Assembly (NCBI GenBank): GCA_945865315.1
Contig: CAMBDK010000004.1
Span: 1 to 60,028, forward strand
Source of the DNA: Chitinophaga pinensis
GTDB taxonomy: Bacteria > Bacteroidota > Bacteroidia > 2-12-FULL-35-15
Length of the DNA stretch: 60,028 bases
Reading direction: 5' to 3'
The position numbers and the translations under genes were made by a program. Position 1 is the stretch's first letter, and every line of letters starts with the position of its first letter. Shown here in pieces: positions 1-60,028 of the stretch. The notes beneath the pieces were generated by a model. That model searched no databases and had not been told where the DNA came from. It saw only the letters and a program-made list of their open reading frames with translations.

Positions 1-183
1 TGCCTATGAATGATTCGAGTTGTCATCTTTTGAATTTAAATGATTTTCTAAATATAAGTCTAAATGTACTTTAACTTCAAGAATCTTCATCTATTTTATC
101 TTAATAAATAGAATGAATTTCATTATTGGTGTTTAGGCTCAAGTCCGTATAAATATTTTTTTTTATTTAAAACGGAATTATAT

Positions 184-191
184 TACCTTTG
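184..191 (+). promoter_or_regulatory. Promoter -7 element (TACCTTTG)
   Basis: TACCTTTG matches the Bacteroidota -7 consensus TAnnTTTG exactly. The upstream -33 region is only T-rich, without a clear TTTG. Transcription would begin near position 198, and no good coding start follows before the terminator at 345-375, so the likely product is a short non-coding transcript. Confidence 0.45.
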
Positions 192-197
192 TGAAGT

Positions 198-375
198 TCT
201 TTAAACGGTAGTGAGTAGATGTGAATCTATTTGACGATATTTCACCAAAATAGACACCAAAATTTTAAAACAGTCCGCAAACACTTGTTATTAAAGGCGA
301 CTGCATATTTGTACTGCGGTACAGTGGGTACCACTTTCAAAATGAAGCCTTTACAGAAATGTAAAGGCTTTTTTT
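198..375 (+). ncRNA. Candidate small RNA of unknown family
   Basis: A consensus -7 element lies just upstream and a strong intrinsic terminator closes the interval, giving a unit of about 178 nt. Short self-complementary pieces precede the terminator (GTAC/GTAC and GGTAC/GTACC between 311 and 332). The only open frame is a 65-codon frame at 231 that runs through the terminator hairpin and resembles nothing I recognise, so I treat it as chance. The family is not identified; size would fit a 6S-like or regulatory RNA, but I could not draw a 6S-type bulged stem. Confidence 0.3.
345..375 (+). terminator. Intrinsic terminator
   Basis: A perfect 10-bp stem AAGCCTTTAC/GTAAAGGCTT with a 6-nt loop is followed by an uninterrupted T run. 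This is one of the clearest terminators in the window. It lies about 280 bp before the first protein gene, so it belongs to whatever is transcribed from position 198. Confidence 0.8.
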
Positions 376-653
376 GTTTAGGAGGTATTGGTTTTGTTGT
401 GCGGTATTTCACATTTTACTTTCCCTGAAAATTACTTTTCTAAATCTTTGGTTTAATATAAGAGAGATGTTTTATGCAAGAAAAAAATATTCGCAAACAG
501 ATATAGCCTAGCGAATAGGAGGAGATAAATCTTTTGTTTGTATAATAATGCACCGTAATTTGAAAAAGCGAAGCGAAGATTACATTGCTGATTTTAAAAT
601 TAATAATTGTTGAAAACTTGTTGAATCTTAATTATTATATTACATTCGTACTT

Positions 654-1964
654 ATGAAACTTAATAATAAAGTGATAATATCTAATTTCATCGAAGCTCT
701 TGGCTGCGCTTGCGTTATCCCTCCTCCCCCCATTTTTTTTATAAGCAGTAACTTTAATAAAGCCTTTTCGCAAACAATTTTATTTGTTTTCGTATCATTT
801 TTTCTTTTATTGCTGTTGCCAACATTCTCTTTTGCTCAATTCGAGGTCATTAACAAGGGAAGTCTTATTACTAATACCAATGTTGCTTTTGCTATCAAAG
901 GCAATGTTATCCATCAGGATAATGGTACTATTGCCAATACCGGTAATTTTTATATTACCGGTGATTTGATAAATGACAACCCTGCGGGTAATGTATTTAC
1001 AGCTGGAACCAATGGCTGGGTATATTTAGATGGAGCCACGCAAACTATTAGTGGCAATACGATCACCCATTTCAATAACCTTGAATTATTGGGTACAGGA
1101 ATAAAACAACTCAATAATATAGATGCTGAAATAGAAGACACCCTTGCTCTCAACGACCGTGAATTTGCAACTGCTGATAATACGTTGTTTGTTATTAATA
1201 CTGGAACAGGTATTGTTACACGAACAGGCGGTTTTGTAAGTAGCACCAATGATGGAGGCCTTTCACGCAATACACTTGCCGCAAACACTTATTTTTTTCC
1301 GGTTGGTTCAAGCACAGGAACTACGCGTTTTCGTCCTGTTGATATTACTCCCGATGATGCTTTCGCTAATACCTTCAAGGTACGAATGGCAAATACGGAT
1401 GCATCTATCGAAAGCTTTGATCGTTCCTTAAAAGAAAGTACCATTGGAGAAATAAATTCGAATTTCTATCATAAAATAAACCGTACTAATGGTAATTCAC
1501 CAGCAGATATAACATTATACTACGATAATAGTTCTGATGGCTATTGCGAGATAATGACAGCTTGGCAAAACACAGCTCAATGGAAAAATTTAGGACTTGT
1601 TACAACAGCTAACAATTATGGATTAAGCGGGCTTACAAAACAAACTGTTACTGATTTTTCTACTATACCCTTTGCCTTGGCAGAAGTAATACCTGCCATT
1701 TTAATTGCCAATGTGTTTAGTCCCAATAATAACGGAACCAACGATGTACTGCATGTATTAGGAAAAGGAATTGATCAAATGCAGTTTATCATTTTTGACC
1801 GCTGGGGTGAAAAAGTTTTTGAAACCACAGATATTAACACAGGGTGGGACGGGACCTATAAAGGAAAACCAATGAATGTAGGGGTATTTGTATATTTCAT
1901 TAAAGGGAAATTTAAAAACGGAGATAAAATTGATAAAAAAGGAAATATTACGCTACTGAGGTAA
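654..1964 (+). CDS. T9SS type B cargo protein (CHU_C domain)
   Basis: Probable secreted surface protein of 436 residues. A strongly hydrophobic segment rich in Leu and Phe ends in SFAQ, a typical signal-peptidase site, at about residues 40-61. The central part is Asn/Gly/Thr-rich beta structure without a recognised catalytic motif. The last 90 residues (VFSPNNNGTNDVL, then FDRWGEKVFE and GWDGTYKG) match the gliding-motility-associated type B sorting domain CHU_C (TIGR04131), which directs export by the type IX system. The ATG at 654 is chosen over one at 585 because it lies closer to the signal segment; even so the pre-signal stretch is unusually long and includes a C6 tract followed by T8, so the N-terminus is uncertain. 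PorP/SprF follows 57 bp downstream. Confidence 0.8.
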   Translation: MKLNNKVIISNFIEALGCACVIPPPPIFFISSNFNKAFSQTILFVFVSFFLLLLLPTFSFAQFEVINKGSLITNTNVAFAIKGNVIHQDNGTIANTGNFYITGDLINDNPAGNVFTAGTNGWVYLDGATQTISGNTITHFNNLELLGTGIKQLNNIDAEIEDTLALNDREFATADNTLFVINTGTGIVTRTGGFVSSTNDGGLSRNTLAANTYFFPVGSSTGTTRFRPVDITPDDAFANTFKVRMANTDASIESFDRSLKESTIGEINSNFYHKINRTNGNSPADITLYYDNSSDGYCEIMTAWQNTAQWKNLGLVTTANNYGLSGLTKQTVTDFSTIPFALAEVIPAILIANVFSPNNNGTNDVLHVLGKGIDQMQFIIFDRWGEKVFETTDINTGWDGTYKGKPMNVGVFVYFIKGKFKNGDKIDKKGNITLLR

Positions 1965-2021
1965 ATAGCTTTGAGTATTGCCATGTGAGGCACAAGAATT
2001 AAAAACTAAGAGAGAAGAACC

Positions 2022-3119
2022 ATGAAAACAAAAAATATAATAGGGCTATTTTGTGCGATTCTCATATTTCACATCTCCTCTCTCACGTCTTCTTTTGCAC
2101 AGGATGTCCACTTCTCCCAAACCAATATGACACCCCTGCTTATCAACCCTGCATTAACAGGTGTTTATGGAGGGGACCAACGCGTATTTTTAAATTATAA
2201 AAATCAATGGCAGGGAATGGGGATGGGTGGTGTAACCTATAACACAGCTTTGTTTTCGTTTGATACACACTTGTTTAAAAAGAAATGGAGCAAGGGATAT
2301 TTAGGTGCAGGGATTAATGCTTATAAGGATGTTGCAGGGGATTTAAAGATGGGCACTACTCAATTGAATATGTCTATTGCAGGTATTATTTTTATCAACG
2401 AGCAACAATTTTTATCAGCAGGCTTGCAGGGAGGCTACGTTCAAAAAAGTATTTCTACTACTGCCATGCTTTGGGAAAATCAATACGATGCAGGATCTGG
2501 TACCTTCAACACCTCATTGCTTTCCAGCGATGTATCAACCCCATCTATTAGCTATGGTAATTTTTCAACAGGCCTTTCATGGAGCTATAATGCAGACCAA
2601 TCTACGCGCTTTGACAATAACCAGTTAAAAATAAATTTAGGTTTGGCTGCGATTAACATCAACAGTCCGAAACAAAATTTTTTCAATGGTGTGAGCTCGA
2701 GCGCCGGCGATAACAATGAAAAACTGTATTCAAGGTTTGTTTTTCATGGTGCAGGCCAAATAGGAATAAAAAACACCAATATGGCTTTGATGCCAAATAT
2801 CGTATTTTTTAAACAGGGCCCCTCCTATCAGCTAAATACAGGTACATTGCTGCGTTTTACAATACGGGACGACTCAAAATATACAGGGTTCATTAAAGAA
2901 ACCGCGCTATCGCTTGGGGCACAATACAGACTGAAAGATGCTTTAATTCCAGTGATCATATTTGAATATGCACAGTATGCTATTGGATTAAGTTATGATA
3001 TCAATACCTCATCGTTAAGGCAGGGTACACAAGGAAGAGGAGGTTTAGAAATATCGCTGAGATATTTAAACCCAAACCCTTTCCATCATACAGCTTCTCG
3101 TTTATATAATTTAAATTAA
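2022..3119 (+). CDS. PorP/SprF family T9SS membrane protein
   Basis: Outer-membrane beta-barrel protein of 365 residues. The signal peptide ends in SSFAQ and is followed by the family hallmark: DVHFSQTNMTPLLINPALTG, then YKNQWQG. These are diagnostic of PorP/SprF (TIGR03519). Family members assist type IX secretion or surface attachment of a partner cargo, usually the neighbouring CHU_C protein. Pairing with the upstream CHU_C gene and the downstream OmpA/PD40 gene is the common Bacteroidota arrangement. Because these genomes carry many paralogues, this copy is more likely a cargo-specific partner than the core SprF; that last point is inference. Confidence 0.9.
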   Translation: MKTKNIIGLFCAILIFHISSLTSSFAQDVHFSQTNMTPLLINPALTGVYGGDQRVFLNYKNQWQGMGMGGVTYNTALFSFDTHLFKKKWSKGYLGAGINAYKDVAGDLKMGTTQLNMSIAGIIFINEQQFLSAGLQGGYVQKSISTTAMLWENQYDAGSGTFNTSLLSSDVSTPSISYGNFSTGLSWSYNADQSTRFDNNQLKINLGLAAININSPKQNFFNGVSSSAGDNNEKLYSRFVFHGAGQIGIKNTNMALMPNIVFFKQGPSYQLNTGTLLRFTIRDDSKYTGFIKETALSLGAQYRLKDALIPVIIFEYAQYAIGLSYDINTSSLRQGTQGRGGLEISLRYLNPNPFHHTASRLYNLN

Positions 3120-3132
3120 TAGCGCTTTATAG

Positions 3133-4680
3133 ATGAGCTTAATTTTAAAAACCACCCTTTTGTTTTTTATGATGGGATTCAATTTTTCATTGAAGGCACA
3201 GGGGAAACGGGATAGTTGTAAAATAACAATAAATAGCATAGGGGATGCTATTAATACACCTTATGATGAATTTGCCCCCATTATATCGGCTGACGGATTG
3301 ATGATGATATTTACATCCAACCAACCAGCTACTAAATCAGATATTGAGAAAAGAAAACAAGGCTTTGAAAACATGTATGTTTCTTATTATAATGAGACCA
3401 CTAAAAAATGGACAGCGGCTGCAATACTTAAAAAAACAATAAATCAACCAAAGAGAAATAATTCCGCTACCGCACTATCCAATGATGGTCAGCAGATGTT
3501 CCTTTATAGAGGCGATCCCGACGGGGATATTTATGAATCTGTTTTAAAAGGGGAAGAATGGTCTGCGCCAGTTAAATTGCCCGAACCCATTAATTCGGAT
3601 AATTATGAATCATCGGCCAGTATTTCACCCGATGGACAAACCCTTTATTTTGTTAGCAACCGCAAGGGAGGGCAAGGAGGCTTGGATATATGGTCATGTC
3701 ATAAGGATAACAAAGGGAATTGGGGTAAAGCGGAGAACCTCGGAACCGATATAAATTCACCAAAAAATGAAGAAAGTGTGTTTATTCATCCCGATGGAAA
3801 AACACTTTATTTCAGCTCTCAAGGACATACTACCATTGGTGGATATGATATTTTTAAATCCGGTTTTGAAAAAGGGAAATGGAGTACACCAGTTAATCTG
3901 GGTGAACCTATTAATACACCCAATGATAATTTGTTTTTTGTACTCGCAGCAGATGGGAAAACGGGTTACTATACTTCATCATCAAATGGCGATATTGATA
4001 AGAAAGATATTTATGAAATAAAATTTAAATATTTTAAAAAGAAAAAAAACGAACCCCGTCTTATTTTGTTTAAAGGGGTGGTTGTTGATAATGTTTCAGA
4101 TGAGCCTATTGTTGCTACTGTGAAAATAACAGATAACGATAAAAATGAAATAATAACCACCGTAAAATCCAACAGCGTTACAGGAAAATTTCTTGTTTCA
4201 TTGCCTGCGGGTAAAAACTATGGAATAGCTGTTAAAAGAAAAGGTTATTTATTTTACTCCGAAAATTTTAATATACCCGATACCGCAGGTTATAAAGTAA
4301 TAGACAAGCGTATTCCATTGCAGAAATTAGAGGTAGGGAGTAAAATAATACTAAAAAATGTTTTCTATGATTATGGTAAAGCAACATTGCGTAAAGAATC
4401 TTTATCGGAGCTAAACATGTTAGTTAATTTAATGAATTTAAATAAAAAAATCAAAATAGAAGTGGATGGGTTTACTGATAATCAAGGCTCGGATGAATTT
4501 AATTTAGCACTTTCACAGGCAAGGGCGCAATCAGTCGTAGATTTTCTTTTTTCAGCAGGTATCAGTAAAGAACAAGTAAAAGCAAAAGGATACGGGAAGG
4601 CAAATCCAATAGCTCCCAATGATACCGAAGAAGGTAGAAAGCTTAACCGTAGAACAGAGTTTAAAATATTGAATAAATAA
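3133..4680 (+). CDS. OmpA-family protein with PD40 repeats
   Basis: A 515-residue envelope protein, 13 bp after the PorP/SprF gene. The signal peptide ends near KAQG. Residues of about 35-300 contain several WD40-like PD40 blades (motifs such as ISPDGQTLYFVSNRKGG and IHPDGKTLYFSS). A carboxypeptidase-regulatory-like beta sandwich follows at about 310-400, and the C-terminal 110 residues form an OmpA peptidoglycan-binding domain (DGFTDNQGSDEFNLALSQAR and GYGKANPIAPN). This architecture resembles PorE-type proteins that anchor T9SS components to peptidoglycan. It probably forms a functional unit with the two preceding genes. The core PorE role is not proven for this copy. Confidence 0.88.
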   Translation: MSLILKTTLLFFMMGFNFSLKAQGKRDSCKITINSIGDAINTPYDEFAPIISADGLMMIFTSNQPATKSDIEKRKQGFENMYVSYYNETTKKWTAAAILKKTINQPKRNNSATALSNDGQQMFLYRGDPDGDIYESVLKGEEWSAPVKLPEPINSDNYESSASISPDGQTLYFVSNRKGGQGGLDIWSCHKDNKGNWGKAENLGTDINSPKNEESVFIHPDGKTLYFSSQGHTTIGGYDIFKSGFEKGKWSTPVNLGEPINTPNDNLFFVLAADGKTGYYTSSSNGDIDKKDIYEIKFKYFKKKKNEPRLILFKGVVVDNVSDEPIVATVKITDNDKNEIITTVKSNSVTGKFLVSLPAGKNYGIAVKRKGYLFYSENFNIPDTAGYKVIDKRIPLQKLEVGSKIILKNVFYDYGKATLRKESLSELNMLVNLMNLNKKIKIEVDGFTDNQGSDEFNLALSQARAQSVVDFLFSAGISKEQVKAKGYGKANPIAPNDTEEGRKLNRRTEFKILNK

Positions 4681-4879
4681 AAAGTTGAACATGCCCTGCT
4701 GGTGCAAGCGGCTCCCAGGGGTAAACGGAATAAAGGTATTGGGAGAAACGATTTAACAAAACTCCTTTCGGTTTTATTATTAAAGGCGCCGAACTTATTA
4801 ATATTTTTTTTACAAAGCTATATACCATAAATTAAAAATAAAAAAAATTGACAATTGCTTATAACTAAACGATAAAACT

Positions 4880-9774
<4,895 letters not shown>

Positions 9775-9786
9775 TTGTGCCAAGAG

Positions 9787-9814
9787 GCAAATAAAAAGCT
9801 TGTGTTTTATTTGC
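9787..9814 (+). terminator. Hairpin after giant gene, possible terminator
   Basis: A perfect 10-bp stem GCAAATAAAA/TTTTATTTGC with an 8-nt loop starts 12 bp after the stop codon of the giant gene. There is no long T run after it, so it may be only a 3' stabilising hairpin or a weak terminator. Confidence 0.4.
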
Positions 9815-9909
9815 GTGTTGTTTTCAAGATGTTAGTTTTTATACTACTATAAATTGTCTGGTATTGTATTGTATTAATTCCAAGGGCTGTTAGGCCTAAA
9901 GTTTCTGCC

Positions 9910-9935
9910 ATTGCAGGTGTTATTTCACCTGCAAT
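9910..9935 (+). terminator. Second downstream hairpin
   Basis: A perfect 10-bp stem ATTGCAGGTG/CACCTGCAAT with a 6-nt loop is followed by TTAAT only. It is a weak terminator candidate for the giant gene or simply a structured repeat. The rest of 9775-10124 holds no gene I can support. Confidence 0.35.
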
Positions 9936-10124
9936 TTAATAAGTGCCCCGTTAAGCTTAGGGTGTCAAAATAAAAACTATGTAGAGGCGTTGGGCGTAGC
10001 GTCCCGCTAAGTCCTTTTTAACCTGCATCTTGCCGTATTGTGCCAAATAAAAATTGTGTTTTTGAAATAGAATATCAACAAAAAAAATAAAACCAATAAG
10101 CCGGCGGCTTTGTTAAAAAGTATC

Positions 10125-10286
10125 CTATTGCTCTGTATAATCGGTTTCTATCATAAGGTGTAGCCCCCGTTCTAATTTGTATAAAGTGTTTTTACTCACA
10201 CTTGCCAGCTCTGCTAAATCAGACTGTGTAATTCCCAACTTTTTCCTAGTTTTTTTAATAGTCTGTCCTATAATTGATCCTATCAT
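10125..10286 (-). CDS. Mini XRE-type HTH protein (53 aa)
   Basis: A short gene of 53 residues beginning MIGSIIGQTIKKTRKKLGIT and continuing QSDLAELASVSKNTLYKLER. This is a recognisable Cro/C1 (XRE/HipB-like) helix-turn-helix: QSDLAELA is the first helix and VSKNTLYKLERG the recognition region. The family usually continues with GxxxPxxxTL and two more helices; here the frame ends TDYTEQ soon after LERG, so the domain is truncated. The bases after LERG in another frame (ATPYDRN...) do not restore a convincing match, so a simple one-base frameshift is not proven. Three ATAATGTG motifs lie just upstream, suggesting autoregulation. No toxin partner is adjacent. Confidence 0.55.
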   Translation of the reverse strand: MIGSIIGQTIKKTRKKLGITQSDLAELASVSKNTLYKLERGLHLMIETDYTEQ

Positions 10287-10287
10287 T

Positions 10288-10379
10288 ATAATGTGATTTT
10301 TTTGTAAAAAACAGGACTTTTGTTTTGATTAGGCAATGAAAATCACACAATAATGTGCTTTAAAGTGTTTTATAATGTG
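10288..10379. promoter_or_regulatory. Operator-like ATAATGTG repeats upstream of HTH gene
   Basis: ATAATGTG occurs at 10288-10295, 10350-10357 and 10372-10379, the last two 22 bp apart (about two helical turns). GTGATTTT (10293-10300) and AAAATCAC (10339-10346) form an inverted pair around the same spacer. The position immediately before the divergent HTH start is where an autoregulatory operator would be expected. Binding is inference. Confidence 0.4.
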
Positions 10380-10453
10380 TCGAAATAATTGAATTTATTT
10401 GACACATTTTTAAAACATGTCGAATTTCTTTATTTGAGGCAAAACTATAACTA

Positions 10454-10905
10454 GTGTCTGTCCATAGAGTCAAACATTTTGGCGTAATGGACAAAATTAA
10501 TGCTATTCTTGATATTTTTAGAGTTCTTTATGCCTAATAAAAACTCACATAACATACGCTAATATTAACTTTTACAATAGATTTACCGATTCTTAGTTTA
10601 AAGAAAAAACTTCTGAAAAGTTTTTACTTGCTTCAAAGCTAATATATAACAAGGCTTATAGAGTTTTTGAGCATTAAAAATGTCCATTACCCCAACATTT
10701 TCAAATTATGCAAATTTTAAGCTTCAGAATTGTGGATTTCAAATTTTTGAACCAAAATTGTTTTGTTTGAAATAAAGCCAATAAGGGTAGTCATTGCGAG
10801 GTTTTTTTAGCCAAAGCAATCTCATATATTGGTGTGAGATTGCTTCAGTCGTGCCTCCTTAGCAATGACGTTCTAAGTTTAAATGCCGACTCTATGGACA
10901 GGCAC
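10454..10905. mobile_element. 452-bp MITE-like inverted-repeat element
   Basis: The ends are inverted repeats: GTGTCTGTCCATAGAGTC at 10454-10471 and GACTCTATGGACAGGCAC at 10888-10905, matching at 17 of 18 positions. Both ends are flanked by the direct repeat TAACTA (10448-10453 and 10906-10911), a plausible 6-bp target-site duplication. No transposase is encoded. A second inverted pair lies inside (GTAATGGACA near 10483-10495 against TGTCCATTAC near 10681-10690). It sits about 10 bp from the left terminal repeat but about 190 bp from the right one, which suggests a later insertion into the right arm. Confidence 0.75.
10790..10869. repeat. 80-bp palindromic repeat inside the MITE
   Basis: GTCATTGCGAGG at the left and CCTTAGCAATGAC at the right form imperfect inverted ends around a central hairpin, AAGCAATCTC/GAGATTGCTT. 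This type of GTCATTGCGAGG...GCAATCTC palindrome is a widespread dispersed intergenic repeat in bacteria. It lies within the over-long right arm of the 452-bp element. Confidence 0.7.
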
Positions 10906-11017
10906 TAACTACATTTTTCAAATTTTTCAAGCTTCGACACCCGCTTTTGTTATTTTTAAAAATTGGTATCTAAAAAGCCGTAAAATTAAATTTTTATTAA
11001 AATACCTTAAATGGGGT

Positions 11018-11048
11018 ATTGTCTTTTCTTTTGATAGACATACATTTG
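11018..11048 (+). promoter_or_regulatory. Promoter of the DUF4856/TonB-receptor operon
   Basis: ATTG (11018-11021), a 19-bp spacer and TACATTTG (11041-11048) closely match the Bacteroidota TTTG-N19-21-TAnnTTTG promoter. Transcription would start near 11055, about 33 nt before the TTG start codon. I see no clear Fur-like palindrome. Confidence 0.6.
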
Positions 11049-11087
11049 TGCTGTTATTTTTAATCAATCTAAATAAGTAATAAGCAT

Positions 11088-12179
11088 TTGAAAACATCTA
11101 CAAAATTAAAATTTTTAGCTTTCGGGCTTTTTATGTTTGTGGGCTTCAGTTCTTGTAAAAAAGATAAAGACGAAGAAATTGTTCCAACTCCAACACCTGC
11201 AGGTTATACAGTACCTACCACCTACAGTTTTTCGAATGTTGTTTATGCTGGTCAAACCATTCGCTTGACCATGCTGGATTCTATCGGTAATTATATGAGT
11301 AAAGGAAATGGAGGAATCGTTTTGAGCGCATCCATCCTGAAAAATATGTATGCTAATACCGGAAGCCCATTTGGCAATACGAATTTAGATGCAAGTGGTA
11401 AACAATTGAAAAATAAAACATATGCTGCTGACCAGGCTTATTTCGATGCTTTATTTGATAGTATTGCTATGGCAAGTATTTCTGCTGGAGGTGCTGCATC
11501 TAATGGTGTAGCAGGTATTGAGAACGGACGACTATTTGATAGGAACGGAATAGAATTGTCCCAGGTAATTAAAAAACAATTGATGGGTGGTACATTCTAC
11601 TTTCAGGCTATGGATACATATTTGAGCAATTTACCTACAGATGATAATACTACCATAATAGCAGGTGAAGGCACTGCCCAAGAGCATCATGTAGATGAAG
11701 CTTTTGGATATTTGGGTGTACCCATTGATTTTCCAACCAATTTAACAGGATTGAAATATTGGGGTTCCTATTGTGATGAAGTAAACACTTCTATTACTTG
11801 CAGTGCGCCATTAATGAATGCTTTTTTAAAATTGCGCGCCGCTGTTTCAAATAAAGACAATAGTACTCGTGATGCACAAATTGTAATTATCAAAAATCAA
11901 TGGGAAAGAGTTGTTGCAGCTTCAGTTATTTTGGAGCTTACTGAGGCAAAAGCGGCTTTTGGTTTAGGAGATCTTACTGAAATGAAGCACGTACTTTCGG
12001 AAGGTGTAGGATTTATAAATGCGTTAAAATATAAAACAGATAAGCAGATTACGAATACACAAATTGATGCCGCGCTGGCAGCTTTAGGAACTAATTTTTA
12101 TACAATTTCTATTGCTGATATTGATAGTGCAATTAATACTGTAAATGCTGTTTATGGATTTAATTTAAGTGGTTTTTAG
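11088..12179 (+). CDS. DUF4856 lipoprotein
   Basis: A 363-residue lipoprotein. The start is a TTG codon at 11088: it gives a complete signal with basic n-region and lipobox GFSSC (Cys at about residue 24), whereas the first internal ATG (residue 17) would destroy it. The Cys is followed by KKDKDEE, typical of lipoproteins on their way to the outer membrane. The body matches DUF4856, including the EHHVDEAFGYLGVP region. Biochemical function is unknown. It is the first gene of a compact operon with an imelysin-like lipoprotein, an HTTM membrane protein and a TonB-dependent receptor, pointing to metal, most likely iron, acquisition. Confidence 0.85.
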   Translation: MKTSTKLKFLAFGLFMFVGFSSCKKDKDEEIVPTPTPAGYTVPTTYSFSNVVYAGQTIRLTMLDSIGNYMSKGNGGIVLSASILKNMYANTGSPFGNTNLDASGKQLKNKTYAADQAYFDALFDSIAMASISAGGAASNGVAGIENGRLFDRNGIELSQVIKKQLMGGTFYFQAMDTYLSNLPTDDNTTIIAGEGTAQEHHVDEAFGYLGVPIDFPTNLTGLKYWGSYCDEVNTSITCSAPLMNAFLKLRAAVSNKDNSTRDAQIVIIKNQWERVVAASVILELTEAKAAFGLGDLTEMKHVLSEGVGFINALKYKTDKQITNTQIDAALAALGTNFYTISIADIDSAINTVNAVYGFNLSGF

Positions 12180-12253
12180 TTTTTTATATTAATAAATGCA
12201 CTGCCCGAATGGTTTTAAATAAACTGTTAGGGATTTGTGCTAAAAATGGTCCA

Positions 12254-13393
12254 ATGAATTCGTTTAAAAAATATAATCTTTTTGTATTGATTGGAGCTGT
12301 TCTGGTTTTGACTTTCAATGCTTGTAAAAAAAACATAAAAGAGGATGAAATAATCCCCGAAGATTCTTTTGATAAAAGCGGCATGTTGGCTAATATTGGC
12401 AACAATATTATTATTCCAGCATATGCAAACTTGAAAATTTCTTTGGATTCATTGCAGGCATCTTCAAATTTATTTATTGCTAATCCTACACTTTCAACTT
12501 TAACCAAGCTTCAAACAATATTTTCACAAACATATAAAAATTATGAAAGCACTGCTGCCTTTGAATTTGGACCGGCAGAGGATGAATATTTCCGCACTAA
12601 TTTTAATGTGTTTCCATGCGATACATTGCAGATCAATAGTAAAATATCAAACGCTGATTTTATATTAGTTGCCGCTTCTGATATGGATGCTAAAGGATTA
12701 CCAGCTATCGATTATTTATTGTATGGAAGTAATAAGGATAATAATATTGTATTAGCAAAGTTCACTATTGATGGGCATGCAAGCAATGCAAAAACTTATT
12801 TAGGAGGGTTAATTAACGAATTAAAAACAAAATGCGATGCTGTTAACAAGGGCTGGAGCTCGTCAGGTGGAAATTATATTTCAGCTTTCAAAAGCACTGC
12901 AGGAAGCGATGTGGGAGGATCTATCGGCATGCTCGTAAATCAATTAAATTATGATTTGGAATTATTAAAGAATACGCAGCTTGGAATACCGCTTGGCAAA
13001 AAAACTCTTGGAGTGGCTCAACCTACAAAAGTGGAAGCCCTTTATTCGGAGCAATCATTGGTTTTGGTAGCGGCACATTTAAAAAGTATTGAAAATATTT
13101 ATTTAGGAAGAAGTACTTCGGATATCGAGGGGCTTGGACTGGACGATTATCTTGCACATATTGGTACGCAGTATGAATCAGGCTCCTTAAATGATGCGAT
13201 AAAAAATAAATTCAGCATGGCTAAAAATCTGTTATCGCTTATTCCAGGCACTTTAACTGATGCTGTTATAAGCAATGCCTCAGTAGTGGATGCAGCTTAT
13301 ATAGCGTTACAGCAACTTGTTATTCTTCTTAAGGTGGATATGCCTTCGGCTTTGGGGGTATCCATTACCTATGTGGATAACGATGGAGATTAA
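12254..13393 (+). CDS. Imelysin-family lipoprotein
   Basis: A 379-residue lipoprotein. The ATG at 12254 is preferred to 12209 because it yields a normal 24-residue signal ending LTFNAC. The remainder resembles imelysin/IrpA-like (peptidase M75) proteins: the segment AYANLKISLDSLQ, and GLPAIDYLLYG, which corresponds to the family GxHxxE motif but with Pro and Asp in place of His and Glu. Family members are iron-regulated periplasmic or outer-membrane proteins; proteolytic activity is doubtful and the altered motif argues against it here. It starts 75 bp after the DUF4856 gene and ends 15 bp before the HTTM gene. Confidence 0.82.
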   Translation: MNSFKKYNLFVLIGAVLVLTFNACKKNIKEDEIIPEDSFDKSGMLANIGNNIIIPAYANLKISLDSLQASSNLFIANPTLSTLTKLQTIFSQTYKNYESTAAFEFGPAEDEYFRTNFNVFPCDTLQINSKISNADFILVAASDMDAKGLPAIDYLLYGSNKDNNIVLAKFTIDGHASNAKTYLGGLINELKTKCDAVNKGWSSSGGNYISAFKSTAGSDVGGSIGMLVNQLNYDLELLKNTQLGIPLGKKTLGVAQPTKVEALYSEQSLVLVAAHLKSIENIYLGRSTSDIEGLGLDDYLAHIGTQYESGSLNDAIKNKFSMAKNLLSLIPGTLTDAVISNASVVDAAYIALQQLVILLKVDMPSALGVSITYVDNDGD

Positions 13394-13407
13394 TATAAGA
13401 TTTTTTT

Positions 13408-14766
13408 ATGATTTATAAAAAAATATCACGCCTGACAGAGCATGTGCATATTGCTCCCTTGTCCTTATTCCGAATACTTTTTGGTGGTATGATGTTCGCT
13501 TCCATCCTTCGATTTTCCTTAAAAGGATGGATCAATGAACTTTATGTAAAACCGATTTTTTTTTTCAAGTATTATGGTTTTGAATGGGTGAAGGTGCCAA
13601 ACGAAACAGGACTTTATATTCTTTTTGCTTTAGTTGCTATTTCTGCCCTATTTATTATGTTTGGGCTTTTCTACCGTTTTTCTGCGCTTGTATTTTTTTT
13701 AACCTTTACATATGCTGAACTATTAGATAAAACAAATTACCTCAATCATTATTATTTTGTTAGTATCATTGCTTTTTTAATGCTATTTCTTCCAGCAGGA
13801 AAATATTTTTCATTGGATGTTTATTTTCGCCCATCAAAAAAGCTCACGCACATTCCAAGGTGGTTCATTGGCGTTATCCAACTTCAATTAGCACTCGTTT
13901 ATTTTTTTTCCGGATTAGCTAAACTTAATGCTGATTGGCTTTTGGGTGCCCAGCCATTGCAAATATGGTTGCAAGCTCATTCCGATATGCCTATAATTGG
14001 TTTTCTGATGGATAAAGTATGGATTGCTTATTTATTTAGTTGGTTCGGCGCTTTTTATGATCTTACCATCGTATTTTTTCTGCTAAATCAAAGAACTAGA
14101 TTAATAGCATATTTCTTTGTAATTGTGTTTCATGTATTAACAGCAATATTGTTCCCCATAGGGATGTTCCCATACATAATGATCATATGCACCCTTATTT
14201 TTTTCTCTGCATCTTTTCACTTAGGAGTAATTGAGAAAATTAAAAAGTTTTTTAGCTTCCTTCAATCTGGAAATGAGGAACAAGTAAAGCACTATGTTTA
14301 TAAGCCTTTCGTAAAGAAATTTATTTTGGTATTTATGGTGTTTCATTTTACTTTTCAGTTAGTGTTGCCTTTTAGATATTTATTGTATCAGGGGAAATTA
14401 TTTTGGACGGAACAAGGTTATAGGTTCTCTTGGAGGGTGATGTTAATGGAAAAGAATGCCATAGCATATTTTTATGTTACAGATCGCGATACAGGAGGCT
14501 CTGGGGAAGTGATGATGAATAATTATTTGAGCCCTAACCAAGAAAAAATGATGGCTTCGCAACCCGATATGATATTACAGTACGCTCATTTTCTGAAACA
14601 AAAGTATCAGGCATTAGGGATGAAAAACCCTAAAATAACTGTTGAAAGCTACGTAACATTAAATGGTAAAGGAAGTCGCTTGTTCATTAATAAAAATGTT
14701 GACCTTACATTGCTGAGCGATAGTTTTGAAAATAAATGGTGGATTTTATCACCTGATGAAAAATAA
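13408..14766 (+). CDS. HTTM (VKGC-like) membrane protein
   Basis: A 452-residue integral membrane protein. The N-terminal two thirds hold about eight hydrophobic segments and carry HTTM hallmarks: LSLFRILFGGMMF near the start, YFFSGLAKLNADWLLGAQPL in the middle and FHVLTAILFPIGMFPYIM later. HTTM is the membrane domain shared with vitamin K-dependent gamma-carboxylases. After a last hydrophobic segment near residue 310 the C-terminal part (TEQGYRFSWRVMLMEKN and beyond) is soluble. Substrate and reaction are unknown in bacteria of this group. Its place between an imelysin lipoprotein and a TonB receptor is a recurrent Bacteroidota arrangement, so a role in the same uptake process is likely. Confidence 0.85.
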   Translation: MIYKKISRLTEHVHIAPLSLFRILFGGMMFASILRFSLKGWINELYVKPIFFFKYYGFEWVKVPNETGLYILFALVAISALFIMFGLFYRFSALVFFLTFTYAELLDKTNYLNHYYFVSIIAFLMLFLPAGKYFSLDVYFRPSKKLTHIPRWFIGVIQLQLALVYFFSGLAKLNADWLLGAQPLQIWLQAHSDMPIIGFLMDKVWIAYLFSWFGAFYDLTIVFFLLNQRTRLIAYFFVIVFHVLTAILFPIGMFPYIMIICTLIFFSASFHLGVIEKIKKFFSFLQSGNEEQVKHYVYKPFVKKFILVFMVFHFTFQLVLPFRYLLYQGKLFWTEQGYRFSWRVMLMEKNAIAYFYVTDRDTGGSGEVMMNNYLSPNQEKMMASQPDMILQYAHFLKQKYQALGMKNPKITVESYVTLNGKGSRLFINKNVDLTLLSDSFENKWWILSPDEK

Positions 14767-14767
14767 C

Positions 14768-16975
14768 ATGAGGAAGTTTAATTATTTATTATTGATCATT
14801 TTAATACCTGTTTTTATAAAAGCTCAGGATACTTCTTTTGTAAAGAAGGATTCTATAAAACATTTGCATGAAGTAATTATTGAAGCCGAAAAAGACAATG
14901 ATTTTGGTATTACAAGATTAAAACAGATAGAAGGAACAGCTATTTACGCAGGAAAAAAAACGGAAGTGATTTTACTTAATGATGTGAATGGTAATATAGC
15001 AACAAATAATTCACGTCAGATATTTGCAAAAGTAGCAGGATTAAATATTTGGGAAAGTGATGGTGCCGGAATTCAACTTGGCATAGGAGGAAGAGGCTTA
15101 AGTCCCAATCGAGTATCTAACTTTAACACGCGGCAGAATGGTTATGATATGAGTGCTGACGCATTGGGTTATCCTGAAAGTTATTATACCCCCCCAATGG
15201 AAGCTTTAGAGCGTATTGAAGTAGTTCGGGGTGCCGCTTCTTTACAATATGGTACCCAATTTGGTGGATTTATTAATTTTAAACTCAGACAAGCACCCGA
15301 AAAAAAGGCAATTGAAGTACGGGCTAAACAAACTGCTGCATCCTTTGGTTTTTATAATGCTTTCACTTCAGTTGCCGGAACAATTAAGAAGGTCAGTTAC
15401 AGCACGTTTTATCAGTATAAGGTTGGAAACGGCTGGCGTACGAATTCAAAATTTGATGTTCATACAGCTTTTGCTGGATTGGCATATCAGCTTAATTCTA
15501 AACTTAAAATAAGTGGAGAATATACGTTTATGAATTATCTGGCTCATCAACCAGGAGGGCTTACGGATAAACAATTTGCTAAAGATCCGAAACAGTCTAA
15601 CAGGGAAAGAAACTGGTTTGGAGTAAATTGGAACCTTGCAGCCGTTAATCTGGATTACGTGATTAACGAAACCTCAAGAATAAATTGGAGAACTTTTGGT
15701 CTTTATGCACAAAGGGATGCTTTAGGAAACTTGGGAAGGATTGACAGAACCGATGCAGGAGCAGAAAGAGATTATTTGCAAGATAAATTTAGGAACTACG
15801 GTAGCGAATTCCGTTATTTAAAAAGTTATAATCTTTTTAAAAAGATTTCTACTTTTCTGATAGGTGCTCGGTATTATAAAGGAATTACTTTTCGTAAACA
15901 AGGATTGGGAAATAAGGAAAAGACTCCTGATTTTTATTATATCAATCCTGATAATGTTGAGCATTCCAATTATACTTTTCCAAGTGAGAATGTCGCCTTC
16001 TTTTCTGAAAATATTTTTAGAATTACGCCCAAGCTAAATGTTACACCCGGCATCCGATTGGAATATATAAATACAAATTCAAAAGGTTATTACCATGAAG
16101 AGTCAAGTGATCTGGCGGGAAATATTCTCTATGAACGCAATGTGCAGGACAATCGCAGCAGTTACAGGAGTTTTATTTTAGCCGGACTTGGCTTAGGTTA
16201 TAAACTGAATAAATGTATTGAAACATACACCAATTTTTCACAGAATTACCGATCAATTAATTTTAATGATATGCGTATTGTGAATCCCAATTCCATGGTA
16301 GATAATAATTTGAAAGATGAGAGCGGTTATTCTTCTGATATAGGTATTCGTGGGAATATTAAGAGCTTAGTAAATTTTGATATGAGCTTCTTTTTTCTAA
16401 AATATAATAACCGCATAGGTTCTATTCAGAAGGTAGATAGCACAACCTATCAGGTTTACAGATACAGAACAAATGTTTCAGATTCCCGCAATTATGGTCT
16501 CGAGAGTTTTGTTGAGGCAGATATATTCAAATTAATAGCAGGAAAAAATAGAAAATTAGGAATTTCTATTTTCACCAATTTTTCATTCATTACGGCAGAA
16601 TATATCAATAGCAAAGAGCCATCTGTAAAAAATGGAAACAGCGTGGAGTTAGTGCCTGAAAAAATAAATAGAGCAGGAATAACTATTTCCTATAAAGATC
16701 TTAAAATAACCTATCAGCATGCTTATACTTCTGAACAATATACCGAAGCTACAAATGCAAAATCGACAAGCGCTGCTGTTGACGGTTTGATTCCTGCCTA
16801 TTCTGTAATGGATTTTTCTTTGAGCTATATTTACAAAAGGTTTTCGGTGTCATCAGGTATTAATAATTTATTGAATACTTATTACTTTACAAGACGTGCA
16901 GATGCTTATCCGGGACCTGGCATCATTCCATCTGACGGACGAAGTGTTTATTTTACCTTAGGAATAAAATTATAA
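14768..16975 (+). CDS. TonB-dependent outer-membrane receptor
   Basis: A 735-residue receptor. The ATG at 14768 follows the HTTM stop by one base, giving MRKFNYLLLIILIPVFIKAQ as signal peptide; ATGs at 14726 and 14756 lie inside the upstream gene. The plug domain spans about residues 45-170 (IEVVRGAASLQYGTQFGGFI is the usual plug end), followed by a barrel ending in YFTLGIKL. The SusC-type N-terminal carboxypeptidase-like extension is absent, and with no SusD neighbour this is a FecA-like, probably siderophore or iron-complex, receptor. The substrate cannot be read from sequence. Confidence 0.9.
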   Translation: MRKFNYLLLIILIPVFIKAQDTSFVKKDSIKHLHEVIIEAEKDNDFGITRLKQIEGTAIYAGKKTEVILLNDVNGNIATNNSRQIFAKVAGLNIWESDGAGIQLGIGGRGLSPNRVSNFNTRQNGYDMSADALGYPESYYTPPMEALERIEVVRGAASLQYGTQFGGFINFKLRQAPEKKAIEVRAKQTAASFGFYNAFTSVAGTIKKVSYSTFYQYKVGNGWRTNSKFDVHTAFAGLAYQLNSKLKISGEYTFMNYLAHQPGGLTDKQFAKDPKQSNRERNWFGVNWNLAAVNLDYVINETSRINWRTFGLYAQRDALGNLGRIDRTDAGAERDYLQDKFRNYGSEFRYLKSYNLFKKISTFLIGARYYKGITFRKQGLGNKEKTPDFYYINPDNVEHSNYTFPSENVAFFSENIFRITPKLNVTPGIRLEYINTNSKGYYHEESSDLAGNILYERNVQDNRSSYRSFILAGLGLGYKLNKCIETYTNFSQNYRSINFNDMRIVNPNSMVDNNLKDESGYSSDIGIRGNIKSLVNFDMSFFFLKYNNRIGSIQKVDSTTYQVYRYRTNVSDSRNYGLESFVEADIFKLIAGKNRKLGISIFTNFSFITAEYINSKEPSVKNGNSVELVPEKINRAGITISYKDLKITYQHAYTSEQYTEATNAKSTSAAVDGLIPAYSVMDFSLSYIYKRFSVSSGINNLLNTYYFTRRADAYPGPGIIPSDGRSVYFTLGIKL

Positions 16976-17076
16976 ATACCCCCTTTTTTCTACCGAACCA
17001 GTTGTTTGAAACTTCTTTCCTCAGGTAATCTGGTTGTAAAAAACTGGGTAAGAGCTTAACTTTTATAGAAGATTCA

Positions 17077-17319
17077 TTATTAAAGTTTTCGAAATAAATA
17101 CGCAAATTAAATGGTTCAAAAACTGTGTGTTTTTCTTTTGTCTTGATACAAAAGAAACAAAAAATCAAGAACAAACGATTCCTCCACACCTGCAACCCTG
17201 CATCGCGTTTGTTCATTCCTCACGCGCGTTTTCATAAGGATATTTTTTGCAAAACAATGAAACCATCTGTTTTTATTAATATATCTGTTTTGTCGAAATT
17301 ATTTTGAAAGCTTTACTAA
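17077..17319 (+). mobile_element. MITE-like 243-bp repeat, copy A
   Basis: Full-length copy between the convergent receptor and M23 genes. The left end is TTATTAAAGTTTTCGAAATA; the right end, read inward, begins TTAGTAAAGCTTTCAAAATA, an imperfect terminal inverted repeat of about 30 bp. Inside are two hairpins, CTTTTGT/ACAAAAG and AACAAACG/CGTTTGTT (17170-17177 and 17206-17213). Five further copies occur in the window. The rest of 16976-17353 holds no gene. Confidence 0.85.
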
Positions 17320-17353
17320 CAGAAGAGCTGCGGTTTAAAGAATTAAATTTAGT

Positions 17354-19081
17354 TTATCTCAGGAAGGAGCAATTCCAGGATGTAGCATTATTTTTATCAT
17401 CCATTACTTCAATTGAAAAAGTGTGCTTTCCTTCGGGAATGGTGTTTTCAAAAGTGTAAAACAAAAAATTATTTTTCGCATCATATTCACATAATACCCA
17501 TTTACCATCAATGGTAGCAGTATATTTTTTTATTCCAGAAAGATTATCTTTTGCTTTTATACCAATTGTTTTGGCTTTTTTAAAATCTACATTATTTTTA
17601 TCGTAAACTTTGAAAACAGGCTTTAGTTGAGGAGCAATAGTATCTATGCTTATTGCAAAATTGCCGAAATGCTTTATTGGAGAGCTAATCCAGCCTTCGT
17701 GATAAATACCTCCTTCATAACTTTTATTCCCTTTATCATTAATCGAAATAATTACAACTTTCTGATGAAGAGAAACAGGTATGTTGTCGGCTTTAATACT
17801 TAATGTAAATGCTTTTTGCAAGGCTGTTTGACCGTTATGGATATGATGCAAGGGGGAGTAGTTTCCTTTTAATTTAGGCGTACTGAAATAAATAAAGTCT
17901 AAATCGTCGTATAATGAAAAGGCCGGTATTGTAATTTTAATGTTATCATTATTAAACTCATTTTCTTTAAAACAATCAAAGCTAATGCTTTTGTTGATAA
18001 AGACAGTAGGGTTTTCTTTAGCTTTACTTGCGCTTCGCACCTTCAACATTATTTCACTGGTATTGCCTGCAAAATCCTTTATAATATACCTTATCCAATG
18101 AATAGCATCATCATTAAAGTTAATTATCCCATTATTTAATACATCCTTATAAATTCCTAATTGATTATTTTTAGAAATAAAACATTTTTGAATTTTATTA
18201 TTGTGTTTTTGTTTTTCAGAAAAATCAATGAGCGTATTTACAAAACGAGCATTTTCGAATGTGAATTTTTCTAATTCATGATAATAAATTCGTTTTCCAC
18301 CCGATTGTAATTCAATAGAAAATACAGCGTTTTGGTTGGAAGAACCGTTTTCTGTATCATAACATTCTATTCCAAAACCAATTGTTCCATTTACTGAAAT
18401 TGTATCCGTCGCCTTAAAAGTATAAGCCCCTTTGTTAAATTTAGGTATTATTTTTTTCGTGATAAATTTACCATTAACAGAGGACGCTGTACCAACAGGG
18501 TAAATTGCTATTGCTGTAATAACTGGTTTAACGTTATCCTTCACCATAAATCCGAAAAAATATGGATTTATAGGAGTCTCCGTTTTTGTTTCGCGTATTT
18601 CAAAATGAAGGTGCGGCCCTTCAGAACCACCTGTATTGCCTGACAGAGCTACTAAATCACCTTTTTTAACAAGTATGACATTATCAGAAAGAAGAGAATC
18701 TATCTCAAATGCTTCTTTATTATATTGCATATTTTTTGCAAATAAACCTATGGCAGCATTAAAACTTTGTAAATGAGCATAAACAGAGGTATATCCATTG
18801 TAATGGTTGATGTATAAAGCTTTCCCATAGCCAAATGGACTAATTTTAACGCGTGAAACATAACCATCGGCAATAGCATAAATGGGCATTCCTTCCCTGT
18901 TATTTGTTTTTATATCAAAACCAGCATGTAAATGATTTGGTCTTATTTCGCCAAAATTACCAGCAAGGTTTAAAGTGGTATCAACAGGACTTCTAAAAAA
19001 ATTAGAGGGATATAAATTTTGGGCAAAAAAATAATTATCTAAAAGAAGAAAAATAATAATAAATAGAATCTGTTTTGACAT
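17354..19081 (-). CDS. M23 family metallopeptidase
   Basis: A 575-residue exported peptidase. The start is placed at ATG 19081 so that MSKQILFIIIFLLLDNYFFAQ is the signal peptide; the ATG at 19129 adds 16 unlikely residues. The LytM/M23 zinc site is complete: NHLHAGFD (His52, Asp56) and GPHLHFE (His157, His159), within residues 35-175. The remaining 400 residues are beta-rich with Ig-like stretches (IDTIAPQLKP, KAKDNLSGIKKYTATIDG) and have no second catalytic motif. It probably cleaves peptidoglycan cross-links in the periplasm or at the surface. It is divergent from the coiled-coil/zapA operon. Confidence 0.88.
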   Translation of the reverse strand: MSKQILFIIIFLLLDNYFFAQNLYPSNFFRSPVDTTLNLAGNFGEIRPNHLHAGFDIKTNNREGMPIYAIADGYVSRVKISPFGYGKALYINHYNGYTSVYAHLQSFNAAIGLFAKNMQYNKEAFEIDSLLSDNVILVKKGDLVALSGNTGGSEGPHLHFEIRETKTETPINPYFFGFMVKDNVKPVITAIAIYPVGTASSVNGKFITKKIIPKFNKGAYTFKATDTISVNGTIGFGIECYDTENGSSNQNAVFSIELQSGGKRIYYHELEKFTFENARFVNTLIDFSEKQKHNNKIQKCFISKNNQLGIYKDVLNNGIINFNDDAIHWIRYIIKDFAGNTSEIMLKVRSASKAKENPTVFINKSISFDCFKENEFNNDNIKITIPAFSLYDDLDFIYFSTPKLKGNYSPLHHIHNGQTALQKAFTLSIKADNIPVSLHQKVVIISINDKGNKSYEGGIYHEGWISSPIKHFGNFAISIDTIAPQLKPVFKVYDKNNVDFKKAKTIGIKAKDNLSGIKKYTATIDGKWVLCEYDAKNNFLFYTFENTIPEGKHTFSIEVMDDKNNATSWNCSFLR

Positions 19082-19114
19082 TGGGTAAAGATAATAAAAC
19101 ATTTCAAAAAAAAT

Positions 19115-19145
19115 TTTGATATTCAACATTTCGTAGTTACATTTG
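19115..19145 (+). promoter_or_regulatory. Consensus promoter for the zapA operon
   Basis: TTTG at 19115-19118, a 19-bp spacer and TACATTTG at 19138-19145 match the Bacteroidota consensus fully. Transcription would begin near 19152, leaving a leader of about 145 nt before the coiled-coil gene. Confidence 0.7.
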
Positions 19146-19298
19146 CAAAAATGTTAAATTTGGAAATCTGTTGAAGAACGATTTGAAAAACAGCGTTTTA
19201 AAATTAAATTTTTGAGGTATAATTTTAATTTTTGATTGATAGTCTTTAAATTAAATTGTAATTGCTTAAGTATCATTTGCGAATTTTAATAATTGATT

Positions 19299-19616
19299 AT
19301 GAACGAGTTAGTTTTTCCAATAAACGATCTAAGAGCCAAAATTGAAAAATTAGTAGCATTACACCAGCAGCTAAAAAAGGATAATGAACAACTGTATGTA
19401 GATAATGAAAGTTTACAAAAAATAATTAATGAACAAAAAGTTACGATAGAATCCTTATTAAATGAACAAAAATTTACCATTGAAACCATAGAAAAACACA
19501 ATAAAGAATTAATACAAAATCAGTCAGAAGAGCAAACAAAAATAGTTTCGGATACAAAACAAAGAATTAATGAATTAGTTCAGGAAATTGACAATTGCAT
19601 TACCCTATTGAAGTAA
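19299..19616 (+). CDS. Small coiled-coil protein upstream of zapA
   Basis: A 105-residue, almost wholly helical and charged protein with heptad-like Leu/Ile spacing (ELVFPINDLRAKIEKL, LKKDNEQLYVDNESLQKII, RINELVQEIDNCITLL). The ATG at 19299 is preferred to a TTG two codons upstream. There is no signal peptide or membrane segment. Position directly before zapA is conserved in many Bacteroidota, suggesting a division-related partner comparable to ZapB, but sequence similarity alone does not show this. Confidence 0.75.
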   Translation: MNELVFPINDLRAKIEKLVALHQQLKKDNEQLYVDNESLQKIINEQKVTIESLLNEQKFTIETIEKHNKELIQNQSEEQTKIVSDTKQRINELVQEIDNCITLLK

Positions 19617-19700
19617 ATACAGTTAAAGGTTATAAAAACAGATAGTTTTAAAATTCAATTAAAACGTCCTGTTTTTATACTTTCAAACTAAATAAATAAA

Positions 19701-19997
19701 ATGGCAGAAGTTTCATTAAAAGTTTTAATTGCAGGCCGTGTATATCCTTTAACAATAAAGGAAGAGGAGGAGAGTAAGGTTTTACTTGTTGCAAAACTAA
19801 TAAATGAAAAATTAAAGGAATTTGAACAAAATTATTCGGTACGTGACAAGCAAGATTTATTAGCGATGTGTGCCCTTAATTTATTAACTTCCCAACACAA
19901 TAATCCTGAAAAAGCCCCTGAGCTGGAAAATGAACTTATTAGCCAGCTTGATTTATTTGTTTCAAATTATCTTCAAAAAGAAAGTAATGCAATTTAG
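19701..19997 (+). CDS. zapA: Cell division protein ZapA
   Basis: A 98-residue protein matching ZapA throughout: VLIAGRVYPLTIKEEEE at the N-terminus (the family IxGxxYxl strand) and a C-terminal helix for dimerisation (LLAMCALNLLTSQ, then ELISQLDLFVSNYL). ZapA binds FtsZ in the cytoplasm and promotes protofilament bundling at the division ring. It lies 84 bp after the coiled-coil gene and upstream of rny, the usual Bacteroidota order. Confidence 0.88.
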   Translation: MAEVSLKVLIAGRVYPLTIKEEEESKVLLVAKLINEKLKEFEQNYSVRDKQDLLAMCALNLLTSQHNNPEKAPELENELISQLDLFVSNYLQKESNAI

Positions 19998-20228
19998 TAA
20001 ATTGGTGTTTTTTAGATGAATTTTTTTAAATAAAAGTGCATAATTATATTTTCAGCTTTTATTATATCTATCTATATACAATTTGTTTTTTTGTTTACAG
20101 AATAATATATATTTTCTGTAATCAAAAAAATCCCTGTCCCCCTGCTAAACGCAATTTAATTCTACTTTCGACTTCCGAAAAAAGCATAAGAAGCATTTTT
20201 TTAGTATCTACATTTAATTTAAAAAAAC
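19998..20228 (+). other. zapA-rny spacer, possible RNA element
   Basis: A non-coding spacer of 231 bp. TACAATTTG at about 20087-20095 is a near-consensus -7 element with one extra base. A perfect 8-bp inverted repeat follows (TTACAGAA 20095-20102, TTCTGTAA 20114-20121), and an imperfect GC/GC hairpin with T run lies near 20178-20203. In related genomes a 6S RNA is sometimes annotated between zapA and rny. I cannot draw the 6S structure with confidence here. Confidence 0.25.
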
Positions 20229-21767
20229 ATGGAACCAATTAGCATTATAGTGGCCTTGATAGGATTGTTTTTAGGAGCAATTATTACGTTTGTATTCATA
20301 AAAAAAACGAACGAAGGTAAGGCAGCAAGCATAATAAAAGATGCAGAAGCGAAAGCAGAAGTTGTTAAAACAGACAAAATCTTACAAGCCAAAGAGAAAT
20401 TTTTTCAGCTCAAGGGGGAGCATGAAAAATTAATTAACGAAAAAAATCAAAATATTCAACAAGCAGAAATTAGAATAAAACAAAAGGAGCAATCGCTTTC
20501 ACAAAAGCAAGAGCAAGTGCAAAGGAAAGATTCTGAATTAGACACTATTAGAAAAAATCTTACGCATCAATTAGAATTAATAAATTTAAAACAAATTGAG
20601 GTAGATAAATTTCATCGCCGGCAAGTAGAGCAACTGGAAACGCTAAGCGGCATGAAAGCTGAAGAGGCGAAGACTCAGTTGGTAGAATCATTAAAAGCGG
20701 AAGCTAAAACTGCTGCTATGTCGCATATAAAAGATATTGTGGAAGAGGCGAAAATTTCTGCTAATCAAGAAGCAAAAAAAATAGTTATTCAAACGATTCA
20801 AAGAGTAGCTACAGAGCATGCTATTGATAATTCAGTTTCTGTATTTAACATAGAAAGTGATGAAATAAAGGGTCGTATTATTGGACGCGAGGGAAGAAAT
20901 ATACGTGCTCTTGAAGCAGCAACAGGCATTGAAATAATTGTAGATGACACGCCTGGTGCAGTTATATTGTCGGGATTTGACCCTATACGCAGAGAAATTG
21001 CTCGTTTAGCATTACATCAATTAGTTACAGACGGTAGGATCCATCCTGCCCGCATTGAAGAAATAGTTGAAAAAGTAAAAAAACAAATTGAAGAAGAAAT
21101 TATTGAAACAGGAAAACGAACTACCATTGACTTAGGAATACATGGCCTGCATCCTGAATTAATAAGAATGGTTGGTAGAATGAAATATCGTTCCTCCTAT
21201 GGTCAGAATTTATTGCAACATTCAAGAGAAGTTGCAAACCTGTGTGCTATAATGGCTGCTGAATTAGGCTTGAATGTTAAATTAGCCAAACGTGCCGGAT
21301 TGTTGCACGATATAGGAAAAGTACCTGATGATTCACCTGAAATTCCTCATGCTATACTAGGGATGCAGTTGGCTGAAAAATACAAGGAGAAACCAGAAGT
21401 TTGCAACGCTATAGGTGCTCACCACGATGAAATTGAAATGACCACCTTGATTTCTCCAATCGTTCAGGTTTGTGATGCCATCTCCGGTGCTCGCCCTGGT
21501 GCAAGACGTGAAGTGGTGGAGCAGTACATTAAACGATTAAAAGATTTAGAAGCCTTAGCACTATCTTATCCTGGTGTTGAAAAAACATATGCCATTCAAG
21601 CGGGAAGGGAATTACGTGTATTGGTATCCTGCGATAAAGTAACGGATAAAGAAGCGGAAATACTTTCATTCGATATTTCGCAGCGCATTCAAACTGAAAT
21701 GACATATCCAGGACAAGTGAAAATAACTGTTATACGCGAAACAAGAGCTGTGAGCATTGCGAAGTAA
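20229..21767 (+). CDS. rny: Ribonuclease Y
   Basis: A 512-residue membrane-anchored endoribonuclease that initiates mRNA decay. One N-terminal membrane helix (residues about 5-24) is followed by a long coiled coil (about 35-195), a KH RNA-binding domain with GxxG at 219-222 (GREG) and an HD phosphohydrolase domain with catalytic His360-Asp361 (LLHDIGK). Length and order of domains match the family. It follows zapA after 231 bp, and a polysaccharide flippase gene begins 58 bp downstream. Confidence 0.95.
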
Positions 21768-21824
21768 TTAATAACAGGGATTAGCACCCATTGCTCTTAT
21801 TAATTTTGATATTAGTTATTTTTA

Positions 21825-23099
21825 ATGGAAATTAAAAACTTTAGAGAATTTTTTAAAAGCAAAACCATTTTAAGTTATGTCCTTACCTTTGGTGTTGAAT
21901 TTGTAATAATGCTTATTACCATAGTATTATTTAAATTTGTAGCAGTAAAATTTTTAGATACAGGATTTGCAGAGTTTTCTATTAACAAAAGACTCGTTGG
22001 TTTTTTAATGCCTCTTATGATGTTAGGATTAGGTGTTTCCCTACCTAAATTTCTTCCCCTCGAAAATGAAAAAAAACAATTGGAAATCCATTATTCTGCA
22101 TTAATTATTGTTTCCTCCTTATTTTTATTTTCGCTTATTATATTTCTTTTCAATAGCGCATACCTATCCCATTTGGCCTTTGGAGATTTCAACCATGAGA
22201 AAATGTTTGCAGCCTCCTTGCTATACGTATATAGCTTGATGCTACATGCCTGTATTTATAATTATTTTAGAGGTAAATTCGATTTTGTTATTTCTAGCTT
22301 ATTGCAGCTTGTAAATTTGGGAGTACTTCCTTTTATTTTCTTTTTTTTAGTTAATGATGTATATCATTTATTTTTAATTTTAAGTATAGGAACAATAGGG
22401 CTTTTATTACTAATTAATTCAATATATATTCCACTTATCAAGCTTAAAAGTTTTGATTGTTTTCAGAATATTAAGTTGCTTGTAAAATATGGCATTCGAA
22501 GAGCACCAGGTGATGTTATACTAGGCCTTTTTTTATTTATACCAACTTATTTAGCATCAAATTATTTTTCATTAACAATTGCAGGAAACGTTGCTTTTTG
22601 TCTTAGCTTATTTAATATCGTTATTGCAATTATGTCGCCAATCAATATTATTTTATTACCTAAAGCTTCAAAAATTGTTTTTGAGAAGGACTTTTCACTT
22701 TTACGAATTATAAGTTCTAAATTATTAATAGTTTCAATTGGTGTTGGTATTATTTCACTTGCTGTTGTTTATATTTTTGGTGAAAATATTTTAATAATGT
22801 TTAATGTTAAAGATTATTTAGAAGTAGCAGGCTATCTTAACATAATATTTTTTGGTGTAATAGGATTTAGTTTGTTTAGTGTTATCCGCAGTATTATTGA
22901 TGCTTATTACGAAAAAGCTAGAGTAGCTTCAATAATAATAATTTCATTTTTATTTTTTATTTTTTGCATTCTAATAATTAAATATTTTGATTTGTTTTCG
23001 ATAAAAAATATTTTAATTGCTTTTACTTTTAGTATTAATTTTTTAGGTTTATTAACTTACTTTATTTTAACTCGGATAAATAAAAGAATTCAACAATGA
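21825..23099 (+). CDS. Polysaccharide flippase (Wzx-like)
   Basis: A 424-residue protein with about twelve hydrophobic segments, a polysaccharide_synt/MATE-like lipid-linked glycan flippase. The second helix region carries LVGFLMPLMMLGLGVSLPKFLP, a pattern seen in these exporters. It opens the surface-glycan locus and overlaps the next gene by 4 bp (ATGA), so translation is probably coupled. The expected role is moving undecaprenyl-linked repeat units across the inner membrane. Which polymer is made cannot be told. Confidence 0.8.
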   Translation: MEIKNFREFFKSKTILSYVLTFGVEFVIMLITIVLFKFVAVKFLDTGFAEFSINKRLVGFLMPLMMLGLGVSLPKFLPLENEKKQLEIHYSALIIVSSLFLFSLIIFLFNSAYLSHLAFGDFNHEKMFAASLLYVYSLMLHACIYNYFRGKFDFVISSLLQLVNLGVLPFIFFFLVNDVYHLFLILSIGTIGLLLLINSIYIPLIKLKSFDCFQNIKLLVKYGIRRAPGDVILGLFLFIPTYLASNYFSLTIAGNVAFCLSLFNIVIAIMSPINIILLPKASKIVFEKDFSLLRIISSKLLIVSIGVGIISLAVVYIFGENILIMFNVKDYLEVAGYLNIIFFGVIGFSLFSVIRSIIDAYYEKARVASIIIISFLFFIFCILIIKYFDLFSIKNILIAFTFSINFLGLLTYFILTRINKRIQQ

Positions 23100-24529
23100 T
23101 TTCAATACTAATATTTTACTTTTTATTGTTATGTTTTTCTGTTCTGATTTTTAGAAATGCTTATAAAATATATAAACAAAATAATGATTATACATTACTA
23201 ATAAGTACATTAATTATCTATTACTTTACACTTTGTGGCGCATGGATTTTTCCTATAGATTCGTTTTTTGGTTTTAGTGGAGATAAAATCGGACTGCATT
23301 ATAAACCAATATTCGAAAGGTTGTTTGCAGTTAATTTTGATACAGACTATTATTTAGCGTGTTCCTATTACTGTTTGTTTATTTTAATATTTCAGTACTC
23401 CTATATTTTATTTATAAAACAATTTGTAAAGCCTAATAAAATCGATATTAATTTATCTTCAAAAGCCAGCCTGGAAGTTGTTATAAACCCTTATCTAATA
23501 CTGATATTTTCATTGGTTTGTGTTTTTATTAGTGCATATATAATGAAAGATGAAATTTATTATGCTATAGCACAAGAAAAATCAGTCTATTTAATTACAA
23601 GAGCAAATGCTAATCCACTGTATACTATTCATCAATTGGCGAATGAATTTAGCGTTTTGATTCCCATCATTGCATATTCATTTTCAATCTTCAAAATGGG
23701 TGAAATAAATATAAAAATAGATAACAAAAAAGGAGCCTTCCAAATATTGTTGTTTTCATTTCTATTTGCTTCCCTATATATATCGTTTTTAGGAAATCGT
23801 CGGGAAATATTATCTGGTATAGTAATTTTTAGTTTGATGAACTTAAGTCAATTGAAAAGGTTTAATTACAAAGGAGCTGCTTATATATATGTACTTGTTT
23901 TTTTATTATTTCTTGGAAATAATTTTTTTAGATCTCGAGTAATTCCTAGTAAGTTAAATGCCATATTTAAGCTAGAGACGAGTAAAGATTTTAAAGATAA
24001 TTTATATGATACAAATGGCATAGCGAGCTCTCTTTTATTTAGTAACGAATTATTTTATGCTCACTTTTCTATGTACGGTGTGCTTCATAAAGATGTTCCA
24101 TATACATATGGTTCTAGTTATAAATATTTAGCCACTTCAATTATCCCAAGGGCTTTATATCCAAATCGACCAATGGATATTTATAAATACTACGCTACTG
24201 CTGTAAATGCTACGCCTGGTCAAATTTATACCATTCATCATGCTACAGCCTGTTATTTAAATTTTGGATTGCTTGGATTAATTTTTGGGGGAATAAGTTT
24301 AGGGGCTGTTTTTATTTTTGCCTTTTATATAAATTTTTATCCGTTCAAAAAATACAATAAGTTTTTAATATTATTGAAATATTTAATCCCATTTTTAATT
24401 TCTGCACAGCTCGTAACTTTTATTACAGCCGGACCAGAGGCATACAAATCATTAATCTTAGAAGGTGTTGTATTTCCAATATTTATTCTTTGTTTATGTT
24501 CAAAAAAAAATGCAGTTGCAATAGATTGA
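23096..24529 (+). CDS. Oligosaccharide repeat-unit polymerase (Wzy-like)
   Basis: A 477-residue multispanning protein with about eleven to twelve hydrophobic segments and a larger loop containing FRSRVIPSKLNAIFKLE and ATSIIPRALYPNRPMDIYKY. The loop motif around IIPRALYPNRP is typical of O-antigen polymerase (OAP/Wzy-type) proteins. Its position directly after the flippase, with a 4-bp overlap, fits a Wzx/Wzy pathway. Wzy proteins vary greatly, so assignment rests on topology, this motif and context. Confidence 0.72.
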   Translation: MISILIFYFLLLCFSVLIFRNAYKIYKQNNDYTLLISTLIIYYFTLCGAWIFPIDSFFGFSGDKIGLHYKPIFERLFAVNFDTDYYLACSYYCLFILIFQYSYILFIKQFVKPNKIDINLSSKASLEVVINPYLILIFSLVCVFISAYIMKDEIYYAIAQEKSVYLITRANANPLYTIHQLANEFSVLIPIIAYSFSIFKMGEINIKIDNKKGAFQILLFSFLFASLYISFLGNRREILSGIVIFSLMNLSQLKRFNYKGAAYIYVLVFLLFLGNNFFRSRVIPSKLNAIFKLETSKDFKDNLYDTNGIASSLLFSNELFYAHFSMYGVLHKDVPYTYGSSYKYLATSIIPRALYPNRPMDIYKYYATAVNATPGQIYTIHHATACYLNFGLLGLIFGGISLGAVFIFAFYINFYPFKKYNKFLILLKYLIPFLISAQLVTFITAGPEAYKSLILEGVVFPIFILCLCSKKNAVAID

Positions 24530-24640
24530 TTTTTATAAACCATGCAGCAATAAGATTAATAAAAAAAACCAGTAATTTTTATCCTTTGCATTTCTATGTT
24601 TTTCTTCTTTTATTACTCCAAATTATGTAACTTTTTTATC

Positions 24641-24648
24641 TAAATTTG
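24641..24648 (+). promoter_or_regulatory. Promoter -7 element (TAAATTTG)
   Basis: TAAATTTG matches TAnnTTTG exactly and lies 78 bp before the GT4 gene, inside a 196-bp spacer. No clear -33 TTTG is seen. It suggests a second transcription unit inside the glycan locus. Confidence 0.45.
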
Positions 24649-24725
24649 TGATATTGCATTTGCATTATATTCTGATGGTTTAATAGATCAAAATTTTAAA
24701 ATTTATCTAACACTTTTTTATCCTA

Positions 24726-25808
24726 ATGAAAGTAATAATTCTTGGTGAAAACAATAGCGTCCATATCCAAAAATGGATTCAAGCAATTGCTAGTTTTGCA
24801 GAGTTACAGTTGCATGTAATTTCATTCGATAGAGGTGTAAAATATGAAGGAGTAACATACCATCCTTTAAGCGTTATTTCGGGAACAAAAGTCGATTATT
24901 TGTTAAATATATTTAAAGTAAAATCGTATATAAAAAAAATTAAACCTCATTTGGTTCATGCTCATTATGCTACTAGTTATGGCTTTTTAGCTCGTTTTTC
25001 AGGATTTCACCCCTTCATAATTACTGGATGGGGTGCCGATATTTTTGATAGTCCGAAAAACTATTTTATGAAAAAATTATTAGTAAATACTTTTAAGAAC
25101 GCCGACGCTATCTCCGTTCTTTCTGAAATTACCCGCGTTGAAATTAAAAAACTAAGCAATAAATATGTTCATTTAATCCCTTTTGGGGTCGATATTAATA
25201 AATTCGGCGTAAAAAAAACAGATAATAATGGTATTGTAAAAATTGGAACAATTCGAACTCTTTCTGAAAAATATGGCGTGGAATATTTAATAAGGGCCTT
25301 TGCTCTCGTATGTAATAGTCATCAAAATATAAAATTAGAAATAGTAGGTGATGGTCCACTGCGTTCATTTTTAGAAAATTTAACGGTTGAACTTGGTATT
25401 GAAAATAAAGTTGTTTTTCATGGTTTTGTTAATCAAAACTCATCTTTTGAAAAGTACATTGAAATTCTTCAAAGCTTTGATATATTTGCAATATTATCTA
25501 TTTTAGATTCCGAAACTTTTGGTGTTGCTGCTGTTGAAGCCTCGGCATGTGGAATTCCAGTTGTTGCTACTAATGTTGGTGGCCTGCCAGAAGTAATAGA
25601 TTCGGAAAAATCTGGTATTATCGTTCCTCCAAAAAATGTCAAGGCTACAGCAATAGCCTTCGAACGATTAATAAGTAATGAAAATTTACGTATTAATATG
25701 GGAAAAAATGGTAGGCTTAAAGTCGAAAATAATTATAATTGGTCAACTAATATAAATCAGATGTTAAATTTGTATTCAGAGACTATTAAAAATAAAAAAA
25801 ATAATTAA
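24726..25808 (+). CDS. Family 4 glycosyltransferase
   Basis: A 360-residue GT-B enzyme. The acceptor-side Rossmann fold begins MKVIILGENNSVHIQKWI, and the donor side holds the family retaining-GT signature: ETFGVAAVE (the E-x7-E motif) followed by ASACGIPVVATNVGGLPEVI. It has no membrane helix, so it acts at the cytoplasmic face, adding a sugar from a nucleotide donor to the growing lipid-linked unit. Donor and linkage cannot be predicted. Confidence 0.88.
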   Translation: MKVIILGENNSVHIQKWIQAIASFAELQLHVISFDRGVKYEGVTYHPLSVISGTKVDYLLNIFKVKSYIKKIKPHLVHAHYATSYGFLARFSGFHPFIITGWGADIFDSPKNYFMKKLLVNTFKNADAISVLSEITRVEIKKLSNKYVHLIPFGVDINKFGVKKTDNNGIVKIGTIRTLSEKYGVEYLIRAFALVCNSHQNIKLEIVGDGPLRSFLENLTVELGIENKVVFHGFVNQNSSFEKYIEILQSFDIFAILSILDSETFGVAAVEASACGIPVVATNVGGLPEVIDSEKSGIIVPPKNVKATAIAFERLISNENLRINMGKNGRLKVENNYNWSTNINQMLNLYSETIKNKKNN

Positions 25809-25872
25809 TTTAAAATTTATTTATTACTATCCTGTGTAACATATTTGAGATCTTTTCTAAAATTGAAATTAC

Positions 25873-26883
25873 GTGAAATCAGTTGCTATTGTAATACCAT
25901 GCAGAAACGAAGAGAATTACATCGCGCGATGTATAGATTCTATACTTCTGCAAAGTTATCCTAAAGATAAATTATCGATTTATATTTGTGATGGAATTAG
26001 TACTGATTTAACTATTGCTATTATAAAGCGTTATGGGGCTATTTACGATAATATTCATCTTATTATTAATGAAAAGAAAACTACTCCTTATGCTTTAAAT
26101 CTTGGAATAAATAATTCTGATACAGATATTGTTATTATTCTTGGAGCCCATTCCGAAATTCATGCCGACTATGTATCCAAATGTGTGGAATCTTTTTCTT
26201 TTGATAATAATATAGGCTGCACTGGAGGACTAATTGAAAACGTTTATGAAAGTGAAACTGCTGCAGTAATAGGGATGGCGATGTCTTCTAGTTTTGGCGT
26301 TGGCAACGCTCATTTTAGAACAGGGAAGAAAGACGGTTTTGTTGATACCGTTGCTTTTGGTGCTTATAAAAGAGAAGTATTCAATAAAATAGGATTGTTT
26401 GACGAAGAACTTATCCGTAATCAAGATGATGAGTTTAACTTCAGATTGTTAAAGGCTGGATTTAAAATTTATTTATGGCGTGAAATTCGGTCTAAATATT
26501 ATGTGAGGGCATCCTTCAAAAAGTTATTTCAGCAATACTATCAATATGGTTATTGGAAGGTTTATGTAGCTAAAAAACATAAAGCGATTACTACTTTTCG
26601 ACAAGTAGTTCCGTTGTTTTTTGTTTTGTTCTTAATTACAGGCCTTGTATCTTCGGTGTTTTGTTCTTTGTTTTTTGTTTTTTATTTATTTGGTTTTCTA
26701 TTTTATTTATTTGCTAGTTTATATAGCGCAGTAAAACTTACTGGTAAATCAAATCAATTAATTAAGGTTATGTTCTCGTTTTTTATCTTGCATTTTTCTT
26801 ATGGCTGTGGATATTTAAAAGGTCTTTTCGATTTTTTTGTATTGAATAATAGTATTAAAAAAGAAGAAAATTTATCAAGGTGA
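25873..26883 (+). CDS. Family 2 glycosyltransferase
   Basis: A 336-residue GT-A enzyme starting at a GTG codon (GTG AAA TCA, giving MKSVAIVIPCRNEENYI); no in-frame ATG fits the fold. The nucleotide-binding domain covers residues 1-240, with GAHSEIHADY at the metal-binding turn and NQDDEFNFRL at the catalytic base region. The C-terminal 90 residues hold two to three hydrophobic segments, as in ExoA-like enzymes. It adds one sugar to the repeat unit. Its stop codon overlaps the next start by one base (TGATG). Confidence 0.85.
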   Translation: MKSVAIVIPCRNEENYIARCIDSILLQSYPKDKLSIYICDGISTDLTIAIIKRYGAIYDNIHLIINEKKTTPYALNLGINNSDTDIVIILGAHSEIHADYVSKCVESFSFDNNIGCTGGLIENVYESETAAVIGMAMSSSFGVGNAHFRTGKKDGFVDTVAFGAYKREVFNKIGLFDEELIRNQDDEFNFRLLKAGFKIYLWREIRSKYYVRASFKKLFQQYYQYGYWKVYVAKKHKAITTFRQVVPLFFVLFLITGLVSSVFCSLFFVFYLFGFLFYLFASLYSAVKLTGKSNQLIKVMFSFFILHFSYGCGYLKGLFDFFVLNNSIKKEENLSR

Positions 26884-28124
26884 TGACAAAACGTGAATTT
26901 CATTCTTCGGCACATTTTATCCTGGCTATTTTAATAGCCTTTACACTTCCGTTCGCTAAGTTAACTGCAGGTTTTATTGCTTTAATGCTTTTAAACTGGC
27001 TTTTAGAAATGGATTTTAGGAATAAATTTAAGGCAATAGGCTCCAATAAATTAACAATGTGTTTCATTGCTTTTTTTATAATGCATCTTTTAGGATTAAT
27101 TTATACTGAAAATATTAATTCTGGTTTATTTGATATTCAAGTTAAACTATCACTTTTGTTTTTCCCAATTATATTAACCAGTCGCCCTTTCGATAATAAA
27201 AAGGTTAATTATATTTTTCTTGCTTTGTTAATCGGCTCAATTATTTCTTCCCTATTATTGTTTATTATTGCTACTTATACCTATTTAACATTATCGCTAA
27301 ATCATTTTTTTTATCAGGAGTTTTCTATACTTATTCATCCCAGCTATTTATCCATGTATATTAATTTGTGTATTGCTTGGTTGCTGCTTAAGTTATTAAA
27401 TATCGATACCAAATCTTTTAGTATAAAAAACAAAATATCGTTAGTTATTATAGCTTTTCTTTCCTTTACAAATATTCTTTTGTCGTCGAAAATGGGGTTG
27501 GTATCGATGTTATTAATTTATATTTTTTATTTATGGTATTATATCATTTTAAAAAGAAAATATTTTTTATCATTTTTAGCGTTTTTAATTTTGTTAGGCA
27601 TTATTTTTTCTGCTATCAAGCTCTTTCCAGAAATGGCTCGCCGTCTTAGCCGCTCTGTGGAAGCTTTCTCTCATCCCACCCTTAATCAATCTGAAAATGA
27701 AAGTACGGCAGTTCGTTTTCTTATATGGAGCGCGGCAAATAAAGTTATTTCTGAAAATGTTTTATTTGGTGCCGGCACTGGTGATGCTAAAGATGCATTA
27801 ATAAAGGAATATGAAAAGAGGGGTATGAAAGGTGCTCTTGAGCATAAATTAAACGCTCATAATGAATTCTACCAAGTGTTTATTAGTATTGGTATTATTG
27901 GTTTTATTATATTTGTAATTACTTTGCTGGCCCCGCTATCGCTTGCATTTAAAATTAACAATTTCATTTATATAATATTTTTATTTATTATCGTATTTAA
28001 TTTTTTGCCAGAATCAATGTTAGAAACACAAGCTGGTGTTATGTTTTATTCTTTTTTTAATTCTCTTTTATGTTTTAGTTGTTACAATCCTAAATTGTCT
28101 TTTCAAAACCAGAAACCATTATGA
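26883..28124 (+). CDS. O-antigen ligase family protein (WaaL-like)
   Basis: A 413-residue membrane protein with about ten to twelve hydrophobic segments. The ATG at 26883 is taken rather than the adjacent GTG at 26880. The large periplasmic loop (about residues 245-330) contains FLIWSAANKVI, FGAGTGDAKDAL and KLNAHNEFYQVFISIG; the HNEFYQ segment is the family signature of Wzy_C/O-antigen ligases. It may ligate the polymer to a lipid or protein acceptor, or act as a second polymerase. It overlaps both neighbours by 1-4 bp. Confidence 0.8.
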   Translation: MTKREFHSSAHFILAILIAFTLPFAKLTAGFIALMLLNWLLEMDFRNKFKAIGSNKLTMCFIAFFIMHLLGLIYTENINSGLFDIQVKLSLLFFPIILTSRPFDNKKVNYIFLALLIGSIISSLLLFIIATYTYLTLSLNHFFYQEFSILIHPSYLSMYINLCIAWLLLKLLNIDTKSFSIKNKISLVIIAFLSFTNILLSSKMGLVSMLLIYIFYLWYYIILKRKYFLSFLAFLILLGIIFSAIKLFPEMARRLSRSVEAFSHPTLNQSENESTAVRFLIWSAANKVISENVLFGAGTGDAKDALIKEYEKRGMKGALEHKLNAHNEFYQVFISIGIIGFIIFVITLLAPLSLAFKINNFIYIIFLFIIVFNFLPESMLETQAGVMFYSFFNSLLCFSCYNPKLSFQNQKPL

Positions 28125-29329
28125 TACCATTTTCACCACCACGCATTGATCAAAAAATAATTGATGAAGTAACTAAAGTGCTCCAATCAGGATGGATTAC
28201 CACTGGTCCTCGTACAAAATATTTTGAAAAAGAATTGACAAAATATTGTGGTAACCAAGCCACATTATGCTTAAATAGTGCTACAGCAGGTCTGGAAATA
28301 ATGCTACGATGGTTTGGTGTTAAAGAGGGTGACGAAGTTATTTTGCCAGCCTATACCTATTGCGCAACTGCAAACGTAGTAATACATTGTGGTGCTACTC
28401 CTGTTTTTGTAGATGTTAATCCCCACGATTTTAATATTTCTATCGCTAATATAGAAAAAGCGATAAACTCTAATACAAAGGTTATAATGCCTGTGGATTT
28501 TGGTGGACAATGTTGCGACTACGATCAGTTGAACGCTTTGGTTATTAAATATAAAAATATATTTTTGGCAAATACACTCGAACAAAAAACATTAAATCGT
28601 ATATTAGTTTTGTCCGATTCTGCGCATTCTTTTGGTGCTTGGTATAATGGTAAAAGGGCTGGCTCTCTAACGGATGTTTCTGTATTTTCTTTTCACGCTG
28701 TAAAAAATCTTACAACTGCCGAAGGTGGTGCTGTGGCATTAAATTTACCTGAACCTTTTGATAATGAAAATGTTTATAAATCTTTATGTGTAAAAACGCT
28801 TCATGGGCAAGATAAAGACGCCTTGGCAAAAACAATTAAAGGTAATTGGCGTTATGACATTGTGGAGGCTGGTTATAAATGTAACATGACTGATATAATG
28901 GCCGCTATTGGTTTAATAGAGTTAGAGCGTTATGATAAGGATACATTAAAAGTTCGGCAGAATATATTTGAGCAGTATGATACTGCTTTTTCTCAATACA
29001 GTTGGGCACAATTACCAGAACATAAAACATTAATTAAAACTTCTTCTTATCATCTTTATGCATTGAGAATTAAAAATATTACGGAAGCTCAAAGAGATGC
29101 TATCATGAAAGAAATATTTGATTTTGACGTTTCTGTAAATGTTCATTTCATTCCTGTCCCTATGATGAGTTTTTATAAAAATATGGGCTATGACATTAAT
29201 AATTATCCAATAACTTTTGATAATTATTCTCGGGAAATTTCTTTACCCGTTTTTTTTGATTTGAATGATGACTTGATAAAAACAGTTGTCAATGCAGTAA
29301 CTGCATCAGTTAAAAAAGTGCTTGGTTAA
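28121..29329 (+). CDS. DegT/DnrJ/EryC1/StrS aminotransferase
   Basis: A 402-residue PLP-dependent sugar aminotransferase, 4 bp overlapping the ligase gene. The N-terminus IPFSPPRI and SGWITTGPR are typical, as are NSATAGLE, EVILPAYTYCATAN and the PLP region SDSAHSFGA with Schiff-base Lys195 in SFHAVKNLTTAEGG. It aminates a keto-sugar nucleotide, giving an amino sugar for the surface glycan. No matching dehydratase or acetyltransferase is in the window, so the sugar cannot be named. Confidence 0.9.
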   Translation: MIPFSPPRIDQKIIDEVTKVLQSGWITTGPRTKYFEKELTKYCGNQATLCLNSATAGLEIMLRWFGVKEGDEVILPAYTYCATANVVIHCGATPVFVDVNPHDFNISIANIEKAINSNTKVIMPVDFGGQCCDYDQLNALVIKYKNIFLANTLEQKTLNRILVLSDSAHSFGAWYNGKRAGSLTDVSVFSFHAVKNLTTAEGGAVALNLPEPFDNENVYKSLCVKTLHGQDKDALAKTIKGNWRYDIVEAGYKCNMTDIMAAIGLIELERYDKDTLKVRQNIFEQYDTAFSQYSWAQLPEHKTLIKTSSYHLYALRIKNITEAQRDAIMKEIFDFDVSVNVHFIPVPMMSFYKNMGYDINNYPITFDNYSREISLPVFFDLNDDLIKTVVNAVTASVKKVLG

Positions 29330-29340
29330 TTTGTACCGCA

Positions 29341-29370
29341 AAGGGGCAGAGTATTGTCTGTCCTTTTTTT
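29341..29370 (+). terminator. Intrinsic terminator after aminotransferase
   Basis: GGGCAGA/TCTGTCC (one G-U pair) with a 6-nt loop is followed by seven T. It ends the transcript that runs from the GT4 gene. A longer inverted pair, TACCGCAAAG (29334-29343) and CTTTGCGGTA (29412-29421), brackets it. Confidence 0.6.
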
Positions 29371-29444
29371 ATTAAAATTATTTTTATTTTACACGGCAAT
29401 TCGCTTGTTGTCTTTGCGGTAAAAAAAATATTTATTTCGCTTTT

Positions 29445-30032
29445 ATGAAACGCTCGTTCGATATATTTTTTTCTTTTATTGGTATCTTAATTTTTATTCC
29501 ATTCTTTATTATTATAGGAGTATTAATTATAATTGATTCTAAAGGTGGCGTTTTTTATAGGCAATCCAGGGTAGGAAAAAACAATAAAGATTTTTTTTTA
29601 TTTAAGTTTCGTTCCATGCAAAATACTTCTGATAAAAAAGGATTACTAACAATTGGTTTGAGAGATAATAGGATAACTAGAATAGGTTATTTTATTCGTA
29701 AATATAAAATTGATGAACTACCGCAATTAATTAATGTATTGGTTGGTGATATGAGTTTAGTTGGTCCAAGGCCTGAAGTACGCAAATATGTAGATTTTTA
29801 TAATCAAAACCAGCTATTGGTTTTATCTGTGAAACCTGGTATTACAGATTATGCCAGTATTGAATTTAGTAATGAAAATGAATTGCTAGGTAAATCAGCT
29901 AATCCTGAACAAATTTATATTAACGAAATAATGCCGGCGAAATTAAAATTGAATCTTAAATATATTGCTGAACAAGGCTTAATTACTGATTTAAAAATTA
30001 TTTTTAATACTATCTTAAAAATAATTAAATAG
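29445..30032 (+). CDS. Phosphoglycosyltransferase (PglC/WcaJ-like)
   Basis: A 195-residue monotopic phosphoglycosyltransferase, the short PglC-like form. One N-terminal membrane segment (about 8-30) is followed by FRQSRVG-like YRQSRVGKNN, KFRSM, KIDELPQLINVLVGDMSLVG and PRPE, the complete family core. It transfers a sugar-1-phosphate from a UDP-sugar to undecaprenyl phosphate, the first step of glycan assembly. It lies after a terminator, so is expressed separately; TGTCTTTG upstream (29410-29417) is one base from a -7 consensus. The aminotransferase neighbour suggests an amino-sugar donor. Confidence 0.92.
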   Translation: MKRSFDIFFSFIGILIFIPFFIIIGVLIIIDSKGGVFYRQSRVGKNNKDFFLFKFRSMQNTSDKKGLLTIGLRDNRITRIGYFIRKYKIDELPQLINVLVGDMSLVGPRPEVRKYVDFYNQNQLLVLSVKPGITDYASIEFSNENELLGKSANPEQIYINEIMPAKLKLNLKYIAEQGLITDLKIIFNTILKIIK

Positions 30033-30055
30033 TTGTAAATATTAAAGTTGAATTT

Positions 30056-30286
30056 TTATTTTTTACTAAATTTTATTATTTCAAGATATAATTCCTCTAC
30101 CTTTTTACGTGCCCATGGTGTTTTTCTAAGAAATGTTAAACTCGATTTAATACTAGGATTATCAGTAAAGCATTTTATTTTAATATGATATCCTAAATTG
30201 TCCCATCCATAAAAAGCTACCAAATGAGTGATAATATTTTCTAGCGTTTTCCCATGTAAAGGATTATTTGATTGCACTTCTTTCAT
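30056..30286 (-). CDS. VF530 (DUF2132) family protein
   Basis: A 76-residue small protein matching the VF530/DUF2132 family: [24 protein letters not shown] and [16 protein letters not shown], covering the full domain. The family is described as DNA-binding; a precise role is not known. It starts 20 bp after the DEAD-box helicase gene on the same strand, so is probably cotranscribed with it, which hints at a nucleic-acid function. Confidence 0.88.
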
Positions 30287-30306
30287 AATAAAATTATCAA
30301 AAATAA

Positions 30307-31638
30307 TTATCTCCTTCTTTTACTATTATCTTTCCTTGTTGATTTACCTTTTTTAGGATCTTTAACGCTCGGTCCTCCTAAATTTATTTTTTTATTTTTT
30401 GTTTTTTTCTCATGAAAAGCACCCTCTCCCTTAGGTATTTTTATTGCTGCTATCCGCTTTATGTTTTTATCTGCTATTGCTGGTTTTTCGTCTTCTGTAA
30501 ATATATTTGAAACTTTCACTTGCGAAGGGAAAAGTAATATAGGGATCTCTAATTGCATTAGCTTTTCTATCTCTAACTGATAAGATTCTTCTACCTTGTT
30601 GAAAAATGATATGGCGGTACCTGCTTTATTTGCTCTTCCAGTCCTTCCTATGCGATGGATATAATCTTCTGGGATATTGGATATATCAAAATTGATAATG
30701 TGAGAAACATCTGAAATGTCTAAACCCCGCGCAATTATATCCGTTGCTATTAATACGCGGCTTTCGCCTTCATGAAATTTTTTAAGATTATTAATTCTAT
30801 TGTTTTGTGATAAACCCGAGTGTATTATTCCTACTTGATCCAATAATTTTTTCTTTAAAAGTTCATACAAATTATCTGCAAGTTTTTTGTTCTCCACAAA
30901 AACTAATACTTTATTTAATTCAACATCATCTAATAAATGTTCTAATAAATTTACTTTTGTATAAAAATTTTGAACATAATATCCTTTCTGAATTATTTTA
31001 TTAAGTGGTGTTCCATGGGCAGCAATTTCTATATTAAATGGGTCATTGAAATATTTTGCAATAAGTTTTCCTACTTCTTCAGAAATTGTTGCCGAAAACA
31101 TGAGGTTTTGCCTTTTGATGGGAAGTGTTTCTAAAAAACTAATTAATTGCTGGCGAAAACCAAGGCTCAACATCTGATCCACTTCATCAATAACTAATTT
31201 TTGAATGTTTTTCAATCTTAAAATTCCTGTATGCACCAAATCAACTAACCGGCCTGGTGTTGCTACTAAAATGTCAAGACCATTATAAACTAATTGTTTT
31301 TGGGTATTAATATTTGTCCCGCCATATACTCCTTGATAACGAATATTCATATAAGTGCTTAGTTTTGCAATTTCGCCAACTATTTGCAATACTAGCTCTC
31401 TTGTAGGCACTACTATTAATATGCTTGGATGTTTTTGTTCCGTATATTTTAATTGCCTTAGTAATGGTAATAAGTATCCAAATGTTTTGCCCGTACCTGT
31501 TTGGGCTATTGCTACTAAATCCTTCCCCGACATTATTACAGAAAAAGCTTTTTTCTGGATGGGGGTTGGATATACATAGCCCAAGTCGTCTAAGGCGCTT
31601 AATAGCGATTTGTTTAAATTTAGTTCGTCGAAAGTCAC
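30307..31638 (-). CDS. DEAD-box RNA helicase (RhlE-like)
   Basis: A 443-residue ATP-dependent RNA helicase. Motifs in order: Q motif [13 protein letters not shown] at 45-52; PTREL; VATPGR; Walker B at 151-154, which reads DEVD instead of DEAD; SAT at 182-184; [15 protein letters not shown]. The C-terminal 50 residues are very basic ([26 protein letters not shown]) and probably bind RNA. It likely acts in ribosome assembly or RNA turnover at low temperature. The Asp-Glu pair needed for catalysis is retained, so Val in place of Ala is probably harmless. Confidence 0.93.
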
Positions 31639-31659
31639 AATAATGGTTTTAGTTATTTA

Positions 31660-31667
31660 CAAAGTTA
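31660..31667 (-). promoter_or_regulatory. Promoter -7 element of the helicase gene
   Basis: On the minus strand this reads TAACTTTG, an exact TAnnTTTG, 22 bp before the helicase start codon. It is a good candidate promoter for the helicase/VF530 pair. Confidence 0.55.
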
Positions 31668-32025
31668 ATTGAATGCTTATTAATAACTAATTAAAAATTT
31701 TTTTTCAATAAAGTGTTTTTTTTCATGCGCATTAAGATTGTTACTCAATATTACATTTTTTTCTTTGTTAAATTCAATATTTTTTTGTCTGTAAATAATA
31801 ATCTTCGCTTCTGAAAATTGACACCGATTAATTATAAAACTTAAAGTTTGTAAATTAATTCGAAAACTTCTTTTCAATATTCAGGTATTTAAATTGTGTA
31901 ATATAAAGTATATATCCTAAATATTTTAAATGTTAATAATAATTGCAATAAGAAAATAGTGGTTTTATAATTTCTCAATCAAATTTTTCGTTTACTTTTA
32001 TAAATTCATAAAATTATATAATTCA
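31668..32025. other. AT-rich divergent spacer before polA
   Basis: About 358 bp between divergent helicase and polA genes. It is very AT-rich. I see no gene, repeat or clear terminator; TACTTTTA at about 31994-32001 is one base from a -7 element and could serve polA. Confidence 0.4.
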
Positions 32026-34971
32026 ATGTCTGAAAAAAAAAAACTTTTCTTGTTAGATGGTTTCGCACTTATTTACAGAGCATATTTTGCTTTCAGTAAT
32101 AACCATCTCATTAATTTAAAAGGTGTTAATACTTCTGCTGTATTAGGTTTTACCAATACATTAATGGAAGTCCTGAAAAAAGAAAAACCTTCACACATTG
32201 CTGTTGTGTTTGATACTCCAGAGAAAACTGTAAGGCATATCGAATTTTCCGAATATAAAGCCAATCGCGAAGCAATGCCGGAGGATCTTTCGGCATCTAT
32301 TCCTTACATAGTTAAATTAATTGAAGGTTTTAATATTCCATTATTGTATTCAAACGGCTATGAAGCGGATGATGTTATTGGCACCCTTGCAAAAAAAGCA
32401 GAACAATTAGGTTTTACAACATACATGATGACGCCTGATAAAGATTTCGGGCAATTGGTTTCGGATAATATCTTTATTTACAAACCCGCTCGTTTAGGTA
32501 ATGGTGTCGAAATAATGGGTGTTAATGAAGTATGTAAAAAATGGGATATCAAAAATGTAAACCAATTAATTGATATTTTAGGTTTGATGGGTGATAAGGT
32601 TGATAATATTTCTGGTATCCCTGGTGTCGGCGAAAAAACAGCAATTCAGCTTGTTAAGGATTTTGGTACCATAGAAAATTTAGTTGTAAATACCGAAAAG
32701 TTAAAAGGTAAATTAAAAGAAAAAGTTGAACAAAATGTTGATAAGGCCATGCAATCAAAATGGCTTGCTACAATAATATGCGATGTACCCATCGATTTTA
32801 ATGAAGAGGAGCTTAGGCATAAAGAGCCCAATAAAGAAATGCTGAAAGAACTTTTTACTGAACTTGAATTTCGAAGGTTGGCAGAGCAAATGGGAATAGG
32901 TAATTCTACTCCTAATGAGTTGCAAAAAAAGACGGAAGTAGTTTCCGAACTGAGTTTACCATTGCTCAAAAAACAATCCACTAAAAATAATGCAAATCCT
33001 GACCAAATAAATTTGTTCTTTCAGGCAGACCATGAAATAATAAATAAAAAAAATACAATAGCTCTTCATTCAAATATGGAGGAAGACCAAAATACCATTG
33101 TTGTTAATGATCTAGAAGTGCTTAATAGCGAGCATCCATTAATTGAGATCAAAACTAATAACATAGATAGTTTACATCATAATTATCTTTTGATAGATAC
33201 AAAGGAGAAAAGAAACGCACTTATTATAGAATTAAATTTGCATCCCGAATTTTGTTTTGATACTGAAACAACAGGCTTAGATGTAAATAAAGCTGAATTG
33301 GTTGGTATATCTTTCGCTATCAAACCATCGGAAGCATATTATATTCCTATACCAGAAAATTACGATGAGGCGCAAAAAATTGTAAACGAATTTAAAGGTT
33401 TATTTGAAAATATAAATATTGGGAAAATTGGTCAGAATATAAAATTTGATTTATCAATTTTAAAACGTTACGGGGTTGAATTAAATGGAAAATTATTTGA
33501 TACAATGCTCGCTCATTTTCTTATTCAACCCGAAATGCGCCATAATATGAACTTCCTGGCCGAAACATATTTAAATTATTCACCCGTAACCATCGATAAA
33601 TTAATAGGTAAAAAGGGTAAGGATCAACTTAATATGAGAGATGTATCTATTGAACAAATTAAAGAATATGCTGCCGAAGATGCGGATATAACATTGCAAC
33701 TTAAAAATGTTTTTGTCCCTATGCTTGATCAGGCGCAGGCAAAAAAATTATTTGATGAAATTGAAATCCCTCTCATACCAGTTTTAGCGGCTATGGAAGC
33801 CGAAGGTATTACACTAGATAAAAATGCTTTAAAAGAATTGTCAGGGGAATTAACAAAGGATATTTTGTTGATAGAAGCCGAAATTCAACAGCTTGGCGGA
33901 AGGGCGTTCAATGTTTCTTCACCAAAGCAAGTCGGACAAATATTATTTGATGTATTAGAAATTACGGAAAAACCTAAAAAAACAAAAACCGGACAGTATG
34001 CCACTGGGGAAGAGGTATTGGTAAAACTCCTTGATAAACATGAAATAGTTTCGAAAATATTGGATTATCGAGAATTAATGAAATTAAAAAATACTTACGT
34101 AGATACTTTACCTGAATTAGTAAATCCCAAAAATGGAAGAATACATACTTCCTATAACCAGGTAGTAGCGGTAACTGGTAGGTTGAGCTCCGACAATCCC
34201 AATTTACAAAATATTCCCATTCGTACCGAAAGGGGAAGAGAAATAAGAAAAGCTTTTATTGCGCGTAACGAAAATTACATTTTACTTTCTGCCGATTATT
34301 CACAAATTGAATTGCGCATTATTGCTGAATTAAGTGAGGATGCTGGTATGATTGAAGCCTTTCTTTCTGGTCAGGATATCCATAAAGCTACGGCTGCAAA
34401 AGTTTATAATGTTAGTTTAGAAGATGTTACAGCCGACATGCGCAGGAATGCAAAAATGGTGAACTTCGGTATCATTTATGGTATCTCAGCTTTCGGACTT
34501 TCGGAACGATTAAATATTCCACGCAAAGAAGCAGCGGCAATTATCGAAAATTATTTTATTAAATATCCAGGAATAAAAGCATACATGGATAAAACTATTG
34601 AAAATGCTAAGGAAAAAGCTTATGTAGAAACAATCATGGGACGTAGAAGATATTTGCGGGATATTAATTCTGGTAATAATAATGTTCGGGGTTTTGCCGA
34701 ACGTAATGCTATTAATGCCCCCATACAAGGTAGCGCTGCCGATATGATAAAAATTGCAATGATTAATATTCATAATGATTTTAAATTACAAAATTTACAA
34801 TCAAAAATGCTTTTGCAAGTCCACGATGAATTAGTTTTTGATGTCAAAATAGAGGAGTTAGAAATAGTGAAATCAATTGTTGAATCTCGAATGAAAAATG
34901 CCATCCCTTCTTTAAAGGTACCTATGGAAGTGGGCATTGGAATTGGGAAAAATTGGTTGGAAGCGCATTAG
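32026..34971 (+). CDS. polA: DNA polymerase I
   Basis: A 981-residue three-domain polymerase that removes primers and fills gaps. The 5'-3' exonuclease occupies about 1-290 (LLDGFALIYRAYFAF, GYEADDVIGTLA, SGIPGVGEKTA). The 3'-5' exonuclease follows at about 390-570 and looks active: FDTETTG (Asp412, Glu414), QNIKFD and YAAEDADITL. The polymerase domain has motif A SADYSQIELR (Asp757), motif B RRNAKMVNFGIIYG and motif C VHDE (Asp934). Retention of the proofreading residues differs from Taq-like enzymes. An insertion rich in Asn and Lys (about 310-385) separates the exonucleases. Confidence 0.96.
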   Translation: MSEKKKLFLLDGFALIYRAYFAFSNNHLINLKGVNTSAVLGFTNTLMEVLKKEKPSHIAVVFDTPEKTVRHIEFSEYKANREAMPEDLSASIPYIVKLIEGFNIPLLYSNGYEADDVIGTLAKKAEQLGFTTYMMTPDKDFGQLVSDNIFIYKPARLGNGVEIMGVNEVCKKWDIKNVNQLIDILGLMGDKVDNISGIPGVGEKTAIQLVKDFGTIENLVVNTEKLKGKLKEKVEQNVDKAMQSKWLATIICDVPIDFNEEELRHKEPNKEMLKELFTELEFRRLAEQMGIGNSTPNELQKKTEVVSELSLPLLKKQSTKNNANPDQINLFFQADHEIINKKNTIALHSNMEEDQNTIVVNDLEVLNSEHPLIEIKTNNIDSLHHNYLLIDTKEKRNALIIELNLHPEFCFDTETTGLDVNKAELVGISFAIKPSEAYYIPIPENYDEAQKIVNEFKGLFENINIGKIGQNIKFDLSILKRYGVELNGKLFDTMLAHFLIQPEMRHNMNFLAETYLNYSPVTIDKLIGKKGKDQLNMRDVSIEQIKEYAAEDADITLQLKNVFVPMLDQAQAKKLFDEIEIPLIPVLAAMEAEGITLDKNALKELSGELTKDILLIEAEIQQLGGRAFNVSSPKQVGQILFDVLEITEKPKKTKTGQYATGEEVLVKLLDKHEIVSKILDYRELMKLKNTYVDTLPELVNPKNGRIHTSYNQVVAVTGRLSSDNPNLQNIPIRTERGREIRKAFIARNENYILLSADYSQIELRIIAELSEDAGMIEAFLSGQDIHKATAAKVYNVSLEDVTADMRRNAKMVNFGIIYGISAFGLSERLNIPRKEAAAIIENYFIKYPGIKAYMDKTIENAKEKAYVETIMGRRRYLRDINSGNNNVRGFAERNAINAPIQGSAADMIKIAMINIHNDFKLQNLQSKMLLQVHDELVFDVKIEELEIVKSIVESRMKNAIPSLKVPMEVGIGIGKNWLEAH

Positions 34972-35034
34972 GCTTTAATTGTAAATATTACATTTTTTAA
35001 AATTCATTAGTCTGATTTTTATGTTTAAATTTTA

Positions 35035-35688
35035 TTAGCCCGGCATGCGTGCCAATTGTTTATCCATAATTTTTATCTGTTTTACCAATTCTTCCGACTT
35101 TGGCTTTAAGGCTTTTGCCTTCCTGAAATAATCCTTGGCTATTTTATTTTGAGTGCGTTGTATTTCTAAGGAGCATAATTGTAGGTATGCTGCAGCCAAT
35201 GATTCCTTATCAGAAATCCCTGTTTTTACTGCTTCAACTAATGTTAAACGAGCTTCTTTATGACTGCCCTTCTTCAACTGTATAAAACCTAATTGTAATA
35301 AATTATCCCCTTTTATATTCCCAACAATCGATGATTTTGTGTTTAAACTCTTACGGATATTGCTTTCTGCATCGGTTAAGTTATCCTTTGCCATTGCAAG
35401 ATTACTTTGTAACATATAATATCCCGAGCGTACTGGTTTAAATAATAGTCGAGGGAATTTTATTTTGTTAATATAAATAGCAGCTTTTTCTACATCTCCT
35501 TCCACCACAGCCTCCTGAACAATCCTCATGGTCCCTACCATAAAATAAAGTAACAATGAAAAGGCTGCCAATACATAACAAATCCAAGCAACAATAACAT
35601 CATAATACAGGTGAGATAAAATTCCTAAACAAAATAAAAATATAATGATAGGTAAGCGATATAAAATGTAAAAACGTAAAAATTTCAT
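35035..35688 (-). CDS. Membrane-anchored TPR-like protein
   Basis: A 217-residue protein. The start is placed at ATG 35688 (MKFLRFYILYRLPIIIFLF); an upstream in-frame ATG adds 22 residues without purpose. Two hydrophobic helices near residues 8-28 and 33-52 are followed by a helical soluble part with tetratricopeptide-like features (YYMLQSNLAMAKDNLTDAE, LQLGFIQLKKGSHKEARLTL, AKDYFRKAKALKP). It is convergent with polA. It is likely an inner-membrane scaffold with a cytoplasmic TPR domain; partner unknown. Confidence 0.75.
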   Translation of the reverse strand: MKFLRFYILYRLPIIIFLFCLGILSHLYYDVIVAWICYVLAAFSLLLYFMVGTMRIVQEAVVEGDVEKAAIYINKIKFPRLLFKPVRSGYYMLQSNLAMAKDNLTDAESNIRKSLNTKSSIVGNIKGDNLLQLGFIQLKKGSHKEARLTLVEAVKTGISDKESLAAAYLQLCSLEIQRTQNKIAKDYFRKAKALKPKSEELVKQIKIMDKQLARMPG

Positions 35689-36101
35689 CGTAAATATATT
35701 TAGGTTAACATATAATTTATTAATAAAACAACCATTTATTATTTTTAATTCCAAAACTGATCTGTTTGTATTCCTTTGAAACAGCTATTAGCATTTGTAA
35801 TTAAATATCTGAAAATGATAATTTATTAATATTTTAAAAAATCTGCTTTTGTTTTTTAAAAAAGCAAAATTAATGCAAAAATATTAGAATTAGTGTTTTT
35901 TATTGCTTAAAAATATTCTTGCTTATTTTGGGGCATGATGAAGCAATTTCAGCCGATTAAAGGAACTTGCTTCGTTCGCGAAAAGCTCACTCGCAACACC
36001 CTGGATAAAAGGCGAAGTTTCTTTTATGGAAATTGAACGAAGGGTATCTGAGAGGCTTGTTTTATTTTGCGCGTCATTGCTAATCAAACCTTTGTATAGT
36101 C

Positions 36102-36130
36102 CTTAACTTTGGCAGGCCAATAAAGTTAAG
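36102..36130. repeat. Perfect inverted repeat CTTAACTTT/AAAGTTAAG
   Basis: Nine-base-pair perfect arms (36102-36110 and 36122-36130) with an 11-nt loop, in the middle of the gene-free spacer. There is no T run, so a terminator is unlikely; it may be part of a degraded repeat. Confidence 0.5.
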
Positions 36131-36533
36131 ACATATAAAGCCAAACAAACTTATTCTTGTTTATTTGTTTTGTAATCTTTAAGTATATTAAAATTTGCAA
36201 CATGATTTTTTTACTTATGTCACTAAAAAATTAAAAGAATGGAGATTGTTTTAGCCACATTTTTTTTTGAAAGATAACATACATATTAAAACTATCGGGG
36301 AGGAAATTGGTGGTAGCATATTTTGAAATGATTCCGTGTCGAAAATACCATTAAATTAAATTTTTTAATGTTGGAAATAATTTCATCAACTATTTTAATA
36401 ATTATCAATAAATTTATTGTTAAATATTTAACAATCAAGCTTTTAAAATCAAAATAAGAAACATGGTTGGTAACAATAAAACAGCCTCCCGCTATTCCAT
36501 ATTTCAATATCAATTCTTATAACTAATAATTAT

Positions 36534-36541
36534 TATCTTTG
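36534..36541 (+). promoter_or_regulatory. Promoter -7 element upstream of yidC
   Basis: TATCTTTG is an exact TAnnTTTG and is followed by GCGCCC, a common pattern at Bacteroidota start sites. The next credible start codon is yidC at 36894, giving a 5' leader of about 345 nt if this promoter is used. Confidence 0.45.
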
Positions 36542-36893
36542 CGCCCGCAATGATTGGTTTTATAATTATATTTCGTGCAATTTTTTAATTCTTGTTTTTT
36601 TTAAAAAATGCTAATTCGCATTTTGTATTTAACAAATTAAAATTTTTTTATTTTTTTTACTTTTTTTAAAAAATAATTAATGGGCGAAAGAATAAGATAG
36701 TATCAGTTTTATTGATTGTTTCATAATATAAGGGAATGCTTTTTTCCTTTTTTTATTATTCAAGTTGGCAATGTTTTTTATTTTAAAAAGCATTTAATGG
36801 ATCTTGAAATTAGTATAATACTTTTTAAAAAAATCATAAAGAGCATTTTAAAAGGTCGAAAAATTAATGTTATAATTATTACAATAAAAAAGT

Positions 36894-38783
36894 ATGGATA
36901 AAAATTCAGTTTTCGGTCTTTTAATTATTGGTGGCATTTTAATTGGTTGGATGTATTTAACTAAACCAACGCAACAAGAGCTCGCAAAACAGCAAATGCA
37001 ATATGATTCTGTTGCAAAATTTGAAAAGTTGATACTTCAAGAAAATGAAAATGTTTCTCCAAGCGCTTTAAATGCAAACAATAAATTAGGAGTAGTTAAT
37101 GCCCCCCTTTTACAAAGCGATTCCTTAATCGACCTTGCCAATAAACAAAATTATGGGGATTTCGCATGTGCTTCGCGGGGCGAAAATAAAGTCATTACCA
37201 TCGAAAACGAAATGATGAAGTTAAATTTGTTTACCAAAGGTGGACGAATAGCTTCTGTTGAACTTAAAAAATACAAAACATTTGATGGTAATCCTTTGAT
37301 TTTGTTCGATGCTGATTCTTCCATTCAAAATATTAATTTACAAATTAATTCGAAATTAATCTCTACCGATTCACTCTTTTTTGAGCCTGTTGGCAACAGC
37401 TTTAGCCTTGCAGGACAAGATTCTAAAAGTATTGCTATGCGACTTTATGCTGGTAGCAAATCAAAATATTTAGAGTATGTATATAAATTGACTGGTAAGG
37501 AATACATGATGGAGTTTCAATTAAACACTGTCGGACTACAAGATATTATTCCTGCTAAGTCCAGCAGCTTAACATTTAATTGGATGATGAAAACTCCAAT
37601 GCTCGAGCAAAATCATGAAACACAAGCTGCTGCTTCTGCTATTTATTTTAAATATTTAAATGAAAATGTAGATAAGATTTCTGAATCCAGCGACGAAAAA
37701 AAACCAATGGAATCCAAAGTAAAATGGATAGGTTTTAAACAACAGTTTTTTACTGCTGTCATTATTGCTGATAATGCTTTTGATAAACCTACTGAAATTG
37801 AATCGGCTACCCTACTGGGCTCTGGTAAGTATGTTAAAAAATATTCCGCAGCTATTAATATACCATATGCCCATCAGGAAAATGAAAAATTTGGTATGAA
37901 ATTATATTTTGGGCCCAATGAATTTAAAACTTTGAAAAATTATGACCTTGATTTAGAAAAACAAATAAATCTGGGATGGAAAATCTTTGGTTGGTTAAAC
38001 CGACTGCTTACAATTCCTGTTTTTAACTTTTTGAATGGCTTCGATTTGAATTTTGGTATCAATATTCTAGTATTAACAATAATACTTAAATTGTTATTAC
38101 TCCCTATTGCTTATAAAACTGTCCTTTCTTCTGCTAAAATGAGGGTGTTGAAACCTGAAATTGATGAATTAAATGAAAAACATAAGGACGATGAGCCTAT
38201 GAAAAAACAACAAGCGGTGATGGCTCTTTATAAACAAGCTGGTGTTAACCCTATGGCTGGATGTATTCCTGTATTGTTACAAATGCCAATCTTAATTGCA
38301 TTGTTTAGCTTTTTCCCTGCATCTATTGAATTGCGTCAGCAAGGATTTCTTTGGGCGCATGATTTATCAACCTATGATTCTGTTTATAATTTTGGCTTTT
38401 CTGTGCCTTGGTATGGCGACCATGTGAGTTTGTTCGCCTTATTAATGACAGCCTCCACACTTTTATATACATGGAGTAACAGTCAGCTGATGGGTACATC
38501 CAACCAAATGCCTGGCATGAAATGGATGATGTACCTCATGCCAATATTGTTTCTCGGTTTTTTAAATAATTATTCTGCCGGTTTAAGCTGGTATTATTTC
38601 CTTGCGAATATGATTACCTTCGGTCAAACATGGATAATTCAAAAGTTTGTTATTGATTCGGATGCTTTGCATGCCCAAATTCAAGAAAATAAAAAGAAAC
38701 CTAAAAAGATTTCAAAGTTTCAGGAAAAATTAGAACAGATGACCAAAGAAAGGCAACAACAAATTAATCAAAAGAAAAAATAA
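36894..38783 (+). CDS. yidC: Membrane protein insertase YidC
   Basis: A 629-residue Gram-negative-type YidC. An N-terminal membrane helix (about 5-22) precedes a large periplasmic beta domain (about 60-350) and a conserved C-terminal five-helix core beginning near residue 365 (WLNRLLTIPVFNFLNG), with the coiled-coil hairpin (SSAKMRVLKPEIDELNEKHK), GCIPVLLQMPILIALFSFFP and LMPILFLGFLNNYSAGLSWY. The tail is basic, as usual. YidC inserts and folds inner-membrane proteins with or without SecYEG. Confidence 0.96.
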   Translation: MDKNSVFGLLIIGGILIGWMYLTKPTQQELAKQQMQYDSVAKFEKLILQENENVSPSALNANNKLGVVNAPLLQSDSLIDLANKQNYGDFACASRGENKVITIENEMMKLNLFTKGGRIASVELKKYKTFDGNPLILFDADSSIQNINLQINSKLISTDSLFFEPVGNSFSLAGQDSKSIAMRLYAGSKSKYLEYVYKLTGKEYMMEFQLNTVGLQDIIPAKSSSLTFNWMMKTPMLEQNHETQAAASAIYFKYLNENVDKISESSDEKKPMESKVKWIGFKQQFFTAVIIADNAFDKPTEIESATLLGSGKYVKKYSAAINIPYAHQENEKFGMKLYFGPNEFKTLKNYDLDLEKQINLGWKIFGWLNRLLTIPVFNFLNGFDLNFGINILVLTIILKLLLLPIAYKTVLSSAKMRVLKPEIDELNEKHKDDEPMKKQQAVMALYKQAGVNPMAGCIPVLLQMPILIALFSFFPASIELRQQGFLWAHDLSTYDSVYNFGFSVPWYGDHVSLFALLMTASTLLYTWSNSQLMGTSNQMPGMKWMMYLMPILFLGFLNNYSAGLSWYYFLANMITFGQTWIIQKFVIDSDALHAQIQENKKKPKKISKFQEKLEQMTKERQQQINQKKK

Positions 38784-38897
38784 ATTTGCGTATTTACCTT
38801 TAGCTGTCCATCTCTTTTTTAGTTTTTATGAAGGCTAGATGTAATTTAGGTTTTAAGTTTTTTTAAATTAGTATTTTATTCATCATTAATTATTTAT

Positions 38898-39557
38898 ATG
38901 ACATTTCACAAGGAAGGTATTCCATCTTTAATTATAACTGTTTTTTTAGTAGCAATATTGAATTATATTGCCTTTTATTTTTGTCCTTCATGTACAATTA
39001 TAATTTGGTTAGTATATCTCTTGTCAGCCTTTTTATTAATTACCATTTTACAGTTTTTTCGTAATCCAAAACGAAATATTGTATTAAATGAAAACCATAT
39101 TATTGCACCAGCCGATGGAAAAGTAGTAGTAATTGAGGAGGTTATGGAAACTGAATATTTTAATGAAAAACGCCTTCAGATTTCTATTTTTATGTCCCCT
39201 ATCAATGTCCATATTAATCGATTTCCAATTTCTGGATTGGTTAAATATTCCAAATATCACCCCGGGCTTTTTTTAGTAGCTTGGCACCCTAAATCATCTT
39301 TAGAGAATGAACGTACAACAATTGTTGTGGAGCATAAAAATGGACAAGCAGTTTTATTTCGTCAAATAGCTGGCGCTTTAGCGCGTCGAATTGTAAATTA
39401 TTCCAAAGAAGGTCAAATTGCCATACAAGGCGATGAGTTTGGCTTTATAAAGTTTGGTTCTAGGGTAGATTTGTTTTTGCCTTTAAATGTAAAGGTAAAG
39501 GTAAACCTTAACCAAAAGGTTTGTGGTCGCGAAACCATTATTGCAAGTTTTGAATAA
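38898..39557 (+). CDS. psd: Phosphatidylserine decarboxylase family protein
   Basis: A 219-residue short-form enzyme. Two hydrophobic helices lie at about 10-50, followed by APADGKVVVIE, INVHINRFPISG and the self-cleavage site FGS (Gly187-Ser188), whose cleavage yields the pyruvoyl group. It makes phosphatidylethanolamine from phosphatidylserine. It lies in a run of membrane-biogenesis genes between yidC and lspA. Confidence 0.92.
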   Translation: MTFHKEGIPSLIITVFLVAILNYIAFYFCPSCTIIIWLVYLLSAFLLITILQFFRNPKRNIVLNENHIIAPADGKVVVIEEVMETEYFNEKRLQISIFMSPINVHINRFPISGLVKYSKYHPGLFLVAWHPKSSLENERTTIVVEHKNGQAVLFRQIAGALARRIVNYSKEGQIAIQGDEFGFIKFGSRVDLFLPLNVKVKVNLNQKVCGRETIIASFE

Positions 39558-39633
39558 GCTATACAATACAATTTATAAAAATATTAAGGTCTCAATTATT
39601 TAATTACTTTAGATAAATTTTAAAATTTATAAG

Positions 39634-40287
39634 GTGAAAAAGCCACTAATAATTATATTTCTCATATTGTTTTTTGATCAACTGATTAAAATTTATATCA
39701 AAACACATTTTTTTCTTGGTCAAGAAGTAAATCTATTGGGCGGCTGGTTTATTATTCATTTTACCGAAAATAATGGTATGGCCTACGGAATTGAATTTGG
39801 TGGCGATTTTGGAAAACTCTTTTTAAGTGTTTTTCGAATTGTTGCTGTTGGTGCTATTGGCTGGTATTTATTTAGTTTATCCAAACAAAAGGAAGATAAT
39901 TTATATGTTATTTGTATTGCATTGATTTTTGCAGGTGCTTTAGGTAATATCATCGATAGCGCTTTTTATGGTGCACTATTCAGTGATAGTAATTATGAAG
40001 TTGCTCGTTTTTTGCCCGATGATGGTGGTTATGCTCCTTTGCTCCATGGTAAGGTGGTAGATATGTTCTATTTCCCTATTATAAAAGGTCATTTTCCCGC
40101 TTGGTTTCCATTTTGGGCTACAGAGGATTTTGTTTTTTTTCGCCCTGTTTTTAATTTGGCTGATGCCTCTATTAGTTCCGGTGTTGGTTTAATAATATGT
40201 TTCCAAAAACGTTTTTTTATTAATAAAACCGATCCTATTGCCAACGAAAATACTCCTGATGTAAATATTCCAAATAAAGAAAGCTAG
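39634..40287 (+). CDS. lspA: Lipoprotein signal peptidase (SPase II)
   Basis: A 217-residue inner-membrane aspartyl protease that cleaves prolipoproteins. The start is GTG at 39634 (MKKPLIIIFLILFFDQLIK). Four hydrophobic segments and both catalytic Asp are present: GNIIDS (Asp108) and FNLADAS (Asp177). The motif TENNGMAYG is typical. The loop between the Asp residues is about 25 residues longer than in E. coli, as is usual for Bacteroidota. The DUF4856 and imelysin lipoproteins in this window would be among its substrates. Confidence 0.95.
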   Translation: MKKPLIIIFLILFFDQLIKIYIKTHFFLGQEVNLLGGWFIIHFTENNGMAYGIEFGGDFGKLFLSVFRIVAVGAIGWYLFSLSKQKEDNLYVICIALIFAGALGNIIDSAFYGALFSDSNYEVARFLPDDGGYAPLLHGKVVDMFYFPIIKGHFPAWFPFWATEDFVFFRPVFNLADASISSGVGLIICFQKRFFINKTDPIANENTPDVNIPNKES

Positions 40288-40351
40288 ACAGGATACTTGT
40301 TTTTTTATTTATCGGGTTTGAATTCCACCAATTTTTTTTGGCAACATTACC

Positions 40352-40594
40352 TTAGTAAAGCTTTCAAAATAATTTCGACAAAACAGCTGTACTAATAAAA
40401 ACAGAGGCTTTCATTTTTTCGCAAAAAATATCCTTATGGAAACGCCCGGGAGGAATGAAAAAACGCGATGCAGGCTTGCAGGTGGGGAGGAATTATTTGA
40501 TCTTGATTTTTTGTTTCTTTTGTATCAAAACAAAAGAAAAAAACACAGTTTTTAAACCATTTAATTTGCAGATTTATTTCGAAAACTTCACTAA
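40352..40594 (-). mobile_element. MITE-like 243-bp repeat, copy B
   Basis: Full-length copy in reverse orientation between the convergent lspA and cysteine desulfurase genes. The outer ends read TTAGTAAAG and, on the other strand, TTAGTGAAG. Positions 40591-40593 within the second end are the TAG stop codon of the cysteine desulfurase gene. Confidence 0.85.
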
Positions 40595-41757
40595 TCCAAT
40601 TGTCTGTTTTTATTAATCGAATCCAGATTAATAATATTAACAAAAGTTTTTATCACCTCATTAATCTCATCCGCTGTTGTATATTTACCCAAACTAAAGC
40701 GAATAGAACTATAACAGTCGCTATCGTTTAAACCCATAGCTTTCAATACATGAGATGGCGCTTGATTTGCTGATGTGCAGGCAGAACCTATTGATAATGC
40801 CATGTAGGGGGTTTTTTTAAGTATTGTTTCTGAACGAATTCCTTGAATTAAAATGTTCGTTACGTTAAACAACCTGTTTTTGATGCTGCCATTAATATAA
40901 ACATTCTTTAAACTGCATAGTTCCTGCTCCAATTTTGTTCTTAATTTGGAAATACGAACGGAGTCCTCCCACATTTCTAAACGAGCTATTTCACTAGCTT
41001 TGCCTAAGCCTACAATCCCCGGTACATTTAATGTTCCAGAGCGTAAACCTCGTTCATGCCCGCCTCCATATATTTGAGGTGCTATTGTAACCCGCGGGTT
41101 TTTCCTTCTTATATATAAAGCCCCAACTCCTTTGGGACCATAATACTTATGTGCGCTAATACACATTAAGTCAATATTGTCATCTTCCACATTGCAAAAT
41201 ATTTTCCCTATAGCTTGGCTAGCATCACACATGAAAAGGCTGTTGTTAGCATGAACCAATTCTGCAATTTGTTGAATGGGCTGTATTACCCCTGTTTCAT
41301 TATTAGCATACATTATTGCTACTAAGATAGTGTTAGGCCTCAATTCCTTTTTTAGCTCTTCCAAATCTATTAAGCCTTCGCGGTCAACTGATAGATAAGT
41401 TACTTCGGCTCCTTTTAATTTTAATGAATTGCAGGTATCCAGTATTGCTTTATGTTCTGTTTTTACTGTGATGATATGCTTGCCTTTGGTTTGATAGTTT
41501 TCCCAAACACCATTTATTGCTAGGCTAATCGATTCTGTAGCTCCCGATGTAAAAATAATTTCCTGCGCCAGGCAATTAATAAGTTGCGCCAACTCTTCCC
41601 GAGCTTTTTTTACCGCCTCCTCAGCTATCCAACCATAGGCATGCGTTCTACTGGCCGCATTTCCATAATTTTCGCTAAAATAGGGCAGCATTGTTTCTAG
41701 CACTCGCCTGTCTACCGGCGTTGTTGCGTTATAATCTAAATAAATCGATTTCTTCAC
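40591..41757 (-). CDS. Cysteine desulfurase (IscS/NifS family)
   Basis: A 388-residue PLP enzyme that takes sulfur from cysteine for Fe-S cluster or thio-cofactor synthesis. The start MKKSIYLDYNATTPVD is canonical. PLP Lys204 lies in SAHKYYGPKG, and the catalytic Cys327 in GSACTSANQAPSHVL, a group I-type loop. Length is near normal. The stop codon belongs to the end of MITE copy B, so a few native C-terminal residues may have been replaced. TACTTTTG (41769-41762, minus strand) sits only 5 bp before the ATG, which would give an almost leaderless mRNA. Confidence 0.93.
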   Translation of the reverse strand: MKKSIYLDYNATTPVDRRVLETMLPYFSENYGNAASRTHAYGWIAEEAVKKAREELAQLINCLAQEIIFTSGATESISLAINGVWENYQTKGKHIITVKTEHKAILDTCNSLKLKGAEVTYLSVDREGLIDLEELKKELRPNTILVAIMYANNETGVIQPIQQIAELVHANNSLFMCDASQAIGKIFCNVEDDNIDLMCISAHKYYGPKGVGALYIRRKNPRVTIAPQIYGGGHERGLRSGTLNVPGIVGLGKASEIARLEMWEDSVRISKLRTKLEQELCSLKNVYINGSIKNRLFNVTNILIQGIRSETILKKTPYMALSIGSACTSANQAPSHVLKAMGLNDSDCYSSIRFSLGKYTTADEINEVIKTFVNIINLDSINKNRQLD

Positions 41758-42042
41758 AAAACAAAAGTAAACAATCCTAGTGTTTTAAATTTACCATTCC
41801 TTATTTTATTTTTCCTTTTACAGCCCCCTCATTATTTATTAATTTGACTTCGATTATTAATAATCCTCAAAACATACTGCTTTTGTTGTATTTTTTTTAA
41901 AATGGTAGAACAATGACTGGTTTTTAAAACAAGAATAGCCTAGCAATCGGAAATTTTAGACAAGCCCTAATTATTTGGCATTTAATAAAAAAATTTCGGC
42001 ATTCTTTTCTTTTCAAATATTTAAACTTATGCTGCAGCGAGT

Positions 42043-42054
42043 GGGGGGGGGGGG
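42043..42054 (+). repeat. Homopolymeric G12 tract
   Basis: Twelve consecutive G in an otherwise AT-rich spacer. Tracts like this are prone to slipped-strand mispairing. It lies 114 bp upstream of the aldolase -7 element and about 285 bp upstream of the desulfurase start. Confidence 0.9.
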
Positions 42055-42167
42055 CAAAACTATTGATTCCATTTCCCCCTCCCCAAAAAAATATCTTTTT
42101 ATCCTATCAAAATATTGAATGTGTCTTTAATTTTAACTATTGATTTTAATACTAAATAAAATTTAGG

Positions 42168-42175
42168 TAGCTTTG
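42168..42175 (+). promoter_or_regulatory. Promoter -7 element of the aldolase gene
   Basis: TAGCTTTG matches TAnnTTTG exactly and lies 92 bp before the aldolase start codon. No strong -33 element is visible. Confidence 0.5.
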
Positions 42176-42266
42176 CCTTTCAAAAATTAAAAATATACAT
42201 TTCCTTGTTTTAAGGATTGACGATTTTTTTTTCACTATTTATAATGTATCAATAATTTTATATATA

Positions 42267-43325
42267 ATGACAAACAAAAAAATTGAAGAATTACTAGGTG
42301 CAAGCGCAAATACTTTATTGAATCACCAGTGCAAAACCATTTCAAAAGATCTTATCCAAACTCCTGGTGCAGATTTCGTTGATCGTAATTTTATTTATTC
42401 CAATCGCAACCCTCAGGTCCTTAGGAGTTTAAATCAATTGTATAATTCAGGGCGCCTGGCAGGCTCTGGTTACATGAGTATTTTGCCCGTGGATCAAGGG
42501 ATAGAGCACAGTGCAGGTGCTACTTTCTCCCCCAATCCTATTTATTTTGATTCGGAAAATATTGTAAAACTTGCTGTAGAGGCTGGCTGTAATGCTGTTG
42601 CTTCTACCTTTGGTGTATTGGCATCTGTTTCCCGCAAATACGCCCACAAAATACCCTTCATTGTAAAGTTAAATCACAACGAATTTTTAACCTATCCTAA
42701 TAAATTCGACCAAATTATGTTCGGTTCTGTAGAGGCTGCTTGGAATATGGGGGCGGTTGCTGTTGGTGCAACTATTTATTTTGGATCTGCTGAATCGTCC
42801 AGGCAAATTGTTGAAGTTGCTAAGGCTTTTGAACGTGCTCACGAATTAGGTATGGCAACAATTTTATGGTGCTATACCAGAAATAATGCATTTAAGAAAG
42901 ATGGCGTTGATTATAGTACTGCTGCCGATTTGTCTTCTCAGGCCAATCATCTAGGAGTAACTATTCAAGCGGATATAATTAAGCAAAAACTTTCTGATAA
43001 AAATGGCGGCTATAATGCAATTAATTTTGGAAAAACACATCCTAAAGTATACTCTGAACTAACTACCGACCACCCAATTGATCTTGCTCGTTATCAGGTT
43101 GCTAATTGTTATATGGGGCGCATTGGATTAATTAACTCGGGAGGTGAATCAAAGGGCGATTCAGACTTGTCGGAGGCTACAATTACCGCAGTTATTAATA
43201 AAAGAGCTGGTGGCCAGGGTTTAATTTCTGGTCGTAAAGCATTTCAAAAACCAATGAAACAAGGAATTGAATTGTTAAACACTATTCAAGACGTTTATTT
43301 GGATAAATTGATTAATATTGCTTAA
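42267..43325 (+). CDS. Fructose-bisphosphate aldolase, class I (FbaB-like)
   Basis: A 352-residue archaeal/bacterial-type class I aldolase. Diagnostic stretches are [55 protein letters not shown] and [16 protein letters not shown]. These enzymes form a Schiff base with lysine and need no metal. The enzyme splits fructose-1,6-bisphosphate in glycolysis and gluconeogenesis. It stands 81 bp before accD, a pair that recurs in Bacteroidota. Confidence 0.92.
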
Positions 43326-43406
43326 GAAATTGCAATTTTTTTTGTCAATTTAGCTTTTTTTACTGTTCATAATAATTTCGACAACAAAATCTTTAATACT
43401 TGAAAA

Positions 43407-44252
43407 ATGAGTTGGTTTAAACGTGTTAAAAAAGGTATTACTACCTCTACCGAAGATAAAAAGGAAACTCCCGAAGGTTTATGGTATAAATGCCAATCCT
43501 GTAAAAAACTAATATCCTCTAATGAACATGTACAAAATCTTTATGTGTGTTCTCATTGTGATTATCACGAAAAAATTGGCTCTGCCGAATATTTTGAGTT
43601 CATTTTTGATAATAATGAATTTATTGAGTTGAATGCTAACTTAATGGCTGCCGACTCCTTAAGTTTTACCGATACAAAAAAATATTCCGACAGATTAATA
43701 GATACTCGTAAAAAAACAAATTTAACAGACTCTATAAGAACTGCTCATGGTACCGTTGGGGGCGATGATTTAGTAATTGCATGCATGGATTTCACATTTA
43801 TTGGTGGCTCTATGGGGGCTGTAGTTGGTGAGAAAATTGCTCGTGCCATTGATTATTGTATCCTAAAAGGTATTCCCTTATTGATTATTTCTAAATCTGG
43901 GGGTGCTCGTATGATGGAAGCAGCCTTCTCTTTGATGCAAATGGCAAAAACAGCCGCTAAATTATCCCTCTTGGCTCAAGCTAAAATACCTTATATTTCA
44001 TTACTTACCGATCCCACTACTGGTGGCGTTACTGCATCCTATGCAATGCTGGGCGACTTAAATATTGCTGAACCTAACGCTTTAATTGGGTTTGCTGGCC
44101 CTCGCGTAGTTAAAGAAACCATTGGTAAGGACTTGCCTAAAGGTTTTCAAACTTCGGAGTTTTTACTTGAACATGGTTTTTTAGATAAAATTATTAACCG
44201 TAAAGATTTAAAAATTCAGCTGATTCAATTGCTTGGCTTTTTTAAAAATTAA
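43407..44252 (+). CDS. accD: Acetyl-CoA carboxylase carboxyltransferase beta
   Basis: A 281-residue subunit of acetyl-CoA carboxyltransferase, which makes malonyl-CoA with AccA. The N-terminal zinc ribbon is complete (Cys29, Cys32, Cys48, Cys51). The crotonase-like core follows with [32 protein letters not shown] and [17 protein letters not shown]. The length is normal. No accA is in the window. Confidence 0.95.
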
Positions 44253-44346
44253 TTGCCGAAGCTTTAAATAATTCAATTGGTTTATGAGAATGCAACTTTG
44301 AACGAAAAAACTGCATCTGCAGTTAATATAATAGTCCAACTTAAAA

Positions 44347-44736
44347 ATGAAAAAAATATTCCTTTTATTATTTTCTATCTTTTTATCTGATATTTCTAAC
44401 GCTCAAGGTAAAAGTTTCGATGTGCGTTTACTTTCTAAGTTTTCAGAAATTGAATTAATCCAAATGGAAAAAAATAATTCTGAAACATTAAAATATTGGA
44501 ACTTTTTTGCTGCCAATGCCTTTCAAATTATCGCCTTGCCAAGCCAAAAATCTAATGCCCATGAAATAAGGGGGCAGGTTAAAATTATTGATTTAAATAA
44601 TGTAAACATTTTCGATATGAAATTGTATCCTTTGCCAAAGGATTACCAATACTATCGAATTGAAGAAAGCAATAAGCTCTTGGTGATTTTTTCGGAGGAA
44701 CAACTGAAAACAAAATATTCAAAACAAATTAAATAA
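44347..44736 (+). CDS. Small exported protein of unknown function
   Basis: A 129-residue protein with a clear signal peptide (MKKIFLLLFSIFLSDISNAQ). The mature part begins GKSFDVRLLSKFSEIELIQM and includes YWNFFAANAFQII and LYPLPKDYQYYRI. I do not recognise a family. It ends 9 bp before the CUB/P-domain T9SS cargo gene, so it is very probably cotranscribed and may be an envelope partner of that protein. Confidence 0.7.
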   Translation: MKKIFLLLFSIFLSDISNAQGKSFDVRLLSKFSEIELIQMEKNNSETLKYWNFFAANAFQIIALPSQKSNAHEIRGQVKIIDLNNVNIFDMKLYPLPKDYQYYRIEESNKLLVIFSEEQLKTKYSKQIK

Positions 44737-44745
44737 CTGTATCCA

Positions 44746-47181
44746 ATGAATTTAAAAATTATTTTTATTCTGTTATTTTCTATTGTAAATGCTCTTTTTT
44801 CGCATGCCCAAATTTTAATAACGGATGCCGATAATGGCACCTCCAACCCAGTTGCTTGTCCCTCTTTTAATGATGGTTCTGTTCAGAATTTTTTTGATTC
44901 GGGCGCTGCTGCAGCCGATTATAGCAGCAATGAAAATGAAGTAATTACTTTATGTCCCGATTTAGTTAATGGTGGTAAACTTTCTGTTTCTTTTGCCACT
45001 AATATTGGTTTTACATGGGATGTGAAGGGTTCGGATACACTATACATCTATGATGGTTCAAGTACAGCAGCCCCCTTAATAGGCGCCTACAATAGTGTTA
45101 CCAATCCTAATGGCCTTTTTATTACTGCCAGCTGGACCAATACAAGTGGTTGTTTAACTTTTAAATTTGTATCGGATGGCGCAACTGTAGGAACAGGGTG
45201 GGGGGCAAACATTTCTTGCGGTAACCCTCCTCAGCCTTTTAACTCCCATATTAAGGCGTTTTTAAATGGACTGGGCACCGATCTTTTAAATCCGGCAGAT
45301 ACAGGTTATGTCGATATTTGTTTTGGTGATTCTATATTATTTATGGCTTCTGGTACTTATCCTTATTCTCCTGTTTTTCCTGCTACATTTCCTGGTTATA
45401 TTCAAAATGATAATAACTGTAGTTATTTATGGGATATTTCTGATGGATCTTCCGCCAATACTAATACTATATGGTTTAAACCACCCAATAGGGTAGGTTA
45501 TTTAGTTAAATTGAGAATGACCGACCCTGTTAATAACATTGATGTTATTCAATGTAAAATCAGAGTTTCTACTATCCCTAGTTTTGCCCAAATGGCAGGT
45601 GCTCTTGATAATACCATTTGCCTGGGTGAATCTACTGTAATAATTGGCGGGGTTGCAAATGGCAATACAGTTGGCGTTGCTGGAACCCAATCATCCTTTG
45701 AAACAGGTGGCGTTTTTGCCGGTCTTACTTATTTGCCCGATGGGTCCGGAGCAAATTATACCACTAGTGTTGCAATAACTGGTTTTTTACCCGGACAAAC
45801 CATTAATAGCGCTTCCGACATTCAACAAATGTGTATCACTATGGAACACTCCTTTTTGGGTGATTTAGAAATGACGCTTACTTGTCCTAATGGTACTGAA
45901 GTATCAATTTTTAATGGGTATGATGGGTTTGGTTTCCCAGGTGAGTTGGTTCCTGGTGGATTTGGTGGTGGTGGAACCTTTTTAGGTCAAGCTGATGATA
46001 ATGGAAATGGAACACCAGGTATTGGTTGGGAATATTGTTTTGCTTCAAATGCTGCTTGGGGTAATTTCGCTGTTGAATATGCTACTAATAATTTTACTTC
46101 TGTGTCTTCCCCTTCTTTGGGTTCGTCCATGCCTTTAGGAACGTATAAGCCGGAAGGGAATTATTCCAGCTTTATTGGATGTCCCATAAATGGAAACTGG
46201 ACCATCACCGTTAGAGACAATCAAGGTATTGATGATGGTTATATTTTTGAATGGGGAGTTTTCTTTAATCCTCTTATTAACCCTAATTCAGAGTATTATA
46301 CACCCTCAATTGTTTCTGAAAGCTGGCAACCCGACCCCACCATTATATCAGGCCAAAATGATACTGCTATTACAGTAAAACCTACCGTTCTGGGACCTCA
46401 TTCCTATACTTTTTCCGTTACTGATAATTTTGGTTGCACCTACGATACCACTGTTACTATTCAGGTTTTGGGCCTTACGGAATCCTTCTCAAGCGTGCAA
46501 ACTTGTGATAACTTCCAACAAATAACAGGTATGGCTGCTCCGGGTACCGTTAGCTGGACAATTGATGCTCAGCCTCTGGGTTCAAATGTTATTTTTAGCC
46601 CCAGCACAAATGCTTTAAACCCATTGATTACAGTAAATAAACCTGGTGAATACCAAATTAAGATAACGGATAACGTTTGTAACCATGCTACAGCTGTCAC
46701 CATTCAGTTTTTGGATGATCCTCATCCCAATATAAAGGATACTTCGCTTTGCTTAAATAATATATTGGCGCTGCTTGCCTCAGGTGGAGGATTGGGCTCA
46801 AGCTATTTATGGAGTAATGGTTCTGTTGATTCTATAACTCAAATAACAGAAAGTGGAACTTATTATGTTGCTGCTACCAACCTATGTGCAACTATTACTG
46901 ATTCTGCTGCCGTTGTCTTTTTTTCCTGCGATTTGAATGTCCCAAATGTGCTTACTCCTAATGGTAATGATTTAAATGAATTGTTTTATTTGAAAAATTT
47001 GGAATTCTATCCAAACACTGCATTAATCATTTTTAACAGATGGGGAGCCAAACTATTTGAAACGGATAACTACCAAAACGACTGGAAGGGAAGTAAATAC
47101 AACGATGGAGTTTATTATTATATCCTTTCAGGCCCTAAATTAATTGAACCTCAGACTGGCTTTTTTCAAATTATAAGATAA
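44746..47181 (+). CDS. CUB/P-domain T9SS type B cargo
   Basis: An 811-residue secreted protein. The signal peptide ends SHAQ. A CUB-like beta sandwich covers about residues 60-160 (WDVKGSDTLYIYDGSS, LTFKFVSDG), a PKD-like region about 180-280, and a proprotein-convertase P-like domain about 330-510 (MEHSFLGDLEMTLTCPNG, GNWTITVRDNQGIDDGYIF). Ig-like segments follow. The C-terminus NVLTPNGNDLNELF, FNRWGAKLFET and DWKGSKYNDGVYYY is a CHU_C type B sorting domain. No protease domain is present although P domains usually accompany subtilases, so binding rather than catalysis is likely. Confidence 0.88.
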   Translation: MNLKIIFILLFSIVNALFSHAQILITDADNGTSNPVACPSFNDGSVQNFFDSGAAAADYSSNENEVITLCPDLVNGGKLSVSFATNIGFTWDVKGSDTLYIYDGSSTAAPLIGAYNSVTNPNGLFITASWTNTSGCLTFKFVSDGATVGTGWGANISCGNPPQPFNSHIKAFLNGLGTDLLNPADTGYVDICFGDSILFMASGTYPYSPVFPATFPGYIQNDNNCSYLWDISDGSSANTNTIWFKPPNRVGYLVKLRMTDPVNNIDVIQCKIRVSTIPSFAQMAGALDNTICLGESTVIIGGVANGNTVGVAGTQSSFETGGVFAGLTYLPDGSGANYTTSVAITGFLPGQTINSASDIQQMCITMEHSFLGDLEMTLTCPNGTEVSIFNGYDGFGFPGELVPGGFGGGGTFLGQADDNGNGTPGIGWEYCFASNAAWGNFAVEYATNNFTSVSSPSLGSSMPLGTYKPEGNYSSFIGCPINGNWTITVRDNQGIDDGYIFEWGVFFNPLINPNSEYYTPSIVSESWQPDPTIISGQNDTAITVKPTVLGPHSYTFSVTDNFGCTYDTTVTIQVLGLTESFSSVQTCDNFQQITGMAAPGTVSWTIDAQPLGSNVIFSPSTNALNPLITVNKPGEYQIKITDNVCNHATAVTIQFLDDPHPNIKDTSLCLNNILALLASGGGLGSSYLWSNGSVDSITQITESGTYYVAATNLCATITDSAAVVFFSCDLNVPNVLTPNGNDLNELFYLKNLEFYPNTALIIFNRWGAKLFETDNYQNDWKGSKYNDGVYYYILSGPKLIEPQTGFFQIIR

Positions 47182-47277
47182 TTGCTCTCCAGTATTGTTG
47201 ATGAATTATAATTTTAATGGTAGCTAAATAATAAATTTCTCCCATTTTGAATTTAATGTTTACGTTCGTTTAATTAT

Positions 47278-47285
47278 TAACTTTG
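47278..47285 (+). promoter_or_regulatory. Promoter -7 element of pruA
   Basis: TAACTTTG, an exact TAnnTTTG, lies 48 bp before the pruA start. A TTTG at 47246-47249 is probably too far upstream (28 bp) to be its -33 partner. Confidence 0.5.
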
Positions 47286-47333
47286 ACCCTCGAATTATTA
47301 ATTCATAAATTTTTATTTTTAAAATAACCCACC

Positions 47334-48974
47334 ATGCCAAAAGGATTTTATACTGTCCCCGTTCCTGTGAATGAACCTGTAAAAAGTTATGCTGTAGCTA
47401 GTGCAGAAAGAATCGCATTAAAAGCGATGCTTCATGAATTGCGCTCTCAGGAATTAGACATACCCATGTACATTGGTGGTAAGGAGGTTCGTAGTAATGA
47501 TAAAGTTCGGCTTGCTCCTCCTCACGATCACAAACATACCTTGGCCTATTTTCATAAAAGTACTAAAGAGCATGTAAAACAAGCCATTGATGCAGCTTTA
47601 GCTGCCAAGCAATCCTGGGAAGAATTGCCTTGGGAACACCGCGCAAGTATTTTTTTAAAAGCTGCAGAGTTAATTGCTGGTCCATATCGTGCTAAATTAA
47701 ATGCTGCAACCATGCTGGGCCAGTCAAAAAATGCATACCAAGCTGAAATTGACGCCTCTTGTGAACTTGTTGATTTTCTGCGCTTTAACGTGCTTTATAT
47801 GACTGAAATATATAAACAACAACCTCCCGTTGCAGGTACCGGATTTGGTGTTTGGAACCGTTTGGAACAGCGCCCCCTGGAAGGATTTATTTATGCTTTA
47901 ACCCCTTTTAATTTCACTGCTATTGCAGGGAATTTACCAACTGCATGCGCAATGATGGGTAATGTAGTAGTTTGGAAACCTTCCAACACGCAAGTATATT
48001 CAGCAAATGTTTTGATGGAAATATTTATGAAAGCGGGTATCCCTGATGGCGTTATTAATTTAGTTTACCCTTCCGGACCAGATGCTGCTGAGGTGATATT
48101 TGCACACCCCGATTTTGCAGGGATACATTTTACTGGCTCTACTGAAGTATTTCAAAATATATGGAAAACAATTGGTAATAATATTCATAAGTTTAAAACC
48201 TACCCCCGCATTGTAGGTGAAACGGGTGGTAAAGATTTTATTTTGGCACATAAATCCGCCGAGGCTACAGTTTTGGCAACTGCTTTAAGCCGAGGTGCTT
48301 TTGAATACCAGGGACAAAAATGTTCCGCCGCTTCTCGCGCCTATATCCCCAGTAATCTATGGGAAGAGGTAAAACTGTTGCTCATTAATGATCTGAAATC
48401 TTTTAAAATTGGCCCAACCGAAAATTTTACAAATTTTATTAATGCCGTAATCGATGAAAAATCATTTGATAAATTAGCTAAATATATTGATGCAGCTAAA
48501 AATGATAAGGAAATTGAAATCCTTATTGGAGGGAATTGCGACAAGTCTGCTGGTTATTTTATTGAACCTACAATTATTGTGACTAAAAACCCAAGCTATG
48601 CTACTATGTGTGAAGAGCTATTTGGGCCCGTTTTAACCATTTATGTTTACGACGCTGATAAATTTGACGAAATCCTTAAAGTTGTTGACGCTACTTCTAT
48701 TTATGCATTAACGGGTGCAATTATTGCTCAAGATAGGTATGCAATTGAAAAAGCAACAAGAGCCTTGCGCAATGCTGCTGGTAACTTTTATATCAATGAT
48801 AAATGCACTGGTGCAGTTGTTGGCCAACAGCCATTTGGTGGTGCCAGAGGGTCTGGGACAAATGATAAAGCTGGAGCAATGATAAATTTACTGCGCTGGG
48901 TTTCTCCTCGTACCATTAAAGAAACATTTGCTCCCCCAACAGATTATAAGTACCCATTTTTAATTGCTGATTAA
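47334..48974 (+). CDS. pruA: 1-pyrroline-5-carboxylate dehydrogenase
   Basis: A 546-residue aldehyde dehydrogenase that oxidises glutamate semialdehyde to glutamate in proline catabolism. NAD-binding and catalytic motifs are intact: ALTPFNFTAIAGN, VVWKPSNTQ, FTGSTEVFQ, GETGGKDF (Glu296) and QGQKCSAASRAY (Cys330). The 40-residue N-terminal extension is typical of the long bacterial/mitochondrial-type enzyme. No proline dehydrogenase gene is adjacent. Confidence 0.94.
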   Translation: MPKGFYTVPVPVNEPVKSYAVASAERIALKAMLHELRSQELDIPMYIGGKEVRSNDKVRLAPPHDHKHTLAYFHKSTKEHVKQAIDAALAAKQSWEELPWEHRASIFLKAAELIAGPYRAKLNAATMLGQSKNAYQAEIDASCELVDFLRFNVLYMTEIYKQQPPVAGTGFGVWNRLEQRPLEGFIYALTPFNFTAIAGNLPTACAMMGNVVVWKPSNTQVYSANVLMEIFMKAGIPDGVINLVYPSGPDAAEVIFAHPDFAGIHFTGSTEVFQNIWKTIGNNIHKFKTYPRIVGETGGKDFILAHKSAEATVLATALSRGAFEYQGQKCSAASRAYIPSNLWEEVKLLLINDLKSFKIGPTENFTNFINAVIDEKSFDKLAKYIDAAKNDKEIEILIGGNCDKSAGYFIEPTIIVTKNPSYATMCEELFGPVLTIYVYDADKFDEILKVVDATSIYALTGAIIAQDRYAIEKATRALRNAAGNFYINDKCTGAVVGQQPFGGARGSGTNDKAGAMINLLRWVSPRTIKETFAPPTDYKYPFLIAD

Positions 48975-48991
48975 ATTAGCTTAAATATCCA

Positions 48992-49018
48992 CATTTCAAA
49001 GAATATTTTTTTGAAATG
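48992..49018 (+). terminator. Hairpin after pruA
   Basis: A perfect 9-bp stem CATTTCAAA/TTTGAAATG with a 9-nt loop begins 18 bp after the pruA stop. It lacks a T run on the + side, so termination is uncertain. Confidence 0.4.
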
Positions 49019-49025
49019 CTACTCA

Positions 49026-49267
49026 TAAGTGAAGTTTTCGAAATAAATCCGTAAATTAAATGGTTCAAAAACTGTGTGTTTTTTTTTGTCTTGATACAAA
49101 AGAAACAAAAAATCAATAACAAACGATTCCTCCCCACCTGCGATACTGCATCGCGTTTGTTCATTCCTCAAGCACCTTTTCATAAGGATGTTTTTTGCAA
49201 AAAAATGAAAGCATCTGTTTTTATTAATATATCTGTTTTGTCGAAATTTTTTTTAAAGATTTACTAA
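49026..49267 (+). mobile_element. MITE-like repeat, copy C
   Basis: A nearly full-length copy (242 bp) in the pruA-rpsA spacer, 8 bp after the pruA hairpin. The left end is TAAGTGAAGTTTTCGAAATA; the right end is TTTACTAA. Both internal hairpins are present, the first with one extra mismatch. Confidence 0.85.
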
Positions 49268-49570
49268 GAAGCAATCGTTTCGGAATGTTTTACCACCTAT
49301 TCTTTGCATCTAGTGCTATAAAAACTTTTAAAAGGTCATTTTGGTAGCCTGCTTTATTGTTTTAAAAAACACTATCCTCTTAAAATCAATAGTTTAGATT
49401 GAATATCGGGACTAAATAAATCATAATGTCAAAATATATCCATGTTGATAAGTTTTAAGCTTTGCCTAATTGTTTGCTATTCAGTTAGTTTTGTTAGTCA
49501 GCTTAACTCTTTTAGAGCTATTCCGGCTCAATAAAAATCAAATTTTAACCTTAATTACATTAAAAGTCCT

Positions 49571-49578
49571 TATCTTTG
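49571..49578 (+). promoter_or_regulatory. Promoter -7 element of rpsA
   Basis: TATCTTTG, an exact TAnnTTTG, lies 91 bp before rpsA. The rest of the 49268-49669 spacer shows no gene; a short AATCTCTAAATTAAGAGAG hairpin-like stretch follows the promoter in the leader. Confidence 0.55.
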
Positions 49579-49669
49579 CAATCTCTAAATTAAGAGAGAT
49601 AAAAATTTATAGTACTAACCCCTTCAGTTTTAATAAAAATTTTTAACTGAATACAAACAAATTAATACA

Positions 49670-51514
49670 ATGTCTGAAACAGAAACAGAAACATTAAAAA
49701 CAACAGCAAAAGCTACAACTCCTGTAGATTTAGAAAATTTTGATTGGAGCGCAGTTGGTAAAAAGCAAGAAGGCTATACAAAAGAAGAGCGTGAAAAATT
49801 AGAGGCTGTTTATGAGAAAACGCTTAAATCAGTTGCCACCAATGAAATTATTGATGGTAAAGTTGTTGCAAAAAATAATAAAGAAGTTGTTGTTAATATT
49901 GGATATAAATCAGATGGCGTTGTTCAGCTAACTGAATTTCGTTATAACCCCGATTTAAAAATTGGTGACATAGTAGAAGTATACATTGAAAGTCAGGAAG
50001 ACAAAAATGGTCAGTTAATACTTTCTCACAAAACTGCCCGTGCAATGAAATCTTGGGAAAGGGTTAATAGCGCATTAGAAACAGGTGAAATAATTCAAGG
50101 ATTTGTTAAGTGCCGCACAAAAGGTGGATTAATTGCCGATGTATTTGGTATCGAAGCATTTTTACCTGGTTCTCAAATTGATGTTAAGCCAATTCGTGAT
50201 TATGATGTTTATGTTGGAAAAACAATGGAATTTAAAGTCGTTAAAATTAATAACGAATTTAAAAATGTTGTAGTTTCTCATAAAGCACTTATTGAAGCAG
50301 AATTAGAAGTTCAGAAAAAAGAAATCATTTCTAAATTAGAAAAAGGTCAAGTATTAGAAGGTACAGTTAAAAATATTACATCTTACGGTGTATTTATCGA
50401 TTTAGGTGGTGTGGATGGTTTGGTTCATATTACTGATCTTGCATGGGGGCGTATCAATCACCCAGAAGAAATTGTTAAATTAGATCAAAAGATTAATGTT
50501 GTTATCCTTGATTTCGATAATGAGAAAAAACGCATCGCTTTAGGTTTAAAACAACTTTCTGCACATCCTTGGGATTCTTTAAAAGCAGATTTAGCTATTG
50601 GAGATAAAATTAAAGGTAAGGTAGTTGTAGTAGCTGATTATGGCGCATTTGTTGAAATTGCTCCTGGTGTTGAAGGCTTAATCCATGTTTCTGAAATGAG
50701 CTGGAGCCAGCATTTACGCACTGCTAACGATTTCTTGAAAGTTGGTAATGAAGTTGAGGCCCAAGTTTTAACACTTGATCGTGATGATAGAAAAATGTCA
50801 TTAGGTATTAAACAATTGGTACCCGACCCTTGGTCTGTTGTAATTGATAAATATGCTAAAGGAACTAAACATACAGCTACTGTTCGTAACTTCACCAATT
50901 TTGGTATTTTTGTTGAGCTAGAAGAAGGTGTAGATGGATTAATTCATATTTCAGACCTTTCTTGGTCTAAAAAAATTAAACACCCATCTGAATTCACTAA
51001 ACTGAATGACGTTATAAATGTGGTTGTTCTAGAAATTGATGGTGAAAACCGCAGATTAAGTTTAGGACATAAACAATTAGAAGAAAACCCTTGGGATGTT
51101 TTTGAAACAATATTTACCATAGATTCAGTTCATCAAGGTACTATCATTAATTTAATCGAAAAAGGTGCTATTGTTTCAATGCCATATGGTGTAGAAGCAT
51201 TTGCTCCAACACGTCATTTGGTTAAAGCGGATGGTACTGCTGCTAAATCGGAAGATGTATTGGAATTTAAAATACTTGAGTTTAATAAAGAAGGAAAAAA
51301 GATTATTGTTTCTCATAGCAAAATATATGAAGAGGTAATAGCTTCAGAAAAAGCAGTTGTTAGCAATGAAAAGAAAACTGCTGGAGAGGATAAAAAAACC
51401 GCTAAAAAAGTAAAAGATGGTCCTGAAAAAAATACGCTTGGCGACATGGATGTTCTTTCTAAAATAAAAGCAGATATGGAGAAAATGGAAAATAAAGCAA
51501 AATCAGCAGAATAA
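49670..51514 (+). CDS. rpsA: 30S ribosomal protein S1
   Basis: A 614-residue ribosomal protein that carries mRNA to the 30S subunit. At least five to six S1 (OB-fold) repeats are visible, with the recurring patterns GxVxxIxxYGVFIDLGGVDGLVHI, VVADYGAFVEIAPGVEGLIHVSE-like and FTNFGIFVELEEGVDGLIHIS (each given only in part). The N-terminal 40 residues are acidic and the C-terminal 50 are Lys/Glu-rich and low complexity, as in other Bacteroidota S1 proteins. A strong terminator follows. Confidence 0.95.
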   Translation: MSETETETLKTTAKATTPVDLENFDWSAVGKKQEGYTKEEREKLEAVYEKTLKSVATNEIIDGKVVAKNNKEVVVNIGYKSDGVVQLTEFRYNPDLKIGDIVEVYIESQEDKNGQLILSHKTARAMKSWERVNSALETGEIIQGFVKCRTKGGLIADVFGIEAFLPGSQIDVKPIRDYDVYVGKTMEFKVVKINNEFKNVVVSHKALIEAELEVQKKEIISKLEKGQVLEGTVKNITSYGVFIDLGGVDGLVHITDLAWGRINHPEEIVKLDQKINVVILDFDNEKKRIALGLKQLSAHPWDSLKADLAIGDKIKGKVVVVADYGAFVEIAPGVEGLIHVSEMSWSQHLRTANDFLKVGNEVEAQVLTLDRDDRKMSLGIKQLVPDPWSVVIDKYAKGTKHTATVRNFTNFGIFVELEEGVDGLIHISDLSWSKKIKHPSEFTKLNDVINVVVLEIDGENRRLSLGHKQLEENPWDVFETIFTIDSVHQGTIINLIEKGAIVSMPYGVEAFAPTRHLVKADGTAAKSEDVLEFKILEFNKEGKKIIVSHSKIYEEVIASEKAVVSNEKKTAGEDKKTAKKVKDGPEKNTLGDMDVLSKIKADMEKMENKAKSAE

Positions 51515-51530
51515 TTTTAGTCCTGTTTTT

Positions 51531-51550
51531 ATTCTGTTAGTTAACAGAAT
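51531..51550. repeat. Inverted repeat just after rpsA
   Basis: ATTCTGTTA/TAACAGAAT, a 9-bp perfect pair separated by two bases, starts 16 bp after the rpsA stop and 30 bp before the main terminator. It may extend the 3' structure of the rpsA mRNA. Confidence 0.6.
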
Positions 51551-51580
51551 AAATCTAAAAATCACGCCATGGTTTTTAGT

Positions 51581-51612
51581 AAACCTCACCCAATTGGGTG
51601 AGGTTTTTTTTT
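51581..51612 (+). terminator. Intrinsic terminator of rpsA
   Basis: CCTCACCC/GGGTGAGG with an AATT loop, embedded in an A run on the left and nine T on the right, makes a strong terminator that could work in both directions. Confidence 0.9.
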
Positions 51613-51744
51613 ATTGAAATTTTAATTGGAATATTCCTTTGGTAAAAAAAAGCAGGATTGCTTGTATAGTATACCTGACAGATCTTTTTTTATTCTGTAA
51701 AATGCTTCATTCATCTATAGTATTTGTCCTAAAAAAAAATCATT

Positions 51745-51934
51745 ATAGTGAAGTTTTCGCAATAAATCCGCAAATTAAATGGTTCAAAAACTGTGTGTTT
51801 TTCTTTTGTCTTGATACAAAAGAAACAAAAAATCAAGAACAAACGATTTTTTCCCAACTGCAACACTGCATCGCGTTTGTTCATTTCTCACGCGCGTTTT
51901 CATAAAGATATTTTTTGCAAAAAAATGAAAGCAT
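51745..51934 (+). mobile_element. MITE-like repeat, copy D, right end missing
   Basis: About 190 bp that match the family from the left end (ATAGTGAAGTTTTCG) through both hairpins up to AAAAAAATGAAAGCAT; the last 50 bp and the right terminal repeat are lost. It lies between rpsA and lptB. The remainder of 51613-52052 shows no gene. Confidence 0.85.
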
Positions 51935-52052
51935 TGGTATAAATCGAACATTATCGACAGACTCTAATTACTGGAAGGTAATTTGATAGTTGTTTTGGGG
52001 TGTTTTTTTGAAAGGTGTTTTTATGTTTTTTTTTAAAAGTATAATAATAATT

Positions 52053-52784
52053 CTACTTTTTTTCTCTCAATTCGAAATTTTTACCCAGGTATACTCTTCG
52101 CACCTGTTCATCATTAGCCAGTTCCTCTGCAGTGCCCGCCTTTAATATGCTTCCTTCAAAAAGTAAATATGCCCTGTCCGTTATTTGCAAGGTCTCTTGT
52201 ACATTGTGGTCGGTAATTAATATACCAATATTTTTTTGTTTGAGTTTGGCAACAATATTTTGTATGTCTTCAACGGCTATAGGATCCACTCCTGCAAAAG
52301 GCTCGTCTAACAATATAAATTTAGGGTTTGCGGCAAGGCATCTTGCAATTTCTGTACGTCTGCGCTCCCCACCAGATAACCTGTCACCCATATTTTTACG
52401 GATTAATTGTAAGTGAAATTCGTTCAATAAATCTTCTAGTTTTTCACTTTGTTCTAGCTTATTTAATTTCGTCATTTCTAGAATTGCACGAATATTGTCT
52501 TCTACACTTAATTTTCTAAAAACAGAGGCCTCCTGTGCTAAATACCCTATCCCTAATTGCGCACGCTTATACATAGGCTCTTCTGTAATATTTTTATCAT
52601 CTAAAAATATATTTCCTGCATTGGGTTGTATCATTCCAACTATCATGTAAAATGAAGTAGTTTTTCCTGCGCCATTTGGGCCTAATAGGCCAACAATTTC
52701 ACCCTGTTTCACTTCTACACTTACATCCTTTGCAACAGTTCTGCTTTTGTATTTTTTTATTAAATTTTCTGTACGTAATATCAT
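52053..52784 (-). CDS. lptB: LPS export ABC transporter ATPase LptB
   Basis: A 243-residue ATPase driving LPS transfer from the inner membrane through LptFGC. Walker A is GPNGAGKT (35-42), followed by the Q loop ([16 protein letters not shown]), signature LSGGERRR and Walker [13 protein letters not shown], then the ITDHNVQE switch; the NVQE and FAGVD sequences are typical of LptB. It starts 12 bp after the DUF5686 gene on the same strand, so they may be cotranscribed. Confidence 0.94.
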
Positions 52785-52795
52785 TCATTTTGAAA

Positions 52796-55294
52796 TTAAA
52801 ATGTGAATTGAAGTGTTCCTTTTATCGTAAATGGAATTGCTCTTGGCATATCTAAATATGTTAATCGCCAAACAGCATCAAGTCTAAATATTTTAAATAT
52901 ATTTTCAATACCTGCAGAAGCTTCCAGGTAAGGACCAGCAGAAAGTGTACTCAAAAATGAAGGAAATATAAGCAAATCGTTATTTTTTTCTTGTACCCTG
53001 CCAATTATTGCTTTTCCTCCTACAACTTCCCGCCATTTTAATTTTCGCATTAGCGGTACCTTATTAAAGAAAAATCCGTCAAAATGATGGGATAAGCTCA
53101 TTGATGCATATTCACTACTTGCAAATTCATAATAATTCATACTATTATATGCATAAATATCATAAATATATGTTTCATTGCCTCCGTGTATTGTCATTAA
53201 TGGATAAGGTAATTTACCCCAAATTTTACCATATTCAAGTATATAATCAAAATATCCAATAGGATTTATTCGAATACGGTCATCAAGATTTATTGTTAAT
53301 TTTTGATAATTATAATTACTGAAAAAAATGTTTTTTATACCTAAAATATATTGCGCCTGTATAATTGGATAAGGTGTTCCTAAACTTGCTCTGGAAAAAG
53401 TTCCATTTATAAATTTTTCATTGTAAGCAAATCTTGACAGAATACGGATTTCCGATGTAGCAATATTTTCTTTATAGGCTATGGTTGGAGGCTTTTTTAT
53501 ATATTCATAATGAAAATCAGCTAGTGGGTACATTTGTCTGTTATAAAAGCTAATACGGGAGCTAAAGCCCGAAAACCATTCTCTCTGTATATATGTATTT
53601 ATTTGTTTAATATTTGTTAAATTACGCAATGGGGTTATTCGAAACAGCGATGCTAAAATATTGTCGGATGTAAAACCATTTTGACTTTGACCTAATATTT
53701 CATTATCGTTTTTATAATATATACCCACTATTGTACGTGGGTTTTTGTCTAAATAACATTGCAAGCCAAGGTTGTATTTTAATTTCTCATCTCTGGATCC
53801 AAATGCCACATAACCACTCAGTTCATACCATTTACTGAATTTATCGCTGGTACGTCCACCAAATCTAAAACGTTGTCCTTCAATTTCATTATAACTGTAT
53901 ATGTTATAATAGGGACCGTATTCAAAATTGCCTTTCAATTTGTATCCTGTTAAAAATAGCTGAATAATATCCACCCATGTTTTGTATATTGGCAGTGATT
54001 GCAAGGTGTCTACCATACGGTAAATTTCTTTTTCATTTTCCGATAATGAATCGTGTCGGTTTTTAGTCCAAAATAAATCACTTTTATTTAGCGCATCTTC
54101 TTTCACTTTTAAATTATCTGTAAGGGAGTAAAAGTTATCTTCTTTTGGTTGGTTGATTTTGAAATTTTTGTAAGATGCTGTTTTACGGCCATACAGCCCT
54201 AAGATGTCTTTATTTTTTCTGTTGATAGGGAAAGGGTTAAAATCAATTACTAATCTTTCTTTTTCCATCATCCATGCATTATCTACTTTTTTATATGTTT
54301 GCACTACTGCAGTTGAGTTTATGAAATTTATATTGGCATCTTCTGCCAGACTCATCTCTATCTGTTTGATGGCAAATGAAGTATCCGTTGCCCATAGATT
54401 GCCTATAAATGCTAACTCTTGTTTGCGTTTTGGTTTAAATTTTATTTGGTAGCACTTGATACCATCAATTAGGATGCTATCAATTAAATAAAATTTGTAA
54501 AATAATAAGGCGTTATCAGAAATAGGACTTGTGAAATTTTTACCGAATACTATTATATTATTATCATAGATATTTACTTTTTGGTACATATCACCCATAA
54601 ACTGTGAAACACTTGCGTCTTCAAGGCCTGCCAATTTGCTTGCTTTTATTGTTTCGTTTCTGATTTTCGGGTTTTTACGAAAATAAAAATCAGAAATAGA
54701 CTCCGTCATAAAAATTGGTAAATAAGGTTTTTCTTTAGCGTTACTGCTATCTATATTATCGAAAATAAATGAAAATGGTTTAAGTAATTTTTTGTTTTTG
54801 AAATCATCACTTATATTATTTAAATCAAATTCTATTTTATTATAGGCCTCGTATTCATAGGCAGTTAGTTTCTCAATATCATTGATGTCTTTATTAGCAA
54901 TGATTTTTTTAAGTATACGATGTGCTGGATTTTCGCCAGGAAGAATTTCAATGGTAGCTAATTCTAAGCCTTGTGTGAGGCCTATTTTTTTCTCTTGGGT
55001 GAAACCATATTTAATAGCCATTACCACTTTATTATATCCAACATAAGAAATAATTAATGAATCACATTTTTCGGTCGAAGAGACTCTAAATTGCCCATCA
55101 ATATCAGTGTTAACGCCTGATTTGGTTCCTTTTAATAATACATTTACAAAGGGTAAAGGTTCGTTTGTAATGACATCTACTATCTTGCCAATTACGGTGG
55201 TAGTTTGCCCATTACAATTTTCGCTCGTAATAACTATTATTAATATAATTAATAAGGCAAATTGAGTAAAATAATATATTGTTTTTTTAATCAA
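52796..55294 (-). CDS. DUF5686 outer-membrane protein with CarboxypepD_reg
   Basis: An 832-residue protein. The signal peptide (residues 1 to about 29, ending SENCNGQ) precedes a carboxypeptidase-regulatory-like beta domain (TTVIGKIVDVITNEPLPFVN, GTKSGVNTDIDGQFRV) at about 30-115. The rest matches DUF5686 and has the alternating pattern of a large outer-membrane barrel, ending IPFTIKGTLQFTF with a terminal Phe. Function is not established; the architecture recalls TonB-linked receptors without a plug. It lies 12 bp upstream of lptB. Confidence 0.85.
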   Translation of the reverse strand: MIKKTIYYFTQFALLIILIIVITSENCNGQTTTVIGKIVDVITNEPLPFVNVLLKGTKSGVNTDIDGQFRVSSTEKCDSLIISYVGYNKVVMAIKYGFTQEKKIGLTQGLELATIEILPGENPAHRILKKIIANKDINDIEKLTAYEYEAYNKIEFDLNNISDDFKNKKLLKPFSFIFDNIDSSNAKEKPYLPIFMTESISDFYFRKNPKIRNETIKASKLAGLEDASVSQFMGDMYQKVNIYDNNIIVFGKNFTSPISDNALLFYKFYLIDSILIDGIKCYQIKFKPKRKQELAFIGNLWATDTSFAIKQIEMSLAEDANINFINSTAVVQTYKKVDNAWMMEKERLVIDFNPFPINRKNKDILGLYGRKTASYKNFKINQPKEDNFYSLTDNLKVKEDALNKSDLFWTKNRHDSLSENEKEIYRMVDTLQSLPIYKTWVDIIQLFLTGYKLKGNFEYGPYYNIYSYNEIEGQRFRFGGRTSDKFSKWYELSGYVAFGSRDEKLKYNLGLQCYLDKNPRTIVGIYYKNDNEILGQSQNGFTSDNILASLFRITPLRNLTNIKQINTYIQREWFSGFSSRISFYNRQMYPLADFHYEYIKKPPTIAYKENIATSEIRILSRFAYNEKFINGTFSRASLGTPYPIIQAQYILGIKNIFFSNYNYQKLTINLDDRIRINPIGYFDYILEYGKIWGKLPYPLMTIHGGNETYIYDIYAYNSMNYYEFASSEYASMSLSHHFDGFFFNKVPLMRKLKWREVVGGKAIIGRVQEKNNDLLIFPSFLSTLSAGPYLEASAGIENIFKIFRLDAVWRLTYLDMPRAIPFTIKGTLQFTF

Positions 55295-55350
55295 AGTTGT
55301 AAATTGTTATTTTATTATAAAATTTATTAATAAAGCCATATTAAAATATC

Positions 55351-55593
55351 TAAGTTAAGTTTTCGAAATAAATCCGCAAATTAAATGGTTCAAAAACTGT
55401 GTGTTTTTCTTTTGTCTTGATACAAAAGAAACAAAAAATCAAGAACAAACGATTCCTCCCCAACTGCAGTGCTGCATCGCGTTTGTTAATTCCTCACGCA
55501 GGTTTTCATAAGGATATTTTTTGCAAAAAAATGAAATCATCTGTTTTTATTAGTATATCTGTTTTGTCGAAATTATTTTGAAAGCTTTACTCA
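55351..55593 (+). mobile_element. MITE-like 243-bp repeat, copy E
   Basis: Full-length copy in the tatC-DUF5686 spacer. The left end is TAAGTTAAGTTTTCGAAATA; the right end is GAAAGCTTTACT. Both internal hairpins are intact. Confidence 0.85.
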
Positions 55594-55640
55594 ATAGCGT
55601 TCATTGAAATAAAAGCAGCAAATGAAATCTTTTCATTTTT

Positions 55641-56477
55641 CTATGCTTTAACTTTTTGTTTAATTACAAAGCGCGAAACAAATATACTCGCTTCGTATAA
55701 AAAATACAAGGGAAATGCCACCAACATTTGTGAAGTAACGTCAGGCGATGGGGTAATGATGGCAGCTGCCACCAAAATAATAATTACAGCATGTTTACGG
55801 TATTTGCGCATAAATTCTGGTGTAATTAAATTAAATTTTGTTAAAAAATATACAATGATGGGTAATTCAAATACGATACCAGAGGCAAGTGTTAAGGTTG
55901 TAACGGTAGAGATATAAGAATCCATCGTAAAATTATTTTCTACCATTTTACTCACTTGGTAATTGCCTAAAAAATTAATAGCTAGTGGTACAATAATATA
56001 ATAGCTAAACAATACTCCTGTAATAAAAAGAAATGTAGATGAAATAATAAAACCTAAGGATGCTTTTTTTTCAACATCGTGTAGTGCAGGTTTTATAAAA
56101 CGCCATATTTCCCATAGTATATAGGGAGAAGCAAGTATTAACCCTCCTAAAAAGGCAATCCACATAAGAGATGTAAATTGATCCGCTAAGCCAAGACTTT
56201 GAAGTTTGAATGTATAATTTCCAAAGCATAATTGATCCCCCAAGTTGAGCAGGTGCGATAATTTACAAAATGCCCGATAGGTTATAAAATCATTATTAAG
56301 TGGCCCAAAAATAATTGTATCAAATAAAAACTCAGGAAAGCAAAATAAAACGATGGCTAATATTAATATGGCAATTACGCACCTAATAAGATGGCCGCGC
56401 AGTGCATCAATATGCCCCCAAAAGGACATTTCACCTGTTCTGTTTTTTGCTTTATTAAAAAGTCCAATCAGTGCCAT
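55641..56477 (-). CDS. tatC: Twin-arginine translocase subunit TatC
   Basis: A 278-residue inner-membrane protein with six hydrophobic segments. Family signatures are present: MSFWGHIDALRGHLIRC near the N-terminus, the ADQFTSLMWIAFLGG region, SPYILWEIWRFIKPAL, HDVEKK and GIVFELPIIVYFL. TatC recognises twin-arginine signals on folded proteins. Usual partners tatA/B are not in the window. A divergent promoter region separates it from the pyrophosphatase gene. Confidence 0.95.
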   Translation of the reverse strand: MALIGLFNKAKNRTGEMSFWGHIDALRGHLIRCVIAILILAIVLFCFPEFLFDTIIFGPLNNDFITYRAFCKLSHLLNLGDQLCFGNYTFKLQSLGLADQFTSLMWIAFLGGLILASPYILWEIWRFIKPALHDVEKKASLGFIISSTFLFITGVLFSYYIIVPLAINFLGNYQVSKMVENNFTMDSYISTVTTLTLASGIVFELPIIVYFLTKFNLITPEFMRKYRKHAVIIILVAAAIITPSPDVTSQMLVAFPLYFLYEASIFVSRFVIKQKVKA

Positions 56478-56534
56478 ATATAATTAAGAGGAAAGTCCAA
56501 AATAATTAGTTAAATGAATTGAAGAAATAGTTTG

Positions 56535-56542
56535 CAAAGTTA
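56535..56542 (-). promoter_or_regulatory. Promoter -7 element of tatC
   Basis: On the minus strand TAACTTTG, an exact TAnnTTTG, lies 58 bp before the tatC start codon. Confidence 0.5.
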
Positions 56543-56584
56543 ATAGAATTTCAATAAAAATATATAGTTAAAACATTCGTCATT

Positions 56585-56616
56585 TTTGTTATTTCGCAAG
56601 ATTTTATATAAATTTG
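56585..56616 (+). promoter_or_regulatory. Consensus promoter of the pyrophosphatase gene
   Basis: TTTG (56585-56588), a 20-bp spacer and TAAATTTG (56609-56616) form a full Bacteroidota promoter. The start codon lies 77 bp further on. Confidence 0.7.
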
Positions 56617-56693
56617 CACTCGATTTTTAAAAAGGCAATTAATTTAATAAATAAACCAATAAATTTTCTAATTAAACAATTAATTATATTAAT

Positions 56694-59195
56694 ATGAATG
56701 AGTACGTAATTTATTTAGTTCCCGTATTAGGGATTTTAGGATTAATAGTAATGGCTATTAAGTCTGCATGGGTTAGCAAACAAGATCCTGGTGATGCCAA
56801 AATGCAGGAGTTAGCTGGATATATTGCTGATGGTGCAATGGCTTTTTTAAAGGCTGAATGGAAAGTGTTGAGTATTTTCGTTGTATTTGCGGCAGCTTTA
56901 TTAGCATACTCAGGGACCATCCACGAAATAAATGGCCACCCTATTCATTCTAGTTGGATTATTTCTATCGCATTTATTATTGGTGCTGTATTTTCTGCTA
57001 CTGCCGGATATATTGGTATGAAAGTAGCAACCAAAGCCAATGTTCGCACTACACAAGCAGCCCGTACTAGTTTAAAGCAAGCTTTGAAAGTTTCTTTCAC
57101 AGGCGGAACGGTAATGGGATTAGGTGTTGCGGGTTTAGCAATATTAGGATTAGGCGGTTTATTTATTGTATTCCTTGCTATTTTTAAAGTAGTTGGTCCA
57201 GATGGTAATTCCATTGCAGATATCAAAACCGCTATCGAAGTTTTAACTGGTTTCTCTTTAGGAGCTGAGTCTATCGCTTTATTTGCGCGTGTGGGTGGGG
57301 GTATTTATACTAAAGCAGCCGATGTAGGTGCCGATTTAGTTGGTAAAGTAGAAGCTGGAATTCCTGAAGATGATGTGCGTAACCCTGCAACCATTGCTGA
57401 TAATGTTGGTGATAACGTAGGTGATGTTGCTGGTATGGGTGCCGATTTATTCGGTTCTTATGTAGCAACTATTTTAGCAACCATGGTATTAGGTCAAGAA
57501 ATAGATGCCTCAGCAGATAAATTTGGTGGCATGTCTCCAATATTATTACCAATGGTTATTTGTGGTTTAGGTATTTTATTTTCAATTGTTGGAACCTGGT
57601 TCGTTAGTATAAAAGATGAAAAATCAAATGTACAAAGCGCATTAAACCTAGGTAACTGGTCGTCTATGTTAATAACTGTTGTTGCTTCTTATTTTATTGT
57701 TATCTGGATGTTGCCAGAAACATTGAGCTTAAGAGGTTATGAGTTTTCAAAATTAAATGTATTTTATGCAATTGTTGTAGGGACTTTGGTTGGTGCAATA
57801 ATGAGTATTGTAACCGAATATTATACAGCCATGGGTAAACCTCCTGTATTGTCTATTATTCAACAATCATCTACAGGTCATGCTACAAATATTATTGGTG
57901 GTTTGTCTGTAGGTATGAAATCTACTGTTATTCCTATTTTAACATTGGCTGCTGGTATCATGGCATCTTATTATTTCGCTGGTTTGTATGGTGTGGCAAT
58001 TGCTGCTTCAGGTATGATGGCAACTACTGCTATGCAATTAGCTATTGATGCATTCGGTCCTATTGCCGACAATGCAGGTGGTATTGCCGAGATGAGTCAA
58101 TTACCTCCAGAAGTGCGTGAACGTACCGATAATTTAGATGCTGTGGGTAATACAACTGCTGCCACAGGTAAAGGTTTTGCCATTGCTTCTGCTGCATTAA
58201 CTTCTTTGGCTTTATTTGCTGCATTTGTTGGGATTGCTGGTATTGATGCAATAGATATTTATAAAGCAAATGTATTAGCTGGTTTATTTGTAGGAGCCAT
58301 GATTCCATTTATTTTCTCTGCCTTGTGTATTCAAGCCGTTGGTAAAGCAGCAATGGATATGGTTCAAGAAGTTCGTCGTCAGTTTAGAGAAATTCCAGGA
58401 ATTATGGAGTATAAAGCAAAACCTGAATACGAAAAATGTGTAGCTATTTCTACAGAAGCATCCATACGTGAAATGATTATGCCAGGAGCTATCGCATTAA
58501 TAACGCCATTAATTGTAGGGTTTACATTTGGTCCCGAAGTTTTGGGTGGTTTATTAGCTGGTGTTACTGTTTCTGGTGTGTTGATGGGGATTTTTCAAAG
58601 TAATGCTGGCGGTGCTTGGGATAATGCTAAAAAATCTTTCGAAAAAGGAGTTATGATAAATGGTGAAATGTTTTATAAAAAATCAGAGCCACATAAAGCT
58701 TCCGTAACAGGCGATACTGTAGGCGATCCTTTCAAGGATACTTCTGGACCTTCCATGAATATTTTAATTAAATTAATGTCAATTGTATCTTTAGTAATTG
58801 CGCCTTACATAGCTGTTGTTTCTTCTGAAGATGAAGGTAGTGCTTGTGGATATTCGAATGAGAATATGATGGAGGATTGTGGCAGCATGCACGATTCTTG
58901 TGCAGGAATGTACGGTAAATGCGATATGAGTAAATGTGAAACGATGACAAAAGAAGAGTGTGCTAAGATGTGTGACGAAAATGAATGTACTGAAAACGAA
59001 AAAGCATATTACTTGAGCATGTATGGCGATGATGGGAAATTTATTGGACCAAAATGTGATATGGAGAAATGCATGTATATGAGCAAAGAAGCGTGTGCTG
59101 CTTATTGTGATTCAATGAAATGCACTGCCGCTGAAAAAGCTATTTGTGTTGAACATGCAGGAAAAACTCCCAAGAGTTGCTGTATGAAAAAGTAA
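56694..59195 (+). CDS. hppA: Membrane pyrophosphatase with Cys-rich tail
   Basis: An 833-residue ion pump that couples pyrophosphate hydrolysis to Na+ or H+ export. About sixteen hydrophobic segments end near residue 707. Hydrolytic motifs are intact: [11 protein letters not shown] from Asp210 and DNVGDNVGD from Asp236. Ala489 in [10 protein letters not shown] marks the K+-dependent class, which in this group is usually Na+-pumping. Unusually, residues 708-833 form a hydrophilic tail with 16 Cys and many Met, including two modules built on CDMxKC, KExCAxxCD and CTxxEKA (from Cys743 and Cys788). By known topology the C-terminus should face the periplasm. Metal binding is an inference. Confidence 0.93.
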
Positions 59196-59750
59196 ATTTA
59201 AAATAGTGCTGCTGAATAGTTTTATTAATTTTTTTGTGCCGATATATATTCAATTTTAGCTTTTCCAGGCAGCGCATCCTTAACTGGAGCTTGTTTTCTA
59301 TAGCAATAGTTAAATTATATATCTACTGCCTTCAATTTCAACTGAATAGGAAGTATGCTGTTAATTTACTGGAAAAAGCACATTATTTAATTTTTTATCT
59401 TTTAAAGGCATTTTTTCTATACAATTAAGGTCCTTCAAATTAATTATAAAAGCTTTTGTAAAAAAGGCTGGAATAAATTAATAGCCATGGAAAATAATTT
59501 TGGCCCCATATTATATAAAATTTAGTTTTTCTATAGTGTTTTGTATTTTAAAATACTGCTTTCTCATTATTAATAGGGTAATTCCTTCTCCGAATTTCAA
59601 TTTTGATTAAATAAGTTCTAAATTTAGAAGGCACTTCTGCAGCTGAGAATATAAAAACAGCACTTTGTTTGGATGTGAAATTATTTATTTCATGAGTATT
59701 TGTTATACTAATTATAGTTTCAAAATACTCTAATCCCAAGCCCTAACGCA
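59196..59750. other. Gene-free spacer after the pyrophosphatase gene
   Basis: About 555 bp of AT-rich sequence. Short open frames at 59234-59428 (+) and 59548-59739 (-) have no recognisable product or credible start context. No terminator is clear. Confidence 0.45.
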
Positions 59751-59810
59751 CTTTCTCGATTCTGCTGGAAATGACCATGTGGGAAGTAATTTCCAGCGAA
59801 GTGGAGAAAG
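59751..59810. repeat. 60-bp imperfect palindrome (REP-like)
   Basis: CTTTCTC (59751-59757) with GAGAAAG (59804-59810), and GCTGGAAAT (59764-59772) with ATTTCCAGC (59789-59797), make arms of 22 bp with five mismatches. It is clearly richer in G+C than its surroundings, which suggests a dispersed REP-type element. Confidence 0.65.
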
Positions 59811-59864
59811 AGGGCGGCTTAATAAAAATGGACTAATATGACTAATATATATTTACAAATGGTA

Positions 59865-60028
59865 TTAGTCAAGTTTTCGAAATAAATATGCAAATTAAAT
59901 GGTTCAAAAACTATGTGTTTTTGTTTTGTCTTGATACCCTTCGGTAGTTCGAAAAATCCTCACCACAGTCTTGCTGAGGACAGGCTCCAGAAAAAAAATT
60001 AATAACAAACGATTCCTACCACCTGCAA
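59865..60028 (+). mobile_element. MITE-like repeat, copy F, interrupted
   Basis: Left part of another copy, running off the window. The left end is TTAGTCAAGTTTTCGAAATA. The first hairpin is broken by about 53 foreign bases (59938-59990) beginning CCTTCGGTAGTTCG; these include CCTCA/TGAGG and appear to have replaced a few family bases. Confidence 0.8.

What the first reader, a model, noticed from the sequence alone, without database searches (positions are those of the whole stretch)
11018..16975. DUF4856-imelysin-HTTM-TonB receptor operon
Four genes with tight spacing (29-75, 15 and 1 bp) behind one good promoter combine two outer-membrane lipoproteins, a vitamin K carboxylase-like membrane protein and a FecA-like receptor. 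The HTTM protein has no known bacterial substrate here; it may modify a lipoprotein or a cofactor used for uptake. The combination recurs in Bacteroidota, to my knowledge, but its mechanism is unknown.
Basis: partly seen in the sequence, partly recalled or inferred. Interest (0 to 1): 0.6.

Follow-up and report, generated by a model that had tools for sequence, protein, structure and literature searches.

The report
Vitamin-K carboxylase in iron-uptake operon
Many oxygen-using Bacteroidota carry a bacterial version of the vitamin-K-dependent enzyme that matures human clotting factors, with its active site intact, inside an iron-starvation operon next to two lipoproteins and an outer-membrane receptor, so the unknown job of this bacterial enzyme now has a short list of candidate partners that can be tested.

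Summary
Four same-strand genes (DUF4856 lipoprotein, imelysin lipoprotein, HTTM protein, FecA-like TonB receptor) follow a Bacteroidota promoter. The order is conserved in 119 loci of this phylum and nearly always kept together. (1) The HTTM protein is a full vitamin-K-dependent gamma-carboxylase (VKGC): it has the membrane domain and the lumenal domain, its model matches human GGCX at TM 0.86, and the catalytic Lys218, His160, Asn159 and quinone-pocket residues are kept in essentially all of 130 operon copies. (2) The operon carries Fur boxes (87 of 123 upstream regions; 32 of 483 controls). A published RNA-seq of Riemerella anatipestifer lists the homologous four genes as iron- and Fur-regulated. 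(3) Imelysins elsewhere are usually paired with an EfeB-type peroxidase; here a VKGC stands in that place. Best explanation: a Fur-controlled ferric-chelate uptake module whose menaquinol- and O2-dependent carboxylase modifies a module lipoprotein. The iron part is well supported and enzyme competence is likely. The substrate is unproven: there is no Gla domain, the propeptide groove is half missing, and VKOR is absent here. Interest 0.65.

The parts
11019..11048 (+). Bacteroidota-type promoter: TTG (-33), 19 nt, TACATTTG (-7)
   Evidence: Pattern TTG-N18-21-TAnnTTTG in 55 of 123 homologous upstream regions, 1.3 expected
11056..11074 (.). putative Fur box ATTTTTAATCAATCTAAAT, just downstream of the -7 box
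   Evidence: 10.6 bits with a PWM from the Riemerella Fur boxes (PMC5609570); 12 of 1000 shuffles of the 250-bp region reach it; a weaker copy than most homologues
11088..12179 (+). DUF4856 lipoprotein (lipobox Cys23), all-helical, no solved relative
   Evidence: PF16148 130 bits; AlphaFold pLDDT 93; no PDB fold match with E below 0.28
12254..13393 (+). imelysin (M75) lipoprotein of the IPPA/PA4372 type: GxPAxDYLL instead of GxHxxE, C-terminal D-G-D
   Evidence: PF09375 113 bits; profile matches 3n8u, 3pf0, 4ecg
13408..14766 (+). HTTM + VKGC lumenal domain: vitamin-K-dependent gamma-carboxylase homologue; K172 = GGCX Lys218, H114 = His160, N113 = Asn159
   Evidence: PF05090 271 bits, PF22777 181 bits; GGCX chains E 6e-42; fold TM 0.86 to GGCX; residues invariant in 130 operon copies
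14768..16975 (+). TonB-dependent receptor, FecA-like, without an N-terminal signalling (STN) domain; alternative ATG 14756
   Evidence: Plug PF07715; nearest solved relative FecA, E 5e-38, next 7e-15

Best explanation
This is a Fur-repressed outer-membrane ferric-chelate uptake module. Under iron starvation the cell makes a FecA-like TonB receptor, two lipoproteins (an imelysin and a DUF4856 protein) and an inner-membrane vitamin-K-dependent carboxylase that faces the periplasm. The carboxylase uses menaquinol, O2 and CO2 as human GGCX does: its Lys (K172) deprotonates menaquinol, and the oxygenated quinone base removes a proton from an acidic side chain, which is then carboxylated. The most likely substrate is one of the two lipoproteins encoded beside it, which would gain a malonate-type carboxylate able to hold ferric iron next to the receptor. 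Shown: the operon, its conservation, Fur boxes, iron/Fur control in a relative, the enzyme's fold and residues, and quinone-biosynthesis genes in the genome. Inferred: that the enzyme is active, that the lipoprotein is the substrate, and that the modified group binds iron.
For: Operon: 119 loci in identical order, with only one rearranged variant seen (L213). In an even sample of 296 Bacteroidota genomes, VKGC occurs in 69, 62 of which have an imelysin gene (Fisher p 1e-45) and 46 DUF4856 (p 9e-32). No genome had the operon-type imelysin without VKGC: all nine VKGC-less genomes with M75 have another type. Iron: Fur boxes at 14 bits or more in 87 of 123 operon upstream regions against 32 of 483 controls, Mann-Whitney p 1e-41. 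In Riemerella, RAYM_09779 to 09794 (TBDT, VKGC, imelysin, hypothetical) rise 2.1- to 3.1-fold without iron and are listed as Fur-regulated (PMC5609570). A Fur-family gene is in this genome. Enzyme: GGCX alignment E 6e-42 over residues 57-502 and TM 0.86. Lys218, His160, Asn159, Trp223, Phe286, His287, Phe299, Trp390, Trp399 and Met402 are kept in 130/130 operon copies; Gly259 129/130; Phe294 128/130; Tyr395 is Tyr or Phe (roles of most of these from PMC12589487). Cofactor: futalosine-route menaquinone genes and UbiA prenyltransferases in this genome. Candidate site: E305 of DUF4856 is the only Glu invariant in the two lipoproteins (119/119) and is Gln or Arg in two of four VKGC-less DUF4856 proteins.
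Against: There is no Glu-rich Gla-like domain in either lipoprotein (at most 5 Glu in 45 residues). GGCX Lys217 (needed for substrate-protein binding) is Ala or Ser, Tyr425 (propeptide contact) is not kept, and everything after GGCX residue 502 (second propeptide lobe, Arch) is missing, so substrates cannot be held as in animals. VKOR, which recycles the epoxide in animals, is absent from this genome and uncorrelated with VKGC (16/69 against 56/227, p 0.87). I found no report of Gla in these bacteria. The window's own Fur box is weak. E305 lies inside a predicted helix.
Confidence: 0.45

Rival explanations
1. The VKGC provides redox chemistry instead of protein carboxylation. It takes the place of the EfeB/DUF1111-type haem peroxidase that accompanies imelysins elsewhere, and uses menaquinol and O2 at the periplasmic face to help release or change the valence of the iron handed over by the imelysin.
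For: Imelysins are almost always paired with an EfeB-like peroxidase (PMC3143127); in this operon VKGC is the only enzyme gene and stands beside the imelysin. The quinone pocket is better conserved than the protein-substrate exosite. VKOR is absent.
Against: The Glu pocket (Asn159, His160, Tyr/Phe395) is kept, which a pure quinol oxidase would not need. GGCX epoxidation is reported to require a bound Glu (PMC9146348). Some of the genomes also have separate, more canonical imelysins.
Confidence: 0.2
2. The VKGC carboxylates a small molecule, for example a citrate-like chelator or siderophore recognised by the receptor, rather than a protein.
For: The receptor is the most highly conserved secreted partner (151 columns at 93% or more) and its nearest solved relative is the ferric-citrate receptor FecA. 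The protein-binding exosite of GGCX is largely missing.
Against: No biosynthetic or export gene for a chelator is conserved in the operon. By hand mapping on the alignment, only some FecA citrate ligands (remembered from the literature) are kept.
Confidence: 0.15
3. The module imports another metal or a metal-bound cofactor and only responds to iron indirectly.
For: The receptor's ligand was not determined, and many TonB receptor models match it weakly.
Against: Fur boxes in most lineages; direct iron/Fur response in Riemerella; imelysins are iron-linked in several phyla.
Confidence: 0.1
4. The HTTM protein is a degenerate GGCX relative acting only as a structural or chaperone-like membrane protein.
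For: Only a weak argument: the published bacterial homologue in Leptospira was reported, as I remember it, to have altered activity.
Against: Catalytic and cofactor residues are invariant in 130 copies whose pairwise identity falls to 39%, which argues for selection on catalysis.
Confidence: 0.08

Closest known systems
Human gamma-glutamyl carboxylase (GGCX)
   Same: Same fold (TM 0.86), HTTM plus lumenal domain, Lys218/His160/Asn159/quinone pocket kept.
   Different: Ends at GGCX residue about 502; lacks Lys217, the second propeptide lobe and the Arch; no known substrate; in an iron operon.
Riemerella anatipestifer RAYM_09779-09794
   Same: Same four-product order (TBDT, VKGC, imelysin lipoprotein, hypothetical); iron- and Fur-regulated by RNA-seq (PMC5609570). 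The operon itself is therefore already in print as a gene list.
   Different: The passages found do not discuss the carboxylase or the operon as a system; that RAYM_09794 is DUF4856 was not checked.
EfeUOB / PA4370-4373 type imelysin operons
   Same: Fur-regulated imelysin of the IPPA/PA4372 type in an envelope iron operon (PMC3143127); shared C-terminal DGD with Psychrobacter IPPA.
   Different: Those have an EfeB-like peroxidase partner; this one has VKGC and DUF4856 instead.
FecA ferric dicitrate receptor
   Same: Closest solved relative of the receptor (E 5e-38); partial match to NCBIfam FecA.
   Different: No N-terminal signalling domain; far below the NCBIfam FecA cut-off; several citrate ligands not kept.
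Tenacibaculum maritimum FecA homologue with four imelysin-like lipoproteins
   Same: Abundant together in outer-membrane vesicles (PMC10288586).
   Different: Whether its genes form this operon was not checked.

Membership tests
Vitamin-K-dependent gamma-carboxylase (GGCX) | HTTM membrane domain plus VKGC lumenal domain | tested here: met
   PF05090 271 bits and PF22777 181 bits, cut-offs 27.7 each
Vitamin-K-dependent gamma-carboxylase (GGCX) | Catalytic Lys218, His160 and Glu/quinone pocket | tested here: met
   K172, H114, N113, W177, F241 and F254 in 130/130 copies, F249 in 128/130
Vitamin-K-dependent gamma-carboxylase (GGCX) | Full propeptide-binding exosite incl. Lys217 and the region after residue 502 | tested here: not met
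   K217 is A/S; alignment ends at residue 502
Vitamin-K-dependent gamma-carboxylase (GGCX) | Carboxylates Glu to Gla with vitamin K hydroquinone | not testable with these tools
   needs biochemistry or mass spectrometry
Vitamin K cycle | VKOR to recycle the epoxide | tested here: not met
   no PF07884 in G000; no correlation in 296 genomes
Imelysin / M75, IPPA (PA4372) type | M75 domain, His of GxHxxE lost | tested here: met
   GLPAIDYLLYG in alignment A3; ends DGD like 3pf0
EfeUOB / ICMP iron operon | EfeB-like haem peroxidase partner | tested here: not met
   the conserved block holds DUF4856, imelysin, VKGC and TBDT only
FecA ferric dicitrate receptor | NCBIfam FecA equivalog score and STN signalling domain | tested here: not met
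   103.8 bits against cut-off 1100; no STN
Fur regulon | Fur box near the promoter and response to iron | tested here: inconclusive
   strong across homologues and in Riemerella; weak single box in the window
DUF4856 (PF16148) | Pfam curated cut-off | tested here: met
   130 bits against 22.3

The most novel reading that the evidence does not exclude
Bacteria make gamma-carboxyglutamate (or carboxy-aspartate) on an iron-uptake lipoprotein, using menaquinol as vitamin K. The vitamin-K carboxylation known from blood clotting would then also be a widespread bacterial iron-acquisition modification, with an invariant Glu such as E305 of DUF4856 as a first candidate site.
Probability: 0.35. Interest if true: 0.92.

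Novelty: new variant of a known kind. Interest (0 to 1): 0.65.

Why it matters
GGCX homologues in bacteria have had no agreed role (as far as I know). Here one with an intact active site is tied, by gene order, co-occurrence and Fur control across a phylum, to an iron-uptake receptor and two lipoproteins. That turns an open question (what do bacterial vitamin-K carboxylases do?) into a short list of candidate substrates and a simple growth condition. If carboxylation is confirmed, it would add a bacterial function for vitamin K beyond respiration and a new way to build a ferric-iron site.

Tried and rejected
(1) I first took the invariant C-terminal D-G-D of the imelysin (127 of 128 VKGC-linked, absent in other Bacteroidota imelysins checked) as a possible carboxylase signal. 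Psychrobacter IPPA (3pf0) ends the same way, so it is a trait of that imelysin subfamily; rejected as VKGC-specific. (2) I expected DUF4856 to have the imelysin fold because of an HxxE-like stretch. The confident model has no PDB match and profile search finds none; rejected. (3) Co-occurrence with VKOR: none. (4) O2 dependence through COX1 co-occurrence: 285 of 296 genomes have COX1, so the test has little power, though none of the 11 without it has VKGC. (5) FecA citrate-ligand residues: only part aligned as conserved, by hand and from memory; not used as proof. (6) MenA/MenD models do not hit this genome above cut-off; the futalosine route explains it. (7) sigma-70 and terminator scans: no signal above shuffles. 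(8) Literature searches for HTTM with imelysin and for DUF4856: no paper.

Full report
Observation. The four genes exist as described: a DUF4856 lipoprotein (11088-12179), an imelysin lipoprotein (12254-13393), an HTTM protein (13408-14766) and a TonB-dependent receptor (14768-16975), with gaps of 29 or 74, 14 and 1 bp. Pfam assigns all four well above cut-off. A Bacteroidota promoter TTG-N19-TACATTTG lies at 11019-11048. The same pattern is in 55 of 123 homologous upstream regions, with 1.3 expected.

Conservation. In an even sample of 296 genomes of the phylum, the VKGC lumenal domain occurs in 69. I fetched 70 stretches around the VKGC hits and mapped the neighbours with profiles grown from the window's proteins. 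About 50 keep DUF4856, imelysin, VKGC, receptor in that order. A second sample, 80 named GTDB genomes found with a VKGC profile, gives 69 complete blocks in Cytophagales, Chitinophagales, Sphingobacteriales, Flavobacteriales and Rhodothermaceae/Fodinibius genomes. This second sample is biased towards operon copies, and a few genomes may be in both. Together 119 complete blocks are held. L213 (Flavobacterium sp. AG291) has receptor and VKGC swapped but still adjacent. Co-occurrence over the 296 genomes: VKGC with M75 62/69 (p 1e-45), with DUF4856 46/69 (p 9e-32). DUF4856 occurs without VKGC in four genomes and then not beside an operon-type imelysin. The nine VKGC-less genomes with an imelysin all have another imelysin type. 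So the module is not seen without its carboxylase. Pairwise distances of the four proteins correlate at 0.83-0.89; this has no species-tree control and is only consistent with joint inheritance. Operon VKGCs group together in a tree apart from a second class located ribF-VKGC-serS (low support for the node).

The enzyme. The HTTM protein is more than an HTTM domain: it carries the VKGC lumenal domain and aligns with human GGCX residues 57-502 (E 6e-42). Its AlphaFold model (pLDDT 86) matches GGCX-substrate complexes at TM 0.83-0.86. Residue roles come from the GGCX structure paper PMC12589487. Mapped on 130 operon copies, these are invariant or nearly so: Lys218 (base), His160 and Asn159 (Glu pocket), Val210, Trp223, Phe286, Phe294, Phe299 (quinone pocket), Gly259 (tunnel), Met402. 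Trp390, Trp399 and His287 are also invariant. Tyr395 is Tyr or Phe, and the basic Arg436 position is probably Lys. Not kept: Lys217 (substrate-protein binding), Tyr425 (propeptide contact), Met401 (Val in all), and everything after residue 502. The chemistry therefore looks intact while the animal way of holding substrates is not. In GGCX, epoxidation depends on bound Glu (PMC9146348).

Cofactor. The genome has MqnA/MqnD-type and UbiA genes, so menaquinone is probably made by the futalosine route. It has no VKOR, and VKOR does not follow VKGC across the phylum. Either another reductase recycles the epoxide, or a slow, stoichiometric modification tolerates its loss.

Iron. A PWM from the Riemerella Fur boxes (PMC5609570) finds boxes of 14 bits or more in 87 of 123 operon upstream regions and in 32 of 483 control regions from the same loci. 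The window's box (11056-11074) is weaker, 10.6 bits, p 0.012 over the region. In Riemerella, RNA-seq shows TBDT, VKGC, imelysin and the fourth gene 2.11, 2.64, 3.07 and 2.41 times higher without iron and lists them as Fur-regulated; the deregulation in the fur mutant with iron is modest (1.36-1.93). The receptor's closest solved relative is FecA. Imelysins are iron-linked elsewhere (PMC3143127). In Tenacibaculum a FecA homologue with four imelysin-like lipoproteins is abundant in outer-membrane vesicles (PMC10288586).

The lipoproteins. The imelysin belongs to the IPPA/PA4372 type: GxPAxDYLL in place of GxHxxE, C-terminal DGD. DUF4856 has a confident all-helical model (pLDDT 93) without a PDB neighbour. 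Over 119 linked copies the only invariant Glu in either lipoprotein is E305 of DUF4856; two of four VKGC-less relatives have Gln or Arg there. That is a lead, with small numbers. Neither protein has a Gla-like Glu cluster.

Interpretation. Fur-controlled iron uptake: about 0.85. Catalytically competent, menaquinol-using enzyme: about 0.75. Substrate is one of the adjacent lipoproteins: about 0.45. The main rival is that the VKGC stands in for the EfeB-type peroxidase usually paired with imelysins and acts by quinol/O2 chemistry. The operon is already in print as a list of Fur-regulated genes; I found no paper that treats it as a system, in an open-access library that lacks most subscription journals. 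I therefore file it as a new variant of a known kind (imelysin-type iron-uptake operon with a vitamin-K carboxylase).

Noticed in passing
L067, L070, L073, L079, L080, L082, L083, L088: A second VKGC class sits between ribF (FAD synthetase/riboflavin kinase) and, in several loci, serS, without imelysin; it keeps Lys218 and His160 but has Gln at Asp153 and His at Tyr395. Only L067 was checked by Pfam; function unknown.
   Followed up: partly
L239:3888-4553, L188:3943-4572 and other Sphingobacteriales/Chitinophagales loci: A LuxR-type response regulator gene (Pfam-checked in L239) with its own Fur box lies directly upstream of the operon; the window lacks it.
   Followed up: partly
L095:6102-8420, L096: Other VKGC homologues follow a 241-aa lipoprotein with a weak DUF4382 match instead of an imelysin, a possible third VKGC context.
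   Followed up: no
all VKGC-linked imelysins; PDB 3pf0: Exact C-terminal Asp-Gly-Asp in 127 of 128 copies, shared with Psychrobacter IPPA; its role is unexplained.
   Followed up: partly
L243 (G230): DUF4856 without VKGC or imelysin in a genome lacking COX1, in a gene cluster with a Peptidase_Mx1 lipoprotein; the position of E305 is Gln there.
   Followed up: partly
window 4880-9774: Two overlapping ORFs with collagen-like Gly-Ser-Thr repeats, the second with a PKD-like domain and repeated adhesin-type units, after a PorP/SprF and OmpA pair.
   Followed up: partly
G000:C83:1463-1816: A second, weak HTTM match (32 bits) in this genome, in a 598-aa frame; not studied.
   Followed up: no
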